This document shows, piece by piece, positions 1 through 58,509 of a DNA stretch of 58,509 nucleotides. The position numbers and the translations under genes were made by a program. Below the pieces are notes generated by a model. It did no database searches and had not been told where the DNA came from. It was given only the letters and a program-made list of their open reading frames with translations. Source of the DNA: Phycisphaerae bacterium (GTDB taxonomy: Bacteria > Planctomycetota > Phycisphaerae > Phycisphaerales > Phycisphaeraceae); contig JAUIGU010000025.1 in the NCBI GenBank assembly GCA_030432595.1, forward strand, positions 1 to 58,509. Direction: 5' to 3'. Position 1 is the stretch's first letter. Each line of letters opens with the position of its first letter.

Positions 1-179
1 TTAGCGCTCGGGCCTTCAACCCGTGCCGTGCAATATCGAATGACTTCGACATCGTTTCCATGAAGCAATTTCTCAAATAGCTTTTGTAGGTCAAGCCATT
101 TGTTGGCTCCGCCTTTGACCGATCCGTAATACAGGTTTAGGCCATCCACATAAACAATGGTTTTAGACGGTTTCGCCAT
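1..179 (-). CDS. NYN-domain ribonuclease-like protein, N-terminal part (cut by window edge)
   Basis: The frame opens with ATG at 179 and stays open for 59 codons to the window edge, so only the N-terminus is visible. It reads MAKPSKTIVYVDGLNLYYG, and the YVDGLNLYYG strand with its acidic Asp is the hallmark first strand of NYN (LabA/DUF88, PIN-like) nucleases, which are metal-dependent RNases. A G-rich stretch about 8-12 bases upstream could be the ribosome site. The gene lies directly behind a strong promoter, a short structured RNA and a Rho-independent terminator, an order like that of type III toxin-antitoxin loci. Family membership is fairly secure from the motif; a toxin role is inference. 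Confidence 0.75.
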   Translation of the reverse strand, partial: MAKPSKTIVYVDGLNLYYGSVKGGANKWLDLQKLFEKLLHGNDVEVIRYCTARVEGPSA

Positions 180-191
180 AGGGTGGCCCCC

Positions 192-219
192 AAAAAAAAT
201 GCCGACCCTATAGGTCGGC
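192..219 (-). terminator. Rho-independent terminator between a promoter and the NYN gene
   Basis: On the minus strand a 7-bp stem (GCCGACC / GGTCGGC) with a 5-base loop is followed by A and eight T. It lies about 30 bases after the predicted transcription start and only 12 bases before the NYN start codon. Most transcripts from the promoter at 253-281 should stop here, with read-through feeding the NYN gene. Confidence 0.75.
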
Positions 220-246
220 TCAAGTCCCGAAAGACTTGGAAGTCGT
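192..246 (-). ncRNA. Candidate small structured RNA (about 55 nt) upstream of the NYN gene
   Basis: Start is inferred about 7 bases after the TATAAT box at 253-258, and the end is the U-run of the terminator. The RNA has a first hairpin (221-238), CAAGUC pairing with GACUUG around a UUCG-containing loop, and then the terminator hairpin. A second copy of GACUU at 241-245 could pair with the same AAGUC, giving two mutually exclusive folds. It could be a type III-like RNA antitoxin, an attenuator leader, or simply a leader; the sequence alone does not decide. I do not recognise a known RNA family. Confidence 0.5.
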
Positions 247-252
247 AAACAG

Positions 253-281
253 ATTATACCGTCCGGCACGCGGCAATTCAA
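253..281 (-). promoter_or_regulatory. Sigma-70-type promoter for the small RNA / NYN cassette
   Basis: Minus-strand TTGAAT (281-276), a 17-base spacer and a perfect TATAAT (258-253). The -35 box overlaps the last codons of the transposase gene. Predicted start of transcription is near 246. Confidence 0.75.
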
Positions 282-1177
282 TCGTGATTTTCGGCCTTTT
301 TGTAAGGCCCCCGCTTGTTTTCCTCGGTTCCGATGACCGCCGCTTCTTCGGCCTCCAACAGCCCGACCAATTCCTCCACCGTCCAGACGTGATCCGCGAT
401 CCCGGATTCCATCGCCGGGGTGACGCGGATGCTCTGGTGGACCCGGCAGAAGTTGTAGTACATGAAGTGCAGGGCGGTCATGGCCTCGTGATTCGTGACC
501 TTCTTGCTGAACGCATTGGTGAGGCGGGTGTATCGCCGCATCCCCATCCGCATCGTGAGGTTTTGCCGCTCGACGTAGGACGTGCTGATGTGCTTGGGCT
601 CGGGGTCGCCGAACCGGACGCGCTTCTGGCAGCCGCAGATTTTCGACGGGGAATACTTGACGCTCGCGGGCTTCTTGAGCCGGGGGTCGTCGCCGAACAG
701 CTTGACCAGTTGGGCGTAATCGACGTAGGCCCCGAAGTTGTCGCGTACCGCGTCGATGTAGGCGGCGAGCCCGTCCGTGGTCAGTTGGACCCGATCCAGC
801 AGACGCCCGGCCAGGTCGTGCATGAAGTCGAACGCGGTCCCACCGTCACGCTCGCCGCACAGGTACGAGATAACGAGCTTGGAGTCGGCGTCGATCCCGA
901 CCCACGTCCACACGTCGCCGACGCCCTGCTTGCCCTTCTCGACGTTCTTCTGCTTGGCCCCGACGAACGCCCAGATTTCGTCGCACTGGACCCGCTCGGC
1001 CTTGAGGCCCCGGACGTGCTCATTGTGGTACGCCTCGCACACGTCGCCCATGTCCACCAGCAGCTTGGCCACCGTGTTCTTGCTCACGCCAGTCATGCGG
1101 ACGGTGGAGCGGATCGAGCAGCCTTCCACCAGAGCCCGGATGACGGCGGCACGCTTCTCGGTGGACAGCTTTTTCAT
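278..1177 (-). CDS. IS1-like DDE transposase
   Basis: About 299 residues from the ATG at 1177. An N-terminal helix-turn-helix (residues about 18-42, RMTGVSKNTVAKLL) is followed by the catalytic core: D66 in CDEIWAF, D135 in TTDGLAAY and E203 in YVERQNLT, the order seen in IS1-type transposases. The frame is open back to 1306, but the extra residues look non-homologous, and a consensus promoter ends only 8 bases before ATG 1177, which fixes this start. No frameshift of the classical InsA/InsB kind is present; it is a single ORF. I found no terminal inverted repeats or target duplication, so element ends are unknown and the gene may be a domesticated or solo copy. Confidence 0.88.
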   Translation of the reverse strand: MKKLSTEKRAAVIRALVEGCSIRSTVRMTGVSKNTVAKLLVDMGDVCEAYHNEHVRGLKAERVQCDEIWAFVGAKQKNVEKGKQGVGDVWTWVGIDADSKLVISYLCGERDGGTAFDFMHDLAGRLLDRVQLTTDGLAAYIDAVRDNFGAYVDYAQLVKLFGDDPRLKKPASVKYSPSKICGCQKRVRFGDPEPKHISTSYVERQNLTMRMGMRRYTRLTNAFSKKVTNHEAMTALHFMYYNFCRVHQSIRVTPAMESGIADHVWTVEELVGLLEAEEAAVIGTEENKRGPYKKAENHD

Positions 1178-1185
1178 ACTGACCG

Positions 1186-1213
1186 ATTCTAGGGGTTCGC
1201 AAGCATTTGTCAA
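1186..1213 (-). promoter_or_regulatory. Consensus promoter of the transposase, giving a near-leaderless mRNA
   Basis: Minus-strand TTGACA (1213-1208), a 16-base spacer and TAGAAT (1191-1186). Only 8 bases separate the -10 box from the ATG at 1177, so transcription should begin within about 0-3 bases of the start codon. No Shine-Dalgarno sequence is possible on such a transcript. Confidence 0.75.
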
Positions 1214-1313
1214 GCATTTTTGGTCATTCTGAATATCGAGAGGTATTTCCTTTCGTAAGTGCGCGTCAGTCCGATAGTTAAGCGCAAGCGCAATAATTCC
1301 AGACACTTAAGCG

Positions 1314-1342
1314 TTGACTCCGATTGTGAGCTTTGGTACGAT
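1314..1342 (+). promoter_or_regulatory. Sigma-70-type promoter of the DUF433/PIN-like module
   Basis: TTGACT (1314-1319), a 17-base spacer and TACGAT (1337-1342). Predicted transcription start is near 1349, 24 bases before the ATG at 1373, which has TAAGG upstream. This argues against the longer frame that opens at 1259. Confidence 0.7.
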
Positions 1343-1372
1343 CTAGCTGAACATCGGGGATTTGTAAGGTAT

Positions 1373-2098
1373 ATGGTTGCCCTAGCCAAAAAGCATCCCG
1401 CATTGGCCGGTATTTACACCGTGAAAGAGGCTTCGCGCCTTGCGATGGTGTCCTCACGGATGTTCACGCGCTGGGTGAACGGGAACGCTCAAGGTGCCGC
1501 CGCCGTCAAGCGCTACATGCCCGAGAGTCCATCAGGGGTCGTCAGCTTCGTGGACTATGTTCAGGCCCGAGCCATTCGGACGATCCGCCGAGAGCGATTT
1601 GTTGACCATCCCGACAAGCCGGGAGAGCAGATCAGGGTCGCGCCAAGCTTGCAACAAATCAGGCAGGCGGTCGAAGAAGCCGAAAAAATGGGGTTCCCTT
1701 ACCCCTTCGCTCGCCAGCATACTACATTTGTGTTTAACGATGATATCGTCGTGAAGTTAGAAGACGGCGCAGTCGTTACGTTGACTGGCAAATACAAGGC
1801 CCAACATCTGATCGAGCCGATTGTCGAGCCGTATCTTTTTGAGCTTGAGTTTGGCGAAAATGGGCTAGCTTCTCGGGACACGCCGCTGTCTCATGGCGAC
1901 CGATCAATCGTGATTGACCCCAAGGTGAAATATGGCACGCCGATAGTCATGCCCTGCGGAGTATCGGTGAGTGCTTTAGTACACGCGATCGACGAAGAGG
2001 GCGGGATTCAGGGGGCGGCGGACGCATACGGGGTTGACCCGAAAGACGTTAAAATTGCCCTCAAATATGAAGATATCCTCTCCGGGATCGCTTCCTAA
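1373..2098 (+). CDS. HTH-DUF433 antitoxin-like protein
   Basis: 241 residues from the ATG at 1373, chosen because a promoter ends at 1342 and a TAAGG ribosome site sits 5 bases upstream. The N-terminus (residues about 12-40, YTVKEASRLAMVSSRMFTRW) looks like a MerR-type winged helix. The C-terminus (from about 185: a strand starting IVIDPKVKYGTP, then a helical part with VSVSALVHAI) is a DUF433 domain, known from VapB-like antitoxins. The next gene overlaps its end and encodes a PIN-like protein, the usual partner. The likely role is toxin neutralisation plus autoregulation of the pair. The region has visibly lower GC than the flanks, consistent with transfer. Confidence 0.78.
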   Translation: MVALAKKHPALAGIYTVKEASRLAMVSSRMFTRWVNGNAQGAAAVKRYMPESPSGVVSFVDYVQARAIRTIRRERFVDHPDKPGEQIRVAPSLQQIRQAVEEAEKMGFPYPFARQHTTFVFNDDIVVKLEDGAVVTLTGKYKAQHLIEPIVEPYLFELEFGENGLASRDTPLSHGDRSIVIDPKVKYGTPIVMPCGVSVSALVHAIDEEGGIQGAADAYGVDPKDVKIALKYEDILSGIAS

Positions 2099-2609
2099 AG
2101 TCATGCTCGACGAGTGCATGGGTTGCCAAGGTTCACGCCTAGCAGCCAGCCTTTTTGAGTTGCACAAGCCCCCGGTTCATGCCGAATGGCTGAATGATTT
2201 TTTGGGTCGCCAAGGCTCGCTAGATGTCGATTGGACCCAAATCATCCAGTCTCAAGGCGGATGGATCGTCGTCAGTTGTGACAAAGGAAAACAGCGGGGG
2301 GAGAAGGCTCGATTGAAAGGCCCGCCGCTGCACCTGATCTGCCCGGCCCGCAAAATCACAGCGTTCTTTTTGGGAGGGAAAGCATCGAATCGGTCTGGAT
2401 TTCACAAAGCCACGGAAGGAATCTCGCTCTGGCCCGCAATGGTTGAACGCTACAACACGGCAGAGCCCGGAACTCGATTTCGGATCAGGCGAACAACCAA
2501 CGGGCTGACACTGGCCCAATGGCCGCTCGCCGCTAACGAGGTTCTTCCCGATCTTTCCAACGAGCCGCCGCCGCCTTCTTCGCTATTTCCCGACGCTCCT
2601 CAAGAGTGA
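2067..2609 (+). CDS. PIN-like domain protein, probable toxin of the pair
   Basis: About 180 residues if ATG 2067 is used; this overlaps the antitoxin by 32 bases and suggests translational coupling. ATG 2103 (MLDECMG) is an alternative. The first strand KVMLDE and the later WIVVSCDKG resemble the acidic strands of PIN-like (DUF5615-type) nucleases, and the position behind a DUF433 gene fits the pairing. An extension after residue about 105 (rich in K, R and W, ending in a Pro-rich tail) has no family that I recognise. No enzymatic function is proven by sequence; RNase activity is inferred from the family. Confidence 0.65.
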   Translation: MKISSPGSLPKVMLDECMGCQGSRLAASLFELHKPPVHAEWLNDFLGRQGSLDVDWTQIIQSQGGWIVVSCDKGKQRGEKARLKGPPLHLICPARKITAFFLGGKASNRSGFHKATEGISLWPAMVERYNTAEPGTRFRIRRTTNGLTLAQWPLAANEVLPDLSNEPPPPSSLFPDAPQE

Positions 2610-2790
2610 GCTTCTCAGCCCTCGCCTTGCCTCCTGCAACACCACCGGCATGGCCGCGTTTTTCGGTGTTTGCCTCGCCTTCTTCCGCCTGCCCCGTCGC
2701 CAGGTCCACGATCCGCTTGGCGAGCTGGTTCGCGTCCCGCGGGCGCTTGGGCTTTTTCTCGGGGTCCGGCTTCACGGGTTCGTCTGACAT
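2533..2790 (-). CDS. Small charged protein with GGKARAEKLT / AKKAAAARW motif
   Basis: 85 residues, rich in K, R, E and A. After a disordered PDPEKKPKRP stretch it carries RGHAGGVAGGKARAEKL followed by EERREIAKKAAAARW, a motif often found alone or as a tail in bacterial proteins and loosely similar to stress-type KGG repeats or histone H1-like tails. It is convergent with the PIN-like gene, and the 3' ends overlap by 77 bases. The motif suggests nucleic-acid binding, but the function is not established. Confidence 0.65.
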   Translation of the reverse strand: MSDEPVKPDPEKKPKRPRDANQLAKRIVDLATGQAEEGEANTEKRGHAGGVAGGKARAEKLTLEERREIAKKAAAARWKDREEPR

Positions 2791-2889
2791 GCCCCCATTG
2801 TACGGGGCGAATCTCGCGGGCTAGATTTCAGACTGACCCACTACCCAAACTCCGCACAACTCGACCTTGGCTTCCCGCCGGCGTGGGGT

Positions 2890-3537
2890 ATGATTGCGTG
2901 GCGAATTATTCAAGCTCTGCCCGGCATTGTGCTGATGAGAACAGGTTCCCCCGATAACCCCGGCACCGCATCCCCTCAGGCCGTTGCCGCCGCCATGGCC
3001 GCCCGCGCCCGCGCGGTCAGCCGGCTCGGGTCGCTCACCGCCGGCCGCGTCGAACCCCAAGCCGACCCCACCCCCAGCCGCGCGTCGTCCCTGCCGGTCG
3101 ACCGCCGCCGCAAACACCCCAAGCTCCGGCTCGTCGGCGTCGAGACCGGGTCAGTCGTCAAGCCCGCGATCACCCCCCAGCAGCACGACCCCATCACCGA
3201 CACCGCCGACCCCCGCTGGGTCCTGGCGGTCCGCACCGCCGAGCAGCTCGAAGGCACCATCCTCCGCCCCGAGAAACGCGAACACCTCCTCAAACTCGGC
3301 AAGGTCTTCGGCCTCACCCCCTTCGACGCCAACCTGGTCATCGCCATCGTCCAAGACCAGGCCCGCCGCGGCCACGCCCCGGCCTACTGCCCCACCGCCG
3401 GCGAGCCGCAGCTGCGCATGGTCCCGCCGCCGCGCCGCCGGCCGTGGTCTCTGCGCCGTTGGCTCACCCTGGGCGCCTGCATCGCCACGTTCACCGCCGC
3501 CGAACTCGCGGTGCTGGCCTGGTACTTCGGGGGGTGA
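2890..3537 (+). CDS. Hypothetical protein with C-terminal membrane anchor
   Basis: 215 residues from ATG 2890, or 200 from ATG 2935. The first 90 residues are Ala/Pro/Arg-rich and probably disordered. The middle (about 105-160) is a compact helical region with LEGTILRPEKREHLLKL and FGLTPFDANLVIAIV. A basic patch PPPRRRPWSLRRW precedes a single transmembrane helix near the end (LGACIATFTAAELAVLAWYF), so the bulk should be cytoplasmic and tail-anchored. I do not recognise the family. GC content and codon use match the chromosome, unlike the preceding island. Confidence 0.65.
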   Translation: MIAWRIIQALPGIVLMRTGSPDNPGTASPQAVAAAMAARARAVSRLGSLTAGRVEPQADPTPSRASSLPVDRRRKHPKLRLVGVETGSVVKPAITPQQHDPITDTADPRWVLAVRTAEQLEGTILRPEKREHLLKLGKVFGLTPFDANLVIAIVQDQARRGHAPAYCPTAGEPQLRMVPPPRRRPWSLRRWLTLGACIATFTAAELAVLAWYFGG

Positions 3538-3591
3538 CGCACAGCTCCGACGCTCGGTCTTCCAACTTCTCTCGCCAGGACATAACGAAGA

Positions 3592-4461
3592 TCACCGCAC
3601 CGGCGGCGCAAAGTGGTGCAGAACGATGCCTGCGGCCACGGCAACGTTCAGTGAATCAACGCCCGCATGCATCGGGATCGTGACCACGCGCGAGCACAAA
3701 CCCAGGTGTTCTTCGCTCAGGCCGTAGCCCTCGGACCCGAGCACGACGGCGAGGCGGTCCGCGCGATCGGCGAGTTTGAGGTCCAGGGCGTCGTCGCGCA
3801 GCGCGGTGCCGACCACATCGAACGTGAACGCGTCGCGCAGGCGTCGGAGGTCGCGGGCGATGTTGTCGCTGCGCACGATCGGCAGTTTGAAGATCGTGCC
3901 CATCGACAGACGCACCGACCGCCGGTACCACGGGTCGTTGCACCGCTCACCCAGCACCATGGCGTCCACCCCCAGGGCCGCGGCGATGCGGATCAGCAGC
4001 CCGAGGTTGTCGACGTTGGTGATCTCCGGGCAAACTACGAGCGTGCGTGCGCTTGAATCCCCCTCCACCCGGGAGGGGCCGGGTGAGGGTGCCTCGGGAT
4101 CCCTCCCGTGTCCTCGCGTGCATCCCTGAATCGGCGGTGCCGAAACATCCTCCAGCGTTCGGTCCGCCGGCACATACCCCGCCGCGATCACCCCCTGATG
4201 CAGCCTGAACCCGACCGTGTCGCGGAGCACGTCTTCTGGGCAGACGAACATCGGCACGTCCTCCGGCCAACGCGAACGCCACGCCCCGGCTTTCCGGTCA
4301 CTGCACAGAAGGGAGTGGAGTCGCAGTCCGCTCTCGAGCAGGCGTTCGACGACCAACGCCCCCTCGGCGAGGAACAGCGCGGTGTCCCGACGGACCTGCT
4401 TGTCGGGCAGCCCGACATAGAGCTCGAGCCGGGGGTCGTCGGCATGGGTGATGGTGGGCAC
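3592..4461 (-). CDS. TrmH/SpoU-family RNA 2'-O-methyltransferase with in-frame repeat insertion
   Basis: 289 residues from GTG 4461, which has GGGCGAGA upstream; ATG 4509 is in frame but adds 16 residues that do not look homologous. A substrate-binding N-domain (1-100) is followed by the SPOUT domain with its three motifs: NVDNLGLLIRIAAALG (from about 149), VVLGSEGYGLS and IPMHAGVDSLNVAVAAGI near the C-terminus, which form the knotted SAM site. Residues about 110-139 (with EAPSPGPSRVEG) are encoded by a GC-rich palindromic repeat found elsewhere in the window, inserted in the interdomain linker without breaking the frame. It probably methylates a ribose in rRNA or tRNA; the exact target cannot be read. 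Confidence 0.85.
   Translation of the reverse strand: MPTITHADDPRLELYVGLPDKQVRRDTALFLAEGALVVERLLESGLRLHSLLCSDRKAGAWRSRWPEDVPMFVCPEDVLRDTVGFRLHQGVIAAGYVPADRTLEDVSAPPIQGCTRGHGRDPEAPSPGPSRVEGDSSARTLVVCPEITNVDNLGLLIRIAAALGVDAMVLGERCNDPWYRRSVRLSMGTIFKLPIVRSDNIARDLRRLRDAFTFDVVGTALRDDALDLKLADRADRLAVVLGSEGYGLSEEHLGLCSRVVTIPMHAGVDSLNVAVAAGIVLHHFAPPVR
4040..4142. repeat. GC-rich palindromic repeat inside trmH-like gene (copy 1)
   Basis: Contains a 22-base core at 4071-4092 (GGGAGGGGCCGGG, then TGAGGGTGC) that recurs at 26036-26057 and, in the opposite orientation, at 26595-26616; this copy differs from them at one base. CTCCACCCGGGAGG at the left is palindromic. The length keeps the reading frame. Confidence 0.75.
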
Positions 4462-4554
4462 GATCTCGCCCAAGTTAAAGCAACGAGGTCCACAAAAACG
4501 TAGGACCATCTCTCGACCGGCTGTATGCTGTGCGGTTCGTTTTGGGGAGTTTCA

Positions 4555-5877
4555 ATGAGCGAGTCAAGACGGGATTTACCCCGTCGAATCATCCTCGACG
4601 TGACACGGACGGCGCTGCACGGCGGGTCCGGCGGCGCACACCGCGTGGTGCGCCAGTTGTCCAGACACGCGGAGCGAGCCGCAACCGAACGCGGGGTGGC
4701 GTTGGAAGTCGTCGCGTGGACGGGCCGGCGGTATGCACGGGTAGCGCGGCGTCTGCCACGCAGTCCCCGACGCTGGGTGGCGTTCCTGCACACCATCCAC
4801 AACCGGCGGCGTTTGCGCCGGCAGCACGGCGATGTCCACGCGGCCACCGAGCCGATCGCCGCCGAGTCTGCGGAGTGGATGCCCGCCTGGATGGAGCAAA
4901 CGGTCGGGCTGGCCGCGGCGCGCGGCGCGACGGTGCGACCGCGTGCCGGCGATGTCCTCGTGTTGCTGGACGCCCCATGGAATTCGGCCAGCCTGCTCGA
5001 TCACGCGGAAGGCTGCCCGGCGACGGTCGGCGTGTTCGTACACGACCTGATGCCGTTGGACGCGCCGGAGACGTTTGCCGCGGGGGTGCCGGGCCGGTTC
5101 CGTCGGTGGGTCGACCGGGCGTTGTCGGTGTCCGACTTCGTCGTGACGGTGTCGGAGACGACGCGAGCCGCCGTCGAAACGCACCGGTCATCACTCGAGT
5201 TGCCGCCCATCCCCAGCGCAAGCTTCCGACCCGGAGCGCTCACCGATGAAGAACGCCTGCGGCGTGACAAGGCGGTGGACGTGGCGCTGCTGCGCCAGAC
5301 CCTGCCCGCGTGCTTTGTCGGCGAGCCGACCGTGCTTTGCTCGGCCATGTTCGACCCGCGGATGAACCACGCCCAACTGCTCGACGGGTTCGAGGCGTAC
5401 TGGGCGCGCGGCGGGACGACGCGGCTGCTCTTGGCGGGCGTGGTCGGATGGGGTGCCGGCGAGTTGCTTCAGCGGCTGGACCGCCACCCGCAGCGCGGCC
5501 GTCGGCTGCTGGTCATGCACGACCTGAACGACCACGAACTGACCTATGCGCTTCGGCTGGCGGCGGCGGTGGTCTACCCTTCCCTCGCCGAAGGGCACGG
5601 CGCCGGCATCATCGAAGGCCTGGCGCACGGCTGCCGGGTACTGGCCAGCGATATCCCGGCCCACCGCGAGGCCGGTGGCGACGCGGCGTGGTACTTCCCG
5701 CTTGGCGCGCCCGAAGCGCTGGCCGACCTGATCCAGCGGCTGGACACGACCGGGCACAATGAAAAGCCGACGCCGCCGCGCCTCCCGACGTGGTCTGAAA
5801 GCACCGTCCGGTTCTTCGACACGCTCGAAACGCTGGTGGCGAAATCGAAGCAACCCGAGAACGAAACGGGCCCCTGA
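4555..5877 (+). CDS. Glycosyltransferase, GT4-like
   Basis: 440 residues from ATG 4555, which has GGGGAG 8 bases upstream; an upstream in-frame ATG at 4525 lacks one. The C-terminal half carries the GT-B donor-site pattern: GHGAGIIEGLAHGCRVLASD with two Glu spaced as in the EX7E motif, then IPAHREAGGDAAWYF. The N-terminal half has an acceptor-binding Rossmann-like region with VFVHDLMPLDAPE. Retaining transfer of a sugar from a nucleotide donor to a surface glycan is expected. The stop overlaps the start of the next glycosyltransferase (TGATG), so the two are translationally coupled and probably build the same polysaccharide. Confidence 0.85.
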   Translation: MSESRRDLPRRIILDVTRTALHGGSGGAHRVVRQLSRHAERAATERGVALEVVAWTGRRYARVARRLPRSPRRWVAFLHTIHNRRRLRRQHGDVHAATEPIAAESAEWMPAWMEQTVGLAAARGATVRPRAGDVLVLLDAPWNSASLLDHAEGCPATVGVFVHDLMPLDAPETFAAGVPGRFRRWVDRALSVSDFVVTVSETTRAAVETHRSSLELPPIPSASFRPGALTDEERLRRDKAVDVALLRQTLPACFVGEPTVLCSAMFDPRMNHAQLLDGFEAYWARGGTTRLLLAGVVGWGAGELLQRLDRHPQRGRRLLVMHDLNDHELTYALRLAAAVVYPSLAEGHGAGIIEGLAHGCRVLASDIPAHREAGGDAAWYFPLGAPEALADLIQRLDTTGHNEKPTPPRLPTWSESTVRFFDTLETLVAKSKQPENETGP

Positions 5878-7130
5878 TGCGGATCGCGCAGTTGAGTATC
5901 GCCGAGCGGGACGGCGGGGCCGAACGCATCGCGCTGGACCTGCACCACGGTTACCGCGCGGCGGGGCACGACGCTCGCCTGCTGACCCCGCGCCCGCTAC
6001 GCGACCACGCCGGCAAGACCACCACGCCCGGCGTCATCGGCATCGACGAACACGCCGGGCGCTTGCCTTGGGTCCGTTGGCTGTCGCGGTATGACCGGCG
6101 GGCCGCACGCCCGGTCGCGGCGGTTCGTCGTCGTCTGGGCTACGACGACTACGCGCACCCGTGGACGTCGGGGTTGCTCGATCTCCTGCCCTGGACGCCG
6201 GACGTGCTGCACCTGCACAACCTGCACGGCGGATGGTTCGACCTGCGCCAGCTCGCACCGCTTTCGCACAAGCTCCCCGTGGTGGCAACATTGCACGACG
6301 CGGTCTGGGCCACGGGCGGGCCGCACTTCCCCTGCATCGCCCCGTCCTGGCGTGAGCACGTCGTCGAAAAAAACCGCAAACGCCGTGCCCCGATCTTCCG
6401 CGACAGCCGGCTGCGCGTCGCGACGCCGTCGCGATGGATGCTCGGCCTGATCAACGGCGGCAGCCTGGAGCCCGGCGTCATCGAACGGCGCGTGATCCAC
6501 AACGGCGTGGACACGGACGTGTATTCACCCGGGCCGCGCGAGCCGGGACGCCGCCGGCTCGGTGTTTCGGATGACGAACACCTGTTGCTCATGGTCGCGA
6601 TGCCCGGACGCCGTGGCTTCACCCACAAAGACCCGCAGACCGCGCTGCAAGCCGTACGAAAGATCGACCCGGCGTTGCGCCCGGCGACACTCTGCTTCGT
6701 CGGTTCCAACGAGCCACCGACCCAATCCAACGGCGTCACGGTCCTGCACCACCCGGTCGTCACCGACCGCAGCGAACTGACGGAGTTGTATCGGGCCGCC
6801 GATGCGCTGGTCCACGCCGCGCACGAGGACAACTTCCCCACCGTGATCCTCGAAGCCATGGCGTGCGGCCTGCCCTGCGTCGCGACCGACCGCGGCGGCA
6901 TGCCCGAGCAAATCATCGAAAAGCAGACCGGCTTCGTGGTTCCGACGCACGACCCGGAAGCACTTGCGGTCGCGTTAAACAACGTGCTGGGCGACGAATC
7001 CATGCGTGTCGGAATGGGATGCGCCGCGCGGAAACGGGCTTGCGAACACTTCACCCTTGAGCGGATGACACGGGACTACCTCGAATGGTTCGCCGGATTC
7101 GTACCCGACGCCACGGGGCTGCGCTGCTAA
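5877..7130 (+). CDS. Glycosyltransferase, GT4 family
   Basis: 417 residues; ATG 5877 shares its A with the previous stop. The N-terminus MRIAQLSIAERDGGAERIA is the typical GT4 first strand and glycine loop. Further on come HLHNLHGGWFD and LPVVATLHDAVWATGG, seen in WcaC-like exopolysaccharide transferases. The donor site is HEDNFPTVILEAMACGLPCV followed by TDRGGMPEQI, with the two Glu of EX7E. The likely role is surface polysaccharide synthesis with its upstream partner, at the cytoplasmic face of the inner membrane. Acceptor and sugar cannot be told from sequence. Confidence 0.88.
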   Translation: MRIAQLSIAERDGGAERIALDLHHGYRAAGHDARLLTPRPLRDHAGKTTTPGVIGIDEHAGRLPWVRWLSRYDRRAARPVAAVRRRLGYDDYAHPWTSGLLDLLPWTPDVLHLHNLHGGWFDLRQLAPLSHKLPVVATLHDAVWATGGPHFPCIAPSWREHVVEKNRKRRAPIFRDSRLRVATPSRWMLGLINGGSLEPGVIERRVIHNGVDTDVYSPGPREPGRRRLGVSDDEHLLLMVAMPGRRGFTHKDPQTALQAVRKIDPALRPATLCFVGSNEPPTQSNGVTVLHHPVVTDRSELTELYRAADALVHAAHEDNFPTVILEAMACGLPCVATDRGGMPEQIIEKQTGFVVPTHDPEALAVALNNVLGDESMRVGMGCAARKRACEHFTLERMTRDYLEWFAGFVPDATGLRC

Positions 7131-7187
7131 GGTCTGCCCGGGCCAACCCGCCCGCGTGTCCACGCCCCCTTACCCCGGTGATGTTCG

Positions 7188-7319
7188 ATGCAATGGGTCT
7201 TCTGGCTTCCGTGTCTGTTTCCGGTCCTGCTGGTGGGCGGGCTCTGCGTAGCAGCGTTGTTCCGGCAAATCCGTGAAGACCGCAAACACCGAAACAACCA
7301 AGAAAAAAACACCGACTGA
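7188..7319 (+). CDS. Possible 43-residue membrane microprotein
   Basis: ATG 7188 opens a 43-codon frame: MQWVFWLPCLFPVLLVGGLC and a few more hydrophobic residues form one transmembrane helix, followed by a charged tail FRQIREDRKHRNN. This topology (short N-out helix, basic cytoplasmic tail) is typical of small membrane proteins. The ribosome site is weak. It lies 57 bases after the glycosyltransferase pair on the same strand and 11 bases before the convergent xylulokinase gene. Function unknown; it may be fortuitous. Confidence 0.4.
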   Translation: MQWVFWLPCLFPVLLVGGLCVAALFRQIREDRKHRNNQEKNTD

Positions 7320-7330
7320 AACCCACGTGC

Positions 7331-8851
7331 TTATGACGCCAACCGCGCAAAGGTCGGCGCCAACGCCGGGTACAACGACGCGTACCGGTTGTGCAACGCC
7401 GCGCAGGCCTTCTTCGCCTTCGCGTCGGGCTTGAGGCGTTCGGTCTCTTCAATCGCGGCGGCGCACGCCTCGGGCACGTGCTTCCACACGCCGGTGCCCA
7501 CGCCCGCCAGCAGCGCAACGCCGTACGCCGGGCCTTCGCTGGCGTTCGTGAGCGCGGCCGGCTTACCGTAGATGTCGGCCTGGAGTTGCCGCCAGAACGC
7601 CGACTTCGCGCCGCCGCCGGACAACCGGATCGACGACATCGCGATCTCCATGTCGCCGTGCATGATCCGGACCTGGTCGGCCATCCCGAACGTCACGCCC
7701 TCCAACACCGCCCGCGCCAGGTGCGCTCGCGTGTGACTCGGCGTGAGTCCGATGAAGCACCCCCGCGCATCCGGGTCCTGGTGCGGGCAACGCTCGCCCG
7801 TGAGGTACGGCAGGAAAAACAACCCGTCCGCGCCCGCCGGTGCGCCCGCCGCCTCTTCAACCAGCTTGTCGAAACCCACCTTCGGCGCCAGCGCATCACG
7901 GAACCACTGCAGCGACCCCGCGGCGCTGAGCATGCAGCCGAACACGCACCACTTGCCCCCCACCGCGCTGCACATCGTGTGCACCCGTCCGGGGGTGGGG
8001 CCGGCCGTGTCGTACACCGGCTCGTCCGCGTGCGCGAACACCACGCCCGACGTGCCCAGCGTCGCGCTGACGATCCCGCGCTTCACGATCCCGTTGCCCA
8101 CCGCCCCCGCCGCCTGGTCCCCCGCCCCGCCCACCACGGGCACCCCCGGATTCAAACCCAACGCCTTCGCGGCTTTCTTCGTGAGTTCGCCCGTGACTTC
8201 ATGCGACTCCACGCAGCGCGGGAACAGCGCCGCATCCAGCCCGAGCAAGCCGATCAGCTTCGCGTTCCACTTCCGCTTCTTCACGTCCAGCAGCAGCGTG
8301 CCCGACGCGTCCGACACCTCGGTCGCCAACTCGCCGGTCAGCCGCAGGCGGATGTAGTCCTTGGGCAGCAGCACGTGCGCGGTTTTCGCAAACACCGTCG
8401 GCTCATGCTTCTGCAACCACAGCACCTTCGGCGCCTGAAACCCCGTGAGCGCCGGGTTGCCGACCATGTTGATAAGCTTCTTGCGTCCGCCGGCCGCGCG
8501 TTCGATCTGTTCGCACTGTTCGGCGGTGCGTTGGTCGTTCCACAGCAGCGCGGGCCGCAGCGCTTCCGCGTCTTCGTCCGGCTCCTTGCCGAGGAACACG
8601 CTGCCGTGCATCTGGCCGGAAAGCCCGATCCCCGACACCGACCCGGCATCCACCCCTGCTTTTTTGATGACCTGCTTCACCGCCTTCTTCGTCGCGCTCC
8701 ACCATTGCCCGGGGGCCTGCTCGCTCCAGCCGGGGCGCGGGCTTTGCACGGTGTGCGGCGCGTGCCCGGTGGCGAGCACCCCGCCCTGAACGTCGCATAA
8801 CAGGGTCTTGGTGCCTGACGTGCCGATGTCGATGCCCAGCAGAACGCTCAT
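7331..8851 (-). CDS. xylB: Xylulokinase
   Basis: 506 residues, the usual length of FGGY-family xylulose kinases. It begins MSVLLGIDIGTSGTKTLLCD, the phosphate-1 loop, and has GLSGQMHGSVFL (substrate contact), LLWNDQRT, the adenosine-loop region GGAGDQAAGAVGNG, and the signature RLSGGGAKSAFWRQLQADI with GPAYGVALLAGVG. It phosphorylates D-xylulose to xylulose 5-phosphate for the pentose phosphate pathway. No xylose isomerase or transporter gene is adjacent. GAGGG upstream of ATG 8851 serves as ribosome site. Other FGGY substrates are possible, but the motif set is xylulokinase-like. Confidence 0.92.
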   Translation of the reverse strand: MSVLLGIDIGTSGTKTLLCDVQGGVLATGHAPHTVQSPRPGWSEQAPGQWWSATKKAVKQVIKKAGVDAGSVSGIGLSGQMHGSVFLGKEPDEDAEALRPALLWNDQRTAEQCEQIERAAGGRKKLINMVGNPALTGFQAPKVLWLQKHEPTVFAKTAHVLLPKDYIRLRLTGELATEVSDASGTLLLDVKKRKWNAKLIGLLGLDAALFPRCVESHEVTGELTKKAAKALGLNPGVPVVGGAGDQAAGAVGNGIVKRGIVSATLGTSGVVFAHADEPVYDTAGPTPGRVHTMCSAVGGKWCVFGCMLSAAGSLQWFRDALAPKVGFDKLVEEAAGAPAGADGLFFLPYLTGERCPHQDPDARGCFIGLTPSHTRAHLARAVLEGVTFGMADQVRIMHGDMEIAMSSIRLSGGGAKSAFWRQLQADIYGKPAALTNASEGPAYGVALLAGVGTGVWKHVPEACAAAIEETERLKPDAKAKKACAALHNRYASLYPALAPTFARLAS

Positions 8852-8984
8852 CGTGAAACCCTCGTGAGAAAACCTTTACCTCAGGGCGTTCAGCATACCC
8901 CGTCGGCCTCCCGAAACGCTTCGCGCCGGAAGCCGGCGGCGATATCATCCGGGACGGTTGGACCTCGAACCTCGGAGGCGTGAC

Positions 8985-9854
8985 ATGGCGATTCGCATCG
9001 GTGGACGGCGGGGGCCGGCAATGGGCGGGCGGGGCGGCAGCTTCAAGGTCCGCCTGATCATCGCGGCGGTGCTGCTGCTCGTCGCGGTCGGCGGGTACTT
9101 CCTGAACGTCTCTCCGAACAAGGTCACCGGAGAAGACCAGCGCGTCGGCGGGATCACCGAAGCACAAGAGGTCGCGCTGGGCTTGCAGGCGGCACCCGAG
9201 ATGGCGCAGCAGTTCGGCGGGGTCTCGGCCAACTCCGCGGGCGATGCGCTGGTCAAAGAGATCGGCCGCAAGCTCGTGGCCGCGATCCCGGTTGTTTACT
9301 CCGAGAACATCGACAGCATCGACCAAATCCCTTACGAGTTCACGTTCACCCTGCTTGACGACGATCAGGTCGTCAACGCCTTCGCCCTGCCGGGCGGCCC
9401 GACGTTCATCACCGACGCGCTGTTCGACCGGCTCACCGAGGGCCAAGTCGCCGGCGTCATGGGCCACGAGATCGGCCACGTCATCCACCGCCACGGCGTG
9501 CAGCGCATGGCCAAACAGAACCTGCTCCAGGGCGTCGCCGGCGCCGTGACCGTCGGGGCCGGCGACCAGGGCGCGGGTCAGGCCGCGCTGATGGTCGGCA
9601 ACTTCCTGCAGATGAAGTACGGCCGGGACCAGGAACTCCAGTCCGACCGCGAGGGCGTCCTGCTCATGGTCGAGGCCGGCTACGACCCGCGCTCCATGAT
9701 CACCGTCATGCGCGTCCTGAAAGAAGCCAGCGGCGGCGCGTCCGGCCCCGAGTGGGCGTCCACCCACCCCGATCCCGAAAACCGCGAGGCCCGGCTGGAA
9801 CAGATCATCGCGGAGCTGTTCCCCAACGGGGTGCCGGAGGGGTTGGTGGAGTAA
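8985..9854 (+). CDS. M48-family zinc metalloprotease, membrane-anchored (paralogue 1)
   Basis: 289 residues from ATG 8985, which has GGAGG 7 bases upstream. Residues about 20-40 form one transmembrane helix (VRLIIAAVLLLVAVGGYFL), so the catalytic domain is periplasmic. The zinc site is GHEIGHVIHRHG (about 161-172), with the third ligand in the downstream segment QELQSDREGVLLM. FALPGGPTFITDALFDRL precedes it, as in BepA/LoiP-like Oma1-type proteases. The C-terminal ASTHPDPENREARLEQI is also typical. Likely role: quality control of envelope proteins. A second, lipoprotein-type M48 gene lies at 27430-28464. Confidence 0.9.
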   Translation: MAIRIGGRRGPAMGGRGGSFKVRLIIAAVLLLVAVGGYFLNVSPNKVTGEDQRVGGITEAQEVALGLQAAPEMAQQFGGVSANSAGDALVKEIGRKLVAAIPVVYSENIDSIDQIPYEFTFTLLDDDQVVNAFALPGGPTFITDALFDRLTEGQVAGVMGHEIGHVIHRHGVQRMAKQNLLQGVAGAVTVGAGDQGAGQAALMVGNFLQMKYGRDQELQSDREGVLLMVEAGYDPRSMITVMRVLKEASGGASGPEWASTHPDPENREARLEQIIAELFPNGVPEGLVE

Positions 9855-9903
9855 GGCAATTATGATTCGAGGATTACACCTCTGTCCATGAACGGCTACC
9901 AGG

Positions 9904-10584
9904 ATGACGAATACTGATGCACGCCTGAGGGCCATCAAACGAAGTCTTCGTTATCTATTCGTCAGAGATTACCGACGCAAGGTTTTTGGTTCTAACAAAC
10001 ACAACTACATCAGCATCAAATGCCTGAGATCGTCGTTGGATCGATTTGAGGAGAAATGCCATGTAGAGATTCCCTATGATTTTCGATGCTTTCTCTCATC
10101 GGTGGGCCATGGCGCCGGACCGGCTTACGGGCTTATGGGCGTTGGAGCGATCAGCAAAGATTTGGTGAACAAAGCTGATTTCGAATCCCGAAGCCACGAA
10201 TTTGTTCCCGGCGCCGAGTTCCCGCTGACACGGGTGGACATTGAAGACAGCCACCGCCGACACGACGCTGATGACGATTCTTCCGCGATAGAATTGCCAT
10301 ATCCACAACAAGGTTGTATGCCGATCTGCTACCACGGCTGCACTTACTACACGGTGCTTGTAACCACCGGCGAACTCTGCGGCACAGTTTTGGAATTCAA
10401 CGAAGGCGGCTTTTACATGCCTTCATTTCGTCCGGCAGCACGTACGGATCTTGGAGCTGACCGCAAGAAATTGCCAGATCTCGATCCAGCCGCAACTTTT
10501 CTCGATTGGTATGAATCGTGGATCGAACGGTGTATCGTTGACCTCGGAACCAAGCGAGTGCGAACTGCCGACGAAACCCTTTAA
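9904..10584 (+). CDS. SMI1/KNR4 (SUKH) family protein
   Basis: 226 residues. LDRFEEKCHVEIPYDFRCFL near residue 45 matches the opening helix and the P-x-D/E-(Y/F) turn of SUKH proteins. Later GCMPICYHGCTYYTVLVTTG and the final FLDWYESWIERCI are the classic strand and C-terminal helix. SUKH proteins are commonly immunity proteins against polymorphic toxins or contact-dependent toxins. No toxin gene is nearby, so it is an orphan. The gene has visibly lower GC and different codon use from both neighbours, suggesting recent acquisition. A TATGAT box lies just upstream, but no matching -35 was found. Confidence 0.8.
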   Translation: MTNTDARLRAIKRSLRYLFVRDYRRKVFGSNKHNYISIKCLRSSLDRFEEKCHVEIPYDFRCFLSSVGHGAGPAYGLMGVGAISKDLVNKADFESRSHEFVPGAEFPLTRVDIEDSHRRHDADDDSSAIELPYPQQGCMPICYHGCTYYTVLVTTGELCGTVLEFNEGGFYMPSFRPAARTDLGADRKKLPDLDPAATFLDWYESWIERCIVDLGTKRVRTADETL

Positions 10585-10599
10585 TCGACGTGACTTGTC

Positions 10600-11127
10600 A
10601 TGAGCAACATCCTCATCTTCCTCGGCTCCGATTACGAAGACATGGAGTTGCAGTACCCCAGGTACCGGCTGCGCGAGGCGGGGTACGGCGTGGTGCTCGC
10701 GGGGCTTGACGCCGCCGGGACGACGTATCACGGCAAGCACGGCTACCCGCAGACCAGCGACGCGTGCGTGGATGATCTGAACGCGGGAGATTTCGCGGGG
10801 CTGGTCGTGCCGGGCGGGTGGATGCCGGACAAGCTGCGGCGGTACGACGCGGTCAAGAATCTCACCGCCGACATCGCGGGCGCGGGCAAGCCGGTGGCGT
10901 CGATCTGCCACGGGCCGTGGATCGACATCTCGGCGGGGATCGTCGAGGGCGTGCGCTACACGAGCACGCCGGGCCTGACCGACGACCTGACCAACGCGGG
11001 GGCGCTCTGGGAGGACGCCGAGGTCTGCGTGGACGAAAAGTACCGACGCGTGAGCAGCCGAAGGCCCGACGATTTGCCGGCGTTCATGGCGGCGTTTCTG
11101 CAGATGCTCGGCGGGGCGTCGGCATGA
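10600..11127 (+). CDS. DJ-1/PfpI family protein (class I glutamine amidotransferase-like)
   Basis: 175 residues, the normal family length. MSNILIFLGSDYEDMELQYP has the Glu of the elbow region, DFAGLVVPGGWMPDKLRR is the oxyanion segment, and ASICHGPWIDISAGIV carries the nucleophile Cys followed by His, as in PfpI/YhbO-type proteins. These act as proteases, glyoxalases or deglycases against damaged proteins. The C-terminal part has the helix ending DLPAFMAAFLQML. The stop overlaps the ATG of the next small gene (ATGA), suggesting coupling. Confidence 0.9.
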   Translation: MSNILIFLGSDYEDMELQYPRYRLREAGYGVVLAGLDAAGTTYHGKHGYPQTSDACVDDLNAGDFAGLVVPGGWMPDKLRRYDAVKNLTADIAGAGKPVASICHGPWIDISAGIVEGVRYTSTPGLTDDLTNAGALWEDAEVCVDEKYRRVSSRRPDDLPAFMAAFLQMLGGASA

Positions 11128-11348
11128 GGCGCCTCGTGCCACGAACTCACACTGCGTTGCGTGGCAACACAGCTGCGGGCAATCGCAAGCAGCGCGGTAA
11201 GGCGCTCGAACGCATCTTCGGCGGGTCGGGCGAGATCCTCTTCCCCGACGGCGGCGCCAAGCCGTTGAAAGTGCATGTCCGGAAGTTCCAGAACCGCGCC
11301 CGCGACGGCCACGGCTCGCACCACGGCGGGAAACACAAGCTGGGGTGA
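11124..11348 (+). CDS. Small basic hypothetical protein
   Basis: 74 residues; ATG 11124 overlaps the stop of the PfpI-like gene by 4 bases. It is rich in Arg, Lys, Gly and His (TAAGNRKQRGKALERIFGG, then KPLKVHVRKFQN and a GHGSHHGGKHK tail). There is no membrane segment or signal peptide. Composition suggests nucleic-acid contact, but I recognise no family. The coupling to the PfpI-like gene and open reading to 11348 are the main support. Confidence 0.45.
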   Translation: MRRLVPRTHTALRGNTAAGNRKQRGKALERIFGGSGEILFPDGGAKPLKVHVRKFQNRARDGHGSHHGGKHKLG

Positions 11349-11372
11349 GTCGGGACTTAACCCCGCCTTGCT

Positions 11373-12122
11373 TCACCGCCCCACCGGGTATCCGATCTTT
11401 CCCAGCGCGGAGCGTAATCCGGCATACAGATCCGCAGTCCACGGCGGCGCGTCTTCGGGCGGTGTATCCCAGGCAACCAATTTGGGGTCCCGCGGGCAGA
11501 TCAGCACCCGGCAATGTTCCTGTCCGGTCTCCGCCACGAGCACGAACAATTCCTCGATCGCCGGATCACCCATCGCCAGGCAGCCGACCGATTGCGCCTT
11601 GCCGTGGATGAAGATGTTCGATCCTGGCTGGTCCCGGCCTTCCGCCTCCGCGCGTTCGAGGTCGAACGCGTTGGGGTAATCGAGCTTCATCGACAGGTGA
11701 TACGAACTGTTGGGGTTGAGCCCGACGATCCGGTAAACGCCTTCGGGCACCTGACGATCGCCCTCGCGAAGCTTCGGGCCCAACTCTCCGCTGAGCGCCC
11801 GGATCGGGAAGGTGTGGACGTGCGTGGCAGATCGTTCCCCTACGTCACGCGCCCACAACTCCAGCCAGGCGTCGTGCTTTGAGGCCACCAGCCAGACCTG
11901 TGCAGGCGGGTACGAAACCCCGGCCTGCTCGAACCAGGGCCGCAGCCGCGACCGCGCATCGTCGCCGTATTCCGCCACCACCGATTCGACGGTTTGCCGC
12001 CCCATGACCATTCGCGCGGCCGGGACCCACCAGCCCCGTCCGTAGACCACAAACACCGCCGCCGCACCCGCCAGCAGCAGGATCGACGAAATAGCGATGA
12101 TGCGTCGCTTGTTTATTGGCAT
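11373..12122 (-). CDS. YkuD-type L,D-transpeptidase-like protein
   Basis: 249 residues. The N-terminal transmembrane helix (IIAISSILLLAGAAAVFVVYG) anchors a periplasmic domain. The catalytic signature is NIFIHGKAQSVGCLAMGD near residue 170-190, where His and the Cys of VGC(L) match the YkuD HG-x(n)-GC pattern. Upstream REGDRQVPEGVYRIV matches the strand that precedes it (T/Q-P-x-G-x-Y). The family forms L,D-crosslinks in peptidoglycan or attaches proteins to it. The variant resembles the ErfK/YafK-like subgroup. Convergent with the preceding gene, 24 bases apart. Confidence 0.85.
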   Translation of the reverse strand: MPINKRRIIAISSILLLAGAAAVFVVYGRGWWVPAARMVMGRQTVESVVAEYGDDARSRLRPWFEQAGVSYPPAQVWLVASKHDAWLELWARDVGERSATHVHTFPIRALSGELGPKLREGDRQVPEGVYRIVGLNPNSSYHLSMKLDYPNAFDLERAEAEGRDQPGSNIFIHGKAQSVGCLAMGDPAIEELFVLVAETGQEHCRVLICPRDPKLVAWDTPPEDAPPWTADLYAGLRSALGKIGYPVGR

Positions 12123-12167
12123 CGGGGCCGTGGCCTCGTTCGCGTTCGGAAGGTGTACACGTCGTGA

Positions 12168-12950
12168 TCAGACGTGGTTCGTGTCAAGCATCACCGGCAA
12201 CTCCGCCACCCGCCGCACCACCAGGTCCGGCACGATCTCCGAATCTTCCGGCAGGCCGACGCTGTTCCAATCGACCCACACGCCGGTCATGCCGAGTTGC
12301 TGCGGCGCCGCGACTTCCCAGCCGAGGTTGTCGCCGACGCACCATGCGTCTTTTGCTTCCACGCCGCAGGCGTCGAGCGCCTTTTGGAACACGCGCGGGT
12401 CGGGTTTGCCGAAGCCGAGTTCGCCCTCGATGAGTACGGCCTGGAAGAATCGGTCGAGCGCGAAGTGCTCGACTTTCTGACGTTGAGCTTCGGCGTCGCC
12501 GTTGGTGAGCAACGCCATACGCACGCCGCGATCGTGAAAATGTTCGAGGGCTTCTTGGGCGCCGGGGAAGAACCGCATGGACTCGACGCGGTGGTCGGAG
12601 TAGTGCCTGGAGAAGCGCTCGGCGAGGTTGGCGAGCTGCAAGTCGGTGCGGCCGGGCAGGTTCAACTCGTGGAGGCCGTGCAGCGTGACCTCGACGCGGG
12701 AGCGGTGGACATCGAGCCGGCCCCGGCGGTTGCGGTGCGGGTCGGCCCAGTACCACTTGCGGGAGGCGTCGAGCACGGGGTCGAACTGCGCGGCGGGCAG
12801 GCCGATCTCTTCTTCGAACGCCCGGGCGGTGTTGTGCCAAACGCGGGTCGCGCTGTCGGTGGTGTCCAGCAGGGTGTCGTCAAGGTCGAACAGGATCGCG
12901 CGGGGCGTCGGCAACGGACGGTCGGCGGAGTCGGCGTCGGGCGACGGCAT
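12168..12950 (-). CDS. HAD-superfamily hydrolase
   Basis: 260 residues. Motif I is AILFDLDDTLLDT (two Asp of DxD near residue 22), motif II MALLTNGDAEAQRQKVEHF, motif III Lys in LGFGKPDPRVFQKAL, and motif IV CVGDNLGWEVAAPQQ. The alpha-helical C1 cap lies between I and II, as in phosphoglycolate-phosphatase/YjjG-like members. It should dephosphorylate a small metabolite such as a nucleotide or sugar phosphate; the substrate cannot be assigned. It lies 45 bases before the L,D-transpeptidase gene on the same strand. Confidence 0.9.
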   Translation of the reverse strand: MPSPDADSADRPLPTPRAILFDLDDTLLDTTDSATRVWHNTARAFEEEIGLPAAQFDPVLDASRKWYWADPHRNRRGRLDVHRSRVEVTLHGLHELNLPGRTDLQLANLAERFSRHYSDHRVESMRFFPGAQEALEHFHDRGVRMALLTNGDAEAQRQKVEHFALDRFFQAVLIEGELGFGKPDPRVFQKALDACGVEAKDAWCVGDNLGWEVAAPQQLGMTGVWVDWNSVGLPEDSEIVPDLVVRRVAELPVMLDTNHV

Positions 12951-13136
12951 GGCCGGATGGTAGGGCCACCAGGCCGGATGCTACGACCCCGGCCCGCGGT
13001 CCAGGCCGGCCCGGGCCGGGTTAACGGACCATGACCAGACGGTTCCGTTCACGCAAAACCACACAGAAACCACGACCGGACGTGAGTTCCCTGTGAAGGG
13101 CTTCAGCACCGCGCGCCGCGGGCCGATACGACCGGC

Positions 13137-14195
13137 ATGCGTCGTGCAACCGGACCGCTGCGGGGATCGTTCGCCCATCCGTCGTCCATGCCCACTGCCG
13201 GCCGAGGCCGTAGGCTGGCGTGCGTGATCGTCTCCCTGCTCACGCTGTTCCATGTGGTCGGTTGTTCGACGACCGTGCGGCAAGACCTTGCGCAACGCCG
13301 CACCACCGGCTCGTGGGTCCAGCACGTCAGCGACCGACCGGCCGACCTGCGCGTGATGAGCTTCAACGTCCGCCGGCCGGTGATCTTCGACGGCTTCAAC
13401 CATTGGGGCTTCCGCAAAGACGCGGCGCTGGACATGATCCGCGAAGTCGGCCCGGACCTGATCGGGGCGCAGGAAGTCGTCGCCGCGCAGGCGCGCGACC
13501 TCGAGCAGGGCCTGCCGGGCTACGCGTGGGTCGGCGCAGGCCGCAACGACGGGAAGGACTCGGGCGAAATGACGCCGGTCTTCTTCCGCACCGACCGCTT
13601 CACACTGCTGAACCACGGGCACTTCTGGTTCGCCGACCGCACCGACCGGCCCGGCAAACGCGCGTGGGGTGCGTGGTGGCCGCGCATGGCGACGTGGGTC
13701 CACCTGCGCGACGACCGGACAGGGCACGACCTCTTCGCATTCAACGCACACTTCTCCGCAGTGAGCGCGAACGCACGGCGACGCTCGGCCGAGCTGCTCC
13801 GGGCGCAGATCGAAGGCATCGCCGGCCGAGCGCCGGCGGTCGTGCTCGGCGACTTCAACACCGACGTGGACACGACGCCCTACGCGACGCTGACGCAGAA
13901 CCACACGCTGACCGACACATTCCGCACCGTCCACGGCGGCGACGAACAGCAGACCGGCACCCGGCACAAGTTCATGGGCACCACCGGCGGGCCGCGCATC
14001 GACTGGGTGCTCGCGACGCCGCAGCTCCGCCCCACCGCCGCGGGGATCGTGAACCAGCGCGTCAAGGGCCGGTTCGTGTCGGACCACTTCCCCGTGGTCG
14101 CGGATTTGGCGTGGGCCTCGCCGAACATCGCGACGCCGACGCTGGTCGCGGAAGCCACGGCGTCGCCCGACGCGGTGCGGTTCAACGGGCCCTAA
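13137..14195 (+). CDS. Endonuclease/exonuclease/phosphatase family lipoprotein
   Basis: 352 residues from ATG 13137, or 335 from ATG 13188. A hydrophobic segment ends in a lipobox (LFHVVGCST), so the protein is probably a lipoprotein on the periplasmic side. The EEP fold motifs are LRVMSFNVRRP, DLIGAQEV, VVLGDFNTDVDTTPY, PRIDWVLAT and VSDHFPVVADLA, covering the metal and phosphate ligands (Asn, Glu, Asp, Asn, Asp, His). Such secreted members act as phosphodiesterases or phosphatases. Convergent with ruvC, 21 bases apart. Confidence 0.88.
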   Translation: MRRATGPLRGSFAHPSSMPTAGRGRRLACVIVSLLTLFHVVGCSTTVRQDLAQRRTTGSWVQHVSDRPADLRVMSFNVRRPVIFDGFNHWGFRKDAALDMIREVGPDLIGAQEVVAAQARDLEQGLPGYAWVGAGRNDGKDSGEMTPVFFRTDRFTLLNHGHFWFADRTDRPGKRAWGAWWPRMATWVHLRDDRTGHDLFAFNAHFSAVSANARRRSAELLRAQIEGIAGRAPAVVLGDFNTDVDTTPYATLTQNHTLTDTFRTVHGGDEQQTGTRHKFMGTTGGPRIDWVLATPQLRPTAAGIVNQRVKGRFVSDHFPVVADLAWASPNIATPTLVAEATASPDAVRFNGP

Positions 14196-14216
14196 ACCCG
14201 AGTTGTTGTCCAATCA

Positions 14217-14738
14217 TCAAGACGTAAGCGCATCGGTTGCCAGCCGTCGCGCGTGACACAGCGCGATCGCGATCGCGTCGGCGACGTCCGGCGGCTCGGG
14301 CAACTCCGCCAGATTGCACTGTGACTGCACCGCGAGCTGCATCTGCCGCTTGCTCGCGTGGCCGTGGCCGGTAAGCGACTTCTTCACTTCCGTCGATGGA
14401 AGGTGTTCGACCGGCAACGAACGCTCGGCCGCGCACAGCAGGATGACGCCGCGGGCGTGCCCCATGAGGATCGCCGTACGCGGGTGGGCGTAGTGGGCGT
14501 AGAGCTTTTCCACCGCGACGCGTTGCGGCCTTTGTTCCTCGATCAACTCGCGCAGGTCGTCGCGGAGCTGCACAAGGCGCTGCTCCATCGCGCGTTTGGG
14601 GTCGAGTTTGATCACGCCGGCTTCGACGAGCCTGGGTTCGAGTTCGCCGGGGTGCAGGTCGACGACGCCGTACCCGGTGAGGCGCAGCCCCGGGTCGATG
14701 CCCAGGACGCGGACGGGTTGCTCGGACGCGGCGGCCAT
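14217..14738 (-). CDS. ruvC: Crossover junction endodeoxyribonuclease RuvC
   Basis: 173 residues, standard length. LGIDPGLRLTGYGV has the first catalytic Asp, RVAVEKLYAHYAHPRTAI the Glu, VKKSLTGHGHASKRQMQ the DNA-contact helix, and PPDVADAIAIALCHARRL the final Asp pair. It resolves Holliday junctions with RuvAB during recombination repair. RuvA and RuvB genes are not in the window. It is followed on the same strand by nothing close; the next upstream gene is the MscS-like gene at 14765, 26 bases away, so they may be co-transcribed. Confidence 0.95.
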   Translation of the reverse strand: MAAASEQPVRVLGIDPGLRLTGYGVVDLHPGELEPRLVEAGVIKLDPKRAMEQRLVQLRDDLRELIEEQRPQRVAVEKLYAHYAHPRTAILMGHARGVILLCAAERSLPVEHLPSTEVKKSLTGHGHASKRQMQLAVQSQCNLAELPEPPDVADAIAIALCHARRLATDALTS

Positions 14739-14764
14739 GCGGTCACGATAGCCGCTGCCGCCGG

Positions 14765-15658
14765 TCAGATCGGCGTGGCCGTGTCGCCTTCGGCCTGAGT
14801 GCTTTCGCTCTCAACCGGTTTCGGCTCGCCGTACCGCAGCTCAAGAAACCGCCGGACGATCTGCTGTTGCACGCCGCGCTTGCCGTCCACCGGCGCGGGG
14901 ATGCGCACGAGCAGGTCCACGCGGTCGGCGTCGGGGAACAGAAATGTCACGCGCGGCTCGGCCGACGGGCCCTCGAACCCCTGCTGATGCTTGAGCGCCG
15001 CCAAGGCCGACGCCGCGCGGTGCCGGTACGGCTCGATCGCCTCGGCCGCCGCGGTGAGCAACTGTTGCTCCGCCTCGTCCGGGCGGTCGGCCCGCTTCAC
15101 CGGCACCACGAAACTGTGCACCGTGTAATCACCGGCGATGCTCTCGTTGATCACCGGCGTGTTCAGAAACATCGCGTTGGGGATCGTGACCTTCCGGCCC
15201 GAGTGGTGGTGCACGTTCTCGCCCGGCCCGACCTCGAGCAGCGTCGTGGTCAGCAGCGTCTGATCGATCACGTCCCCGCGGAACGCGCCGATTGCTACGC
15301 GGTCGCCCAGCGAAAACGAACGCGAGCCGAGCTTGAGCGCGCTGCCGGTGAAGCAGAGGATCAGCTCCTTGAGACTGATCACGATCACCGCGACGAACGC
15401 CACCAGCGATACCGCCAGCGTCCGCAGTTGCTGCGCCCAAACGATCACCAGCGCGAACAACACCGCGAGCGCGATAAGGTTCCGCACGCCCACGATCCAC
15501 CGCCGGCGCAGGTCGGCCGACTTGACGTCCGCCCGCAGGATCACCCGTCGCAGCGCCCAGTGCACGACAACGCCCAGCAGCACCAGCGCCACCGACGCCA
15601 CCAGTTGCAGCGGCCAGGTGTGTTCCGAACGCCAGAGATCGACCAGCCAGTCGGGCAT
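14765..15658 (-). CDS. MscS-family mechanosensitive channel
   Basis: 297 residues with three predicted transmembrane helices in the first 110 (LVASVALVLLGVVVHWALR, then NLIALAVLFALVIVW and LAVSLVAFVAVIVISL). The following beta domain holds FSLGDRVAIGAFRGDVIDQ and VTIPNAMFLNTPVINES, the MscS signature (GDxVxIG..G.V and P N..). The soluble C-terminal domain is short. It releases solutes on hypo-osmotic shock. Start ATG 15658; the topoisomerase gene begins divergently 86 bases away. Confidence 0.88.
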   Translation of the reverse strand: MPDWLVDLWRSEHTWPLQLVASVALVLLGVVVHWALRRVILRADVKSADLRRRWIVGVRNLIALAVLFALVIVWAQQLRTLAVSLVAFVAVIVISLKELILCFTGSALKLGSRSFSLGDRVAIGAFRGDVIDQTLLTTTLLEVGPGENVHHHSGRKVTIPNAMFLNTPVINESIAGDYTVHSFVVPVKRADRPDEAEQQLLTAAAEAIEPYRHRAASALAALKHQQGFEGPSAEPRVTFLFPDADRVDLLVRIPAPVDGKRGVQQQIVRRFLELRYGEPKPVESESTQAEGDTATPI

Positions 15659-15744
15659 GGGCGGCGATCATACCGGCGGCGTTTGTTCCGGTGCCCGGCG
15701 GGCTTTAAGGTGAGCGGCCCACCCCAGCCACGGAGGGCTGCCGC

Positions 15745-18261
15745 TTGGCCAAGAAGAAAGCATCACGCACGAAGAAAACCACCACCCGACGCGGCTCGGC
15801 CAAAAAAGGCACGGGCGACGACGCGTCGTTGTTCGACAGTTCCGGCGTCAACGGCAAGTCCGGAGGCAACGCTTCCGGGGGCGGGGATTCCGGGGGCAAT
15901 GACCGGCTCCAGCCCGTTTCCCTCCACGAAGCCGCGCAGCAGCGCTACCTGAACTACTCGCTGTCGGTCATCACCGCGCGCGCCCTGCCGGACGTGCGGG
16001 ACGGCTTGAAGCCGGTGCAGCGACGCATCCTTTACACGATGGGTCAGCAGCGGCTGACCGCCGACGCCAAGCCTCGCAAGTGCGCGACCGTCTGCGGCGC
16101 GGTCATGGGCGGCTACCACCCGCACGGCGACGCGGCGATCTACGACGCGCTGGTCCGCATGGCCCAGCCGTGGGTCATGCGCCTGCCGATGGTCGACGGG
16201 CACGGCAACTTCGGGTCCATGGACGGCGACCCCCCCGCCGCCTATCGCTACACCGAGTGCCGGCTCGCCCCCGCCGCCGCGCCCATGCTCGACGACCTCG
16301 CGTCGCGCACCGTTGACTACCGCCCCAACTACGACGGCACCAAAGAAGAGCCCGTCGTCCTGCCCGCGCGTCTGCCCAACCTGCTCATCAACGGCAGCGC
16401 CGGCATCGCGGTCGGCATGGCGACCTCCATCCCGCCCCACGCGCCCGGCGAGGTCTGCAAAGCCCTGCTCAAACTCCTGGGCGACCCCGAGCTCAAGCCC
16501 TACCAGCTCATCGGCAAAGAAGCGATCCAGGGGCCCGACTTCCCCACCGGCGGGCAGCTCATCACCCCCGCCAGCGAGCTGCGCGAGATCTACAAAAACG
16601 GGCACGGCTCGGTCAAACTCCGCGGCACCACCACCGCCGGCAAGATGACCCGGGCCGGCAAGACGCTGACCATCGACTCCATCCCGTACGGCGTCAACAA
16701 GGCTAACCTCGTCGAGCAGATCGCCGAGATCGTGCTGTCGCGGAAGATGGCGATGATCACCGACGTCAAAGACGTCTCGACCGAAGACGTCCGCATCGAC
16801 CTCGAGCTGCGCAAGGACGCGGACGAGGCCAAGGTGCTTGCGTACCTCTACAAGCACACCAGCTTCCAGGTCAACGTCGCGATCAACCTGACGTGTTTGG
16901 TTCCCACCGAGAACCCACAGGTCGCCCGGCCCCAGCCGCACTGCGACGTCAAGACCATCCTCTGGCACTTCCTGCACTTCCGCCTGGGCGTGGTCACGCG
17001 CCGCCTCGAGAACGAGCTCGCACAGCTCGAAAAACGCCTGCACATCCTCGACGGCTTCGCGCTGATCTTCGACGCCCTCGACGAGATCATCAAGATCATC
17101 CGCCGCTCCGACGGCAAGGCGGACGCGGCGCAGAAGATCATGGCGAAGTTCAAGCAGTTGGACGAAGTCCAGACCGACGCGATCCTCGAACTCAAGCTCT
17201 ACCGCCTCGCCAAACTCGAGATCAACCTGATCCTCGACGAACGCAAAGAGAAGGCCAAACGCGCCAAGGAGATCAAGAAGCTGCTCGGCGAGTCGGACGA
17301 AGACTTCACCTCCGGCCGGTGGGGCATCGTCCGCAAAGAGATCGAGGACATCCGCGACACCTTCGGCAAGGACGGCCGGGGCAAGCGGCTCACCGTCATC
17401 GCCAACGCCAGCGAGGTTGCCGACGAAGTCGAGTACAACGCGGAGGACTTTATCGTCGACGAGGACTGCGCGGTGCTCGTCACGGCGGACGGCTGGGTCA
17501 AGCGGCAGAAAGAGATCAAGGACCCGATGGGCTCGCGCATCCGCGAGGGCGACCGGGTGCTGGCGTGCGTGGCGGGATCGACGCGGTCGACGGTGGCGTT
17601 CTTCTCGTCGCTGGGCACGTGCTACACCGCGCGGTTCATCGACGTCACGCCCTCCACCGGCTACGGCGAGCCGATCCAGAAGATGTTCAAACTCAAGGAC
17701 GGCGAGCGCATCGTCGCGGCGCTGTCGTTCGACCCAAGGTTTACCAAGCCCGACGAGGTCGCTGAGAACCCGAAAGACCCGGACGCGTGCCCGATGCTGC
17801 ACGGCTTCGCCGCGTCGTCGGACGGGTACGCGCTGCGCTTCGGGCTCGCGCCGTTCGCGGAAGTCTCAACCCGCGCCGGCCGTAAGTTCGCGAGGCCGAG
17901 CAAGGGCAAGAGCATCGTGGGCTTCGAACCGTTGCACGGCAGCGAAGTCATCCTCGCCGTGTCGCGCCAGTGCCGGGCGATGGTGTGCAACGCCGACGAG
18001 GTGAACTACCTGGCCGGCCCGGGCAAAGGCGTGCAACTGATCAAGCTCGCCAAAGACGACGAGCTGCTGGGCTTCAAGGCCTCGACCGGCGAACGCGATC
18101 TCCTGCGCTACGAGACCGGCCGGGGCTCCGAAGACACCGTTTCCACCGCGAAATACCGCGTCACCGGCCGCGGCGGCAAGGGCGTCGAGGTCAAGAAAAA
18201 CGGCAAGATCGACCGCATCGTGCCCGAAGACGTCGAAGCACCACAACTGGCGACGACATAA
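15745..18261 (+). CDS. Type IIA DNA topoisomerase subunit A (GyrA/ParC)
   Basis: 838 residues from TTG 15745, with GGAGG 7 bases upstream. A Lys/Thr/Gly-rich tail (residues 1-55) precedes the breakage-reunion domain: [40 protein letters not shown] and the catalytic Tyr169 in [11 protein letters not shown] coiled-coil region follows (about 420-560), then a six-bladed C-terminal domain that ends with [10 protein letters not shown], a degenerate GyrA box. With GyrB/ParE it passes duplex DNA through a double-strand break. No B-subunit gene is adjacent, so gyrase versus topoisomerase IV is undecided; the box hints at gyrase. Confidence 0.93.
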
Positions 18262-18279
18262 ACACTGGCGTTCCGTATC

Positions 18280-18361
18280 GGGTGCCACGGTCGCTTGCGA
18301 CCGTGTGTCGCGAGCGAAGGACAAACATCAACGGCACGGTCGCAAGCGACCGTGGCACCCC
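18280..18361. repeat. Palindromic repeat between convergent genes (GGTGCCACGGTCGC family)
   Basis: Left arm 18280-18305 and right arm 18335-18361 are a near-perfect inverted repeat of about 26 bases, and each arm is itself partly palindromic (CACGGTCGC..GCGACCGTG). It fills the spacer between the 3' ends of the topoisomerase and AEC transporter genes and could act as a bidirectional transcript end, though there is no T-run. Confidence 0.8.
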
Positions 18362-18385
18362 AAAATACGACTTCGTTCGGTGGAT

Positions 18386-19414
18386 TTAGTTCGGCAGCGC
18401 GCCCGTTCGCGACAGCAGGATCACCGCGGTCATCGTGATCGGCGACACGACCGTGGACCAGAACACCGCCCGCGCGAGGTAGTCCGGGTGGTTGTCGAAC
18501 TGGAGGCACAGCAGCATCGCGTTGACCGCGGTCGGCGTGGCCGAGGCGATCAGCAGCACCTGCGCGACGAACGGGTCGATGCCGACCAGGCCGTGCCAGC
18601 CCCAGATCAGTCCCAGCGCGAGCGCCGGCGAGGCGACGAGGCGCAGCACGATGCTGGTGGTCACGGGGTACCGCAGGCCGCCGCGCTTCACCGTGGCGAG
18701 CTGTGCGCCGAGCGTAACCATCGCGATCACCATGAAGCCGTCCTTGGCGATCTTGAGCATGTCCCACCACGGCTGAAGCGGCACGAGCCAGGCGTCGAAC
18801 GTGTCCGGCGGCAGCGAGGTCGCCAGGAACCGCAGCATCAGCGCGGCGGTCACGGTCCAGATCGGCGGAAGGGAAAAGACGTGCCCGAGCATCTGCCTGG
18901 CGCTGGGCCGAGGCGTGTGTTCGTCGCGCCCGCCCAGCGCCGCAAGCACGATGCCGATCGAGAAGCTCGTGATGTTCTGCACGATGATGACGAAGACCTG
19001 CAGCGACATCGCCGGTCCGCTGAGCCCCTGCTCGCGAAACGCGAACCCCTGGAGCGGCAGCCCGTAGTTGCCCGAGTTGAAAAAGATCTGCGCCATCACC
19101 GCCGCGGGGTGCTGCGAGGCCGGCACGCCGCGGGCCTTCATCACCCCCCACGCGAGCAGCCCGCCGATCAGTTGCACCACCAGTGTGAACCCGACAACCA
19201 GCGCGATCTGCGACGACTTCAGCTCCGTGGTGAGCACGGACACGAAGATGAACGCGGGCACGACCAGGTAGAAGTTCAGCCGAGTCAGCGTCGGCATGTC
19301 CAGCGTCAGCCAGCGCTGCAGCGCGTAGCCGAACACCATCAGGCCCAGGACGGGCAGAACGATGAAGTACCCGATGGAGCCCAGTGAGCCGAGCAGTTGC
19401 AGCGCCGACGACAT
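18386..19414 (-). CDS. AEC (auxin efflux carrier) family transporter
   Basis: 342 residues with about ten hydrophobic helices in two halves, as in the AEC/BASS fold: for example YFIVLPVLGLMVFGYALQRW and FYLVVPAFIFVSVLTTEL early, and LIASATPTAVNAMLLCLQFD late. NSGNYGLPLQGFAF is the conserved crossover motif (NxGNxGLP) of the family. It sits in the inner membrane and probably exports or takes up carboxylates or amino acids; substrate unknown. Convergent with the topoisomerase gene. Confidence 0.88.
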   Translation of the reverse strand: MSSALQLLGSLGSIGYFIVLPVLGLMVFGYALQRWLTLDMPTLTRLNFYLVVPAFIFVSVLTTELKSSQIALVVGFTLVVQLIGGLLAWGVMKARGVPASQHPAAVMAQIFFNSGNYGLPLQGFAFREQGLSGPAMSLQVFVIIVQNITSFSIGIVLAALGGRDEHTPRPSARQMLGHVFSLPPIWTVTAALMLRFLATSLPPDTFDAWLVPLQPWWDMLKIAKDGFMVIAMVTLGAQLATVKRGGLRYPVTTSIVLRLVASPALALGLIWGWHGLVGIDPFVAQVLLIASATPTAVNAMLLCLQFDNHPDYLARAVFWSTVVSPITMTAVILLSRTGALPN

Positions 19415-19494
19415 GGGCGGCGATGATAGCGGGTGGTTGTGCGAGACCGATCCGGCCCTTCGCTTCGCTCAGGGCTCGGCTTGAAAAGACGCGC

Positions 19495-20220
19495 TCAGTC
19501 CCAGTCGAAGGTCTCGAGCGTGCGGCGCAGCGTCGTCATCGTCGGGAAGCGCTTGAGGATCAGGGTGTTGTTCAGGCCGGCGCAGAGGTGCTTGGCCCAG
19601 GCGGGCAGCTTCGCGTACTGGTCCCGTCCGCCGAGCATATCGTGGAAGACGCGGACGGCCTGCAAAATGTCCTGCTGCTGCTTGTGCCGGGTGGGCTTGC
19701 CCCAGTCGTAGAAGTCGATGAGCTTCATGCGGAAGCCCACGCCGCGCGGCTGAACGATGATGTTTTCGGTGTGCACGTCGCTGTGGTATTCGCCGGCGTC
19801 GTGGACTTGTTCAAGCCCGACGACGAGGCGGTAGAACACGTGCAGCGCCTTGTACGGCCGCAGCTTCTTGCCGCGGTGCGCATCGATCCAGACCTGCAGA
19901 GGCTCGCCCGGACACAGCTCGGAGAACAGCGCGTTGACCGGTTGCCGTTTGAGCGTCATCTGCTCGGCGTGGTGGTACTGCAGGACGATCGGGCAGTCGC
20001 GCAGGTGCTCGAGCTTGCGGGCGATGCGGGCGGCGGACTTCTGCGTCGCGCGGTCGGCGGGCGTGAGCTTGACCGCCCGGGGGATGTCGGTCGCCAGCTC
20101 GGTGACGTGGTAGACCTCGCCCTCGGCGCCGCGGCCCAGCGCCGCCTCGACGCGGTACCGCCGGCCCAGCGTGACGCCGGGCTTGAGCTGGAGGTTCAGG
20201 GTCGGCCGGGCACGCGGCAT
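19495..20220 (-). CDS. Atypical protein-kinase-fold protein
   Basis: 241 residues from ATG 20220 (a TTG at 20241 is in frame). The glycine loop is ALGRGAEGEVYHV and the VAIK-like strand is PRAVKLTPAD. The catalytic loop is HSDVHTENIIV in place of HRDxKxxN, keeping Asp and Asn. The metal-binding loop reads IDFYDWG, with DFG changed to DFY. The C-lobe is short. It may be an active lipopolysaccharide- or small-molecule-type kinase or a divergent Ser/Thr kinase. It has no sensor domain or membrane segment. Encoded upstream of the AEC gene on the same strand, 81 bases away. Confidence 0.75.
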   Translation of the reverse strand: MPRARPTLNLQLKPGVTLGRRYRVEAALGRGAEGEVYHVTELATDIPRAVKLTPADRATQKSAARIARKLEHLRDCPIVLQYHHAEQMTLKRQPVNALFSELCPGEPLQVWIDAHRGKKLRPYKALHVFYRLVVGLEQVHDAGEYHSDVHTENIIVQPRGVGFRMKLIDFYDWGKPTRHKQQQDILQAVRVFHDMLGGRDQYAKLPAWAKHLCAGLNNTLILKRFPTMTTLRRTLETFDWD

Positions 20221-20271
20221 GGGCGCGAAGGATACCGGCAAGTCCCCGAGAAACGAACCCGTGCTTTGAGG

Positions 20272-20760
20272 TCAGGAACCCGGTTGAGCGAGGTGGTCAC
20301 GCCAGCCGTCGGACTCGGCCATCGCCTTCAGTGCCTGGGCCCGGGCATCGAGAAACCGCGTCAGGTGCGGAACGATCACCCAACGCCCCAGCCCGCGCCC
20401 CGGCCATCCGCCCGGGACCACGAAGCGCACGATGTCGCGCATGGTGGTCTCGTCGTCGCCGACGCTGTTGAACGAGTGGTCGTGTTCGAGAAAACGGAAC
20501 GCGCCGCGGACCATGCGGTCCTGGAAGAAGTGCGGCCGGTCGTAGGCCGTGATCTCGCTGGTGAGGCGTTGGCGCACGCCCAAGTGCCGGGCCTCCCAAG
20601 TGACGCGGTCGCCGAGTCCGAGCAGGCCAGTGGTTTTGCCGGCAACGACGCGTTCACCCGTGTCTTCGGCCGAGGCGAGGTGCGCTTCCACAGACCGTGT
20701 CAAGTCAAAGCACCGCGCCGGCGGCGCGTGGATGTCGGTGGTGATGTCAATGGTGTGCAT
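20272..20760 (-). CDS. SRPBCC-fold (START/polyketide-cyclase-like) protein
   Basis: 162 residues from ATG 20760. The start MHTIDITTDIHAPPARCFDL has the first strand and helix of the SRPBCC fold, and TWEARHLGVRQRLTSEI, FQDRMVRGAFRFLEHDH and TTMRDIVRFVVPGG fill the seven-stranded sheet, matching the CDP-paratose-epimerase-linked cell-division-inhibitor-like group. It ends in a long helix (FLDARAQALKAMAES). Such proteins bind a hydrophobic ligand; no ligand can be named. It follows infC by 22 bases on the same strand and is probably co-transcribed. Confidence 0.82.
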   Translation of the reverse strand: MHTIDITTDIHAPPARCFDLTRSVEAHLASAEDTGERVVAGKTTGLLGLGDRVTWEARHLGVRQRLTSEITAYDRPHFFQDRMVRGAFRFLEHDHSFNSVGDDETTMRDIVRFVVPGGWPGRGLGRWVIVPHLTRFLDARAQALKAMAESDGWRDHLAQPGS

Positions 20761-20782
20761 GCCGCAGGGCAACCGTGACGCG

Positions 20783-21460
20783 TCAAGCCTGCGCGGACTC
20801 GGGCGTCGGCTGGGGCTGGGGCGCGGCCTGCGCTTCGGGGGCGGGCGTCGGCTTGGGGGCCGGTTTCGCCGAAGCATTGCCGCCGGCCGGCGCGTCTTTC
20901 TTCTCGGTCGGCTTCTTGCGGTCCGGCGTGAGCAGCATGGTCATGCGTCGGCCCATCATGCGCGGGGCCTGCTCGATCTTGCTCACGTCCTCGAGCTGGT
21001 TGAACACGCCCATCATCGTGTCGCGGGCCAGGTCCTTGTGCGCCATCTGCCGGCCGCGGAAGAGCATGACGAACTGCACCTTGTCGCCGTCTTCGAGGAA
21101 CTCGCGCGCCTTGCGGACTTTCAGGCCCAGGTCGTGGTCGTCGATGTTGGGGCGGAGGCGCATGCCCTTGAGCTCGCTCTTCTTGGCGTGGCTCTTGGCC
21201 TTCTGTTCTTTCTTCTGCTGCGCGTACTTCCACTTGCCGTAGTCCATCACCTTGCAGACCGGCGGGCTGGCCTGCGGGGAAACTTCGACGAGATCGAGCT
21301 CGGCGTCGCGGGCGCGGCGCTTCGCTTCGTCGAGGTCCACGACCCCGAGCTGGTTGTCTTCTTCGTCGATCAGGCGCACCGGGGAGATGCGGATCTGGTC
21401 GTTGATACGCAGGCGTTTGCCGGTATCACGGGGCGGCGGGCGGAATCCTCGTCGGGCGAT
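20783..21460 (-). CDS. infC: Translation initiation factor IF-3, probable AUC start
   Basis: About 225 residues. LRINDQIRISPVRLIDEEDN opens the N-domain, KRRARDAELDLVEVSPQA and PPVCKVMDYGKWKYAQQKK lead into the basic linker, and the C-domain has KGMRLRPNIDDHDLGLKVRK and FVMLFRGRQMAHKDL. A Lys/Ala/Pro-rich tail of about 50 residues follows the usual end. The only good ribosome site (GGAGAG) lies 9 bases before ATC at 21460; a TTG at 21484 has none. An AUC start would fit the autoregulated rare starts known for infC. The usual partners rpmI and rplT do not follow. Confidence 0.92.
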   Translation of the reverse strand: MARRGFRPPPRDTGKRLRINDQIRISPVRLIDEEDNQLGVVDLDEAKRRARDAELDLVEVSPQASPPVCKVMDYGKWKYAQQKKEQKAKSHAKKSELKGMRLRPNIDDHDLGLKVRKAREFLEDGDKVQFVMLFRGRQMAHKDLARDTMMGVFNQLEDVSKIEQAPRMMGRRMTMLLTPDRKKPTEKKDAPAGGNASAKPAPKPTPAPEAQAAPQPQPTPESAQA

Positions 21461-21624
21461 GGTGAAGCTCTCCGGTGACAGCAACGCCGCGGCAGCATCG
21501 CACTTACGACACAGCCACGGCGTCTTTCAACAACCCATAGCCTATCCATCGGCACGGCGAAGGGCAACATTCACCCAACAAATCCCCCAGGTTTTTTTAG
21601 CCCCGAACCCTCCCGCCGGCGCGG

Positions 21625-23778
21625 TCAATCGGCGTCCTCGTCGACGTCGTCGGACGGTTTACGCATCACCACCGCCGTGCCGGCCACCAGGTCGCCCAGC
21701 CGCTGCCGCAGCGGGCTGACCACCACCAGCACCAGCAGCAGGTACGCCACCAGGTCCAGCGTCTTGAGCAGGCACCGCAACGCCGGCCGCCACCCACGGG
21801 CGGGGCGTCCGGCGGCGTCCACGACCCAGAGCCCCGTCAGCGCCTTGCCCAGCGACCGGCCGAAGATCGTCTCACCCACCAGCGTGTGCCCCACCGTCAC
21901 GCCGATGCACCAGGCCCCGGGGACCATTCCGGCCCAGTCCATCTCGTCGCCCCGGCCCGGCCAGCGCGCGAACAACTCCGACGGCGTCATCTCGAACCAA
22001 GCGTAGACCACCGCCAACCCCACGCTCAGGTCGATCGCCCCAGCGATCGCGCGGCGGTCCAGCGCGGCGGGCACCGCGTCTTCGGGCAGCTTGAACAACT
22101 GCCCCGCCGGGTCACGCCGCCAGAACACCAGCATCACCAGCGTCGAGACCATCAGCACCGCCATCATCACCGTCCGCCCCGGTGCGAGCGGGTTCGCGCG
22201 GTTCGATCGCAGCGTCAGCGGGTGGTCGCGGGTCAGCACCCGCCCGGTGAGGTCGATGGCGGTGAACGCGCCGGCGTCGGCCGGGTCGACGTCAGCGTCG
22301 TCCGCCGGGTCGTCCGGCCGGGGCACCGCGAACCACACCAGCGCCTGCCCCATCGCGGTGACCGCTTCCATCAAATCGCCACGCGTGGGATCGCCCGGGC
22401 GCTCGAGCGTGCCGACGTGCAGCGGCGTCACCGGTTCGCCGGACGGGGAGGCCGGCGCCCGGAGCGCCCACACGTCGCGCTGCGCACCCGGGGCCGGTGG
22501 CCGCATCACGAGCACCTGCCCCGCGACGCCGACGACGCGGACGCCGGCCACGCCGTCGGGGATGTGCCCGGACATGGCGCTCCACGCCAGGACACGTTCC
22601 GGCTCGGCGTCGGGTTCAGGTTTAGGTTCAGGTTCGATGTTGGCGGTTTGGTAATCGGCATCGGGCGTGTTGTCACGCGCTGCTTGCTCGGTTTGCGTCT
22701 CGACGACGCGTGCGGAAGCTTCGGTGTCTGGTTTAGACACCGGTATGGACACTTCACGCCAGACGGTCAACGCCGGGTCTTGCTGGGCGACCAACGACGG
22801 GGCGCTGCCGACCGGGCCGGGCTGGAGCACCCACGCCGGCTCGCCGTCGGGCCAATCGGCGGGCAACGCGACGGCACGCCAGCGCCCGCGATCGAGCTGC
22901 CACAACACGTCCACCACCCCGTCGGCCCGGTCGCGCGCCCACAGCGCCGCGTCAAGCGGCGGCGTTGCGTCGGGTGAATCGCCGTCGGTTCCGGGTTCGT
23001 CGGCGTGCGAATCATGACCTGCATCAATTGTCGTTTCGGCTTGCTCGGACTCGATCGCCTCCGTCAAATCGGTGTCGGTTACTTCCGTTTGTTCGTCTGC
23101 TTCGAGTTCGTCACGCGACGTTCCGACCGGAATCTTGAGCAGGAGCAAATCGCGCGTCACGTCGTCGGTCGAGGTCCGTGATGCCGACCGGCTTGCGCCG
23201 ATCGCCTCCAACGCGGCGTCGGTGCTCTCGGCCCGCCAGAGCACCCACGGCCGACCGTCGATCACGCACACACTGCGCACCTTGCCGCGACTCGGCAGCC
23301 GCGGCGCGACGCGCGGCGACAGCCCCAAACCACGCGGCCCGCCATCCCGCACCGTCCAGCCCGCCACCGCGCCGTCGTCGAACACCGCCCACAGCGTCCG
23401 CCCGTCCGCCGACGCCGCCACCGCCCACGGCCGCACCCGGCCCGGCACGGTCACCAGCGTCTGCATCACCGCCGCTTCGGGTTCCGCCCCCGGTTCCGAT
23501 GCCCCGTCCCCCGACGCCGACGCTCCACCCGCCGATCCCCCCGACAGGTCCAGCCGCGCCACCGACAACGACACCGACTCTTTCCCCACCACCGGCCGAA
23601 CCCACCAGCACCACCCCGCCAACCCCTCGCCGCCGCCGGCGATCGCCGCGTCGTTCGCCATGGCCGGTGTTGACGCGATCCCGCCGAGCACGGCCGCCCA
23701 CAGCCAGCACGCCTGCACCCACGGCGCAGCGGACGCGAAACGCCGCGCGTCCCGGGATGTTGGCCAAGTCCGCCGCAT
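21625..23778 (-). CDS. RDD-family membrane protein with large N-terminal exported domain
   Basis: 717 residues from ATG 23778 (frame open to 23832). A signal-like N-terminus (WVQACWLWAAVLGGIASTPA) is followed by about 480 residues rich in Gly, Ala, Asp and Glu, probably beta-propeller-like or repetitive (LWAVFDDGAVAGW, VLWQLDRG) with an acidic, low-complexity middle. Near 545 a transmembrane helix appears, and the C-terminus is an RDD domain: LDRRAIAGAIDLSVGLAVVY, FGRSLGKALTGLWVV and PALRCLLKTLDLVAYLLL. Function of RDD proteins is poorly known (transport or ion homeostasis). The gene precedes infC. Confidence 0.75.
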   Translation of the reverse strand: MRRTWPTSRDARRFASAAPWVQACWLWAAVLGGIASTPAMANDAAIAGGGEGLAGWCWWVRPVVGKESVSLSVARLDLSGGSAGGASASGDGASEPGAEPEAAVMQTLVTVPGRVRPWAVAASADGRTLWAVFDDGAVAGWTVRDGGPRGLGLSPRVAPRLPSRGKVRSVCVIDGRPWVLWRAESTDAALEAIGASRSASRTSTDDVTRDLLLLKIPVGTSRDELEADEQTEVTDTDLTEAIESEQAETTIDAGHDSHADEPGTDGDSPDATPPLDAALWARDRADGVVDVLWQLDRGRWRAVALPADWPDGEPAWVLQPGPVGSAPSLVAQQDPALTVWREVSIPVSKPDTEASARVVETQTEQAARDNTPDADYQTANIEPEPKPEPDAEPERVLAWSAMSGHIPDGVAGVRVVGVAGQVLVMRPPAPGAQRDVWALRAPASPSGEPVTPLHVGTLERPGDPTRGDLMEAVTAMGQALVWFAVPRPDDPADDADVDPADAGAFTAIDLTGRVLTRDHPLTLRSNRANPLAPGRTVMMAVLMVSTLVMLVFWRRDPAGQLFKLPEDAVPAALDRRAIAGAIDLSVGLAVVYAWFEMTPSELFARWPGRGDEMDWAGMVPGAWCIGVTVGHTLVGETIFGRSLGKALTGLWVVDAAGRPARGWRPALRCLLKTLDLVAYLLLVLVVVSPLRQRLGDLVAGTAVVMRKPSDDVDEDAD

Positions 23779-23873
23779 CGCCCCCACGATATCCGCCCCG
23801 CACTGACCGGGTCCTCGACACATTTCACACACTCAACTTACGGCTCGATCCACCGCGACCTGTTCCGCCAACA

Positions 23874-24794
23874 TCACCCCAACCACAACCCGCCCAGCCA
23901 CACCCACGCCGCGACCACCGGGCCGGCCAGCAGCAGCGAATCGATCACGTCCATCACCCCGCCGAACCCCGGAATCGTCTTCGCAAAATCTTTCACGCCC
24001 GCGTCGCGCTTCATCGCCGAGGCGAACAGGTCGCCCAGTTGCCCGACGTAGCCCAGCATCGCCCCGCCCAGCGCCGCGAACCACCACGGCCAATCGGCGA
24101 CCGCGGATTCGCCCGGCGGCGCCAACGCGCAAAAACCCACCGCCACCGCGGCCGACAGCGCCATCCCGCCGACCAGGCCTTCCCAGGTTTTGCCCGGGCT
24201 CAGCCAGACGATGAGCTTGTGTCGCCCGAGGAAGCGGCCCGTGAAGTACGCGCCGATGTCGCAGCACTTGATCACCATCACCGCCCCCACCAGACCCACC
24301 GGCCCCAGCCACGCCCGCACCCACAGCCACGCGCCCGTCGTCAACCCCAGGAACACCCAACCCACGGCCAGCGCCGCGATCACATGCAACGCGCCCGCCG
24401 CCGACTTGCCCCGGCGCAGCACCGCCAGCACGCCCCAGCCCAGCACGACCGCCAGCAGCCCCGGCCCCAGCGCCCCGAGCATGTCCGCCCGCACATCGGA
24501 CAACTCGCGGTCCAACCCGGCGCTCAGCGCCGGCCACACCGCCGTCACCAACCCCGCCAACCCGCCGACGAACAGCGCCCCCCGGGCCTGCCCCATCCCC
24601 ACCGCGTGGAACACCACCGCGATCTCCCGGCCGGCCAGCCACAGCACCGGGACAAACAGGCACACCGCCATCACCAGCCCCGGCACGGCCACGAACCACG
24701 GCCACGACGACGACGCCACCGCCGCGTCCGCCCAAAGCACGGCGATCAACCCCGCCACCATCACCACCGCCGAGGGCACCCGGTGTTTCAGCAT
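23874..24794 (-). CDS. cdsA: Phosphatidate cytidylyltransferase
   Basis: 306 residues, mostly transmembrane (about eight helices). The signature of the family is near the C-terminus: KDFAKTIPGFGGVMDVIDSL, preceded by WLSPGKTWEGLVGGMALS and VIKCCDIGAYFTGRFLGR, containing the acidic residues that bind metal and CTP. It makes CDP-diacylglycerol, the precursor of the acidic phospholipids, in the inner membrane. The undecaprenyl synthase and dxr genes that often accompany cdsA are not adjacent. Confidence 0.9.
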   Translation of the reverse strand: MLKHRVPSAVVMVAGLIAVLWADAAVASSSWPWFVAVPGLVMAVCLFVPVLWLAGREIAVVFHAVGMGQARGALFVGGLAGLVTAVWPALSAGLDRELSDVRADMLGALGPGLLAVVLGWGVLAVLRRGKSAAGALHVIAALAVGWVFLGLTTGAWLWVRAWLGPVGLVGAVMVIKCCDIGAYFTGRFLGRHKLIVWLSPGKTWEGLVGGMALSAAVAVGFCALAPPGESAVADWPWWFAALGGAMLGYVGQLGDLFASAMKRDAGVKDFAKTIPGFGGVMDVIDSLLLAGPVVAAWVWLGGLWLG

Positions 24795-24861
24795 CCGGGC
24801 ATCCTAAAGCGATCGATCACTGGGGGCATCCAATCGATGTTGTGACACGCTTCTCCAGAAG

Positions 24862-24911
24862 CCCACGGTCTCCGACCGTGGGCCACCCAGCCCTGCAACG
24901 GCTGGGCTTCG
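24862..24911. repeat. Twin hairpin repeat (CCCACGGTC...GACCGTGGG and CCCAGCC...GGCTGGG)
   Basis: Two adjacent perfect stems: CCCACGGTC / GACCGTGGG (24866-24886 area) and CCCAGCC / GGCTGGG (about 24889-24910). It occupies the 150-base spacer between the cdsA start and the end of the lipoprotein gene on the same strand. No T-run follows on either side. Confidence 0.7.
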
Positions 24912-24944
24912 CGACATGGCGTTCTCAAACAGAGACCGAATCGA

Positions 24945-25976
24945 TCACTCGACCGCCACGACGTAGCGCTCCAACGTCTCCCCGATCACCGCTTTCATCT
25001 CCGCATCGTCCGCAAACTCACCGCGTGCCGCGCGATCACCAAGCGCGAACATCGCCCGCCACATCGGCCGGCCGTCCACTTCGTCCCGGATCGATAACCC
25101 GCCGACCAGCACGCGCGCGTCCCACCAACTCCGCACCGCCGACCAGAACGCCGACCGCGGCGCCCAGTACGCGCGGACGTCTTCCAGCACCTCCGCCTGC
25201 GCGACGAGGTCCGGTTCGAAGCTGGCCATCTCCGACCGCACGCCGCCCGCCAGCGTCTCGCCGTCGGTGATCGAACTCCACGCCTGGTTCTTCACGGGCC
25301 CGACGCGCAGCGTGGTCATCCCCGTCCAGCCGCCGGCCTCTCGCACCTCGGCTTCGCTGGGCGAGGTCGGCGGGAACACGGACCGCCCCAGCGGGCGAAA
25401 CACTGAAGAAAACCCTTCCCGCTCGCTGTGTTGCCACCGGCCCCACACGTCGTAGACCGGCCGGCCGTCGGGCTCCGACACCCGCACCCGCCACGCGCCC
25501 GGCTCACCGGCGTCCACCTTCCAGACCCAGCGGCCGCCCGCGGTGGCGTCCGGTTCGTAGACCAGCCCGCCGCCGGCGTGGGGCGTCCATGTGTAGGTCG
25601 CCATCCGCGCCACCGCCGGCGGATCGCCGACCAGCAAAAACTGCTCCAGCACGATCGCGTCATCGTCGCCGCCGGACGCCAGCAGCCACGCCTCCCGCGT
25701 CTCGACCTGGCGATTCGTGCCGCCGACCACCGCTTCGGGAAGCGTCGGGCCGGCCGACGTGGTCCCCGGCGTCACCATCCGCAGGTACGACGCGTTGAAC
25801 ACCCCCGCCATGTTCCGGATCACGCGCCGGTCCAACGCGAGTTGTTGCGGGTCGGCGCCTTGTCCAACCCCCGCCGGGCCGTTCGGCACTTCGACACCCG
25901 GATCGGCCACCGGCACCGTCGCGCATCCGACCAAGAAGGACACACACACCACGAAGCACGTCACCAAGTCACGCAT
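24945..25976 (-). CDS. Lipoprotein of unknown function
   Basis: 343 residues. The first 20 form a lipoprotein signal (VCVSFLVGCAT) with Cys at about 18. A helical segment ALDRRVIRNMAGVFNASYLR follows, then a beta-rich body with many Trp (TREAWLLASGG, TYTWTPHAGGG, RWVWKVDAGEPGAWRVRV, VYDVWGRWQHSER). A possible relation to CpeT/CpcT-like domains is only a guess. The C-terminus is a helical region ending MKAVIGETLERYVVAVE. Expected location is the periplasm, attached to a membrane. The upstream spacer carries a GC-rich repeat. Confidence 0.65.
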   Translation of the reverse strand: MRDLVTCFVVCVSFLVGCATVPVADPGVEVPNGPAGVGQGADPQQLALDRRVIRNMAGVFNASYLRMVTPGTTSAGPTLPEAVVGGTNRQVETREAWLLASGGDDDAIVLEQFLLVGDPPAVARMATYTWTPHAGGGLVYEPDATAGGRWVWKVDAGEPGAWRVRVSEPDGRPVYDVWGRWQHSEREGFSSVFRPLGRSVFPPTSPSEAEVREAGGWTGMTTLRVGPVKNQAWSSITDGETLAGGVRSEMASFEPDLVAQAEVLEDVRAYWAPRSAFWSAVRSWWDARVLVGGLSIRDEVDGRPMWRAMFALGDRAARGEFADDAEMKAVIGETLERYVVAVE

Positions 25977-26025
25977 CGCCCCAGCCTACCGCCGCCCTCT
26001 CGCGATGACACGCCCGCCTGTACTC

Positions 26026-26057
26026 CCCTCCTGTCGGGAGGGGCCGGGGGAGGGTGC
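26026..26057. repeat. GC-rich palindromic repeat, intergenic copy (copy 2)
   Basis: Contains the 22-base core at 26036-26057 identical to the one inside ubiE and one base different from the one inside the trmH-like gene; the left side CCCCTCCTGTCGGGAGGGG folds back. It lies in the spacer between ubiE and the lipoprotein gene. Confidence 0.75.
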
Positions 26058-26083
26058 TTGACAAACTCCACGCACCGAGCATC

Positions 26084-27046
26084 TCAACCCTTCCGCCCCG
26101 CCACCACCGCGACCGTGCCCAGGTTCAGCTTGCGTTGCCCGTAGACCGTCAGCCCGTGCCGTTGCATCAGGCCCGCCACGCCATCGGCATCCATGAACGA
26201 CGCGACGCTCGTCGGCAGATAGTGATACGCGCCGCTGCGGTCCCGGGCGAGCCAGGTCGCGGTCCACGGCATGATCTTTTCGCAGTACAGCCAGTTGCCC
26301 CAGCGCACCAACCGGTTTTTCGGCTTGCTGAACTCGAGCACGACCACGCGCCCACCGGGCCGGAGGACGCGGACGAACTCGGCCATCGTGACATCGACAT
26401 CCGCGACGTTGCGCAGGCCGAAAGCGATGCTGACGACGTCAAACGAAGCATCCGCAAACGGCAACGCCATCGCGTCGGCGTTGACGTACGCGCTGCCTCC
26501 CTCGCCGGGGGAGGTGGCCGGCGCAGCCGGTCGGAGGGGGTGCTCGGCTCTTGGAACTTGCACTTTGTCTGGCTGCTGCTCGCAATCATTCCGAGCACCC
26601 TCCCCCGGCCCCTCCCGGAGGGAGGGGAGTGAAACGCGTCGCAATTTTTGTTGGGCGAGCGGCAGCATCTCAAACGTAAAGTCCACGCCGACCACTTGGT
26701 TTTTCGCCGGCGGCCAGCCCCCCATCGCGTCGTCGCCCGTGAACAACCCCGCTTCCATCGCCAACGTCAGATCACCCGTCCCGCACGCCACATCCAGGAC
26801 GCGGTCCTCGGGGTTCAGCTGCGCTGCCTGCACCGCAACCCGCCGCCAGCGCTGGTCCTGCCCGAAGCTGTGCAGGCGGTTGTTGAGGTCGTACTTGCCC
26901 GCGATCGCGGCGAACATGTCGCGGACGCGTTTGGCTTTGTCCGCGCGTTCGTGCGGGTTGTCGCGCAGGTCTTCGGCGCTCCACGCGGGGGTGGAGTGGG
27001 CGTCAGGTCTCGGGGTTCGGGTCTCGGGCGGAAGCGCGTCGGGCAC
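26084..27046 (-). CDS. ubiE: UbiE/MenG methyltransferase with in-frame repeat insertion
   Basis: 320 residues, about 60-70 longer than usual. The SAM-binding motif is VLDVACGTGDLTLAM (83-97), the acidic loop VVGVDFTFEMLPLAQQKL (118-135), then ADAMALPFADASFDVVSIAF (190-209) and FGLRNVADVDVTMAEFVRVL. Residues about 138-185, between the acidic loop and the next motif, are encoded by a GC-rich palindrome (26497-26632) and replace the usual few residues. The N-terminal ETRTPRPDA comes from a heptad-repeat arm (27001-27030). The enzyme methylates demethylmenaquinone (or ubiquinone precursor) in quinone synthesis. Whether the insertion is tolerated as a surface loop is an inference, but the frame and all motifs are intact. 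Confidence 0.88.
   Translation of the reverse strand: MPDALPPETRTPRPDAHSTPAWSAEDLRDNPHERADKAKRVRDMFAAIAGKYDLNNRLHSFGQDQRWRRVAVQAAQLNPEDRVLDVACGTGDLTLAMEAGLFTGDDAMGGWPPAKNQVVGVDFTFEMLPLAQQKLRRVSLPSLREGPGEGARNDCEQQPDKVQVPRAEHPLRPAAPATSPGEGGSAYVNADAMALPFADASFDVVSIAFGLRNVADVDVTMAEFVRVLRPGGRVVVLEFSKPKNRLVRWGNWLYCEKIMPWTATWLARDRSGAYHYLPTSVASFMDADGVAGLMQRHGLTVYGQRKLNLGTVAVVAGRKG
26497..26632. repeat. GC-rich palindromic composite inside ubiE (copy 3)
   Basis: Left part 26497-26552 and right part 26590-26632 form an imperfect inverted repeat (GGAGGGGGTGCTCGG against CCGAGCACCCTCCCCC), with the 22-base core at 26595-26616 in the orientation opposite to the other two copies. It adds about 48 codons to ubiE without a stop. 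Confidence 0.8.
27001..27030. repeat. Single heptad-repeat arm at the 5' end of ubiE
   Basis: Degenerate 7-base tandem words (GGTCTCG, GGGTTCG, GGTCTCG) within the first codons of ubiE. No opposite arm was found. It resembles one arm of the GGGGNNN elements at 47.2, 52.1 and 55.6 kb. Confidence 0.55.
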
Positions 27047-27139
27047 GCGAACAGAGTACCGGGCTGATCAAGCCGGCGGCCACCGGAAATCTATTTCACT
27101 CACCGATTCGCCGTGAGACGCCATCGTTGTATTGCATTG

Positions 27140-27433
27140 CTACGGCAACCATCCGTCAAGAGCGTGAAGCCCGGCATTCTTTTCCTTTTCTCCGAACGGG
27201 TGCGGTTCGGTGACCACGCGATTGGGGGCCGGGATCCGGACGCGTTTTGAACCGACGTTGAAGTGGATGCGGAAATAGTCGTAAGCGTCGTCGCGGCCGA
27301 GATAGTGAACCATCCCCAAGGTGTCGCCCTGCGCGGTTCGAGCGAAGTCTCGGAGTTCGCCTTCACTCACGGTCGCAACACAACCACTCATCACGGTCAA
27401 CATCAACAGACTGAAGATGATCCGCTGCGTCAC
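27140..27433 (-). CDS. Small lipoprotein of unknown function
   Basis: 97 residues. A signal with lipobox (LLMLTVMSGCVAT) is followed by a small domain with a helix (EGELRDFARTAQGDTL) and strands (GMVHYLGRDDAYDYFRIHF, GSKRVRIPAPNRV). The stop of the M48 protease gene overlaps its ATG by 4 bases (ATGA), so the two are translationally coupled and may work together at the membrane. I do not recognise the family. Codon use is less GC-biased than that of its neighbours. Confidence 0.65.
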   Translation of the reverse strand: MTQRIIFSLLMLTVMSGCVATVSEGELRDFARTAQGDTLGMVHYLGRDDAYDYFRIHFNVGSKRVRIPAPNRVVTEPHPFGEKEKNAGLHALDGWLP

Positions 27434-28464
27434 GAAGCGTCGGTTTCCTGCTCGTGCTTGTGCCCGTGCATGAAGTGCCGCAGATACGCCTCCAGCAGCG
27501 CCGCCTTCTCCTGTGCCGACGGGTCGTGGCGGGGCGGCGGGAGGTTCTTGAGGCGGTCGAGCACGCGGGTCTGGAAGCGCTGCGGGTTGAACGCGTACGC
27601 CCCGGGCTGGTCGGCCGAGGGGTATTGGTCGGCGATGATCGCCTTGAGGTCGTCGATGCGGTCCTGCGGCAGCGGGTGGGTCGAGAGCATGCGTTCGATG
27701 CCGCTCGCGCCGCGCCCGCCGGACGCCTCCTTGAGGATCTCCATGACCTGCACCTGCCCGTTGGGGTTGTAGCCCAGGCGGGTCATGTAGCGCACGCCGA
27801 GCATGTCGGCCTCGGTCTCGTTGCCGCGCGAGAAGCTCAGTAGGTACACCGACCCGCCCACCGCCGTCCCGGCGCCGAGCACCTTGAGCCAGTCCTCGTC
27901 CGTCGCGGCGCCGGCGCCCAGCAGCACCGCGCCGCCGATCTGCACCGCCTGGGCCTGGCTCATCCGCCGGCCGACGTGCAGCGACGTGACGTGCCCGATC
28001 TCGTGCCCGAGCACGCCGGCGAGCTGCGCCTCGTTGGTCATGCGTTCCATGAGCCCGCGCGACATGAACACCTTGCCGCCCGGCAGCGCGAACGCGTTGA
28101 TCTGCGCCGAGTCCAGGACGTGGAACTCCCAGGGCAGGTCCGGCCGCTCCGACACCGCCGCGAGGTTGTTGCCCAGCTCACGGACGTAGCTGAGGATCTG
28201 CGGGTCGGGGACCTCGCCGCCGTTGTCGTTGATGAACTGCGGCTGGGCCTGTTCGCCGATCTCGATCTCGCGTTCTTCGCTGAGGGTGTTGAAGACCCGC
28301 TTGCCCGTGGCCGGGTTGGTCACGCAGCCGGTCGCGGGCAGCAGGAGCAAACACGCGGTCAGCACGACGGCCAGACGGTCGCGCACCTTGCCAATGCCGA
28401 CATGTGCCGTCGCGAAGCGTTGTGGGTGGTGCGGGTTGTGCGGGGGCCGATGGGTTGGAATCAT
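27430..28464 (-). CDS. M48-family zinc metalloprotease, lipoprotein (paralogue 2)
   Basis: 344 residues from ATG 28464, which has GGAG 8 bases upstream; the frame is open to 28503. A signal ends in a lipobox (LLLLPATGCVT). GHEIGHVTSLHVGRRMSQ (about residue 150) is the zinc site, with the third ligand in FSRGNETEADMLGVRYM. FALPGGKVFMSRGLMERM and LSTHPLPQDRIDDLKA match BepA/LoiP-type proteases and the paralogue at 8985-9854. It should degrade or help assemble misfolded outer-membrane proteins. It lacks the TPR domain of BepA. Confidence 0.92.
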   Translation of the reverse strand: MIPTHRPPHNPHHPQRFATAHVGIGKVRDRLAVVLTACLLLLPATGCVTNPATGKRVFNTLSEEREIEIGEQAQPQFINDNGGEVPDPQILSYVRELGNNLAAVSERPDLPWEFHVLDSAQINAFALPGGKVFMSRGLMERMTNEAQLAGVLGHEIGHVTSLHVGRRMSQAQAVQIGGAVLLGAGAATDEDWLKVLGAGTAVGGSVYLLSFSRGNETEADMLGVRYMTRLGYNPNGQVQVMEILKEASGGRGASGIERMLSTHPLPQDRIDDLKAIIADQYPSADQPGAYAFNPQRFQTRVLDRLKNLPPPRHDPSAQEKAALLEAYLRHFMHGHKHEQETDAS

Positions 28465-28845
28465 TTTGATCGCTCCGTCTTGCCGGGTCCGGATAACCGG
28501 CAAACCAGCATACGGCCCCGGGGTTCTACGTCACGTCGAGTGGCCCGGTGCGGTCGAATAATCGTTTGATTCGGCCCGCGTCGGCGGCGCGCGAGGCGGC
28601 CGCCGTGGGTCTGCCCGCGTTATGGGGGCCCGCCGGGGCCGATAAGACCCGCCGACCCGCCGCGCCCACGAGGATTCCCCGCCCTACGCCCGCATAATCC
28701 GCCGACCGTCAACGCCCGCGCCCCGCCGACGCCCGACCGACGATGAGAACACTCCCAGGGGCCGTGACGTGAGCGGCCCGATTCAGCCCCGCCGGACTTG
28801 ACGTTCCACGTCGGCCGGCCTCGCTCGATGCGGAGATTTCTTTCA
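28465..28845. other. 381-base intergenic region, divergent promoters expected
   Basis: This lies between the divergent M48 and B12-binding-like genes, so it should hold promoters for both. It is very GC-rich with a short inverted pair (TTGCCGG / CCGGCAA near 28480-28506). I found no convincing -35/-10 pair, no riboswitch and no ORF. Confidence 0.5.
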
Positions 28846-29568
28846 ATGGCAAGCCGTCAAAACGCACTCCTGGAGCGGTTCTACACCGCCCTGATCTCCG
28901 GCGACCGCGCCGGCGCTCGGGACGTCATGGACACCGTCTTCACCCACGACGCCGAGGCGGAGAAGGTCGCCGCCCACCTGATCTGGCCGATCCTCGACCA
29001 GGTCCAGAAGGCGTACCGCAACGACCAGCTCTCCAACCTGTCATACCACTACGCCACTCGGATGCTGCGCTCCATCACGGACCAGCTCCAGATCCGCTAC
29101 GAACAGAAGGCCCGTCGCGGCCAGACCGTGCTGCTCGTCTGCGGCGCGGAAGAGTCCGAAGAGCTGGCCGGCCAGCTCGCCGCCGACCTGCTCGAGGCCG
29201 ACGGGTACGACATCTACTTCACCGGCGGCGGCATCGCGAACGACGAGATCGTCGAGCAGCTCGCCGAGCTCAAGGCCCAGCGCCTCGTCGTCTTCGGGGC
29301 CGTGCCCGCGACCGTGCCGCAGACCCGCCAGCTCATCGACCGGCTGCACGACATCGGCGCGTGTGATGACGTGCAGATCGTCGTCGGCGGCGGCGTGTTC
29401 AACCGCGCCGAGGGCCTGGCCGAAGAGATCGGCGCGGACCTGTGGGCGCTGGACCCCATCGAGCTCGTCGAGGTCATGGCCGAGGAACCCAACCGCCGCA
29501 TGACCCCGGACCAGCGCACCGTCGGCCGACGCCGCCGGCAACCCGCGCCGGCCCGCAAGGCGGCGTAA
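28846..29568 (+). CDS. B12-binding-like (cobalamin-type Rossmann) regulatory protein
   Basis: 240 residues from ATG 28846, preceded by GGAGA; the frame is open from 28798. The N-terminal half is a four-helix cap-like domain (LLERFYTALISGDRAGARDV, HDAEAEKVAAHLIWPILDQV) as in MetH/CarH-type proteins. The second half is a Rossmann domain: TVLLVCGAEESEELAGQLAA, ADGYDIYFTGGGIANDEIV, LVVFGAVPA and VGGGVFNRAEGLAEEIGADL. The DxHxxG motif that coordinates cobalamin from below is missing, so base-off His-on binding is unlikely. The C-terminus is a basic tail (RRRRQPAPARKAA). A signal-transducing or DNA-associated role is inferred. Confidence 0.75.
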   Translation: MASRQNALLERFYTALISGDRAGARDVMDTVFTHDAEAEKVAAHLIWPILDQVQKAYRNDQLSNLSYHYATRMLRSITDQLQIRYEQKARRGQTVLLVCGAEESEELAGQLAADLLEADGYDIYFTGGGIANDEIVEQLAELKAQRLVVFGAVPATVPQTRQLIDRLHDIGACDDVQIVVGGGVFNRAEGLAEEIGADLWALDPIELVEVMAEEPNRRMTPDQRTVGRRRRQPAPARKAA

Positions 29569-29601
29569 CCGACACAAGACAACCACCCCCGACAACTCCG
29601 G

Positions 29602-29652
29602 CCGGGTGGCGGCACGCGAGGCTCAATGAGCGGTGCCGTCACCCGGTTTTTT
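29602..29652 (+). terminator. Rho-independent terminator after the B12-binding-like gene
   Basis: Stem CCGGGTG-GC-GGCAC pairs with GTGCC-GT-CACCCGG across a 17-base loop and is followed by six T. It starts 34 bases after the stop codon. Confidence 0.75.
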
Positions 29653-29682
29653 GTTGTGCGTTCTGCCCGACAAACTCCAGCG

Positions 29683-30075
29683 TCAACTCACCCGCAGCCA
29701 CACGTTCCGCGTGCGCGGCCCGTCGAACTCGCACAGGTACACGCCCTGCCAACGGCCCAGCACCAGCTTGTAACGCTGGAACGGGATCGTCACGCTGCTG
29801 CCCATCATCGACGCCTTCACGTGCGCCGCACTGTTGCCCTCGGCGTGCCGGAAAAACGGCTGCTCCCACGGCACCATCTCGTCCAACTGCTTGAGCATGT
29901 CGTGCTTCACGTCCGGGTCGGCGTTCTCGTTGATCGTGATGCCGGCCGTGGTGTGCGGGACGTACACCGTGACAATCCCGCGGTCGGCGTCGGCGTCTTT
30001 GACCATGGCCATCACGTGCTCGGTGATCTCGACGAAGGCGTCACGGCTGGGGGTTTCGATCGTGATTTCGCGCAT
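29683..30075 (-). CDS. YjbQ family protein (UPF0047, secondary thiamine-phosphate synthase)
   Basis: About 130 residues, the standard length; ATG 30075 has AAGGGG 8 bases upstream, and ATG 30081 is an alternative. The motifs are VTVYVPHTTAGITINENAD, FRHAEGNSAAHVKASMMGSS and LGRWQGVYLCEFDGPRTRNV, containing the conserved His and Asn/Asp residues of UPF0047. YjbQ of E. coli has weak thiamine-phosphate synthase activity, and its physiological role is not settled. It is divergent from the transhydrogenase operon. Confidence 0.93.
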   Translation of the reverse strand: MREITIETPSRDAFVEITEHVMAMVKDADADRGIVTVYVPHTTAGITINENADPDVKHDMLKQLDEMVPWEQPFFRHAEGNSAAHVKASMMGSSVTIPFQRYKLVLGRWQGVYLCEFDGPRTRNVWLRVS

Positions 30076-30204
30076 GCGCATGGCCCCTTGAGTCGGCGGG
30101 AGATTGAAACAGAAGAGGGAACAGACAATCGTTAGAGTAGAGCGCCCGGCGTCGATCAACAGGCCGGGCGCTTCGCTGACGAAAGATTCACATCGGAGCC
30201 CGCC

Positions 30205-31401
30205 TTGCAGCTGCTCGTCGCACACCCGGCCGACGCCTCCGACCCGCGGGCCCCGCTGACCCCGGCCGTCGCCAAGGTCTGGATCGCCCGGGGCGTGGCC
30301 GTGTCGGTCGAGCGCGGCGTGGGCGAACGTGCCGGATGCTCGGCCGGGGCGTGGGAAATAGCCGGTTGTGACGTCGTGGACCACGGGGACGCGGACGCGT
30401 GGCGCCGTGCCGACCTCGTGCTCTGCGTCGCCGACCCGCCGGGGGCCAGCGTGCGATCCATGAAGCGCGGCGCGGTGTTGGCCGGGATGCTCGGCAGCAC
30501 GGTCCATGGCGACCTCGTGCGTGCCTGCGTCGAAGCCGGCGTGACCGCGCTGGACCTGGCGTTCATCCCGCGCACCAGCCGGGCCCAGGCGATGGACGTT
30601 TTGTCCAGCCAGGCGAACCTGGGCGGGTACAAGGCCGCGCTGCTCGCCGCCGACCACCTGCCCAAGCTCATGCCGATGATGATCACCGCCGCGGGCACGC
30701 TGCGGCCGAGCAAAGTGTTCGTGCTGGGCGCCGGCGTCGCGGGGTTGCAGGCCATCGCGACCGCCAAACGGCTTGGCGCACAGGTCGAGGCGTTTGACGT
30801 TCGCGCCGCGACGAAGGAACAGGTGCAGTCGCTAGGGGCACGCTTCGTCGAACTCGACCTAGGTGACGACGCGTCCACCGCCGGCGGCTACGCAAAGGAA
30901 CTCACCGACGAACAAAAAGCCAAGCAAGCCGAGCTGATGCACAAGCACATGGTCGCCGCCGACGCGGTCATCGCCACCGCCGCCGTGTTCGGCAAAGCCC
31001 CGCCGCTGCTCATCCCGCAGGCCACCGTCGACGCGATGCAACCCGGCAGCGTCATCGTCGATCTCGCGGCGTCGCCCGCGCACGGCCGGGGCAACTGCGA
31101 AGCCACCCGGCCCGGCGAGGTGTTTACGACCGATCAGGGCGTCACCATCGTCGGCACCCTCAACCTGCCCGCGACCTTGCCCGTCCACGCAACGCAGGCC
31201 TTCGCCGGCAACACGGACGCGCTGCTCAAAGAACTCGTCACCCAGGCCGTCGAGGCCAAGGAAGCGAAGGACGACCGACCCGCGGTGGAGGCCGCGCCCG
31301 CGAAGCTCAACCTCGACCTGACCGACGACATCCAGGCCGCCGCTGTGATCGTCCACGACGGCGCGGTCCGCAACGAACTCGTCAAGCAGACCCACGGTTG
31401 A
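30205..31401 (+). CDS. pntAA: NAD(P) transhydrogenase alpha subunit, NAD-binding part
   Basis: 398 residues from TTG 30205, with GGAG 7 bases upstream. This is domain I of proton-translocating transhydrogenase: an alanine-dehydrogenase-like fold with MITAAGTLRPSKVFVLGAGV (glycine-rich NAD site near 175), AFDVRAATKEQVQSLGA, the mobile loop region and TAAVFGKAPPLLIPQATVDA. It binds NADH and passes hydride to domain III in PntB. The three genes pntAA, pntAB and pntB follow in order, as in Rhodospirillum-type three-subunit enzymes. It supplies NADPH at the expense of the proton gradient. Confidence 0.93.
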   Translation: MQLLVAHPADASDPRAPLTPAVAKVWIARGVAVSVERGVGERAGCSAGAWEIAGCDVVDHGDADAWRRADLVLCVADPPGASVRSMKRGAVLAGMLGSTVHGDLVRACVEAGVTALDLAFIPRTSRAQAMDVLSSQANLGGYKAALLAADHLPKLMPMMITAAGTLRPSKVFVLGAGVAGLQAIATAKRLGAQVEAFDVRAATKEQVQSLGARFVELDLGDDASTAGGYAKELTDEQKAKQAELMHKHMVAADAVIATAAVFGKAPPLLIPQATVDAMQPGSVIVDLAASPAHGRGNCEATRPGEVFTTDQGVTIVGTLNLPATLPVHATQAFAGNTDALLKELVTQAVEAKEAKDDRPAVEAAPAKLNLDLTDDIQAAAVIVHDGAVRNELVKQTHG

Positions 31402-31415
31402 GCATGTAATCCGAC

Positions 31416-31454
31416 TTCAATCTCAAATCTGCAATCCGCAATCTGAAATCTCCC
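31416..31454. repeat. Single-armed heptad repeat before pntAB
   Basis: Five degenerate 7-base words of the form CAATCTC, AAATCTG, CAATCCG fill the 54-base spacer between pntAA and pntAB and end one base before the pntAB ATG. No opposite arm was seen. Confidence 0.65.
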
Positions 31455-31455
31455 C

Positions 31456-31743
31456 ATGGACCCCTTCATCACCGCCCTCGTCGTCTTCGTCCTCGCCGTG
31501 TTCATCGGCTTCGAGGTCATCACCAAAGTCCCGTCCACCCTGCACACGCCGCTCATGTCCGGCAGCAACGCCATCTCGGGCATCACGCTCGTCGGCGCGC
31601 TGCTTTGCAGCTTCGCCGACTCGTTTTTTTACGTCGGCGTGATCCTCGGCTTCCTCGCCATCGTCGCGGCCACCATCAACGTCGTCGGCGGCTACGTCGT
31701 CACCGACCGCATGCTCAAGATGTTCCTCAAAGACAAGAAATGA
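31456..31743 (+). CDS. pntAB: NAD(P) transhydrogenase alpha subunit, membrane part
   Basis: 95 residues with three transmembrane helices: ITALVVFVLAVFIGFEVITK, ISGITLVGALLCSFADSFFY and VGVILGFLAIVAATINVVGG, the four-helix class with the first helix partly hydrophobic. TLHTPLMSGSNAISGI is the strongly conserved motif of this subunit. It forms part of the proton channel with PntB. Length and order match the small alpha-2 subunit of three-gene transhydrogenases. Confidence 0.92.
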   Translation: MDPFITALVVFVLAVFIGFEVITKVPSTLHTPLMSGSNAISGITLVGALLCSFADSFFYVGVILGFLAIVAATINVVGGYVVTDRMLKMFLKDKK

Positions 31744-31752
31744 AAACATGGA

Positions 31753-31928
31753 ACCACAGATTTCGCAGATGACGCAGATTCAGACATGAACCGCCAAGAC
31801 GCCAAGGACGCCAAGGCAAACAAAACATGCCTTTTCTTCATTCAGCCTGTCTCGATTCTTGGCGCTCTTGGCGTCTTGGCGGTTGGTCTTAAATGTCTGA
31901 ATCTGCGTCATCTGCGAAATCTGCGGCT
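31753..31928. repeat. Nested inverted-repeat element filling the pntAB-pntB spacer
   Basis: Outer arms 31753-31788 and 31893-31928 use 9-base words CGCAGATNN and match almost perfectly over about 34 bases. Inner arms 31789-31818 and 31855-31886 use a different 9-base word, CGCCAAGNN. Together each side is about 66 bases, giving a potential hairpin that occupies nearly the whole 187-base spacer. The right end runs into the pntB start: GCGGCTAAATGCTC includes the ATG at 31931, and nearly the same bases end the element at 38.7 kb. Confidence 0.9.
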
Positions 31929-31930
31929 AA

Positions 31931-33409
31931 ATGCTCGAGAAAACCGTGACTGACAACGTCCTCACCCTGATCTACCTGTTCGCCGCGGTGCTGTTCATCT
32001 TCGGCTTGAAGATGATGAGCAAGGTGCCCACCGCCGCACGCGGCAACCGCGTCAGCGCCGTCGGCATGCTCATCGCCACCGCCGCGACGTTCTTCGCCCT
32101 CACCGGCGGCGCGGCGATCTCGCTGATCTGGGTCGTCATCGCCATGGCGATCGGCGGGTTCATCGGGCTGCGCATGGCGACGAAGGTCGAGATGACCGCG
32201 ATGCCGCAGATGGTCGCCCTGCTCAACGGCTTCGGCGGCATCGCGTCGCTGCTGGTGGCGTGTGCGGACTACGCTCGCAAAGCAACGGCTGAGCGATTTG
32301 TAAGTGACGTGCTAGAAGTGCTGGGAACGCCGGCCCCAGCAGAAGACTTTGTCGGCTTGACGGGCACTTCGTTGTTTGCCACCGGCCTCGCCACCCTCAT
32401 CGGCGGCGTCACCTTCACTGGCTCGCTGATCGCCTACGGCAAGCTCCAGGGCACCAAGTGGGTGCCCGACCAGCCCGTGCAGTTCTTCGGGCAAAAGCCC
32501 ATCATCGCGACGCTGCTGATCGTGTCGGTGCTGCTCTGCGTCGTCATGGCCGGCACCCCCGGCAGCGGCGTCAACGGGTTGTGGCTGTTCCTCATCGTGC
32601 TCATGGCGCTCGCCCTGGGCGTGCTCCTGGTCATCGGCATCGGCGGCGCGGACATGCCGGTGGTCATCGCGCTGCTCAACTCGTACTCCGGGCTCGCCGC
32701 CGCGATGGCGGGGTTCGTGCTCAACAACTACGCGCTCATCATCACCGGATCGCTCGTGGGCGCGTCCGGCCTCATCCTCACCTCCATCATGTGCAAGGCG
32801 ATGAACCGCTCGCTCATGAACGTCCTCTTCGGCGGCATGGGGAGCACGTCCGGCGGCGGCGGTTCACAGGTCACCGGTGAAGCACACGAAAGCTCGCCCG
32901 AGGACGCCGCCATCGTCCTCGAAGCCGCCGAGCAGGTGGTCATCGTGCCCGGCTACGGCATGGCGGTCGCGCAAGCCCAACACGCCGTCAAGGAACTCGC
33001 CGGCGAGCTCGAGAAGCGCGGCAAGCGCGTCTACTACGCGATCCACCCCGTCGCGGGCCGCATGCCCGGGCACATGAACGTCCTGCTCGCCGAGGCCGGC
33101 GTCGAGTACGACGTGCTGCTGGACCTCGAGCCCAGCAACGCGCAGCTCCCGCAGTCCGACGTCGCGCTGGTCATCGGCGCCAACGACGTCACCAACCCCG
33201 ACGCGCGGACCAACGAGCAGTCGCCGCTGTTCGGCATGCCCATCCTCGACGTCGACCGGGCCCGCACCGTCTTCGTGATCAAGCGCTCCCTCAACCCCGG
33301 CTTCGCCGGCATCCAGAACCCTCTCTACTTCCTGGACAACACCCGCATGGTGTTCGGCGACGCGAAGAAGGTCGTCACCGAGCTGGCCAACGAGTTGGAA
33401 GGGATTTGA
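31931..33409 (+). CDS. pntB: NAD(P) transhydrogenase beta subunit
   Basis: 492 residues. About nine transmembrane helices (1-290, for example LTLIYLFAAVLFIFGLKMMS) are followed by the NADPH-binding domain III: VVIVPGYGMAVAQAQHAVKE (from about 335), YAIHPVAGRMPGHMNVLLAE, DVALVIGANDVTNPDA and IKRSLNPGFAGIQNPLYF. The segment VKLQ-type crossover is present as GSLIAYGKLQGTKW. Residues about 112-148 (CADYARKATAERF and on) are extra to the shortest homologues, and their codons are less GC-rich than the surrounding ones. The start codon lies in the tail of a repeat element. Confidence 0.93.
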   Translation: MLEKTVTDNVLTLIYLFAAVLFIFGLKMMSKVPTAARGNRVSAVGMLIATAATFFALTGGAAISLIWVVIAMAIGGFIGLRMATKVEMTAMPQMVALLNGFGGIASLLVACADYARKATAERFVSDVLEVLGTPAPAEDFVGLTGTSLFATGLATLIGGVTFTGSLIAYGKLQGTKWVPDQPVQFFGQKPIIATLLIVSVLLCVVMAGTPGSGVNGLWLFLIVLMALALGVLLVIGIGGADMPVVIALLNSYSGLAAAMAGFVLNNYALIITGSLVGASGLILTSIMCKAMNRSLMNVLFGGMGSTSGGGGSQVTGEAHESSPEDAAIVLEAAEQVVIVPGYGMAVAQAQHAVKELAGELEKRGKRVYYAIHPVAGRMPGHMNVLLAEAGVEYDVLLDLEPSNAQLPQSDVALVIGANDVTNPDARTNEQSPLFGMPILDVDRARTVFVIKRSLNPGFAGIQNPLYFLDNTRMVFGDAKKVVTELANELEGI

Positions 33410-33448
33410 AATAGATTGAACGCCGGCGGCATCGCGTACGATGACGTG

Positions 33449-34105
33449 ATGACATGGCGTGCGATGATCCTGCTGGTCTTGCTTTGCGCCGCGGGGTTCG
33501 TCGTGCTCGCGGTGTGGGTCAACCTCGGTGACACGTCCGAGTGGGAACGCACATGGCTTCTGAGCTTCCGTGAAAGCACGGACGGCTACCCGATGCGCGG
33601 GCCGCACTGGCTGCCCGGCATCTTCCGGGACGTCACCTCGCTGGCAGGCGTCGGCCTGGTGGTCCTGATCTCGCTGTCCGTGCTGGTCTATCTCTTGATC
33701 CGAGGGGCGTGGCGGGCGGCCGTCGTGATGCTCGTCGTGTTGGTCGGCACGCAGGCGTCGGTGTCGCTGCTCAAGTGGGCCTTCCTGCGGGCCCGCCCCG
33801 ACTTCCTCGAACACGGGGCGCACGAGATGTCGCACAGCTTCCCCAGTGGGCACTCGGCGATGTCGGCCGCGACAGCGCTCATCCTCGCCTGGGCGGGGGC
33901 GCACCGGCACCCACAAAAACGGATGAAGGCCTTCTTCTGGACCGTCGGCGTGATCGGGCTAACCCTGATCGGGTTCAGCCGGACGTACTTGGGCGTCCAC
34001 TACCCCACGGACGTGCTGGCGGGCTGGTGCATCGGCGCGGCGTGGGCGGTCGTGGGGATGTGGCTGGGCTGCCGACTGGATCATCGCCGGCCCGAAGCGG
34101 TCTGA
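33449..34105 (+). CDS. PAP2-family phosphatase
   Basis: 218 residues from ATG 33449, or 229 from TTG 33416; neither has a strong ribosome site. About six transmembrane helices surround the three PAP2 motifs: KWAFLRARPDF (KxxxxxxRP), SHSFPSGHSAMSAAT (PSGH) and SRTYLGVHYPTDVLAG (SRxxxxxHxxxD). It probably removes phosphate from an isoprenoid or phospholipid such as undecaprenyl pyrophosphate or phosphatidic acid at the outer face of the inner membrane. It follows pntB by a short gap, but no functional link is evident. Confidence 0.92.
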   Translation: MTWRAMILLVLLCAAGFVVLAVWVNLGDTSEWERTWLLSFRESTDGYPMRGPHWLPGIFRDVTSLAGVGLVVLISLSVLVYLLIRGAWRAAVVMLVVLVGTQASVSLLKWAFLRARPDFLEHGAHEMSHSFPSGHSAMSAATALILAWAGAHRHPQKRMKAFFWTVGVIGLTLIGFSRTYLGVHYPTDVLAGWCIGAAWAVVGMWLGCRLDHRRPEAV

Positions 34106-34242
34106 GCGATGCTCTGCCGACAATCGGCAACGGCTTGCCGCTTCGCCCGGCGTCGCGTCGCAATCGTTCAGCCCTCAGTTCAGACTCGCCGCTTTCACCG
34201 AGCTTGGGGACGCCACCACCACCGGGCAGAAGGATTCAGACC

Positions 34243-34698
34243 ATGTCGAACTCGACAACCAACCCGGATCAGCCCAACGCCACCGTGACCGGCGCGGGTC
34301 GGGGCGAAACCCTCGACATCATGGGGCAGGCGGTGGAGGTGAAGCTGCGCGGGCGCGACACCGGCGGCGCGATGTCGATGTTCGAACTCGTCGCCCAGCC
34401 CGGCGACGGCGTTCCGAGCCACCGGCATACCCACGAAGCCGAGCTCTTCCACGTGATCGAAGGCACCGTGCGCTTTGTGAGCAACGGCGACGAAACGCGT
34501 GGCGGCCCGGGTACCACGGTCTACCTGCCGATCGGCGGGACGCACGAGTGGTGGGTCGAGGGCGACCAGCCGGCCCGTGTGCTGCTGATGACCCTGCCGG
34601 GCACGTTCGACGCGTTTTTCGATGAGTTGCAGACCGCCGGCCGAAACCTCGATCAGGTCGTGGCGATCTCACAGAAGTTCGGGATCACGTTTGCGTGA
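34243..34698 (+). CDS. Cupin-domain protein
   Basis: 151 residues from ATG 34243, which has AAGGA 10 bases upstream. The first cupin motif is GVPSHRHTHEAELFHVIEG, with two of the His and the Glu of the metal site, and the second is PGTTVYLPIGGTHEWWVE, with a His. The fold is a small beta-barrel; metal-dependent dioxygenase or binding activity is possible, but no substrate is indicated. A C-terminal helix (FDELQTAGRNLDQVVAISQ) follows, as in quercetin-type small cupins. Confidence 0.88.
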   Translation: MSNSTTNPDQPNATVTGAGRGETLDIMGQAVEVKLRGRDTGGAMSMFELVAQPGDGVPSHRHTHEAELFHVIEGTVRFVSNGDETRGGPGTTVYLPIGGTHEWWVEGDQPARVLLMTLPGTFDAFFDELQTAGRNLDQVVAISQKFGITFA

Positions 34699-34757
34699 CC
34701 GGCGCGGGCGCGAAGCCGTTTCCGCTGGAACTCGGCCCCACAACACCGCACTTTGGC

Positions 34758-34994
34758 TCAACGGTTGCACGGCCCGTGCGGGTTCCCGCAACCGCACCCG
34801 CCGCCCCCGGGGCCGCCCGCCCACGGCTGCGACGTCGTCGCGGGCTTTGCCGACTCGGCCAGGAACGTGCTGTGCTGCCGCTTCGCCGGCGCCCCGCACT
34901 TCTCGCACGGCAGCGCCGCGTCCGCCTCGGCCATCCGGCGGATCGCTTCGGTCACGTGGGCACAGGTCGGGCAGGCGTATTCGTAGACGGGCAT
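34758..34994 (-). CDS. FmdB-family zinc-ribbon protein
   Basis: 78 residues. MPVYEYACPTCAHVTEAIRR and LPCEKCGAPAKRQHSTFL are the two CxxC knuckles of the FmdB zinc ribbon. The C-terminal third is Gly/Pro-rich (GGPGGGGCGCGNPHGPC), with more Cys. Function is not settled; the family is named for regulation of formamidase in Methylophilus. The gene begins next to a heptad-repeat arm (34997 on). Divergent from the DUF4432 gene. Confidence 0.9.
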   Translation of the reverse strand: MPVYEYACPTCAHVTEAIRRMAEADAALPCEKCGAPAKRQHSTFLAESAKPATTSQPWAGGPGGGGCGCGNPHGPCNR

Positions 34995-34996
34995 GA

Positions 34997-35116
34997 GGTG
35001 GGGGCTGGGGTATAGGGCTTGGGGATTGGGGAACCGGGATCGGTAGCATCATACGGAGCGCGAGCATTAGCACGGACGTTGGTCCAGCCAAACCCCAAGG
35101 CCCAGACCCCAGACCC
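34997..35116. repeat. GGGGNNN heptad inverted-repeat element between fmdB-like and DUF4432 genes
   Basis: Left arm 34997-35036 (five G-runs separated by three-base loops) and right arm about 35083-35116 (complementary C-runs) are an imperfect inverted repeat with a 46-base loop. The left arm touches the fmdB-like start. The G-rich arm also fits a G-quadruplex pattern. Confidence 0.8.
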
Positions 35117-35167
35117 GCGTCGACCATCGCTCCGCGCGAACGCTGCACGCCACGCTACATTCCCCCC

Positions 35168-36253
35168 ATGCCCGCCCCCGCCTTTGACCCCGCAAGATTC
35201 TGCAACCCCCGCCAGGTCGGCGGCGTCCGCACCGCGCGCTACGACTGGCCCGACGCCGGCGGCGCCCCCGGGTGCCGGGTGGCGATCTTCGAGACCGGCA
35301 CGCCGCTGCGCTTCGTCGTCAACCTCGACCGCGGCGGCGACATCGTCGAGGCGTCCTTCGGCGGGATGTCGCTCGCTTGGCTGTCGTCCAACGGGTATGC
35401 GCCGCCGGGCGTGGGCGGGTCGCCGCCGGACCTGTGGATGCGCGGGTGGAACGGCGGACTGGTTACGACCTGCGGGCCCGACGTCATCGGCCGACGCGCC
35501 GACGCGGCCGGCGAAACGACCGAGCTGCACGGCGGCTTCAACCACCGCCCCGCCGCCGTGACCGCGATCCGCCAGCCCGACCCCGCGGCCGGGCAACTCG
35601 ACTTCGGCATCGATCTCGTCATCCGCGATACACGCCTGTTCGGCCCGGACTACGAGGTCCAGCGCACCGTCTCGGCCACGCTCGGCACGCCCGGCCTGCG
35701 CATTGAGGACGAAGTCCGCAACGTCGGCAACCAGCCCGCCGAGCACCACTGGCTCTACCACATCAACCTGGGCTACCCGCTGATCGACGAGGGGACGCAG
35801 ATCGTGCTCGCCGGCGAAAACGCGATCTACTGGGGCCTCGATAACCACGACGCCACAAAAACCAAAGCCAACTGGAAAACCGTCCCCGCCCCGCTGTCTG
35901 CGCACCGCGGCAGCGGCGAGCGCGGCGTCGTGCTCAGCCCGCCTGCCGACGCGGACGGCCAGGCGACCGTCGGCGTGATCCACCCCGGCGCGGGCATCGG
36001 CCTGCGCCTGCGCTACGACCCTGCGGCCCTGCCCCGCCTGGCGAACTGGCAGCACTTCGGCCCCGGGGAGTACGTCACCGGCCTCGAGCCCTTCGCCGGG
36101 CAACTCCTCCCCGCCGACGCCGATCCACACGCCAAAGCCGACCCGCTCGAACCCGGCGAGACGCGGCGCTACGGCGTGGCGTTCGACGTGCTCACCACGG
36201 CCGACGCACTGAACGCGCTCCGCAGCGCGGACGGGACAATCCGCGGAGCCTGA
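35168..36253 (+). CDS. DUF4432 family protein (aldose-epimerase-like fold)
   Basis: 361 residues. LRFVVNLDRGGDIVEASFGG and LAWLSSNGYAPPGVG match the start of DUF4432 proteins; LWMRGWNGGLVTTCGPDVIG and ETTELHGGFNHRPAAVTAI hold the conserved His, and HHWLYHINLGYPLIDEGTQI the second half of the galactose-mutarotase-like supersandwich. A role in sugar metabolism is likely but no reaction is established. The full length and motifs suggest an intact gene. A ribosome site was not obvious; the start is preceded by TACATTCCCCCC. Confidence 0.88.
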   Translation: MPAPAFDPARFCNPRQVGGVRTARYDWPDAGGAPGCRVAIFETGTPLRFVVNLDRGGDIVEASFGGMSLAWLSSNGYAPPGVGGSPPDLWMRGWNGGLVTTCGPDVIGRRADAAGETTELHGGFNHRPAAVTAIRQPDPAAGQLDFGIDLVIRDTRLFGPDYEVQRTVSATLGTPGLRIEDEVRNVGNQPAEHHWLYHINLGYPLIDEGTQIVLAGENAIYWGLDNHDATKTKANWKTVPAPLSAHRGSGERGVVLSPPADADGQATVGVIHPGAGIGLRLRYDPAALPRLANWQHFGPGEYVTGLEPFAGQLLPADADPHAKADPLEPGETRRYGVAFDVLTTADALNALRSADGTIRGA

Positions 36254-36329
36254 CGCACGGCACACAGCCCGTTGGGCCGCGGCCATGAATCATCTACTTG
36301 AACAAACTCAGTGGCGCGAACGCGAAACC

Positions 36330-36362
36330 AAAAAACAACCCTCCGCTTTTCAGCGGAGGGTT
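36330..36362 (-). terminator. Rho-independent terminator of the PEP-CTERM gene
   Basis: Stem CCCTCCGCT / AGCGGAGGG with a 4-base loop (36339-36360) followed on the minus strand by TTGTTTTTTGG. It starts about 26 bases after the stop of the gene at 36388. Confidence 0.85.
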
Positions 36363-36387
36363 GAGTTGATCTTGAATGTCAGTGGCT

Positions 36388-37077
36388 TCAGCCGTTGCGG
36401 CGACGCTTGAGGCCGGCGAGGCCCATCAGGCCCAGACCAGCGGCGAAGGCCGACGGGGTGGGCACGGCCGAGGCGGTGCCGGCGTCGGGGTTGCTCAACG
36501 GGCCGGACGTCGAAGCGAAGTCCACACCGTTGAAGTTCTCGACCAGGGTGGCGATCCGGTAACCGAAGCCGCCCAGCAGGGCCTCCACGTCGTCGAAGGT
36601 CACGCCCTCGGCGTAGTTGAAGGTCAGGGTCATGCGGAGCGTGTTGTCCAGGCCCGAGCCGTAGCCACCGGAGGTGTACGACGAGGCGGTGCCGGTCCAG
36701 TCGATGTCGTCGGCTTCGACGGGCGTCGCCGAGCCCTGGGCGAAGCTGACGCCCGAGGGGGTCACGACGGTCGGGTTGCTCTTGGTCATGAAGGCGACGG
36801 CGGCGTCACCGCTGACCAGGTCGCCGATGCCCGACTCCAGGTACACGCCGGTCATCTGCGTGCGGTTGGACATCAGGACGTTCGCGACGTTGATCAGGAA
36901 CGTGCCGTCCCCGTTGTCACGAGCCGAGTAGTTGGTCGAGTCGTTGAGGACGGACTGGCCGTTCTCGTTGTGGTACACAGCCTGGGTACCCACGACGCGG
37001 TTGGCGTGAGCCGAACCCGCGACCATCCCGGTGGCCGCCAGCGCGGCCGCAGCAGCAATCTTCATCCCACGGTTCAC
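36388..37077 (-). CDS. PEP-CTERM-type exported protein
   Basis: 229 residues if GTG 37077 is the start: GGGAG lies 8 bases upstream, whereas ATG 37098 has nothing usable. The start MNRGMKIAAAAALAATGMVA then GSAHA is a Sec signal peptide. The body is Asn-, Ser- and Thr-rich beta sheet (NENGQSVLNDSTNYSARDNG). The end is VPTPSAFAAGLGLMGLAGLK followed by RRR, a variant PEP-CTERM sorting signal with PTPS in place of PEP. Exosortase-type processing and cell-surface or matrix location are inferred. A promoter at 37195-37222 and a terminator flank it as a single-gene unit. Confidence 0.82.
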   Translation of the reverse strand: MNRGMKIAAAAALAATGMVAGSAHANRVVGTQAVYHNENGQSVLNDSTNYSARDNGDGTFLINVANVLMSNRTQMTGVYLESGIGDLVSGDAAVAFMTKSNPTVVTPSGVSFAQGSATPVEADDIDWTGTASSYTSGGYGSGLDNTLRMTLTFNYAEGVTFDDVEALLGGFGYRIATLVENFNGVDFASTSGPLSNPDAGTASAVPTPSAFAAGLGLMGLAGLKRRRNG

Positions 37078-37194
37078 AGTCAATTCTCCCTTAAACATGG
37101 TGCAAGCCTTTCGTTATGGCAGGGGCCAAGGGCAAGTCCGTAGTCCACCCGAGCCGCATGGTTGTGCGAGACGGACGCCTTCCTTGACGCCGCT

Positions 37195-37222
37195 ATTGTA
37201 GATCACTCCGGTCGGAATGCAA
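37195..37222 (-). promoter_or_regulatory. Promoter of the PEP-CTERM gene
   Basis: Minus-strand TTGCAT (37222-37217), a 16-base spacer and TACAAT (37200-37195). Predicted transcription start is near 37188, giving a leader of about 110 bases before GTG 37077. Confidence 0.55.
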
Positions 37223-37599
37223 GACCGACTTATCGAAACCATGTAAACACAGCTATCGGTCCCGGCCACCCCAATATGTCAAAAAACTTCCGTACGCGGT
37301 CTACACACGTCCGTAATAACCCTTAAAGAGTTTGTAAATTCACTTATAATAGATATTTACGAATAATAAAGCGGCACATCTATGGCCCCCTCGCCATTGA
37401 TTTCGAGGCTGTATACGCCCCGGGGTCGAGAGTACGAACGCGTCGGATGAGGCTGAAAATCAACAGACTCCACGTCCGATAATGGGCGCGGACGGCCTCA
37501 GGGAGAAGGGGACGACTCAATCCTGGGGAAAACCACCAACGCCGGGGCGCGGTTCAGGAGCCGGTTCACCGAGGCCGTTGCCGGGCCCGGGCCGGCCGC
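37223..37599. other. 377-base spacer with an AT-rich block
   Basis: 37310-37385 is markedly AT-rich in a genome that is otherwise GC-rich, with TAAATTCACTTATAAT and TATTTACGAATAATAAAG. On the plus strand a perfect TATAAT has only a poor -35 match 17 bases upstream and no ORF behind it. No DnaA box or hairpin terminator was found. The rest is GC-rich and holds nothing I can identify. Confidence 0.45.
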
Positions 37600-38646
37600 T
37601 CACGCGTTGTACGTCGCCTGCCGGACCGCCTCGGCGATCTTGCGTGCGTTGGGGAGCATCTCCTGCTCCAGCGAGCGGTTATACGGGGCCGGCACGTCGT
37701 CGTTGAACACCCGCTTGACCGTGTTGTCCAGGAAATCGAAGCAGGTCTCGTAGACCTGGGCCGCCACCTCCGACCCGCAGCTCGCGAAGGGCCAGCTCTG
37801 GTCGGCGACCACGCAGTAGTTCGTCTTCTTCACCGACCGCGCGATCGTCTCGATGTCCAGCGGGCGGTACGTGCGGATGTTCACCACCTCGATGTCCAAG
37901 CCTTCCTTCTCGAGCACCTCGGCCGCCTCGAGCGCGAAGTGCACCGGCCGGCCGGCGCTGACCACCGTGCAGTCCGTGCCCTCTTTGATGACCTCGGCCT
38001 GCCCCAGCGGGATCACGAAATCGTTGTCGTCCTCCGGCGGGGCCCACTTCGCGCCGTGGAGGTAGCGCGAAAAGTCCTTGTCGCCGCGGGCGCCCATGCC
38101 GAGCATGCGTTCGGATTCGAGGTTGAAGAACGGGTCCTCGTCCTTGATGCCGGCCTTGAGCAGCCCCTTCGCGTCGCGCGGCGTCGCCGGGACCGCCAGC
38201 TTCAGCCCAGGCACGCTGCTGAACATGCTCTCGACCGACCACGAGTGCGTCGAGCCGAGCTGCCCGCCCGCGCCGTTGTTGCCGCGGAAGACGATCGGGC
38301 AGCCGAACTGCCCGCCGGACATGTAGAGCATCTTGGGCGCGTTGTTGATGATCTGGTCGGCACTGACGAGGCAGAACGACCACGACATGAACTCGATGAT
38401 CGGCCGCAGCCCGTACATCGCCGCCCCGATCCCTAGCCCGGCAAACCCGGTCTCGGAGATGGGCGAGTCCACGATCCGGCGCGGCCCGAACTCGTCGAGC
38501 ATGCCTTCGCTGACTTTGTACGCGCCGTTGTACTCCGCGACCTCCTCGCCCATGAGGAAGATGCGGTCATCAGTGCGCATCTCCTCCTGCATCGCTTCAC
38601 GGAGGGCTTCGCGGTACTGGATCTTGCGGTCGGTGGTGGCAACCAT
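37600..38646 (-). CDS. pdhB: Pyruvate dehydrogenase E1 beta subunit
   Basis: 348 residues. KIQYREALREAMQEEMRTDD and FLMGEEVAEYNGAYKVSEGM give the thiamine-diphosphate fold with the catalytic Glu near 32-33; DSPISETGFAGLGIGAAMYG, GLKLAVPATPRDAKGLLKAG and VNIRTYRPLDIETIARSVKK are typical of the E1-beta transketolase domains. It pairs with PdhA (38769-39950, upstream on the same strand, with a repeat-filled 122-base spacer) for oxidative decarboxylation of pyruvate. E2 and E3 genes are not in the window. Branched-chain or acetoin substrates cannot be wholly excluded. Confidence 0.93.
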   Translation of the reverse strand: MVATTDRKIQYREALREAMQEEMRTDDRIFLMGEEVAEYNGAYKVSEGMLDEFGPRRIVDSPISETGFAGLGIGAAMYGLRPIIEFMSWSFCLVSADQIINNAPKMLYMSGGQFGCPIVFRGNNGAGGQLGSTHSWSVESMFSSVPGLKLAVPATPRDAKGLLKAGIKDEDPFFNLESERMLGMGARGDKDFSRYLHGAKWAPPEDDNDFVIPLGQAEVIKEGTDCTVVSAGRPVHFALEAAEVLEKEGLDIEVVNIRTYRPLDIETIARSVKKTNYCVVADQSWPFASCGSEVAAQVYETCFDFLDNTVKRVFNDDVPAPYNRSLEQEMLPNARKIAEAVRQATYNA

Positions 38647-38679
38647 GTTCTTGCGTTCTCGATCTCAGATTCAGGAATA

Positions 38680-38753
38680 AACCGCAGATTTCGCAGATGA
38701 CGCAGATTCAGTAAACCAAAATCAATCTGCGGAAATCTGTGAAAACTGCGGCT
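38680..38753. repeat. CGCAGATNN inverted-repeat element between pdhA and pdhB
   Basis: Left arm 38680-38712 and right arm 38722-38753, both built of 9-base CGCAGATNN words, imperfectly complementary with a short loop. The right end GCGGCTGAATGCTC differs by one base from the end of the element before pntB. It lies between pdhA and pdhB. Confidence 0.85.
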
Positions 38754-38768
38754 GAATGCTCTGTAACC

Positions 38769-39950
38769 TCACGCGAACTCGGGGTTCGGCTCGCCCTTCT
38801 TGTAAGGCCCGAACACGTTCACGTACACGTCCGTGTACAGCTCGTCCTTACCCAGGTCCGGCGACTCCTCGGCGAACTTCACGGCTTCCTTCGCGGCTTC
38901 CTTGGCCTTGGTGTCCAGTTCGTCGATCTGTTCCTGCGTCGCGAGCTTTTCTTCGATCAGGTAGTTGACGAGCCGGTTGATGCAGTCGACTTCCTGCTTC
39001 TCGCTGACCTCGTCCTTGCTGCGGTACTTCTGCGGGTCGGACATCGAGTGGCCCTGGTACCGGTAGGTCTTGACGTTGACGAACGCGGGACCGGGGGTAC
39101 GGCCTTCCTTGTGGTAGGTGGGGATTTCCTCGCGTTTGCCGGTCTTTTCGTTGTAGTTGATCGGGCGGGCGTTGCGGGTGTCGTTCACGCAGTCGCGGAA
39201 GGTGGTGTAGGTGTCGAGGACGTCCTGCCCGTCGCACTCGTAGTACCGCATGCCGTACATCTCGGCCCGCTGCTTCTGGTCGTGGGCCATCGACGTGCCG
39301 CGGGCGATGTCGGTGCCCATGGAGTAGCCGTTGTTTTCGAGCACAAAGATCACGGGCAGGTTGTAGACGCTGGCGAGGTTCATGGCCTCGTGCGTGGCGC
39401 CCTGATTGAGCGCGCCGTCACCCATGTAGCACAGCGCGACGTTGTCCTTGCCTTCGTACTGGATCGCCCAGCCCAGGCCGGCCCCGAGGGGGTTCTGCCC
39501 GCCGACGATGGCGTGCCCGCCGTACATGCTGTTGGGCTTGTCGAACATGTGCATGGACCCGCCCTTGCCCTTGGCGCAGCCGGTGATCTTGCCGTACATC
39601 TCGGCCATGCAGGCGTTGGGCGACATGCCGCGGGCGAGCGCGTGGCCGTGGTCGCGGTAGGCGGTGACGATGGGGTCGTCGTTCTTGGTGGCGGCGATGG
39701 AGCCGACGGCGGTGGCTTCCTGGCCGATGTAGATGTGGCAGAAGCCGCCGATCTTGGCCTGCTGGTAGGACTGCATGCAGCGCTCTTCGAAGCGCCGGAT
39801 GAGCATCATGTCCTCGAGGAGCTTGAGGAGCTGTTCGGGGCTGAGGCCGTGGTCGGGCACGTTGGATTTCCCGGCGGGGGCAGGTTTGCGGTCGGGGGAC
39901 GGCTTGCTCGACCCGGGTTTGGTCGAGTCGGTTTTGGTCGCGGTGGCCAT
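38769..39950 (-). CDS. pdhA: Pyruvate dehydrogenase E1 alpha subunit
   Basis: 393 residues from ATG 39950; the frame is open to 40061, but GAGG upstream and the homologous start support 39950. A Ser/Lys/Pro-rich leader precedes LLKLLEDMMLIRRFEERCMQ. The thiamine-diphosphate motif is GDGALNQGATHEAMNLASVY with the closing ENNGYSMGT about 26 residues later (GDG-x-NN). HALARGMSPNACMAEMYGKI, AIVGGQNPLGAGLGWA and the phosphorylation-loop region YRYQGHSMSDPQKYRSKDEV match E1-alpha. It decarboxylates pyruvate with PdhB. Confidence 0.93.
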   Translation of the reverse strand: MATATKTDSTKPGSSKPSPDRKPAPAGKSNVPDHGLSPEQLLKLLEDMMLIRRFEERCMQSYQQAKIGGFCHIYIGQEATAVGSIAATKNDDPIVTAYRDHGHALARGMSPNACMAEMYGKITGCAKGKGGSMHMFDKPNSMYGGHAIVGGQNPLGAGLGWAIQYEGKDNVALCYMGDGALNQGATHEAMNLASVYNLPVIFVLENNGYSMGTDIARGTSMAHDQKQRAEMYGMRYYECDGQDVLDTYTTFRDCVNDTRNARPINYNEKTGKREEIPTYHKEGRTPGPAFVNVKTYRYQGHSMSDPQKYRSKDEVSEKQEVDCINRLVNYLIEEKLATQEQIDELDTKAKEAAKEAVKFAEESPDLGKDELYTDVYVNVFGPYKKGEPNPEFA

Positions 39951-40301
39951 GGGTCGGGACCTCGGGGGCGGGTCGGCGTCGGGGCCGTGGGGTGGGCAAT
40001 AGCGGGTGGGCAAGGCGGCGGGACGGCCCCGGACGCGGGGGCGCGGCGGGCGGAGACCCATCGGGGGCGGCGTCTATTACAAGGATCGGCCGGATCGGGC
40101 CGACGCTGGCCTGCTTGCGCCCGGTCAAGTGTAGGGGTGGCCCCGCAGACCCGCAAGGAATTCGGGACGGGGGTGGGGCGATGGCGCATACGAGCCGCGA
40201 CCGTAAGGGAGCGGGCTCCGTGTGCCACCCGCTCCCTCACGGTCGCGGCTCGTCGGAACCGGCGCGACGCGTCTATTGCAATTACACTCCGCTCCACGTC
40301 G
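39951..40301. other. 351-base divergent spacer between pdhA and bamA
   Basis: It should hold the promoters of both divergent units, but I found no clear -35/-10 pair. Its main feature is the palindromic repeat at 40190-40254. The remainder is GC-rich without an ORF that I can support. Confidence 0.5.
40190..40254. repeat. Palindromic repeat (GAGCCGCGACCGTAAGGGAG family) upstream of bamA
   Basis: Left arm 40190-40214 and right arm 40228-40253 are a near-perfect inverted repeat of about 25 bases around a 13-base loop. It could form a very stable hairpin in the bamA leader, or mark a mobile palindrome. Confidence 0.85.
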
Positions 40302-42722
40302 ATGCAGGGGCTTGACCACCACCACGAGCACGACCACGCGCCGGCACGGACGCCGCCCCCCCCGCCCCTCCGGGTGCGCGGGATGCTTGCGCTGCTGCTG
40401 GTCTGGCTCGCGGTGTGTTCGGGGTCGGGTGCCCACGCCCAGGGCGTCGACGCCGAGAACCGCCCCATTGTCGATGTCCGCATCACCGGGCTGCGTGAGG
40501 TCTCGCCGGTCCTGGTCAACAACGCCGTCCGCGTGCAGCCCGGCGACGCCTACGACCGCGACCGGGTCAACGGCGACATCACCCGCATCACCCGGCTGGG
40601 CCGCTTCACCCGCGTGGACGCCCTGATCGAAGACGCGCCCGACGGCACGGGCATCATCCTCACCTACGCGCTGGTCGAGCAGCCGTTGCTGCGCTCGGTC
40701 CGCATCGAGGGCGTCAAGTCGCTCGAATCCGACGAGCTCTACGGCAAGGTCGTGCTCCGCGCCGGCGACCCCGCGGACGAGTTCCTCATCGAACGCGCCC
40801 GCCGGCAGGTCGTCGACGCCTACGAGGCGGAGGGCTTCTTCCAGGTGCAGGTCACCGTGGACGAGGACCGGCTCGCCAACCGCGACCTGCTGCTGCGTGT
40901 CGTCGAGGGCCCACGCGTGCAGGTCGAGGCGATCCGCTTCGAGGGCAACGACCGCTTCCCCGACGAACAGCTCCGCAGCGAGGTCAGGCAGAAGACCTAC
41001 TTCCCGATCTTCTCCAAGGGCCACCTCAACCAACAACTGCTCACGCTCGACGCAGCGCGGGTGCGGACGTACCTGCGTCGGCGGGGCTACCTCGAGGCCC
41101 AGGTCGACCGGCGGATCGACATCAGTCCGGACCAGAAGAAGGCCGTGGTCACGTTCGTCGTGTCCGAGGGCCCGCGCTACACGGTGACGGAGGTGCGGTT
41201 CGAGAGCGGCGACGGGCAACCGCTGCTGCTGCCCGAGTCGCAGTTGCTTTTGGCGATGCCGCTGAAACCCGGGGCGGTGTTTTCCGCCGAGGCCCAGGAC
41301 GAGTCGGCCGAGGCCATCCGCGATTTGTACGGCAAGCTCGGCTACCTCCACACCCGCGTCGATATCGCCCGCCGGTTCGACCCCGACCAGCCGCGCGTCA
41401 CCCTCGACGTCAGCGTCACCCAGGGCCGCCCCGCCACCGTCGGCAAGGTCATCGTCCGCGGCAACGACCTCACTCGCACCAAGGTCGTCCTCCGCCAGGT
41501 CCGCGGCATGACCCCCGGCCGACGCTTCGACAACACCGGCGTCGAACGCACCCGCACCCGCCTCGACGAGTCTGCCCTGTTCCGCGACACCTCCGTCACC
41601 ATCCTCGGCGACCCCGGCGACGACGTCCGCGACGTCCTCATCGAGGTCTCCGAACGCAACACCGGGTCGATATCCTTCGGCGCCAACCTCAGTTCGGACC
41701 TCGGCATCGGCGGCGCCGTCGACATCCGCCAGCGCAACTTCGACATCGCCGACTTCCCCGACTCCTGGGGCGACCTGATCTCCGGCAAGGCCTTCCGCGG
41801 CGGCGGGCAGACCTTCAACCTCACGCTCTCGCCCGGCAACGACGCCAGCACCTACTCCGTCTCCTGGCGCGACCCCGCCTTCCTCGAAAGCGACTACTCG
41901 CTGTCGCTGGCGGGCTTCTTCCTCGACCGCCAACGCGTCGATTACGACGAGGGCCGCGCCGGCGGGCAGGTCACGGTCGGCCGACGCTTCGGCGACGTGT
42001 GGTCCGCGTCGGTGGGCGCCCGCTTCACCCAAGTCGACATCGACGACATCGAGCCCGACGCCCCGGTGGATGTCTTCGCGGTCGAGGGCACGTCCGAGCT
42101 CACCGGGCTGGAGTTCAAGATCCGCCGCAGCACCGCCGACCGCATCTTCGAGCCCTCGCGCGGCAGCCAGCTCGACCTGGGAATCGAACGCGTCGGCGCG
42201 CTGGGCGGCGACTTCGACTTCACCCGGCTCGAAGGCTCGATCATCAAGTTCTGGACCGTCGACGAAGACTTCCTGGGCCGCAAGACCATCTTCTCCGCCA
42301 AGCTGTCGTCGGGGTACATCCTCGAAGAAGACGAGGCCCCGGTCTTCGAGAAGTTCTACGCCGGCGGCCGCAGCTTCCGCGGCTTCGACTTCCGCGGCGT
42401 GGGCCCGCGCGGCATCCGCAACGACACGCTCACCCTCGGCGACGACGCGGTGGGCGGGCGGTTCAGCCTGCTCGCCACCCTCCAGTACGAGTTCCCGCTC
42501 GTGGACGAGTACCTCCGCGGCGTCGTCTTCACCGACCAGGGCACCCTCGAGGAAGACTTCGGCGTCACCGACTGGCGCGTCACGGTCGGGGCCGGCGTGC
42601 GGATGAAGGTGCCGTTCCTCTCCCAGGCCCCCTTCGCGGTGGACTTCGCCGTCCCGCTGGTGGACGAAGACACCGACGAGTCCGAATTGATCAGTTTCAC
42701 GCTCGACCTGCCGTTCCGTTGA
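40302..42722 (+). CDS. bamA: Outer-membrane assembly factor BamA
   Basis: 806 residues from ATG 40302; the open frame reaches back to 38739 but is antisense to pdhA there. ATG 40383 (MLALLLVWLAVCSGSGAHAQ) would begin directly at the signal peptide. Five POTRA domains follow (for example VDVRITGLREVSPVLVNNAV, VEAIRFEGNDRFPDEQLRSE, VGKVIVRGNDLTRTKVVLRQ), then a 16-strand barrel ending in F-R, with the loop-6 motif RSFRGFDFRGVGPRG. It folds and inserts beta-barrel proteins in the outer membrane. It heads a cluster with ompH and lpx genes, the classical order. Confidence 0.95.
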   Translation: MQGLDHHHEHDHAPARTPPPPPLRVRGMLALLLVWLAVCSGSGAHAQGVDAENRPIVDVRITGLREVSPVLVNNAVRVQPGDAYDRDRVNGDITRITRLGRFTRVDALIEDAPDGTGIILTYALVEQPLLRSVRIEGVKSLESDELYGKVVLRAGDPADEFLIERARRQVVDAYEAEGFFQVQVTVDEDRLANRDLLLRVVEGPRVQVEAIRFEGNDRFPDEQLRSEVRQKTYFPIFSKGHLNQQLLTLDAARVRTYLRRRGYLEAQVDRRIDISPDQKKAVVTFVVSEGPRYTVTEVRFESGDGQPLLLPESQLLLAMPLKPGAVFSAEAQDESAEAIRDLYGKLGYLHTRVDIARRFDPDQPRVTLDVSVTQGRPATVGKVIVRGNDLTRTKVVLRQVRGMTPGRRFDNTGVERTRTRLDESALFRDTSVTILGDPGDDVRDVLIEVSERNTGSISFGANLSSDLGIGGAVDIRQRNFDIADFPDSWGDLISGKAFRGGGQTFNLTLSPGNDASTYSVSWRDPAFLESDYSLSLAGFFLDRQRVDYDEGRAGGQVTVGRRFGDVWSASVGARFTQVDIDDIEPDAPVDVFAVEGTSELTGLEFKIRRSTADRIFEPSRGSQLDLGIERVGALGGDFDFTRLEGSIIKFWTVDEDFLGRKTIFSAKLSSGYILEEDEAPVFEKFYAGGRSFRGFDFRGVGPRGIRNDTLTLGDDAVGGRFSLLATLQYEFPLVDEYLRGVVFTDQGTLEEDFGVTDWRVTVGAGVRMKVPFLSQAPFAVDFAVPLVDEDTDESELISFTLDLPFR

Positions 42723-42959
42723 GATCGGCGGCGGGGCGACGGATTCGGGGTTCCGGAGGTGTCGCCGGCAGCAGGCGAGGGTCTAGCCCCTGCTCACGCC
42801 TCGCGATACTTGGTGACCGGGCCCACGTTGGCCGGTTGGTGCCCAAAACGCCGATCTTCTATGCTCACGGCCGAACCTTCCGCGTCGCGTAGGCGTACCT
42901 AGAGGTTCAGTTTCCCGATTTGTTGATTTGTGCCCGCCCCCGGGCAAGGAGCAAGCAGC

Positions 42960-43574
42960 GTGAACAAGCAATGGACGATGATGGCGGCGGTCGGCGCCGT
43001 GGTGCTGGCCGGCGTGTTCTTCATGACCCAGCGGGAGGTGGACGCCCAGAGCGCCGCGGACAAGACGGCCGTGGCCGTGGTCGACCTCGACGAGGTGATC
43101 AAGGGCAGCAAGCAGTTCCAGGCGCTGCAGTCCGAGCAGCAGTCGCGCGTGACCGCGCGGGAGAACGAAGCCAAGGGCAAGCAGGCCGAGCTCGAGAAGC
43201 TCAAGGCCGACCTGGACCTGCTCGCGCCCGGGACGTCGGCCCACGAGAGCAAGACCCAGGAGCTGCTCGAGAAGGCCGCCGCGGCGCAGGGCTGGAACAG
43301 CGTCTCGCAGCAGCTCGAAGCCAGCCGCCGCGCCCGTGAGTTCCTCGCGCTTTACGAAGCCGCCAACAAGGCCTCCGCCGCCGTCGCCCAGGACCGCGGG
43401 ATCGACGTCGTGCTCTCGACCGGCCAGCTCCCGGACATGGCCCAGCTCGCCCGCGCCGAGGCCCAGCAGATCATGGCCATCCTGCAGAACCGCAAGGTGA
43501 TCTACAGCAAGGACGCCGTGAACCTCACCCAGGCCGTGGTGTCCCGCATGAACGCGGACTTCGACGCCCAGTAA
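42960..43574 (+). CDS. OmpH/Skp-family periplasmic chaperone
   Basis: 204 residues from GTG 42960, which has AAGGAG 7 bases upstream. An N-terminal signal anchor (TMMAAVGAVVLAGVFFMTQ) leads to VAVVDLDEVIKGSKQFQALQ, the strand-helix start of Skp, and a long coiled coil (about 60-150: TARENEAKGKQAELEKLKAD) forming the tentacles. The C-terminus IDVVLSTGQLPDMAQL and QNRKVIYSKDAVNLTQAVVS closes the body, as in OmpH. It holds unfolded outer-membrane proteins in the periplasm for BamA. A terminator hairpin follows the gene. Confidence 0.88.
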   Translation: MNKQWTMMAAVGAVVLAGVFFMTQREVDAQSAADKTAVAVVDLDEVIKGSKQFQALQSEQQSRVTARENEAKGKQAELEKLKADLDLLAPGTSAHESKTQELLEKAAAAQGWNSVSQQLEASRRAREFLALYEAANKASAAVAQDRGIDVVLSTGQLPDMAQLARAEAQQIMAILQNRKVIYSKDAVNLTQAVVSRMNADFDAQ

Positions 43575-43653
43575 TCCCGCCCGGCACCCCCGCCCCGGGC
43601 CAAGCCCCGAACCACGCGGAACCCCGGATCGCGATATCCTCTCAACCACCGTG

Positions 43654-43687
43654 AAGCCCACGTTCACTGAACGTGGGCTTTCCTTTT
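43654..43687 (+). terminator. Hairpin terminator between ompH and lpxD
   Basis: Stem AGCCCACGTTCA / TGAACGTGGGCT (43656-43679 area) followed by TTCCTTTT. Partial termination here would lower lpxD expression relative to ompH. Confidence 0.7.
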
Positions 43688-43717
43688 ACGGACGGATTAA
43701 GGACGGACCCCGCGCCC

Positions 43718-44761
43718 ATGCCCACCTTCACCGCCGACCAACTCGCCCAGCAGACCCGGGGCGACGTCCGCGGCAACGGCTCGGCCGAGGTGTCCGCGCT
43801 CGCCACGCTCGAACACGCCGGCCCGGGCGACCTGACCTTCATCGGCGACCCCGCTTACGCCGACCGCTGGGCCCACTGCCACGCCACCGCCGCGCTGGTC
43901 AGCCGCGCCATCGCTGACGACGCCACGCTCGCGCCCCGCGACGGCCAAGCCCTGATCGTCGTCGACAACGCCGACCTCGCGATGGCCGCCGTCCTCGAGG
44001 ACTTCGCCGTCCCCGACCCCCGGCCCGGCGTCGGCGTCCACTCCACCGCCGTCGTCCACGAGACCGCCACCCTCGGCCGCGACGTCGCCATCGGCCCGCA
44101 CTGCGTCGTCGGGCCGAATGTCACGATCGGCGACCGCTGCGCCCTCCACGCCGGCTGCCACGTCTACGACCACGCCGTGCTCGGCGACGACTGCGTGCTC
44201 TGGCCCGGCGTCGTCGTCCGTGAACGCTGCACCCTCGGAAAACGCTGCGTCCTGCACAGCCACGTCGTCATCGGCACCGACGGCTTCGGGTACCGGCCCG
44301 ACACCAACGCCGACGGGCAACCCACCATCCGCAAGGTCCCCCACCTGGGCCACGTCGAGCTCGGAAACGACTGCGAACTCGGGGCCTGCGCCTGCGTGGA
44401 CAAAGGCAAGTTCACGCCCACCATGCTCGGCCACGGCTGCAAACTCGACAACCACGTCCAGATCGGGCACAACTGCCGGCTGGGCAACATGGTCATCATC
44501 TCCGGCTGCACCGCCATCGCCGGCTCCTGCACCGTCGGCGACGGCGTCATGATCGGCGGGCAGGCCGCCATCGCCGACCACCTCACCATCGGCGCCGGCG
44601 CCCAACTCGCCGGCGGCATCCAGCTCATGAACGACGTGCCGCCGGGTGAACGCTGGGCCGGCTCGCCGGGCAAACCCATGTCCATCGTCGCCCGCGAAAA
44701 AGTCGCCATCGCCAAACTGCCCGAGGTCATGCGGCAGGTGAAGAAGATGATGAAGCAGTGA
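43718..44761 (+). CDS. lpxD: UDP-3-O-acylglucosamine N-acyltransferase
   Basis: 347 residues from ATG 43718. The N-terminal uridine-binding domain (1-105: ADQLAQQTRGDVRGNGSAEV, GPGDLTFIGDPAYA) is followed by a left-handed beta-helix of hexapeptide repeats (from about 110, IGPHCVVGPNVTIGDR on), with the catalytic His in VQIGHNCRLGNMVIISG. The tail KVAIAKLPEVMRQVKKMMKQ is the C-terminal helix. It adds a 3-hydroxyacyl chain at N-2 in lipid A synthesis in the cytosol. The stop is followed immediately by a repeat element. Confidence 0.95.
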   Translation: MPTFTADQLAQQTRGDVRGNGSAEVSALATLEHAGPGDLTFIGDPAYADRWAHCHATAALVSRAIADDATLAPRDGQALIVVDNADLAMAAVLEDFAVPDPRPGVGVHSTAVVHETATLGRDVAIGPHCVVGPNVTIGDRCALHAGCHVYDHAVLGDDCVLWPGVVVRERCTLGKRCVLHSHVVIGTDGFGYRPDTNADGQPTIRKVPHLGHVELGNDCELGACACVDKGKFTPTMLGHGCKLDNHVQIGHNCRLGNMVIISGCTAIAGSCTVGDGVMIGGQAAIADHLTIGAGAQLAGGIQLMNDVPPGERWAGSPGKPMSIVAREKVAIAKLPEVMRQVKKMMKQ

Positions 44762-44943
44762 GTAGGCAGTCGGGAGTAGGCAGTCGGGAAAATCATTCAC
44801 CCGACATCCCGCCGGGATGCCGATCACTCCGTCCACATCAAACGCGCCATCAACGCCCCGGTAAACTAACCAAAACCGCTCGACCGGCAATCGTGGCCGG
44901 ACGAACCATGCCCGACTGCCAACTCCCGACTCTCGACTGCCTT
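44761..44943. repeat. GGCAGTC/GGGAGTN heptad inverted-repeat element between lpxD and lpxC
   Basis: Left arm 44761-44790 and right arm 44910-44943, 7-base words alternating GGCAGTC and GGGAGTN, with a 119-base centre that carries a small palindrome (CATCCCGCCGGGATG). It begins at the lpxD stop codon and ends 2 bases before the TTG start of lpxC-fabZ. The same word family occurs before atpG (56640-56728). Confidence 0.85.
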
Positions 44944-44945
44944 CC

Positions 44946-46262
44946 TTGACCGACCGCCAGCACACCATCTCGCAACCCGTCTCCGTCTCTGGACGCGGGT
45001 TGTTCAACGGGCAGGAGGTCACGCTCACCTTCCGACCCGCGCCGCCCAACCACGGCGTCGTCTTCGTCCGCACCGACATGGGCAACGCGCCCGTCCCCGC
45101 CCTGGTCGACCGCGTCGTCAAACGCACCCGCCGCACCGCGCTCCGCCAGGGCGACGCCACCGTCGAGACCACCGAGCACGTGCTCTCCGCCGTCGCCGGC
45201 CGCAACCTCGACAACCTCGTCATCGACCTCGACGGCCCCGAGACCCCCAACGTCGACGGCTCCGCGCTTCCCTTCTTCGAAGCCCTTTCCGAAGCCGGCG
45301 TCGAGGAACAGGACGCCCCGCGCCACTACCTGGTCATCAAACAACCCGTCGCGCTGCGGCAGGACGACGCCATCATCGCCGCCATGCCCGCCGAGGAGCC
45401 GGGTCTCCAGGTCACCTACGAGCTGGACTACTCCCCAATCTCCAAGGTCATCGGCCGGCAGCTCCACACCTTCGACAACACCAACGGCGACTACGGCCAC
45501 GACATCGCCCCCTGCCGAACCTTCTCCCTCGAACACGAAGCCCGCGCCGCCCAGGCCCAGGGACTGTTCACCCACCTCACACCGGACGAGGCGCTCGTCA
45601 TCGGCGACGACGGCCCGCTCGGCGCCAACGCGCTGCGCTTCGATGATGAACCGGTCCGCCACAAAGTCCTCGACCTCATCGGCGACTTGTTCCTGATCGG
45701 CGCGCCGATCCAGGGCCGCATCATCGCCCACAAGTCCGGGCACCCGCTCAACCACGACCTGGCCCGCGAGCTGCTCAAGCAGTTCCGCAGTCAGCGCATG
45801 ACCGACCTCGCGCGGACCCACACCGTCGCCGACGTGCGCAAACTCTTCCGCATGATGCCCCACCGCTACCCCATGCTGCTGGTGGACCGCGTCATCGAGA
45901 TCGACGGCGACCGCCGCGCGGTGGGCGTCAAGAACGTCACCATCAACGAGCCCTTCTTCCAGGGCCACTACCCCAACACCCCGATCATGCCCGGCGTGCT
46001 CGTCGTCGAAGCGATGGCCCAGCTCTCCGGCGTGCTGATCGGGCAATCGCTGGAACAGGTCGGCAAGCTGCCGGTGTTGTTGTCCCTGGACCGCGTAAAG
46101 CTGCGTCGCCCCGTGACGCCGGGCGATCAGCTGTTGATCGAGGCCGAGTCCGTCCGCATCCGTTCCCGCATCGCCCACATGCGCTGCCGCGCTTATGTCG
46201 CCGAAGAACTCGCCGCCGAGGCCGAGGTGAAGTTCATGATGGTCGACGACGACCAGGAATGA
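44946..46262 (+). CDS. LpxC-FabZ fusion protein
   Basis: 438 residues from TTG 44946. Residues 1 to about 285 are LpxC, with TTEHVLSAVAG and HKSGHPLNHDLARELLKQF holding the zinc His residues and catalytic His, and NLVIDLDGPETPNVDGSALP the active-site loop. Residues about 297-438 are FabZ: RKLFRMMPHRYPMLLVDRVI with the catalytic His, and GVLVVEAMAQLSGVLIGQSL with the Glu. LpxC makes the first committed step of lipid A, and FabZ dehydrates 3-hydroxyacyl-ACP. Such fusions are known in several bacterial groups, and the joint regulation balances lipid A against fatty acids. The start codon abuts a repeat element. Confidence 0.95.
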   Translation: MTDRQHTISQPVSVSGRGLFNGQEVTLTFRPAPPNHGVVFVRTDMGNAPVPALVDRVVKRTRRTALRQGDATVETTEHVLSAVAGRNLDNLVIDLDGPETPNVDGSALPFFEALSEAGVEEQDAPRHYLVIKQPVALRQDDAIIAAMPAEEPGLQVTYELDYSPISKVIGRQLHTFDNTNGDYGHDIAPCRTFSLEHEARAAQAQGLFTHLTPDEALVIGDDGPLGANALRFDDEPVRHKVLDLIGDLFLIGAPIQGRIIAHKSGHPLNHDLARELLKQFRSQRMTDLARTHTVADVRKLFRMMPHRYPMLLVDRVIEIDGDRRAVGVKNVTINEPFFQGHYPNTPIMPGVLVVEAMAQLSGVLIGQSLEQVGKLPVLLSLDRVKLRRPVTPGDQLLIEAESVRIRSRIAHMRCRAYVAEELAAEAEVKFMMVDDDQE

Positions 46263-46361
46263 TTGATGAATGATGAGTGCTGATTGATGATTTCAGCACT
46301 CCGATCCGATTTGCTTCCGATTGCCTTCATTCATCAATCGTCTCTCATCAATCAGCAAATC
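46261..46361. repeat. TGATTGA heptad inverted-repeat element filling the lpxC-lpxA spacer
   Basis: Left arm 46261-46293 and right arm 46326-46361 are degenerate 7-base TGATTGA-like words on opposite strands. The right arm ends at the lpxA ATG. A separate perfect 9-bp hairpin (GAGTGCTGA / TCAGCACTC) lies at 46276-46302 inside the left side. Confidence 0.85.
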
Positions 46362-47204
46362 ATGCCCAACATCCACCCCACCGCCATCGTGGACCCCGGA
46401 GCGCAGATCGCCGACGACGCGACCGTCGGGCCGTTCTGCATCATCGGGCCCAAGGTCGTCATCGGCAGCGGCACCGTGCTCATGTCGCACGTCCACGTCT
46501 GCGGCCGCACCACCCTCGGTGAGCACAACACCGTCTGGCCCCAGGCCGTGCTCGGCGGCGACCCCCAGGACCTCAAGTTCGGCGGCGAGGACTCCGAACT
46601 GATCATCGGCGACCACAACGAGATCCGCGAAGCCGTCACCATGCACAAGGGCACGGCCAACGACAACCACCTCACCCGCGTCGGCGACCACAACCTCATC
46701 ATGGCCTACTGCCACGTCGCCCACGACTGCGACGTCGGCCACCACATCATCATCGCCAACGCCGTCCAGCTCGCCGGCCACGTCAAGATCGAAGACCACG
46801 TCATCATCGGCGGATGCGTCGCCATCCACCACATGGTCACCATCGGCGCCCACGCCTTCGTCGGCGGCATGACCCGCGTCGCCACCGACGTCCCGCCCTT
46901 CATGATCGTCGAGGGCAACCCCGCCAAGGTCCGCGCCGTCAACGCCATCGGCCTGGCCCGCCGCGGCTTCACCGAGGACGCCATCGACCACCTCAAGGAC
47001 GCCTACAAACGACTCTTCGCCCCCCGCCTGCGCGGCGGCGTCGTCAACACCGTCCAGGCCACCCGCGCCCTCGAAGACGCCTACCCCCACGACCAGCACG
47101 TCGACCAGCTCCTCTCCGCCCTGCGCAACACCGCGACCGGGCTCCACGGCCGATTCCGCGAAAACGCCCGCCGCGACGACCGCTGGCAGAACCCGACCAA
47201 GTAG
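46362..47204 (+). CDS. lpxA: UDP-N-acetylglucosamine acyltransferase
   Basis: 280 residues from ATG 46362. A left-handed beta-helix starts at once (IHPTAIVDPGAQIADDATVG, IGPKVVIGSGTVLMSHVHVC), with TLGEHNTVWPQAVLGGDPQD, the catalytic His in LTRVGDHNLIMAYCHVAHDC, and the C-terminal helical domain from about 190 (VRAVNAIGLARRGFTEDAID). It transfers a 3-hydroxyacyl group from ACP to UDP-GlcNAc, the first step of lipid A. No lpxB, usually next, is found in the window; the next gene is an epimerase. Confidence 0.95.
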   Translation: MPNIHPTAIVDPGAQIADDATVGPFCIIGPKVVIGSGTVLMSHVHVCGRTTLGEHNTVWPQAVLGGDPQDLKFGGEDSELIIGDHNEIREAVTMHKGTANDNHLTRVGDHNLIMAYCHVAHDCDVGHHIIIANAVQLAGHVKIEDHVIIGGCVAIHHMVTIGAHAFVGGMTRVATDVPPFMIVEGNPAKVRAVNAIGLARRGFTEDAIDHLKDAYKRLFAPRLRGGVVNTVQATRALEDAYPHDQHVDQLLSALRNTATGLHGRFRENARRDDRWQNPTK

Positions 47205-47292
47205 GGTCTGGGGTTCGGGGTTCCGGGCCTGGGGCAGGCCTCACCGGCCGAGCTTTCTGCCAAACCCCAAGCCCCAGACCCTAGACCCCGCT
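47204..47292. repeat. GGGGNNN heptad inverted-repeat element between lpxA and the epimerase gene
   Basis: Left arm 47204-47238 and right arm 47261-47292 with period-7 words on opposite strands and a short loop. It starts at the lpxA stop codon. The same word family recurs inside the following gene. Confidence 0.8.
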
Positions 47293-47316
47293 CACCACCG
47301 GGCCGATACATACATC

Positions 47317-48456
47317 ATGTCCGCGGCCACCGATGCTTCCATCCCCCAGACCGCGCTCGTCACCGGCGCCGCCGGCCTCATCGGCTCGCACCTGGTCGAG
47401 CAGCTCGCCCAACGCGGCCACCGTGTGATCGCCGTCGACAACTTCAACGACTACTACGACGTCGCCCAGAAACAAGCCAACGTCGCGGGCTTCTCGGACC
47501 TCGACGGCGTGACCTTGGTCGAGGCCGACATCCGCGACGCCGACCGCATGTTCGCGCTCTTCCAAGAGCACCAACCCACCATGGTCGGACACATGGCCGC
47601 CATGGCCAACGTCCGATACTCCATCGGCCGCACCCCGCTCTACACCGACGTCAACATCACGGGGTCGGTGAATCTGCTCGAAGCCGCGAAAGCGGTGGAC
47701 GAACAGAGGGCGTCGGAGCGCAGGTCTGGGGCTTCGGGTTTGGGGTCTGGACGAAAAACCGAAACCGATCCCGAGTCGAAGAACCCGTCTAGCGCTGGCC
47801 CCGCGGGTGGCTTGCCAAACCCCAAGCCCCAGACCCCAAACCCCGCTCGCACCAACTTTGTGTTTGCTTCGACCAGCAGCGCCTACGGCAAGACCGACCG
47901 CCTCCCCTTCCGCGAGGACGACCCCGCCAACACCCCGCTCTCCGCCTACCCCGCTTCCAAAAAAGCCGTCGAGCTGCTGGGCTACACCTACCACAACCTG
48001 CACGGCATGGACTTCACCGCCGTGCGCTTCTTCTCCGTCTACGGCCCGCGGGCCAGGCCCGACATGATGCCCTTCATGGTCACCGACCGCATCGCCCGCG
48101 GCGACACCATCACGCTCTTCGATGCCGGCGAGCTCTGGCGCGACTGGACCTTCGTCGACGACATCGTGCAAGGCGTCGTGCTCGCCTTAGAAAAACCACT
48201 CGGTTATGAGGTCATCAACCTCGGCCGCGGCGAGCCGGTGAAGATGGCCGACTTCGTGCGCATCGTCGAAGACCTCGTGGGCAAGAAGGCCAAACTCGAA
48301 ACCCCGCCCGCCCCGCCGAGCGAACCCAAGCGCACCCACGCCGACATCACCAAGGCCCGCGAACTGCTGGGCTACGACCCGCAGACCAGCGTCGAAGCCG
48401 GCCTCGCCAAACTCTGGGCGTGGTACCAGACCCATCATCAACCGGTCTCGGCCTGA
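47317..48456 (+). CDS. NAD-dependent epimerase/dehydratase (UDP-glucuronate 4-epimerase-like) with in-frame repeat insertion
   Basis: 379 residues. TALVTGAAGLIGSHLVEQL is the NAD site; VDNFNDYYDVAQK is typical of UDP-glucuronate 4-epimerases; the catalytic pair is in SAYPASKKAVEL (Tyr211, Lys215), with FASTSSAYG just before. Residues about 129-178, between EAAKAVDEQ and NFVFASTSS where homologues have only a few, are encoded by a heptad-repeat element (47721-47847). Motifs and frame are otherwise intact. It may make UDP-galacturonate for surface polysaccharide. It follows the lipid A genes, suggesting a role in envelope glycans. Confidence 0.85.
   Translation: MSAATDASIPQTALVTGAAGLIGSHLVEQLAQRGHRVIAVDNFNDYYDVAQKQANVAGFSDLDGVTLVEADIRDADRMFALFQEHQPTMVGHMAAMANVRYSIGRTPLYTDVNITGSVNLLEAAKAVDEQRASERRSGASGLGSGRKTETDPESKNPSSAGPAGGLPNPKPQTPNPARTNFVFASTSSAYGKTDRLPFREDDPANTPLSAYPASKKAVELLGYTYHNLHGMDFTAVRFFSVYGPRARPDMMPFMVTDRIARGDTITLFDAGELWRDWTFVDDIVQGVVLALEKPLGYEVINLGRGEPVKMADFVRIVEDLVGKKAKLETPPAPPSEPKRTHADITKARELLGYDPQTSVEAGLAKLWAWYQTHHQPVSA
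47721..47847. repeat. GGGGNNN heptad inverted-repeat element inside the epimerase gene
   Basis: Left arm 47721-47750 and right arm 47813-47847 carry period-7 GGGGTCT/GGGGTTT words on opposite strands, separated by about 62 bases. In protein this appears as an extra stretch including GLPNPKPQTPNPART. The element adds roughly 49 codons in frame. Confidence 0.85.
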
Positions 48457-48544
48457 CCGCGTGCTTCGCTTCTGCGCCCTGCCCGGGAAGTGCCGGGGCA
48501 AGCGTCAGGCCACGCCGTCCATTCAATCGTTCCTGCAACGGCAA

Positions 48545-48572
48545 TAAAAAGCCCCGCATCTGCATGCGGGGC
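48545..48572 (-). terminator. Rho-independent terminator of the PEP-CTERM gene at 48602
   Basis: Minus-strand stem GCCCCGCATC / GATGCGGGGC-like (48551-48572) followed by TTTTTAT. It starts 30 bases after the stop codon. Confidence 0.85.
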
Positions 48573-48601
48573 CTTGAGCAAATCGCGTTGTGGGTTTGCG
48601 C

Positions 48602-49501
48602 TCAGGCGCTGCGGCGACGGAGCATCGCCAGGCCACCCAGGCCCAGCAACGCGGCGGTGGCCGGCTCGGGGACGTCGGTGACGGTGAGGTTGTCGTAGAT
48701 CACGAAGTGCGGGCCGACCGAGCTGAACGGATCGGTGTAGCCCAGCGAGACCAGGTCGCCGGCCGAGCCGTCGAACGAGGTGCGGATGATCGGCGTGCCG
48801 TCGAGGCTGTAGGTCAGGCTGTTGCCGTTGTTGACGATGGTGAGCGTGGTCCAGCTGTTGCCCGGGGAGCCGGCGAAGTCGTACGGCGGCGAGGGGAACA
48901 GGGCCTGGTAGGTGTCGCCGGTGGCGTTGGTGGTGTTGTCCGAGTTGAGGTAGTCGGCGTTGCCGCTGGGAACCGCGGGGGAGCCGGGCTCGGAGTGGCG
49001 ATAGTCGGAGCTGGAACCGCCCTCGCCAGTCATCGACATGAAGTGGCCGTTGTCAACGATGGGGGTAAAGATCGAGAGAAAGTCGCTGGTGTTGCCCGCG
49101 ACGCCGATGTGGGCCATCTCGGTCGAGCCGCCGGCACCGGCTTCCACGCCCATATAGATGTCGACGCTGAGCGTGAAGTACGGCGAGACGATCGCGGTGT
49201 TGTTGAACGCGGCGATGTGGTCGGCGGCGCCGGCGTCGTTGGCGGTCTCGTTGACCGCGAGTCGCAGGCCGCCCACGTCACCCGCCGACGAGTTGGGGGC
49301 CAGCGGGATGCCGGCCGAGACGTAGTCGAACGCGAAGGCGGCGGTGCTGTCGGGGGTGCCATCGCCGCTAGCAGCGTTGCTCTCGTCAACGATGGTGTAG
49401 TTGGCCGAGGAATCGACCTCGAAGTTGTCCGAGATCTGGCCTTGGGCGGAAACGCCCGCGGCCAACGCGGCGGCAACGGTCAGGGGGGTGAGCTTCTGCA
49501 T
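48602..49501 (-). CDS. PEP-CTERM sorting-signal protein
   Basis: 299 residues from ATG 49501, which has GGAG upstream. A signal peptide (KLTPLTVAAALAAGVSAQG) is followed by a beta-sandwich-like body rich in Asn, Ser, Gly and Asp (LAVNETANDAGAADHIAAFN, FTLSVDIYMGVEAGAG). The end VPEPATAALLGLGGLAMLRR is a canonical PEP-CTERM signal: PEP, a hydrophobic helix and a basic end. Exosortase would process it. Promoter not found, but terminators lie on both sides, so it is a single-gene unit. Ligand and role unknown. Confidence 0.88.
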   Translation of the reverse strand: MQKLTPLTVAAALAAGVSAQGQISDNFEVDSSANYTIVDESNAASGDGTPDSTAAFAFDYVSAGIPLAPNSSAGDVGGLRLAVNETANDAGAADHIAAFNNTAIVSPYFTLSVDIYMGVEAGAGGSTEMAHIGVAGNTSDFLSIFTPIVDNGHFMSMTGEGGSSSDYRHSEPGSPAVPSGNADYLNSDNTTNATGDTYQALFPSPPYDFAGSPGNSWTTLTIVNNGNSLTYSLDGTPIIRTSFDGSAGDLVSLGYTDPFSSVGPHFVIYDNLTVTDVPEPATAALLGLGGLAMLRRRSA

Positions 49502-49704
49502 CTGTCTTCTTCTCCGTGAGAAAAAATGTGAAAATAGGCACCGTCTCGACGCAGGCCGCCGAGGGGGAAGGACATGGGTTCTGAAACCTTCCTCCAGCCC
49601 GAAGGATAATGCCGATTCGGTCCGTGGTGAAGACCTTTCTATAACTTTTTTGCGACTTTGTGCGGGGCTGTGAATCTGGGTAAACAGGCCGCCCATCCAT
49701 CCCC

Positions 49705-49732
49705 AAAAAAGCCCCGCGAAATGACGCGGGGC
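49705..49732 (-). terminator. Rho-independent terminator after atpA
   Basis: Stem GCCCCGCG / CGCGGGGC with a 6-base loop (49711-49732), and on the minus strand six T follow. It starts 38 bases after the atpA stop and separates the ATP synthase operon from the PEP-CTERM gene, so atpA is the last gene of this operon. Confidence 0.85.
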
Positions 49733-49769
49733 TCGGCGGGCGTTGGAGGATTCGCGCGCGGCGGCGGGA

Positions 49770-51305
<1,536 letters not shown>

Positions 51306-51325
51306 CTTGGGGCTCGCGGGAAAGG

Positions 51326-51488
51326 AACCGCAGATTACACAGATGTCGCAGATTTGGAATGGCCACAAAAAGGCACAAAAAACACAAAACGGTGAAGCAA
51401 ATCAAGATGACGCTATTTGTGTGTTTTGTGCATCTTTGTGGCTAAATCCGTACTGCCTCCCATCTGCGTCATCTGCGAAATCTGTGGT
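51326..51488. repeat. Nested inverted-repeat element between atpH and atpA
   Basis: Outer arms 51326-51356 and 51458-51488 use CGCAGATNN words; inner arms 51361-51389 and 51414-51441 use a different word, CACAAAANN. Together they fill the 191-base spacer almost completely. Same nested design as the element before pntB, with a different inner word. Confidence 0.9.
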
Positions 51489-51496
51489 TAAAAACA

Positions 51497-52078
51497 TCAC
51501 ACACTTAACGTCGCCGCCTTGTCGCGGCCGGCCTGGATCAGTTGATTGCGCATCGCGCGGAGCTGGCTGGCGACGCTCGCGTCCACGAGCTTGTCGCCGA
51601 TCTTGACTTTCAAGCCGCCGATGAGCGACTCGTCGACGTGCTGTTCGAGCTTGACGGTCTTGCCGCCGAGCGCGGCGCCCAGCTCGGACTTCACGCGTTC
51701 GAGGGTGGCGTCGTCCAGCGGCGCGGCGACGTAAGCCTCGACCGGCACCACGCCCGAACGCTCGTCCATCAGCGCGGCGAACGACGCGACCAGCGCCGGC
51801 AGCTCGCCGACCCGGCCCTTGCGGTTCATCACCTGCAGCAACTTGTAGAACGCGTCGCTGACCTTGCCCTCGAAGAGGCGTTGCAAGAGGCCCGCTCGGT
51901 CGTCGGTCGAGAGCGCCGGCGTTTCGAGCAGCGTGCGGAGCTGCGCGTGGTCGTGCAGCAGCGCCTCGACCTGCCCGACCTCGTCGGCGACCGCGTCGAG
52001 CTGGCCCTGCTCGTCGGCGAGTTCGATCAGGGCCTGGGCGTAGAGCTTGCCGACGGCGTTGGGTTGGAAGTCGGGCAT
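51497..52078 (-). CDS. atpH: F1 ATP synthase delta subunit
   Basis: 193 residues. The start MPDFQPNAVGKLYAQALIEL is the N-terminal helix bundle of delta, and DESLIGGLKVKIGDKLVDAS near the C-terminus is the conserved family signature (GG-x-V-x-GD-x-x-D-x-S). It links the F1 head to the b stalk of F0. ATG 52078. The spacer to atpF contains a GGGGNNN repeat element (52079-52215). Confidence 0.92.
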   Translation of the reverse strand: MPDFQPNAVGKLYAQALIELADEQGQLDAVADEVGQVEALLHDHAQLRTLLETPALSTDDRAGLLQRLFEGKVSDAFYKLLQVMNRKGRVGELPALVASFAALMDERSGVVPVEAYVAAPLDDATLERVKSELGAALGGKTVKLEQHVDESLIGGLKVKIGDKLVDASVASQLRAMRNQLIQAGRDKAATLSV

Positions 52079-52215
52079 GGGGTACGGGGTTCAGGGTGCG
52101 GGGTTCGGGGCGGGACACGCCATCCATCTCAATGACGCGCCAATAAGGCTAGGGTCGGATCAGGTCGAAGGGGCCGGCACAGTTTCCTGTACCCGGAACC
52201 CCGGACCCTGAACCC
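52079..52215. repeat. GGGGNNN heptad inverted-repeat element between atpF and atpH
   Basis: Left arm 52079-52114 (five G-runs) and right arm 52188-52215 (complementary C-runs) with a 73-base centre. It fills the spacer between the atpF stop and the atpH start exactly. The G-rich arm fits a G-quadruplex pattern. Confidence 0.85.
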
Positions 52216-52872
52216 TTAGTTGTTCTCCCGCTGCAGCTGCTGCAGCGACTCGGTCACCAGCGCCTGCTGGTCCTGCGGGTTGAGTTCGCGCTTCAGGATC
52301 CGCCCGGCGATCTGTGTCGAGAGCACGGCCGACTGCTCGTAGATGTCCGCCAGCGCCGACTCCTTGGCGGCGGCGATCTCGCGCTGGGTCCGCTCTTTGA
52401 GCTGGGTGATCTCGCGCTCGGCGTCGGCCTTCACCGAGGCGGCGACCTGCTGGGCCGCGGTGCGCGACTCGTCCACGATCCGTTGCGCTTCCTTCTGCGC
52501 CGCGGCGAGCTGGGTCTTGTATTCGCCCAGCGTCTTCTCGGCGTCCTTGGCGGCACGCTCGGCGGCGAGCAGGTCCTTGCGCTGCTTCTCCTCGCGGTCC
52601 TGCAGCGCCTTGAGGATCTTCGGCCAGACCGCCACGCTCAGCACGCCGAAGAAGATCAGGAACACGACGATGGTCCACACCATCTCCCACCAGAAGTAAC
52701 TCGCCGTGATGTCGGGCATGAGGCCGCGATCCGGCGAGCCGCCTTCGCCGTGGGCGTCGGTGGCGGCCCAGACGCCCGGGGCGTGAACAAGCAACAGGGC
52801 GGCGACGCCCGCCGCGCGCTGCGTGCTGCGGCGGGTGAGCGAAGCGAGGAGGCGGGGCGTGGGTCGGCTCAT
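52216..52872 (-). CDS. atpF: F0 ATP synthase b subunit
   Basis: 218 residues. A signal-like N-terminus (AAGVAALLLVHAPGVWA) precedes the membrane helix (FWWEMVWTIVVFLIFFGVLS) at about 55-80, which is longer than usual and may be cleaved. The long helix from about 85 (LKALQDREEKQRKDLLAAER and on) is the dimeric stalk; TAAQQVAASVKADAEREITQ and ILKRELNPQDQQALVTESL close it. It is the peripheral stalk connecting F0 and delta. Gene order atpE-atpF-atpH is conserved. Confidence 0.92.
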   Translation of the reverse strand: MSRPTPRLLASLTRRSTQRAAGVAALLLVHAPGVWAATDAHGEGGSPDRGLMPDITASYFWWEMVWTIVVFLIFFGVLSVAVWPKILKALQDREEKQRKDLLAAERAAKDAEKTLGEYKTQLAAAQKEAQRIVDESRTAAQQVAASVKADAEREITQLKERTQREIAAAKESALADIYEQSAVLSTQIAGRILKRELNPQDQQALVTESLQQLQRENN

Positions 52873-52945
52873 CGTGGGGTCCGGTGCGGGAGGAAAGGAA
52901 AGCCCCGGGACGCCGGTGGGCGACGCGGGGTGGATATCAAAAGGA

Positions 52946-53269
52946 TTACTCCCCGGCGGCGCTGGCGGCCTCGAGGATCGTGCCGGCCCAGCCGCTGGCG
53001 AAGATGATCGTGAAGAACGTGAAGCCTTCGATCAGCGCGGCGGAGATGATCATCTGGACGAAGATCTGGCCGGCGGCCTCGGGCTGACGGGCGACGGCCT
53101 GGGTGGCGTTGCCGCCGATGTTGCCGATGCCCTTGCCGGCCCCGAGGCCCAGGAAGCCGATGGCGACGCCGGAACCCAGCGCGGCCAGGCCGGCACCGAT
53201 CGCGACGTTGCCCTCGATAGCGGCGAGGACGGGGAGAAAACTCATCAACGCGGTCACTTGCTCAATCAT
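52946..53269 (-). CDS. atpE: F0 ATP synthase c subunit
   Basis: 107 residues. Two transmembrane helices: GAGLAALGSGVAIGFLGLGA and FVQMIISAALIEGFTFFTII, with the polar loop ARQPEA between them and the ion-carrying Glu in ALIEG. The first helix lacks the Gln that marks sodium-type c subunits, so protons are the likely coupling ion. A longer-than-usual N-terminus starts with MIEQVTALMSFLPVLAA. GGAGA lies 10 bases before ATG 53269. It forms the rotor ring of F0. Confidence 0.94.
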   Translation of the reverse strand: MIEQVTALMSFLPVLAAIEGNVAIGAGLAALGSGVAIGFLGLGAGKGIGNIGGNATQAVARQPEAAGQIFVQMIISAALIEGFTFFTIIFASGWAGTILEAASAAGE

Positions 53270-53426
53270 GTCTCAGGTCTCCGAATCAAAAAGGGTGGGG
53301 AAGGATGGATCGGGTGCCGCGACTTGGGGGGCCGGACGCGGCGGCCGGGGGAGTTCATTGGGTGTGAGCCGGGGCGTCTCGCCCCCGGCCGGGCCCGGGA
53401 CGGGCCGGCTCACGGTGTTCGTTCGG

Positions 53427-54389
53427 TCAGTGCGAGGCGGGCACGCTCACGGTCCCGGTCAGGCCTTCGCCGACCGCGTCGCCGGGCATCTCGCCCTCGT
53501 CGAGGCCCGCGTGGTGTTCGTCGTGTTCGTCATGGTGCACGGCCCCGAGCGAGATGAAGATCACCGTCAGGAACGTGAAGATGTAGGTCTGCAGAAACGC
53601 GACGAATAGCTCGAGAAAGCTGAAGATCGCCGCGCCAAGAATCGGTGCGCCCTTGACCACCGCGCCCACCGTGACCGCCATGATCACCAGCGACCCCAGC
53701 ACCAGGTGCCCGGCCACCATGTTCGCGAACAGACGCACGGCCAGCGCGAACGGCTTGATGATCAGCCCCGCCAACTCGAGCAGGAACACCAGCAAGCCGA
53801 CCACCCAGAGGATCAACACCACCGGCGGCTTCATCAAGCCCTCCACGCCCTCGGGCGCGGTCACGGGCACGGGCCACATGTGCTTGACGAACCCCATGCC
53901 GTTCTCTTTGAGCCCGACGAAGATCATCATGAACAGCGAGATGACCGCCAGCCCGCCGGTGAAGGCGATGTTGCCGGTCATCGTGCCCCACGCGTGCTTG
54001 AGGTGCGGCAGGCCCAGCAGCCCGAAGATCGAGCTCACCGGGATCATGCCCAGCAGGTTGGCGAACAGGATGAAAAAGAACGTCGACCAGATGTACTTGA
54101 TGTACTTGTCCGTGAGGTTGCCCAACAGCGGACGGGTCATGTCCTCGCGGATGAACACGCACAGCGACTCGAAGAACTGCGGCAGCGCGCCGCGGGTGAC
54201 GTAGCTCTCCGCGTGGTCGCCGCCGTTGGGGAGCTTGCGCCCCACGAGCTTGAGCAGCGAAATGCCGCCGACCAGCACGACCAGCGACATCAGGTGGTGG
54301 TTGGTGAACCACGAACCGCCGAACGGGTAGTGCGGCAGCACGTGGGACATGGCGTCGAGTTTGTCGCCGGCGGCGAGCAGGGCGGGCAT
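53427..54389 (-). CDS. atpB: F0 ATP synthase a subunit
   Basis: 320 residues from ATG 54389, which has GGAG 6 bases upstream; the frame is open to 54590. Six hydrophobic segments; the essential Arg is in FALAVRLFANMVAGHLVLGS, followed by FSFLELFVAFLQTYIFTFLT and ending in an acidic tail (HHDEHDEHHAGLDEGE) that lies in the cytoplasm or periplasm. It provides the proton half-channels next to the c ring. Length is slightly above average. Confidence 0.94.
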   Translation of the reverse strand: MPALLAAGDKLDAMSHVLPHYPFGGSWFTNHHLMSLVVLVGGISLLKLVGRKLPNGGDHAESYVTRGALPQFFESLCVFIREDMTRPLLGNLTDKYIKYIWSTFFFILFANLLGMIPVSSIFGLLGLPHLKHAWGTMTGNIAFTGGLAVISLFMMIFVGLKENGMGFVKHMWPVPVTAPEGVEGLMKPPVVLILWVVGLLVFLLELAGLIIKPFALAVRLFANMVAGHLVLGSLVIMAVTVGAVVKGAPILGAAIFSFLELFVAFLQTYIFTFLTVIFISLGAVHHDEHDEHHAGLDEGEMPGDAVGEGLTGTVSVPASH

Positions 54390-54624
54390 CGAGTTCTCCA
54401 CGGACGCGGGGCGCGGGGCGCGGGTGGGGCAGGATCGGGTGGGGCACGGTCGGGCGGGGGGAATGGCGGATCGGCCGTCCACCCCGCGGGGCCGTGTGTT
54501 ATAGCAGCAGTCCCCGCCGCGTTCAGGGGTGCCCAGCGACAATTCGGAAGGGTTTTTGTCCACTTCCGGAAAGCCGGCCGTATCCGTCACCCCGACCCGC
54601 GGGCGATGCCCGGAATTGCCCGGT

Positions 54625-55119
54625 TCATCCCGTGCTCGACGCCTCGACCGGACGCGCCACGCTGTGGTCCCGCACGAACGACGACACCAGCTTCACCTCC
54701 AACGCCAGCACCGCCAGATACCACCCGCCGACCCAGTACCCCAGCAGCCGGCCGTGCTCGTAACCGCCCCACTGCGCCGCCAGCACCACCGCCCCGGCGA
54801 CAAACATCCGCAGCACCACCCCCACCAGGAACCCCTGCGCCGCGCCGTAACGCGACTTCCGCGACATCACCCACGTCGGCAGCAGCCCGACCAGCCCCGA
54901 CCCGCCGCACACCCCCGCCGCGATCAGGTTCTGCGTCGCGTGCACAGGCCAGCCCATCCCCCGCAACACCAGAAACAACCCCGCCGCCAGCAACACCACC
55001 GCCGCGCCCATCACCGTCATCGCCCGACCGACCGGGAAAGGCACCGGGTCGAGCGTCGGGTCCACGGCGGGGTTCGACGTGTTCGGGTTCGGGGATTCGG
55101 GGTTCGGCGTGTTGAGCAT
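54625..55119 (-). CDS. Four-helix membrane protein, AtpI-like
   Basis: 164 residues if ATG 55119 is used; the frame is open to 55194. Four transmembrane helices, for example MGAAVVLLAAGLFLVLRGMG and GLVGLLPTWVMSRKSRYGAA, match the ATP synthase subunit I (AtpI/UncI) topology, and the position just before atpB fits its role in c-ring assembly. The N-terminal leader TPNPESPNPNTSNPAVD is encoded by a heptad-repeat arm (55083-55112). Identification rests on topology and context rather than on sequence motifs. Confidence 0.6.
   Translation of the reverse strand: MLNTPNPESPNPNTSNPAVDPTLDPVPFPVGRAMTVMGAAVVLLAAGLFLVLRGMGWPVHATQNLIAAGVCGGSGLVGLLPTWVMSRKSRYGAAQGFLVGVVLRMFVAGAVVLAAQWGGYEHGRLLGYWVGGWYLAVLALEVKLVSSFVRDHSVARPVEASSTG
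55083..55112. repeat. Single GTTCGGG heptad arm encoding a protein N-terminus
   Basis: Four 7-base words (GTTCGGG, TTCGGGG type) in the first codons of the AtpI-like gene, translated as an Asn/Pro-rich leader. The related element at 55.5 kb has both arms. Confidence 0.6.
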
Positions 55120-55272
55120 CCAACCGACACGATACCGCAGCCCGCATTCACAAAGCCGCATGGCATCGGCGGTGCTCGAACCAAAAACGGACACGAGTTT
55201 TCTCCCTCCCCAAACCCGCGGTCACTCGCCCGCCGATTTCATCGGCGGCTTTGTGCGCGCGGTCGGCTTGAC

Positions 55273-55497
55273 TTACGTCTTCTTATCCAACCCCATCGTT
55301 TTGTAGATCGTGTAACTCCCGCCCAACGTCGCCACCAGCGCCCCCGACAACGCCAGCCACGGCGACGTGCCGAACTTCCCGTCCAGATAAAAACCAAGCC
55401 ACGTCATCCCGCCGATGAGCAGCCCCAACTCCAGCCCCAGCCCCAGGACGCGGTAGGACTTGGCGTCGAAGCCGTAGAACATCGAGCGCTTGGCCAT
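55273..55497 (-). CDS. AtpZ/AtpI-like two-helix protein
   Basis: 74 residues with two transmembrane helices (VLGLGLELGLLIGGMTWLGF and LALSGALVATLGGSYTIYKT), the topology of AtpZ, which accompanies many ATP synthase operons and is proposed to handle Mg or Ca or to help c-ring assembly. LDGKFGTSPW between them is the typical loop. It is placed before the four-helix gene and atpB. No motif beyond topology and the family-like loop is available. Confidence 0.75.
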   Translation of the reverse strand: MAKRSMFYGFDAKSYRVLGLGLELGLLIGGMTWLGFYLDGKFGTSPWLALSGALVATLGGSYTIYKTMGLDKKT

Positions 55498-55547
55498 GCG
55501 GGCAGTGTACGAGTGCCGGGCATTGATGACGGTTTAGAGCGCTCGTT

Positions 55548-55691
55548 GCGCGGGTTTGGGGTCTGGGGCTTGGGGTCGGGTGTACAACGCCCACCCACAA
55601 GCACAGGTCAAGATGCCCACTCATCGGCACCGCAAAGCCACAACCACGCCACAGCGATACAAACCCCAAGCCCCAGACCCCAAACCCGCGC
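55548..55691. repeat. Perfect GGGNNNG heptad inverted-repeat element between atpG and the atpZ-like gene
   Basis: Left arm from 55548 and right arm to 55691 match perfectly over about 28 bases (GCGGGTTTGGGG and on, to CTTGGGGT). The 85-base centre is unremarkable. The G-rich strand, four G-runs separated by three bases, is an ideal G-quadruplex pattern, and the pair can also form a long hairpin. It lies between atpG and the atpZ-like gene. Confidence 0.88.
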
Positions 55692-55712
55692 TCGGACAGC
55701 CCTGTGCGACGC

Positions 55713-56600
55713 CTACTCGAGCGCCGCGGCACCGGCGATGATCTCCGACAACTCGGTCGTGATCGCGGTCTGGCGGGCGCGGTTGAACTGGCGTTTGAGG
55801 CTCTTACCCTGCTTGCCCGCCGCGTCGGTGGCCGCCTTCATCGCGACCATGCGGGCGAGTTGTTCGCTGACCGTCGCGTCGTTGAAAGCCCGCATCAGCG
55901 TGACCTTCACCGTCTCGGGCAGCAACTGCCCCAACAACTCACCCGGCTCGGGCGAGAACTCGAAGTTCGTGGCCGAGGTCTTCTCGCCCGTGTCGGCTTT
56001 CGGAGGTTCGAGCGGCAGCAGTTGCAGCACCTCGGGGCGTTGCGTGCCCATCGAGATGAACTTGGTGTACACGACCTTCACCGCGTCGTACTTCCCCTCG
56101 GCGTATTCCGCCATCAGCCGCTCGGCGAGCGCGGCGACGTCTTCGTACTTCGGGTTGTCGCCGAACTCGAGGTGCGCCTCATCGACGGGGATCCGGTTGA
56201 ACTTCGCGTACCCGATGCCCTTCTTGCCGACGACCTCGGTGCGGCGCTGCGACTCGGGCAACTCGGCGAACACCACCCGCTCGGCGGTGCGCATCACGTT
56301 CGTGTTGTAGCTGCCGCACAGCCCGCGGTCGGCGGTGAGCACCAGCACCAGCGTCTTGTTCGGCGACTTGCCCGGCGGGGAGATCAGCGGCTGCTCGCCC
56401 GCCTCGTCCGACCCCGCGATCGCCGCGGCGACCTCCGCGACCATCGCCTGGATGCGGTCGGCGTACGCGTGGGCCTGCGTCGCCTTCTTCTGCATCGCCT
56501 GGAAACGCGCCGACGCGATCAGCTGCATCGTCTTGGTGATGCGCTGGATGTTCTTGACGGCCTTGATCCGGCCCTTGATCTCACGGATGTTCGCTGGCAT
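55713..56600 (-). CDS. atpG: F1 ATP synthase gamma subunit
   Basis: 295 residues from ATG 56600; the frame is open to 56732 but that part is repeat. MPANIREIKGRIKAVKNIQR and ITKTMQLIASARFQAMQKKA are the N-terminal coiled-coil helix, LVLVLTADRGLCGSYNTNVM the central fold, and LKRQFNRARQTAITTELSEI with IAGAAALE the C-terminal helix. It is the rotor shaft. It is unusual in being the first gene of the operon, before the AtpZ/AtpI-like and a, c, b, delta, alpha genes, rather than between alpha and beta. Confidence 0.95.
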   Translation of the reverse strand: MPANIREIKGRIKAVKNIQRITKTMQLIASARFQAMQKKATQAHAYADRIQAMVAEVAAAIAGSDEAGEQPLISPPGKSPNKTLVLVLTADRGLCGSYNTNVMRTAERVVFAELPESQRRTEVVGKKGIGYAKFNRIPVDEAHLEFGDNPKYEDVAALAERLMAEYAEGKYDAVKVVYTKFISMGTQRPEVLQLLPLEPPKADTGEKTSATNFEFSPEPGELLGQLLPETVKVTLMRAFNDATVSEQLARMVAMKAATDAAGKQGKSLKRQFNRARQTAITTELSEIIAGAAALE

Positions 56601-56639
56601 GGGCCGGACAGAGTAGCAAGTCGGGGAGAAGTAGCCAGC

Positions 56640-56728
56640 AGGCAGTCGGGAGTCGGCAGTCGGGAGTGGGCAGTCGGAAACAGACCGGGACGTCTTCCGA
56701 CAGCCGACTGCCGACCCCCGACTCCCTG
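56640..56728. repeat. GGCAGTC/GGGAGTN heptad inverted-repeat element upstream of atpG
   Basis: Left arm 56640-56680 and right arm 56693-56728 with a short loop; 7-base words GGCAGTC and GGGAGTN, as in the element at 44761-44943. It lies in the leader or promoter region of the ATP synthase operon. Confidence 0.85.
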
Positions 56729-56839
56729 ACAAAATGGAGGGGCGCCGCGGACCGTCCGCGGCGCCCTCCGGGCCGGATCAATCAGATGGGGCAGAGCCGT
56801 GGGATTGGGCCGTGGGGTTCGGCCGCCGGTCGGGTCGGC

Positions 56840-57538
56840 TCAGTGGTGGCCGCCGACCTCGATGCGGACCCAGACGCGCTGGTAAGACCCCGGGCGGACG
56901 CACACCCGGCGGGGCGTGCCGCAACGGTCGTAGACCGTGCGGTAGACCGGCGGGCACCACTGGTTCCGCCAGTACCCGCGCGGCTGATGCCGGACCACCG
57001 GGCGGTTGACGTGACGCTCCACGTGCCGGTCGATCACACGGCGCGGCGGGTCGTGGCGGATCACGGTCCGGCGGGACTCGTAGACGTGGTCGTCGCGGTA
57101 GTGGTCGTAACGCGAGTTGCGGTGGGTGTCGACGCGGCGGTGGACCGGCTCGACGCGCGGCAACGCGTGCGACCCGCGCCGGCCGCCGTAGCCCTGCCGA
57201 TCCACGTGGTCGAACGTGCGGACCCGCCGCACCGTGTCACGCTGGCTGTGGTCGTAACGCACGCCCACGCTGAAGCCGCTGTTCCGGCTGCGCCGCCCGG
57301 CCTCGACGCCGATCGAGAACGACACGCCCCCGCGGTCGCGGTCGTACCCGCGCCGGTGGCCGTCGCCGTCCGCGTGCGCCGACGGCGCCGCGGCGGCCAG
57401 CCCCAGCAGGGCCACCACCACCAGCACCGCCCCGATCAGCGCGGTCCAGGGCAACACGCCCGCCGGGTTTGGCGTCGCCTCAGGGGGGATGGCTTCGAAA
57501 TCACGAATCAACTCGGAGGGGTTCTGACGCTCACGCAC
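56840..57538 (-). CDS. Arg/His/Tyr-rich exported protein of unknown function
   Basis: 232 residues from GTG 57538, with AAAGGAGG 6 bases upstream, a strong ribosome site. An N-terminal membrane segment (LIGAVLVVVALLGLAAAAPS) leads to a region with GVSFSIGVEAGRRSRNSG, then a long basic, His/Tyr/Arg-rich repetitive stretch (RVDTHRNSRYDHYRDDHVYE) and a C-terminal domain with two Cys pairs (WCPPVYRTVYDRCGTPRRVC). It is likely exported and highly positively charged. I do not recognise the family. The GC content and codon use match the chromosome. Confidence 0.65.
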   Translation of the reverse strand: MRERQNPSELIRDFEAIPPEATPNPAGVLPWTALIGAVLVVVALLGLAAAAPSAHADGDGHRRGYDRDRGGVSFSIGVEAGRRSRNSGFSVGVRYDHSQRDTVRRVRTFDHVDRQGYGGRRGSHALPRVEPVHRRVDTHRNSRYDHYRDDHVYESRRTVIRHDPPRRVIDRHVERHVNRPVVRHQPRGYWRNQWCPPVYRTVYDRCGTPRRVCVRPGSYQRVWVRIEVGGHH

Positions 57539-58027
57539 GGTGGGCCTCCTTTCCTGGTTCTGGGTCCCACTTCATAAGGAACACCGGCCCGCCGCCGCCG
57601 CAACCCCCGCCACTCGGCGGCACCTCGGTCACGACCACGGCTCATCCGACGGCCCATCCCGACCGGATTCGTCGGCGAAAAACTGGAAAATCAACCCGAA
57701 GCAGGCACCTGAATAACCATAAACAACGAAATGAAATGACTTTACGAATTGATTTCCGTGTTACGCGTTTTATTGCGTTCGTCGTCCCCCCGTCGTCACG
57801 GCCTTATGGGGCATGGCAACGTCGACCAAAAACAGCCTAAATCGTCGCAAGATCAGGAATATCAGTCGCTTAGCGTGAACGAAACCGCCGCGACCAACGT
57901 AAAATCGACGGCACTCCCCGCCCAACCCGGCGGAACCGGTTCGTCCGATGACGGGCCGAATGCGCTCCACGCCCCCCGCGTGAAGCAACCCGAACCTGCC
58001 GGGCCGTCCTTATTGAAGGAGCGTCAG
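57539..58027. other. 489-base divergent spacer with an AT-rich block
   Basis: This separates two divergent exported-protein genes, so it should contain their promoters. 57690-57785 is AT-rich for this genome (AATAACCATAAACAACG and TTTACGAATTGATTTCCG). No promoter with good spacing, no hairpin terminator and no supported ORF could be identified. Confidence 0.4.
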
Positions 58028-58222
58028 ATGCGACCGCTCGAACCCATGAACGTGAAGACCTTGATCCGCGGAATGCGCCACGCCGCCCGGCTGTCGTTGA
58101 TCGCCGCCGTGCTGGCGTTGCCGCTGGCATGGTCCTCGACCGCCAGCGCCGAGTCCGGCGCCCACCGCAAGCCGCCGCCGCCGCCCGACGTCACCGAGAT
58201 CGCGCTCGGCGACGCGCGCTGA
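58028..58222 (+). CDS. Small exported protein
   Basis: 64 residues from ATG 58028, with a perfect AAGGAG 6 bases upstream, which decides this start over the longer frame that opens at 57749. A basic N-region (MNVKTLIRGMRHAARLSL) is followed by a hydrophobic core (LIAAVLALPLAWSSTASA) and a signal-peptidase site near AESG; only about 25 residues (HRKPPPPPDVTEIALGDAR) remain mature. It may be a secreted peptide or a signal-only product. No family recognised. Confidence 0.6.
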   Translation: MRPLEPMNVKTLIRGMRHAARLSLIAAVLALPLAWSSTASAESGAHRKPPPPPDVTEIALGDAR

Positions 58223-58406
58223 CGCGAACCGCCGACCGGCGGCGCGCGTCCAACCTGCGCGTCCCGCCGGGATCGTTCGGCCGGCCCGTGATTCAGGGAA
58301 CGGGCCACGCCGAGAACACCGCCCTGATCGGTCCCTTTGGATCGGCCCCCGTGATCGGCCGGCAGCCACTACGCCACGCCGCCCATCACGCCAAGCGGAA
58401 ACGGAC

Positions 58407-58509
58407 ATGCCCGCTTCGCCTTCCAACACCAAACCCCGAGGCAACCACGCCGAGCGCGTGCCGAGCACCACGCTCGAGACGGGGCCCCGCCCGCGCGTCG
58501 ACGGCCAGG
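58407..58509 (+). CDS. Possible gene cut by the right edge
   Basis: ATG 58407 opens a frame of 34 codons (MPASPSNTKPRGNHAERVPS and on) that runs off the window. The upstream sequence has a weak GGAAAC motif. It is Pro/Ser/Arg-rich, without a recognisable domain. It follows the small exported protein gene by 184 bases on the same strand. This may be a disordered N-terminus of a larger protein or a chance frame in GC-rich sequence. Confidence 0.3.
   Translation, partial: MPASPSNTKPRGNHAERVPSTTLETGPRPRVDGQ

Follow-up and report, generated by a model that had tools for sequence, protein, structure and literature searches.

A two-hairpin RNA in front of a NYN nuclease gene

The window, i.e., the whole 58,509-nt stretch of a Phycisphaerae contig that was analysed, carries at its left end the 5' part (59 codons) of a gene for a NYN-domain protein on the minus strand (1–179), with the ATG at 179–177. 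Ahead of it, the preliminary description of this DNA had reported a TTGAAT-N17-TATAAT promoter, a two-hairpin RNA of about 55 nt and a U8 terminator ending 12 nt before the NYN start. These parts were all found on the minus strand, and the order promoter, RNA, terminator, RNase gene was borne out by the sequence and the fold. The sigma-70-type promoter lies at 253–281 (TTGAAT at 281–276, a 17-nt spacer and TATAAT at 258–253) and agrees with the consensus at 10 of 12 positions. The small RNA of about 55 nt occupies 192–248 and was assigned by the covariance model R3 to class A of the NYN-associated RNA family described below. It comprises a 5' single-stranded box, ACGACUUC, at 239–246, which was defined by the alignments A2 and A6, a first hairpin at 221–238 obtained by folding (CAAGUCU-UUCG-GGACUUG), and a second hairpin, GCCGACCU-AUA-GGGUCGGC, at 219–201. 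The second hairpin is followed by an A and eight U residues (199–192), the whole of 192–219 forming an intrinsic terminator. Immediately 3' of the U tract, GGGGG at 187–191 is a candidate ribosome-binding site of the NYN gene, and 12 nt separate the last U from the start codon.

The predicted folding energy of the 57-nt stretch 190–246 is -22.6 kcal/mol (z = -4.1; none of 200 shuffles folded as well), and the z score weakened to -2.1 and -1.75 when longer flanks extended the stretch to 69 and 81 nt. No tandem repeats were found in the window RNA. Positions 1–5000 of the window hold four promoter-like sites, with 1.2 expected, and five terminator-like sites, with 5.0 expected from shuffles; the motifs by themselves are therefore unconvincing, and the comparative evidence decides. 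An IS1-like transposase gene lies directly upstream (281–1180, minus strand, scanned; NF033558, 63 bits, under its cut-off of 100), and the -35 box of the RNA promoter shares bases with its stop codon. Inverted repeats bounding the transposase were looked for, but nothing convincing was seen and the element ends were not found.

The contig breaks off inside the NYN gene. Another of the 73 contigs of the same genome (G000:C50) overlaps the window by 25 bases at its end and carries the reading frame on from 48151 down to about 47649, where it reaches a stop; the outermost 10 bases of that contig differ from the window. The join was accepted because of this overlap and because the joined protein aligned with its homologues over the full length, and the gene, previously described only as far as the left edge, was thereby completed. 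The joined protein has 218 amino acids, and NYN (PF01936, E = 2.3e-12) is its sole Pfam family at E ≤ 0.001. It matched the PADLOC model HEC-09, which represents a candidate defence family (PDLC04163; HEC presumably stands for "Hma-embedded candidate") with an E-value of 1.3e-40, and all 13 family proteins scanned matched this model at 5.4e-25 or better.

Among 73 sequences, D8, N11, E103 and D132 (numbering of the homologue L035) were invariant and D107 and D134 nearly so, the acids among them being candidate catalytic residues. The structure predicted for L035 from 73 sequences (pLDDT 95.1, pTM 0.90) had its best structural matches in 2qip (Z = 17.3) and in MARF1 NYN domains (Z = 16.5 and 16.2), and no ToxN or AbiF chain was seen among the best 50 rows each of the Foldseek and VIA lists. 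The predicted fold and the conserved acidic residues identify the protein as a member of the NYN nucleases. A second NYN-domain gene with PF01936 is present in the same genome (G000:C64:7039-7401) and was missed by the HEC-09-like query. On the plasmids OW967852.1, OW970225.1 and OW969917.1, family members are annotated as 6-hydroxy-3-succinoylpyridine 3-monooxygenase HspA, a label that is at odds with a nuclease and may have been given in error.

Conservation, classes and placement of the RNA

A first genome scan with a single protein query gave no relative, and an alignment query then found relatives. In the phylum sample, 19 of 392 genomes, the window's own counted, had a protein match. Genome contigs yielded at least 543 relatives among the stretches examined and viral contigs 117, of which 80 were kept in each case, and matches were obtained in 446 of 72,556 plasmid records and in 3 phage records. 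Since the homologue set contains near-copies, above all among the viral contigs, the following counts are not independent: of 160 loci, 13 were unusable, and among the remaining 147 a strict terminator lay in the 100 nt ahead of the NYN start in 87, compared with 15 of 564 for the other ORFs there, 18 of 735 for shuffled sequences and 8 of 147 on the antisense strand; and a structure of two hairpins plus U tract adjoined the NYN gene in 139 of 172 loci, compared with 9 of 600 random one-strand windows, which with four windows scanned per locus corresponds to about 6% of loci expected by chance. The 33 loci without such a structure over the threshold are an overcount, since the model R1 recovers the RNA in L016, L105 and L109.

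The preliminary description had let its case depend on the same RNA preceding related NYN genes in other planctomycetes; the RNA is conserved there and far beyond the phylum. It adjoins HEC-09-like NYN genes in at least 12 phyla, counted over records that name one (Pseudomonadota, Actinomycetota, Chloroflexota, Bacteroidota, Planctomycetota, Acidobacteriota, Ignavibacteriota, Nitrospinota, Spirochaetota, Kiritimatiellota, Deinococcota, Latescibacterota, Nitrospirota and Verrucomicrobiota, the last with a sole and doubtful locus, L047), and single assignments may err because most records are metagenome bins.

The leaders of the relatives follow a common plan, in which the single-stranded 5' box (ACNACUCCCC or a similar sequence) is followed by hairpin 1, by a short linker and hairpin 2, and then by a U tract and the start codon. 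Class A, that of the window, reads ACGACUYCC, a hairpin, UUGGGC and a hairpin with a CUAUAU/G loop. Class B consists of CCCC, a hairpin with a UUCG-type loop, GGGYGCG, a second hairpin and UGCUUUUU, and class C, on the opposite strand, of ACCCC, a hairpin with a GCAUC loop, CCCGACGCC, a second hairpin and GGCGUUU. The class A box, AC-R-ACU-YCC, is almost invariant in the alignments A2 and A6, and ACG, which was outside the search pattern, precedes eight of eight viral class A matches. The switch that had been suggested from a three-way choice of GACUU, AAGUC and GACUU is not conserved, as ACGACU or ACAACU is kept in relatives in which the arms of hairpin 1 differ in sequence and cannot pair with it.

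In the 33 sequences of class B, 92.1% of the cells were paired compared with 72.3% in shuffled alignments, 13 of 15 pairs had changed on both sides, and the covariation score was 0.634 compared with 0.246 (0 of 500 shuffles); the corresponding values for the 21 sequences of class C were 96.8% and 78.8%, 10 of 15 pairs, and 0.541 and 0.207 (0 of 500), the structures of both classes having been derived by RNAalifold from the same alignments as tested, which favours them. Covariation was seen in the helix of hairpin 2 in classes A, B and C and in that of hairpin 1 in classes B and C; of hairpin 1, the RNAalifold consensus of class A keeps just 3 pairs. The joint alignment of classes A and B (A5), in which the second helix of class A lies two columns off, was excluded from the counts. 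A proteobacterial plasmid variant of the leader (L246, L247, L250, L251, L030 and L031) has a GAUUAAGUU-like stretch, as described by eye, and several proteobacterial plasmid leaders carry an A-rich/U-rich symmetric terminator hairpin.

No Rfam family reached its gathering score on the RNA of 20 and 17 loci. Four matches at E ≤ 10 were obtained in positions 1–3000 of the window, and those on the RNA itself were SorY (19.3 bits, E = 0.89) and suhB (19.1 bits, E = 0.94). Both identities were rejected as resemblance only, the gathering scores of 111 and 41 being far above. A search for literature on an RNA adjoining NYN genes found none, preprints and most subscription papers lying outside its range. 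The two-hairpin RNA family is apparently unreported, and its pairing with a NYN gene, put forward earlier as new, had no precedent in either source.

Covariance models were built from ten class A members with the window left out (R3), from class C (R2) and from class B (R1). R3 detected the window RNA with 37.6 bits (E = 6.9e-7 in the window), and across the whole 4.4-Mb genome this RNA was the sole strong hit (E = 5.2e-5; next E = 0.57). Given 11 loci, the same model found L038, L260 and L088, none of them in training, at 67–70 bits in the leader; the genome of L260 (G022) belongs to the same family as that of the window. Over 92 loci, R3 gave eight matches at E ≤ 1, namely L088, the weak class B leaders L077, L064, L017 and L011 (E = 0.05–0.13), L069 and L066 off the leader, and L047. 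R2 found the class B leaders L069, L087, L077 and L103 (E = 2e-4 to 0.06) together with some weak matches elsewhere, and since a class C model matches class B leaders, the classes look related. The second helix of R1 was entered two columns off, which probably underrates its matches, and its hits were used where other evidence agrees. By R1, the RNA adjoins NYN in 28 of 38 hand-picked loci outside training, some of which closely duplicate one another or training members; R1 does not find the window RNA.

Elsewhere in the window's genome, R2 gave one match of 24.7 bits (G000:C64:195768-195830). Second RNA copies were observed at L105:659-724 and L084:3261-3337, some 0.6–3 kb from the NYN-adjacent copy, and two neighbouring copies in G327, the genome of L010.

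Placement was classified at a structure score of at least 44 in 172 loci, the window included. The RNA was upstream on the same strand in 97, upstream on the opposite strand in 28, downstream and convergent in 10, downstream on the same strand in 4 and not detected in 33, with the reading that the script mislabels the strand of near-symmetric hairpins (e.g., L024, L046, L093 and L183) and that the downstream labels are doubtful for L028, L099, L163, L165, L166 and L185. The convergent class rests on L034/L121-L123, L058/L063, L068, L091 and L252, all of which were also found by R1, and L058/L063 by R2 as well. In the upstream same-strand class, the median distance from the end of hairpin 2 to the start codon is 20 nt, and 71 of 97 loci fall within 5–35 nt. 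Promoters that match the consensus at 9 or more of 12 positions stand before the RNA in 39 of the 96 upstream same-strand loci, in 16 of the 28 opposite-strand loci, in 4 of the 10 convergent ones and in none of the 4 that are downstream on the same strand, compared with 2, 0, 0 and 1 in the reverse-strand control; the four convergent cases are near-identical prophage copies, and the other six reach 6–8 positions. The -10 box is mostly 11–18 nt ahead of hairpin 1.

In a FastTree tree of the proteins, opposite-strand RNA marks one clade in 22 of 23 rows, and the 23rd, L093, is opposite-strand by R2. The convergent form occurs in two separate clades (actinobacterial prophages and the L058/L063/L068/L091 group) and also on a plasmid of Paenarthrobacter. 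In the tree, loci with the same placement cluster together, and placement changes between clades, more than once.

RNA copies and NYN genes apart from each other

A further 33 PF01936 genes from related genomes were taken from among the matches listed. Two of them are family members (177 and 258 bits to the family), and both carry the RNA (L260 and L261). The other 31 are remote NYN genes with at most 44.7 bits to the family; none of the 31 has the terminator, and the two-hairpin threshold was barely reached in two of them (45.0 and 44.0).

Conversely, the RNA models gave 14 hits above 40 bits in the phylum genomes, 12 of which lie beside NYN genes or remnants of them. The training set accounts for eight of the 14, and four of the other six are at NYN. 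The two hits without NYN nearby are in G052 and G058, the latter an orphan class B RNA (L238, on G058:C20) between an apparent transposase end and a small HigB/Xre-like gene pair, named by eye. Weaker matches (E ≤ 0.01) occur in 58 of 392 genomes with R2 and in 14 of 392 with R1, neighbour genes being outside these counts. A candidate orphan on G317:C4 was rejected and is counted among the 12, as the RNA precedes the 5' end of a broken NYN gene. There (L255, 7500–7719) and in L025, the NYN frame stops after about 18 codons near the contig end and the RNA before it looks intact; another contig end in the same genome holds part of a NYN gene. In G061, also among the 12, a truncated NYN remnant (L257, 4190–4423) still has a class C RNA adjoining it.

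Viral contigs were searched by RNA sequence patterns alone, which gave 21 stretches (1, 7, 8 and 5); the exact 32-nt pattern of the window RNA was found in none. A profile search of the full records detected NYN in 3 of the 21 and none in the other 18; since records may be fragments, absence from the virus itself does not follow. Kinship exists among the 18, within L300-L303 plus L305-L307 and between L310 and L312. The model scores of the viral RNAs were 28–64 bits for class A, 44–68 for class B and 58–72 for class C. A head-tail connector gene is near the RNA in L304, a baseplate wedge gene directly ahead of it in L311 and a phage gene of nucleotide-kinase families beside it in L309. In L302 and L306, the RNA stands between the stop of one gene and the next gene, and three of these genes were scanned and gave no PHROG. 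The RNAs of L300-L303 and L305-L307 are without a U tract directly after hairpin 2. These viral copies may be remnants of a former module or may be in use as terminators. By analogy, they recall the phage "pseudo-ToxI" mimics, the pseudo-ToxI RNA of phage PhiTE being able to disarm ToxIN (PMC3475682).

Interpretation and comparison with known systems

As judged from sequence comparison, the RNA is a conserved, covarying family, mostly terminator-ended and often with its own promoter, that stays beside the nuclease gene, and it probably serves as the antidote in a toxin or defence module under RNA control. Since it is linked to the RNase in every placement, shows no antisense pairing in the main class and occurs alone in viral contigs, a protein-binding inhibitor is the best explanation; from these genomic patterns, we infer RNA-NYN binding, toxicity and a role in defence. 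The reading that we favour, with somewhat better than even confidence, is a NYN (HEC-09) ribonuclease neutralised by its RNA, similar in action to type III toxin-antitoxin (TA) systems or AbiF-RCd22 and outside the ToxN-type families. The RNA would bind the NYN protein and hold the nuclease inactive, as in type III neutralisation. In the arrangement of the window, the terminator would restrict the nuclease mRNA to read-through, and the RNA would thereby exceed the protein. Loss of the RNA, or its being outcompeted, as in plasmid loss or phage takeover, would free the nuclease to cut RNA, and phages would carry copies of the RNA as decoy antidotes. More tentatively, and at a little less than an even chance, we suggest a domain-wide, undescribed ribonucleoprotein conflict module, in which a two-hairpin RNA, its gene shifting in position around the nuclease gene, restrains the NYN ribonuclease and the NYN-less phage copies, some of them beside structural genes, are disarming mimics.

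The strong conservation of the 5' box and of the class-specific loops would also suit a guide or essential cofactor, i.e., an active NYN-RNA complex that recognises target RNA via the 5' ACNACUCCCC box or the loops, and the RNA-protein linkage, stable across placements, would leave the same genomic traces in this case as for an antidote. However, no obviously variable guide segment was seen by eye in the alignments, and the orphan RNAs of phages make more sense as inhibitors. Neither point is decisive, and we regard a guide or cofactor as unlikely.

A still smaller probability is given to the RNA being merely a 5' leader, a transcription attenuator by which the NYN protein, or a signal, controls the protein's own mRNA in cis. 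The 97 of 172 loci with the RNA upstream on the same strand, the window included, agree with this, and the close spacing there leaves little room for another promoter. Yet in an entire NYN clade the RNA is encoded on the opposite strand, usually behind a promoter of its own, in others it is downstream and convergent, and viral contigs carry it without the gene. Since the pairing is kept while placement changes, a leader or attenuator is not the general function. The attenuator leader, which the preliminary description had offered as an alternative, is thus refuted by the placements as a general explanation, whereas added control in the same-strand arrangement may exist.

Antisense regulation of the NYN mRNA in the manner of type I systems, as the opposite-strand placement of one clade might suggest, is highly improbable. 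Computed duplexes with the nuclease start region were stronger for own than for swapped pairs over the whole RNA in the opposite-strand (-32.60 compared with -30.64 kcal/mol) and convergent (-35.83 compared with -32.79 kcal/mol) classes, and at the 5' end in the opposite-strand class (-11.45 compared with -8.07 kcal/mol), but opposite-strand stretches can overlap in DNA, and of the 10 convergent rows four are near-identical. The same-strand class, which far exceeds the others in size, showed no difference over the whole RNA (-23.65 compared with -23.70) or at the 5' end (-6.40 compared with -6.64), nor did the convergent class at the 5' end (-5.83 compared with -6.10). A spurious arrangement, i.e., chance terminators and coincidence in the window, would agree with terminator-like sites being no commoner in the first 5 kb than in shuffles, but it is refuted by the conservation, the covariation, the blind model hits and the controls, and its probability is negligible.

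If the neutralisation of the NYN ribonuclease by its RNA is correct, it would provide a partner and a mechanism for the common, unexplained "NYN domain-containing protein" of plasmids and for the HEC-09 candidate, give Rfam a further family of wide distribution and bring another nuclease fold into the group of RNA-neutralised toxins. The orphan RNAs borne by phages would represent an arms race open to direct test with a 60-nt transcript.

Several known systems share parts of this arrangement. The CRISPR-associated NYN of Bacteroides, located within a type III CRISPR locus, cleaves ssRNA in a Mn-dependent and sequence-nonspecific manner and has a proposed role in crRNA trimming (PMC11346440). 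It is likewise a NYN ribonuclease, but the accessible text of that report describes no small RNA partner of this kind. HEC-09 of PADLOC is the same NYN protein, but its entry is a protein model only, without an RNA partner. HEC-05/06 appear in PMC11411939. Our literature search on HEC-09 found no functional test and one correlation paper, in which HEC-09 correlates with phage susceptibility, not resistance, in Pseudomonas (PMC12447246).

Type III TA loci consist of a promoter, a small RNA, a Rho-independent terminator and an RNase gene in one operon (PMC5086642), and ToxIN, CptIN and TenpIN share this order of parts with the window and its same-strand relatives. Both kinds of system are found on plasmids, phages and chromosomes, and a phage carries ToxI copies (PMC3475682). 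In contrast to type III, the protein here is NYN/PIN-like and not ToxN-like, and the RNA sometimes lies on the opposite strand or downstream of the gene; loci of these two kinds lack the terminator between RNA and gene and the single promoter that define type III. The RNA has two plain hairpins, usually in one copy and without the tandem repeats of ToxI, and no pseudoknot like that of the type III RNAs was noticed among the nested folds that were computed. Hence, the type III-like TA system suggested in the preliminary description stands as to the order of parts and the conservation of the RNA, whereas formal membership in ToxIN, CptIN or TenpIN fails because tandem repeats are lacking and the protein belongs to another family.

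AbiF has a HEPN fold. It is an Abi_2 protein with its own RNA motif (RF03085), whereas the partner here is NYN, and RF03085 scored below its gathering score on the RNAs of the loci scanned and was absent at E ≤ 10 from positions 1–3000 of the window. AbiF-RCd22 comprises a promoter, a short structured RNA, a terminator and a toxin gene, and neutralisation of the protein by direct contact with the RNA, in cis and in trans, has been shown experimentally (PMC12373285); the locus in the window has the same order of parts.
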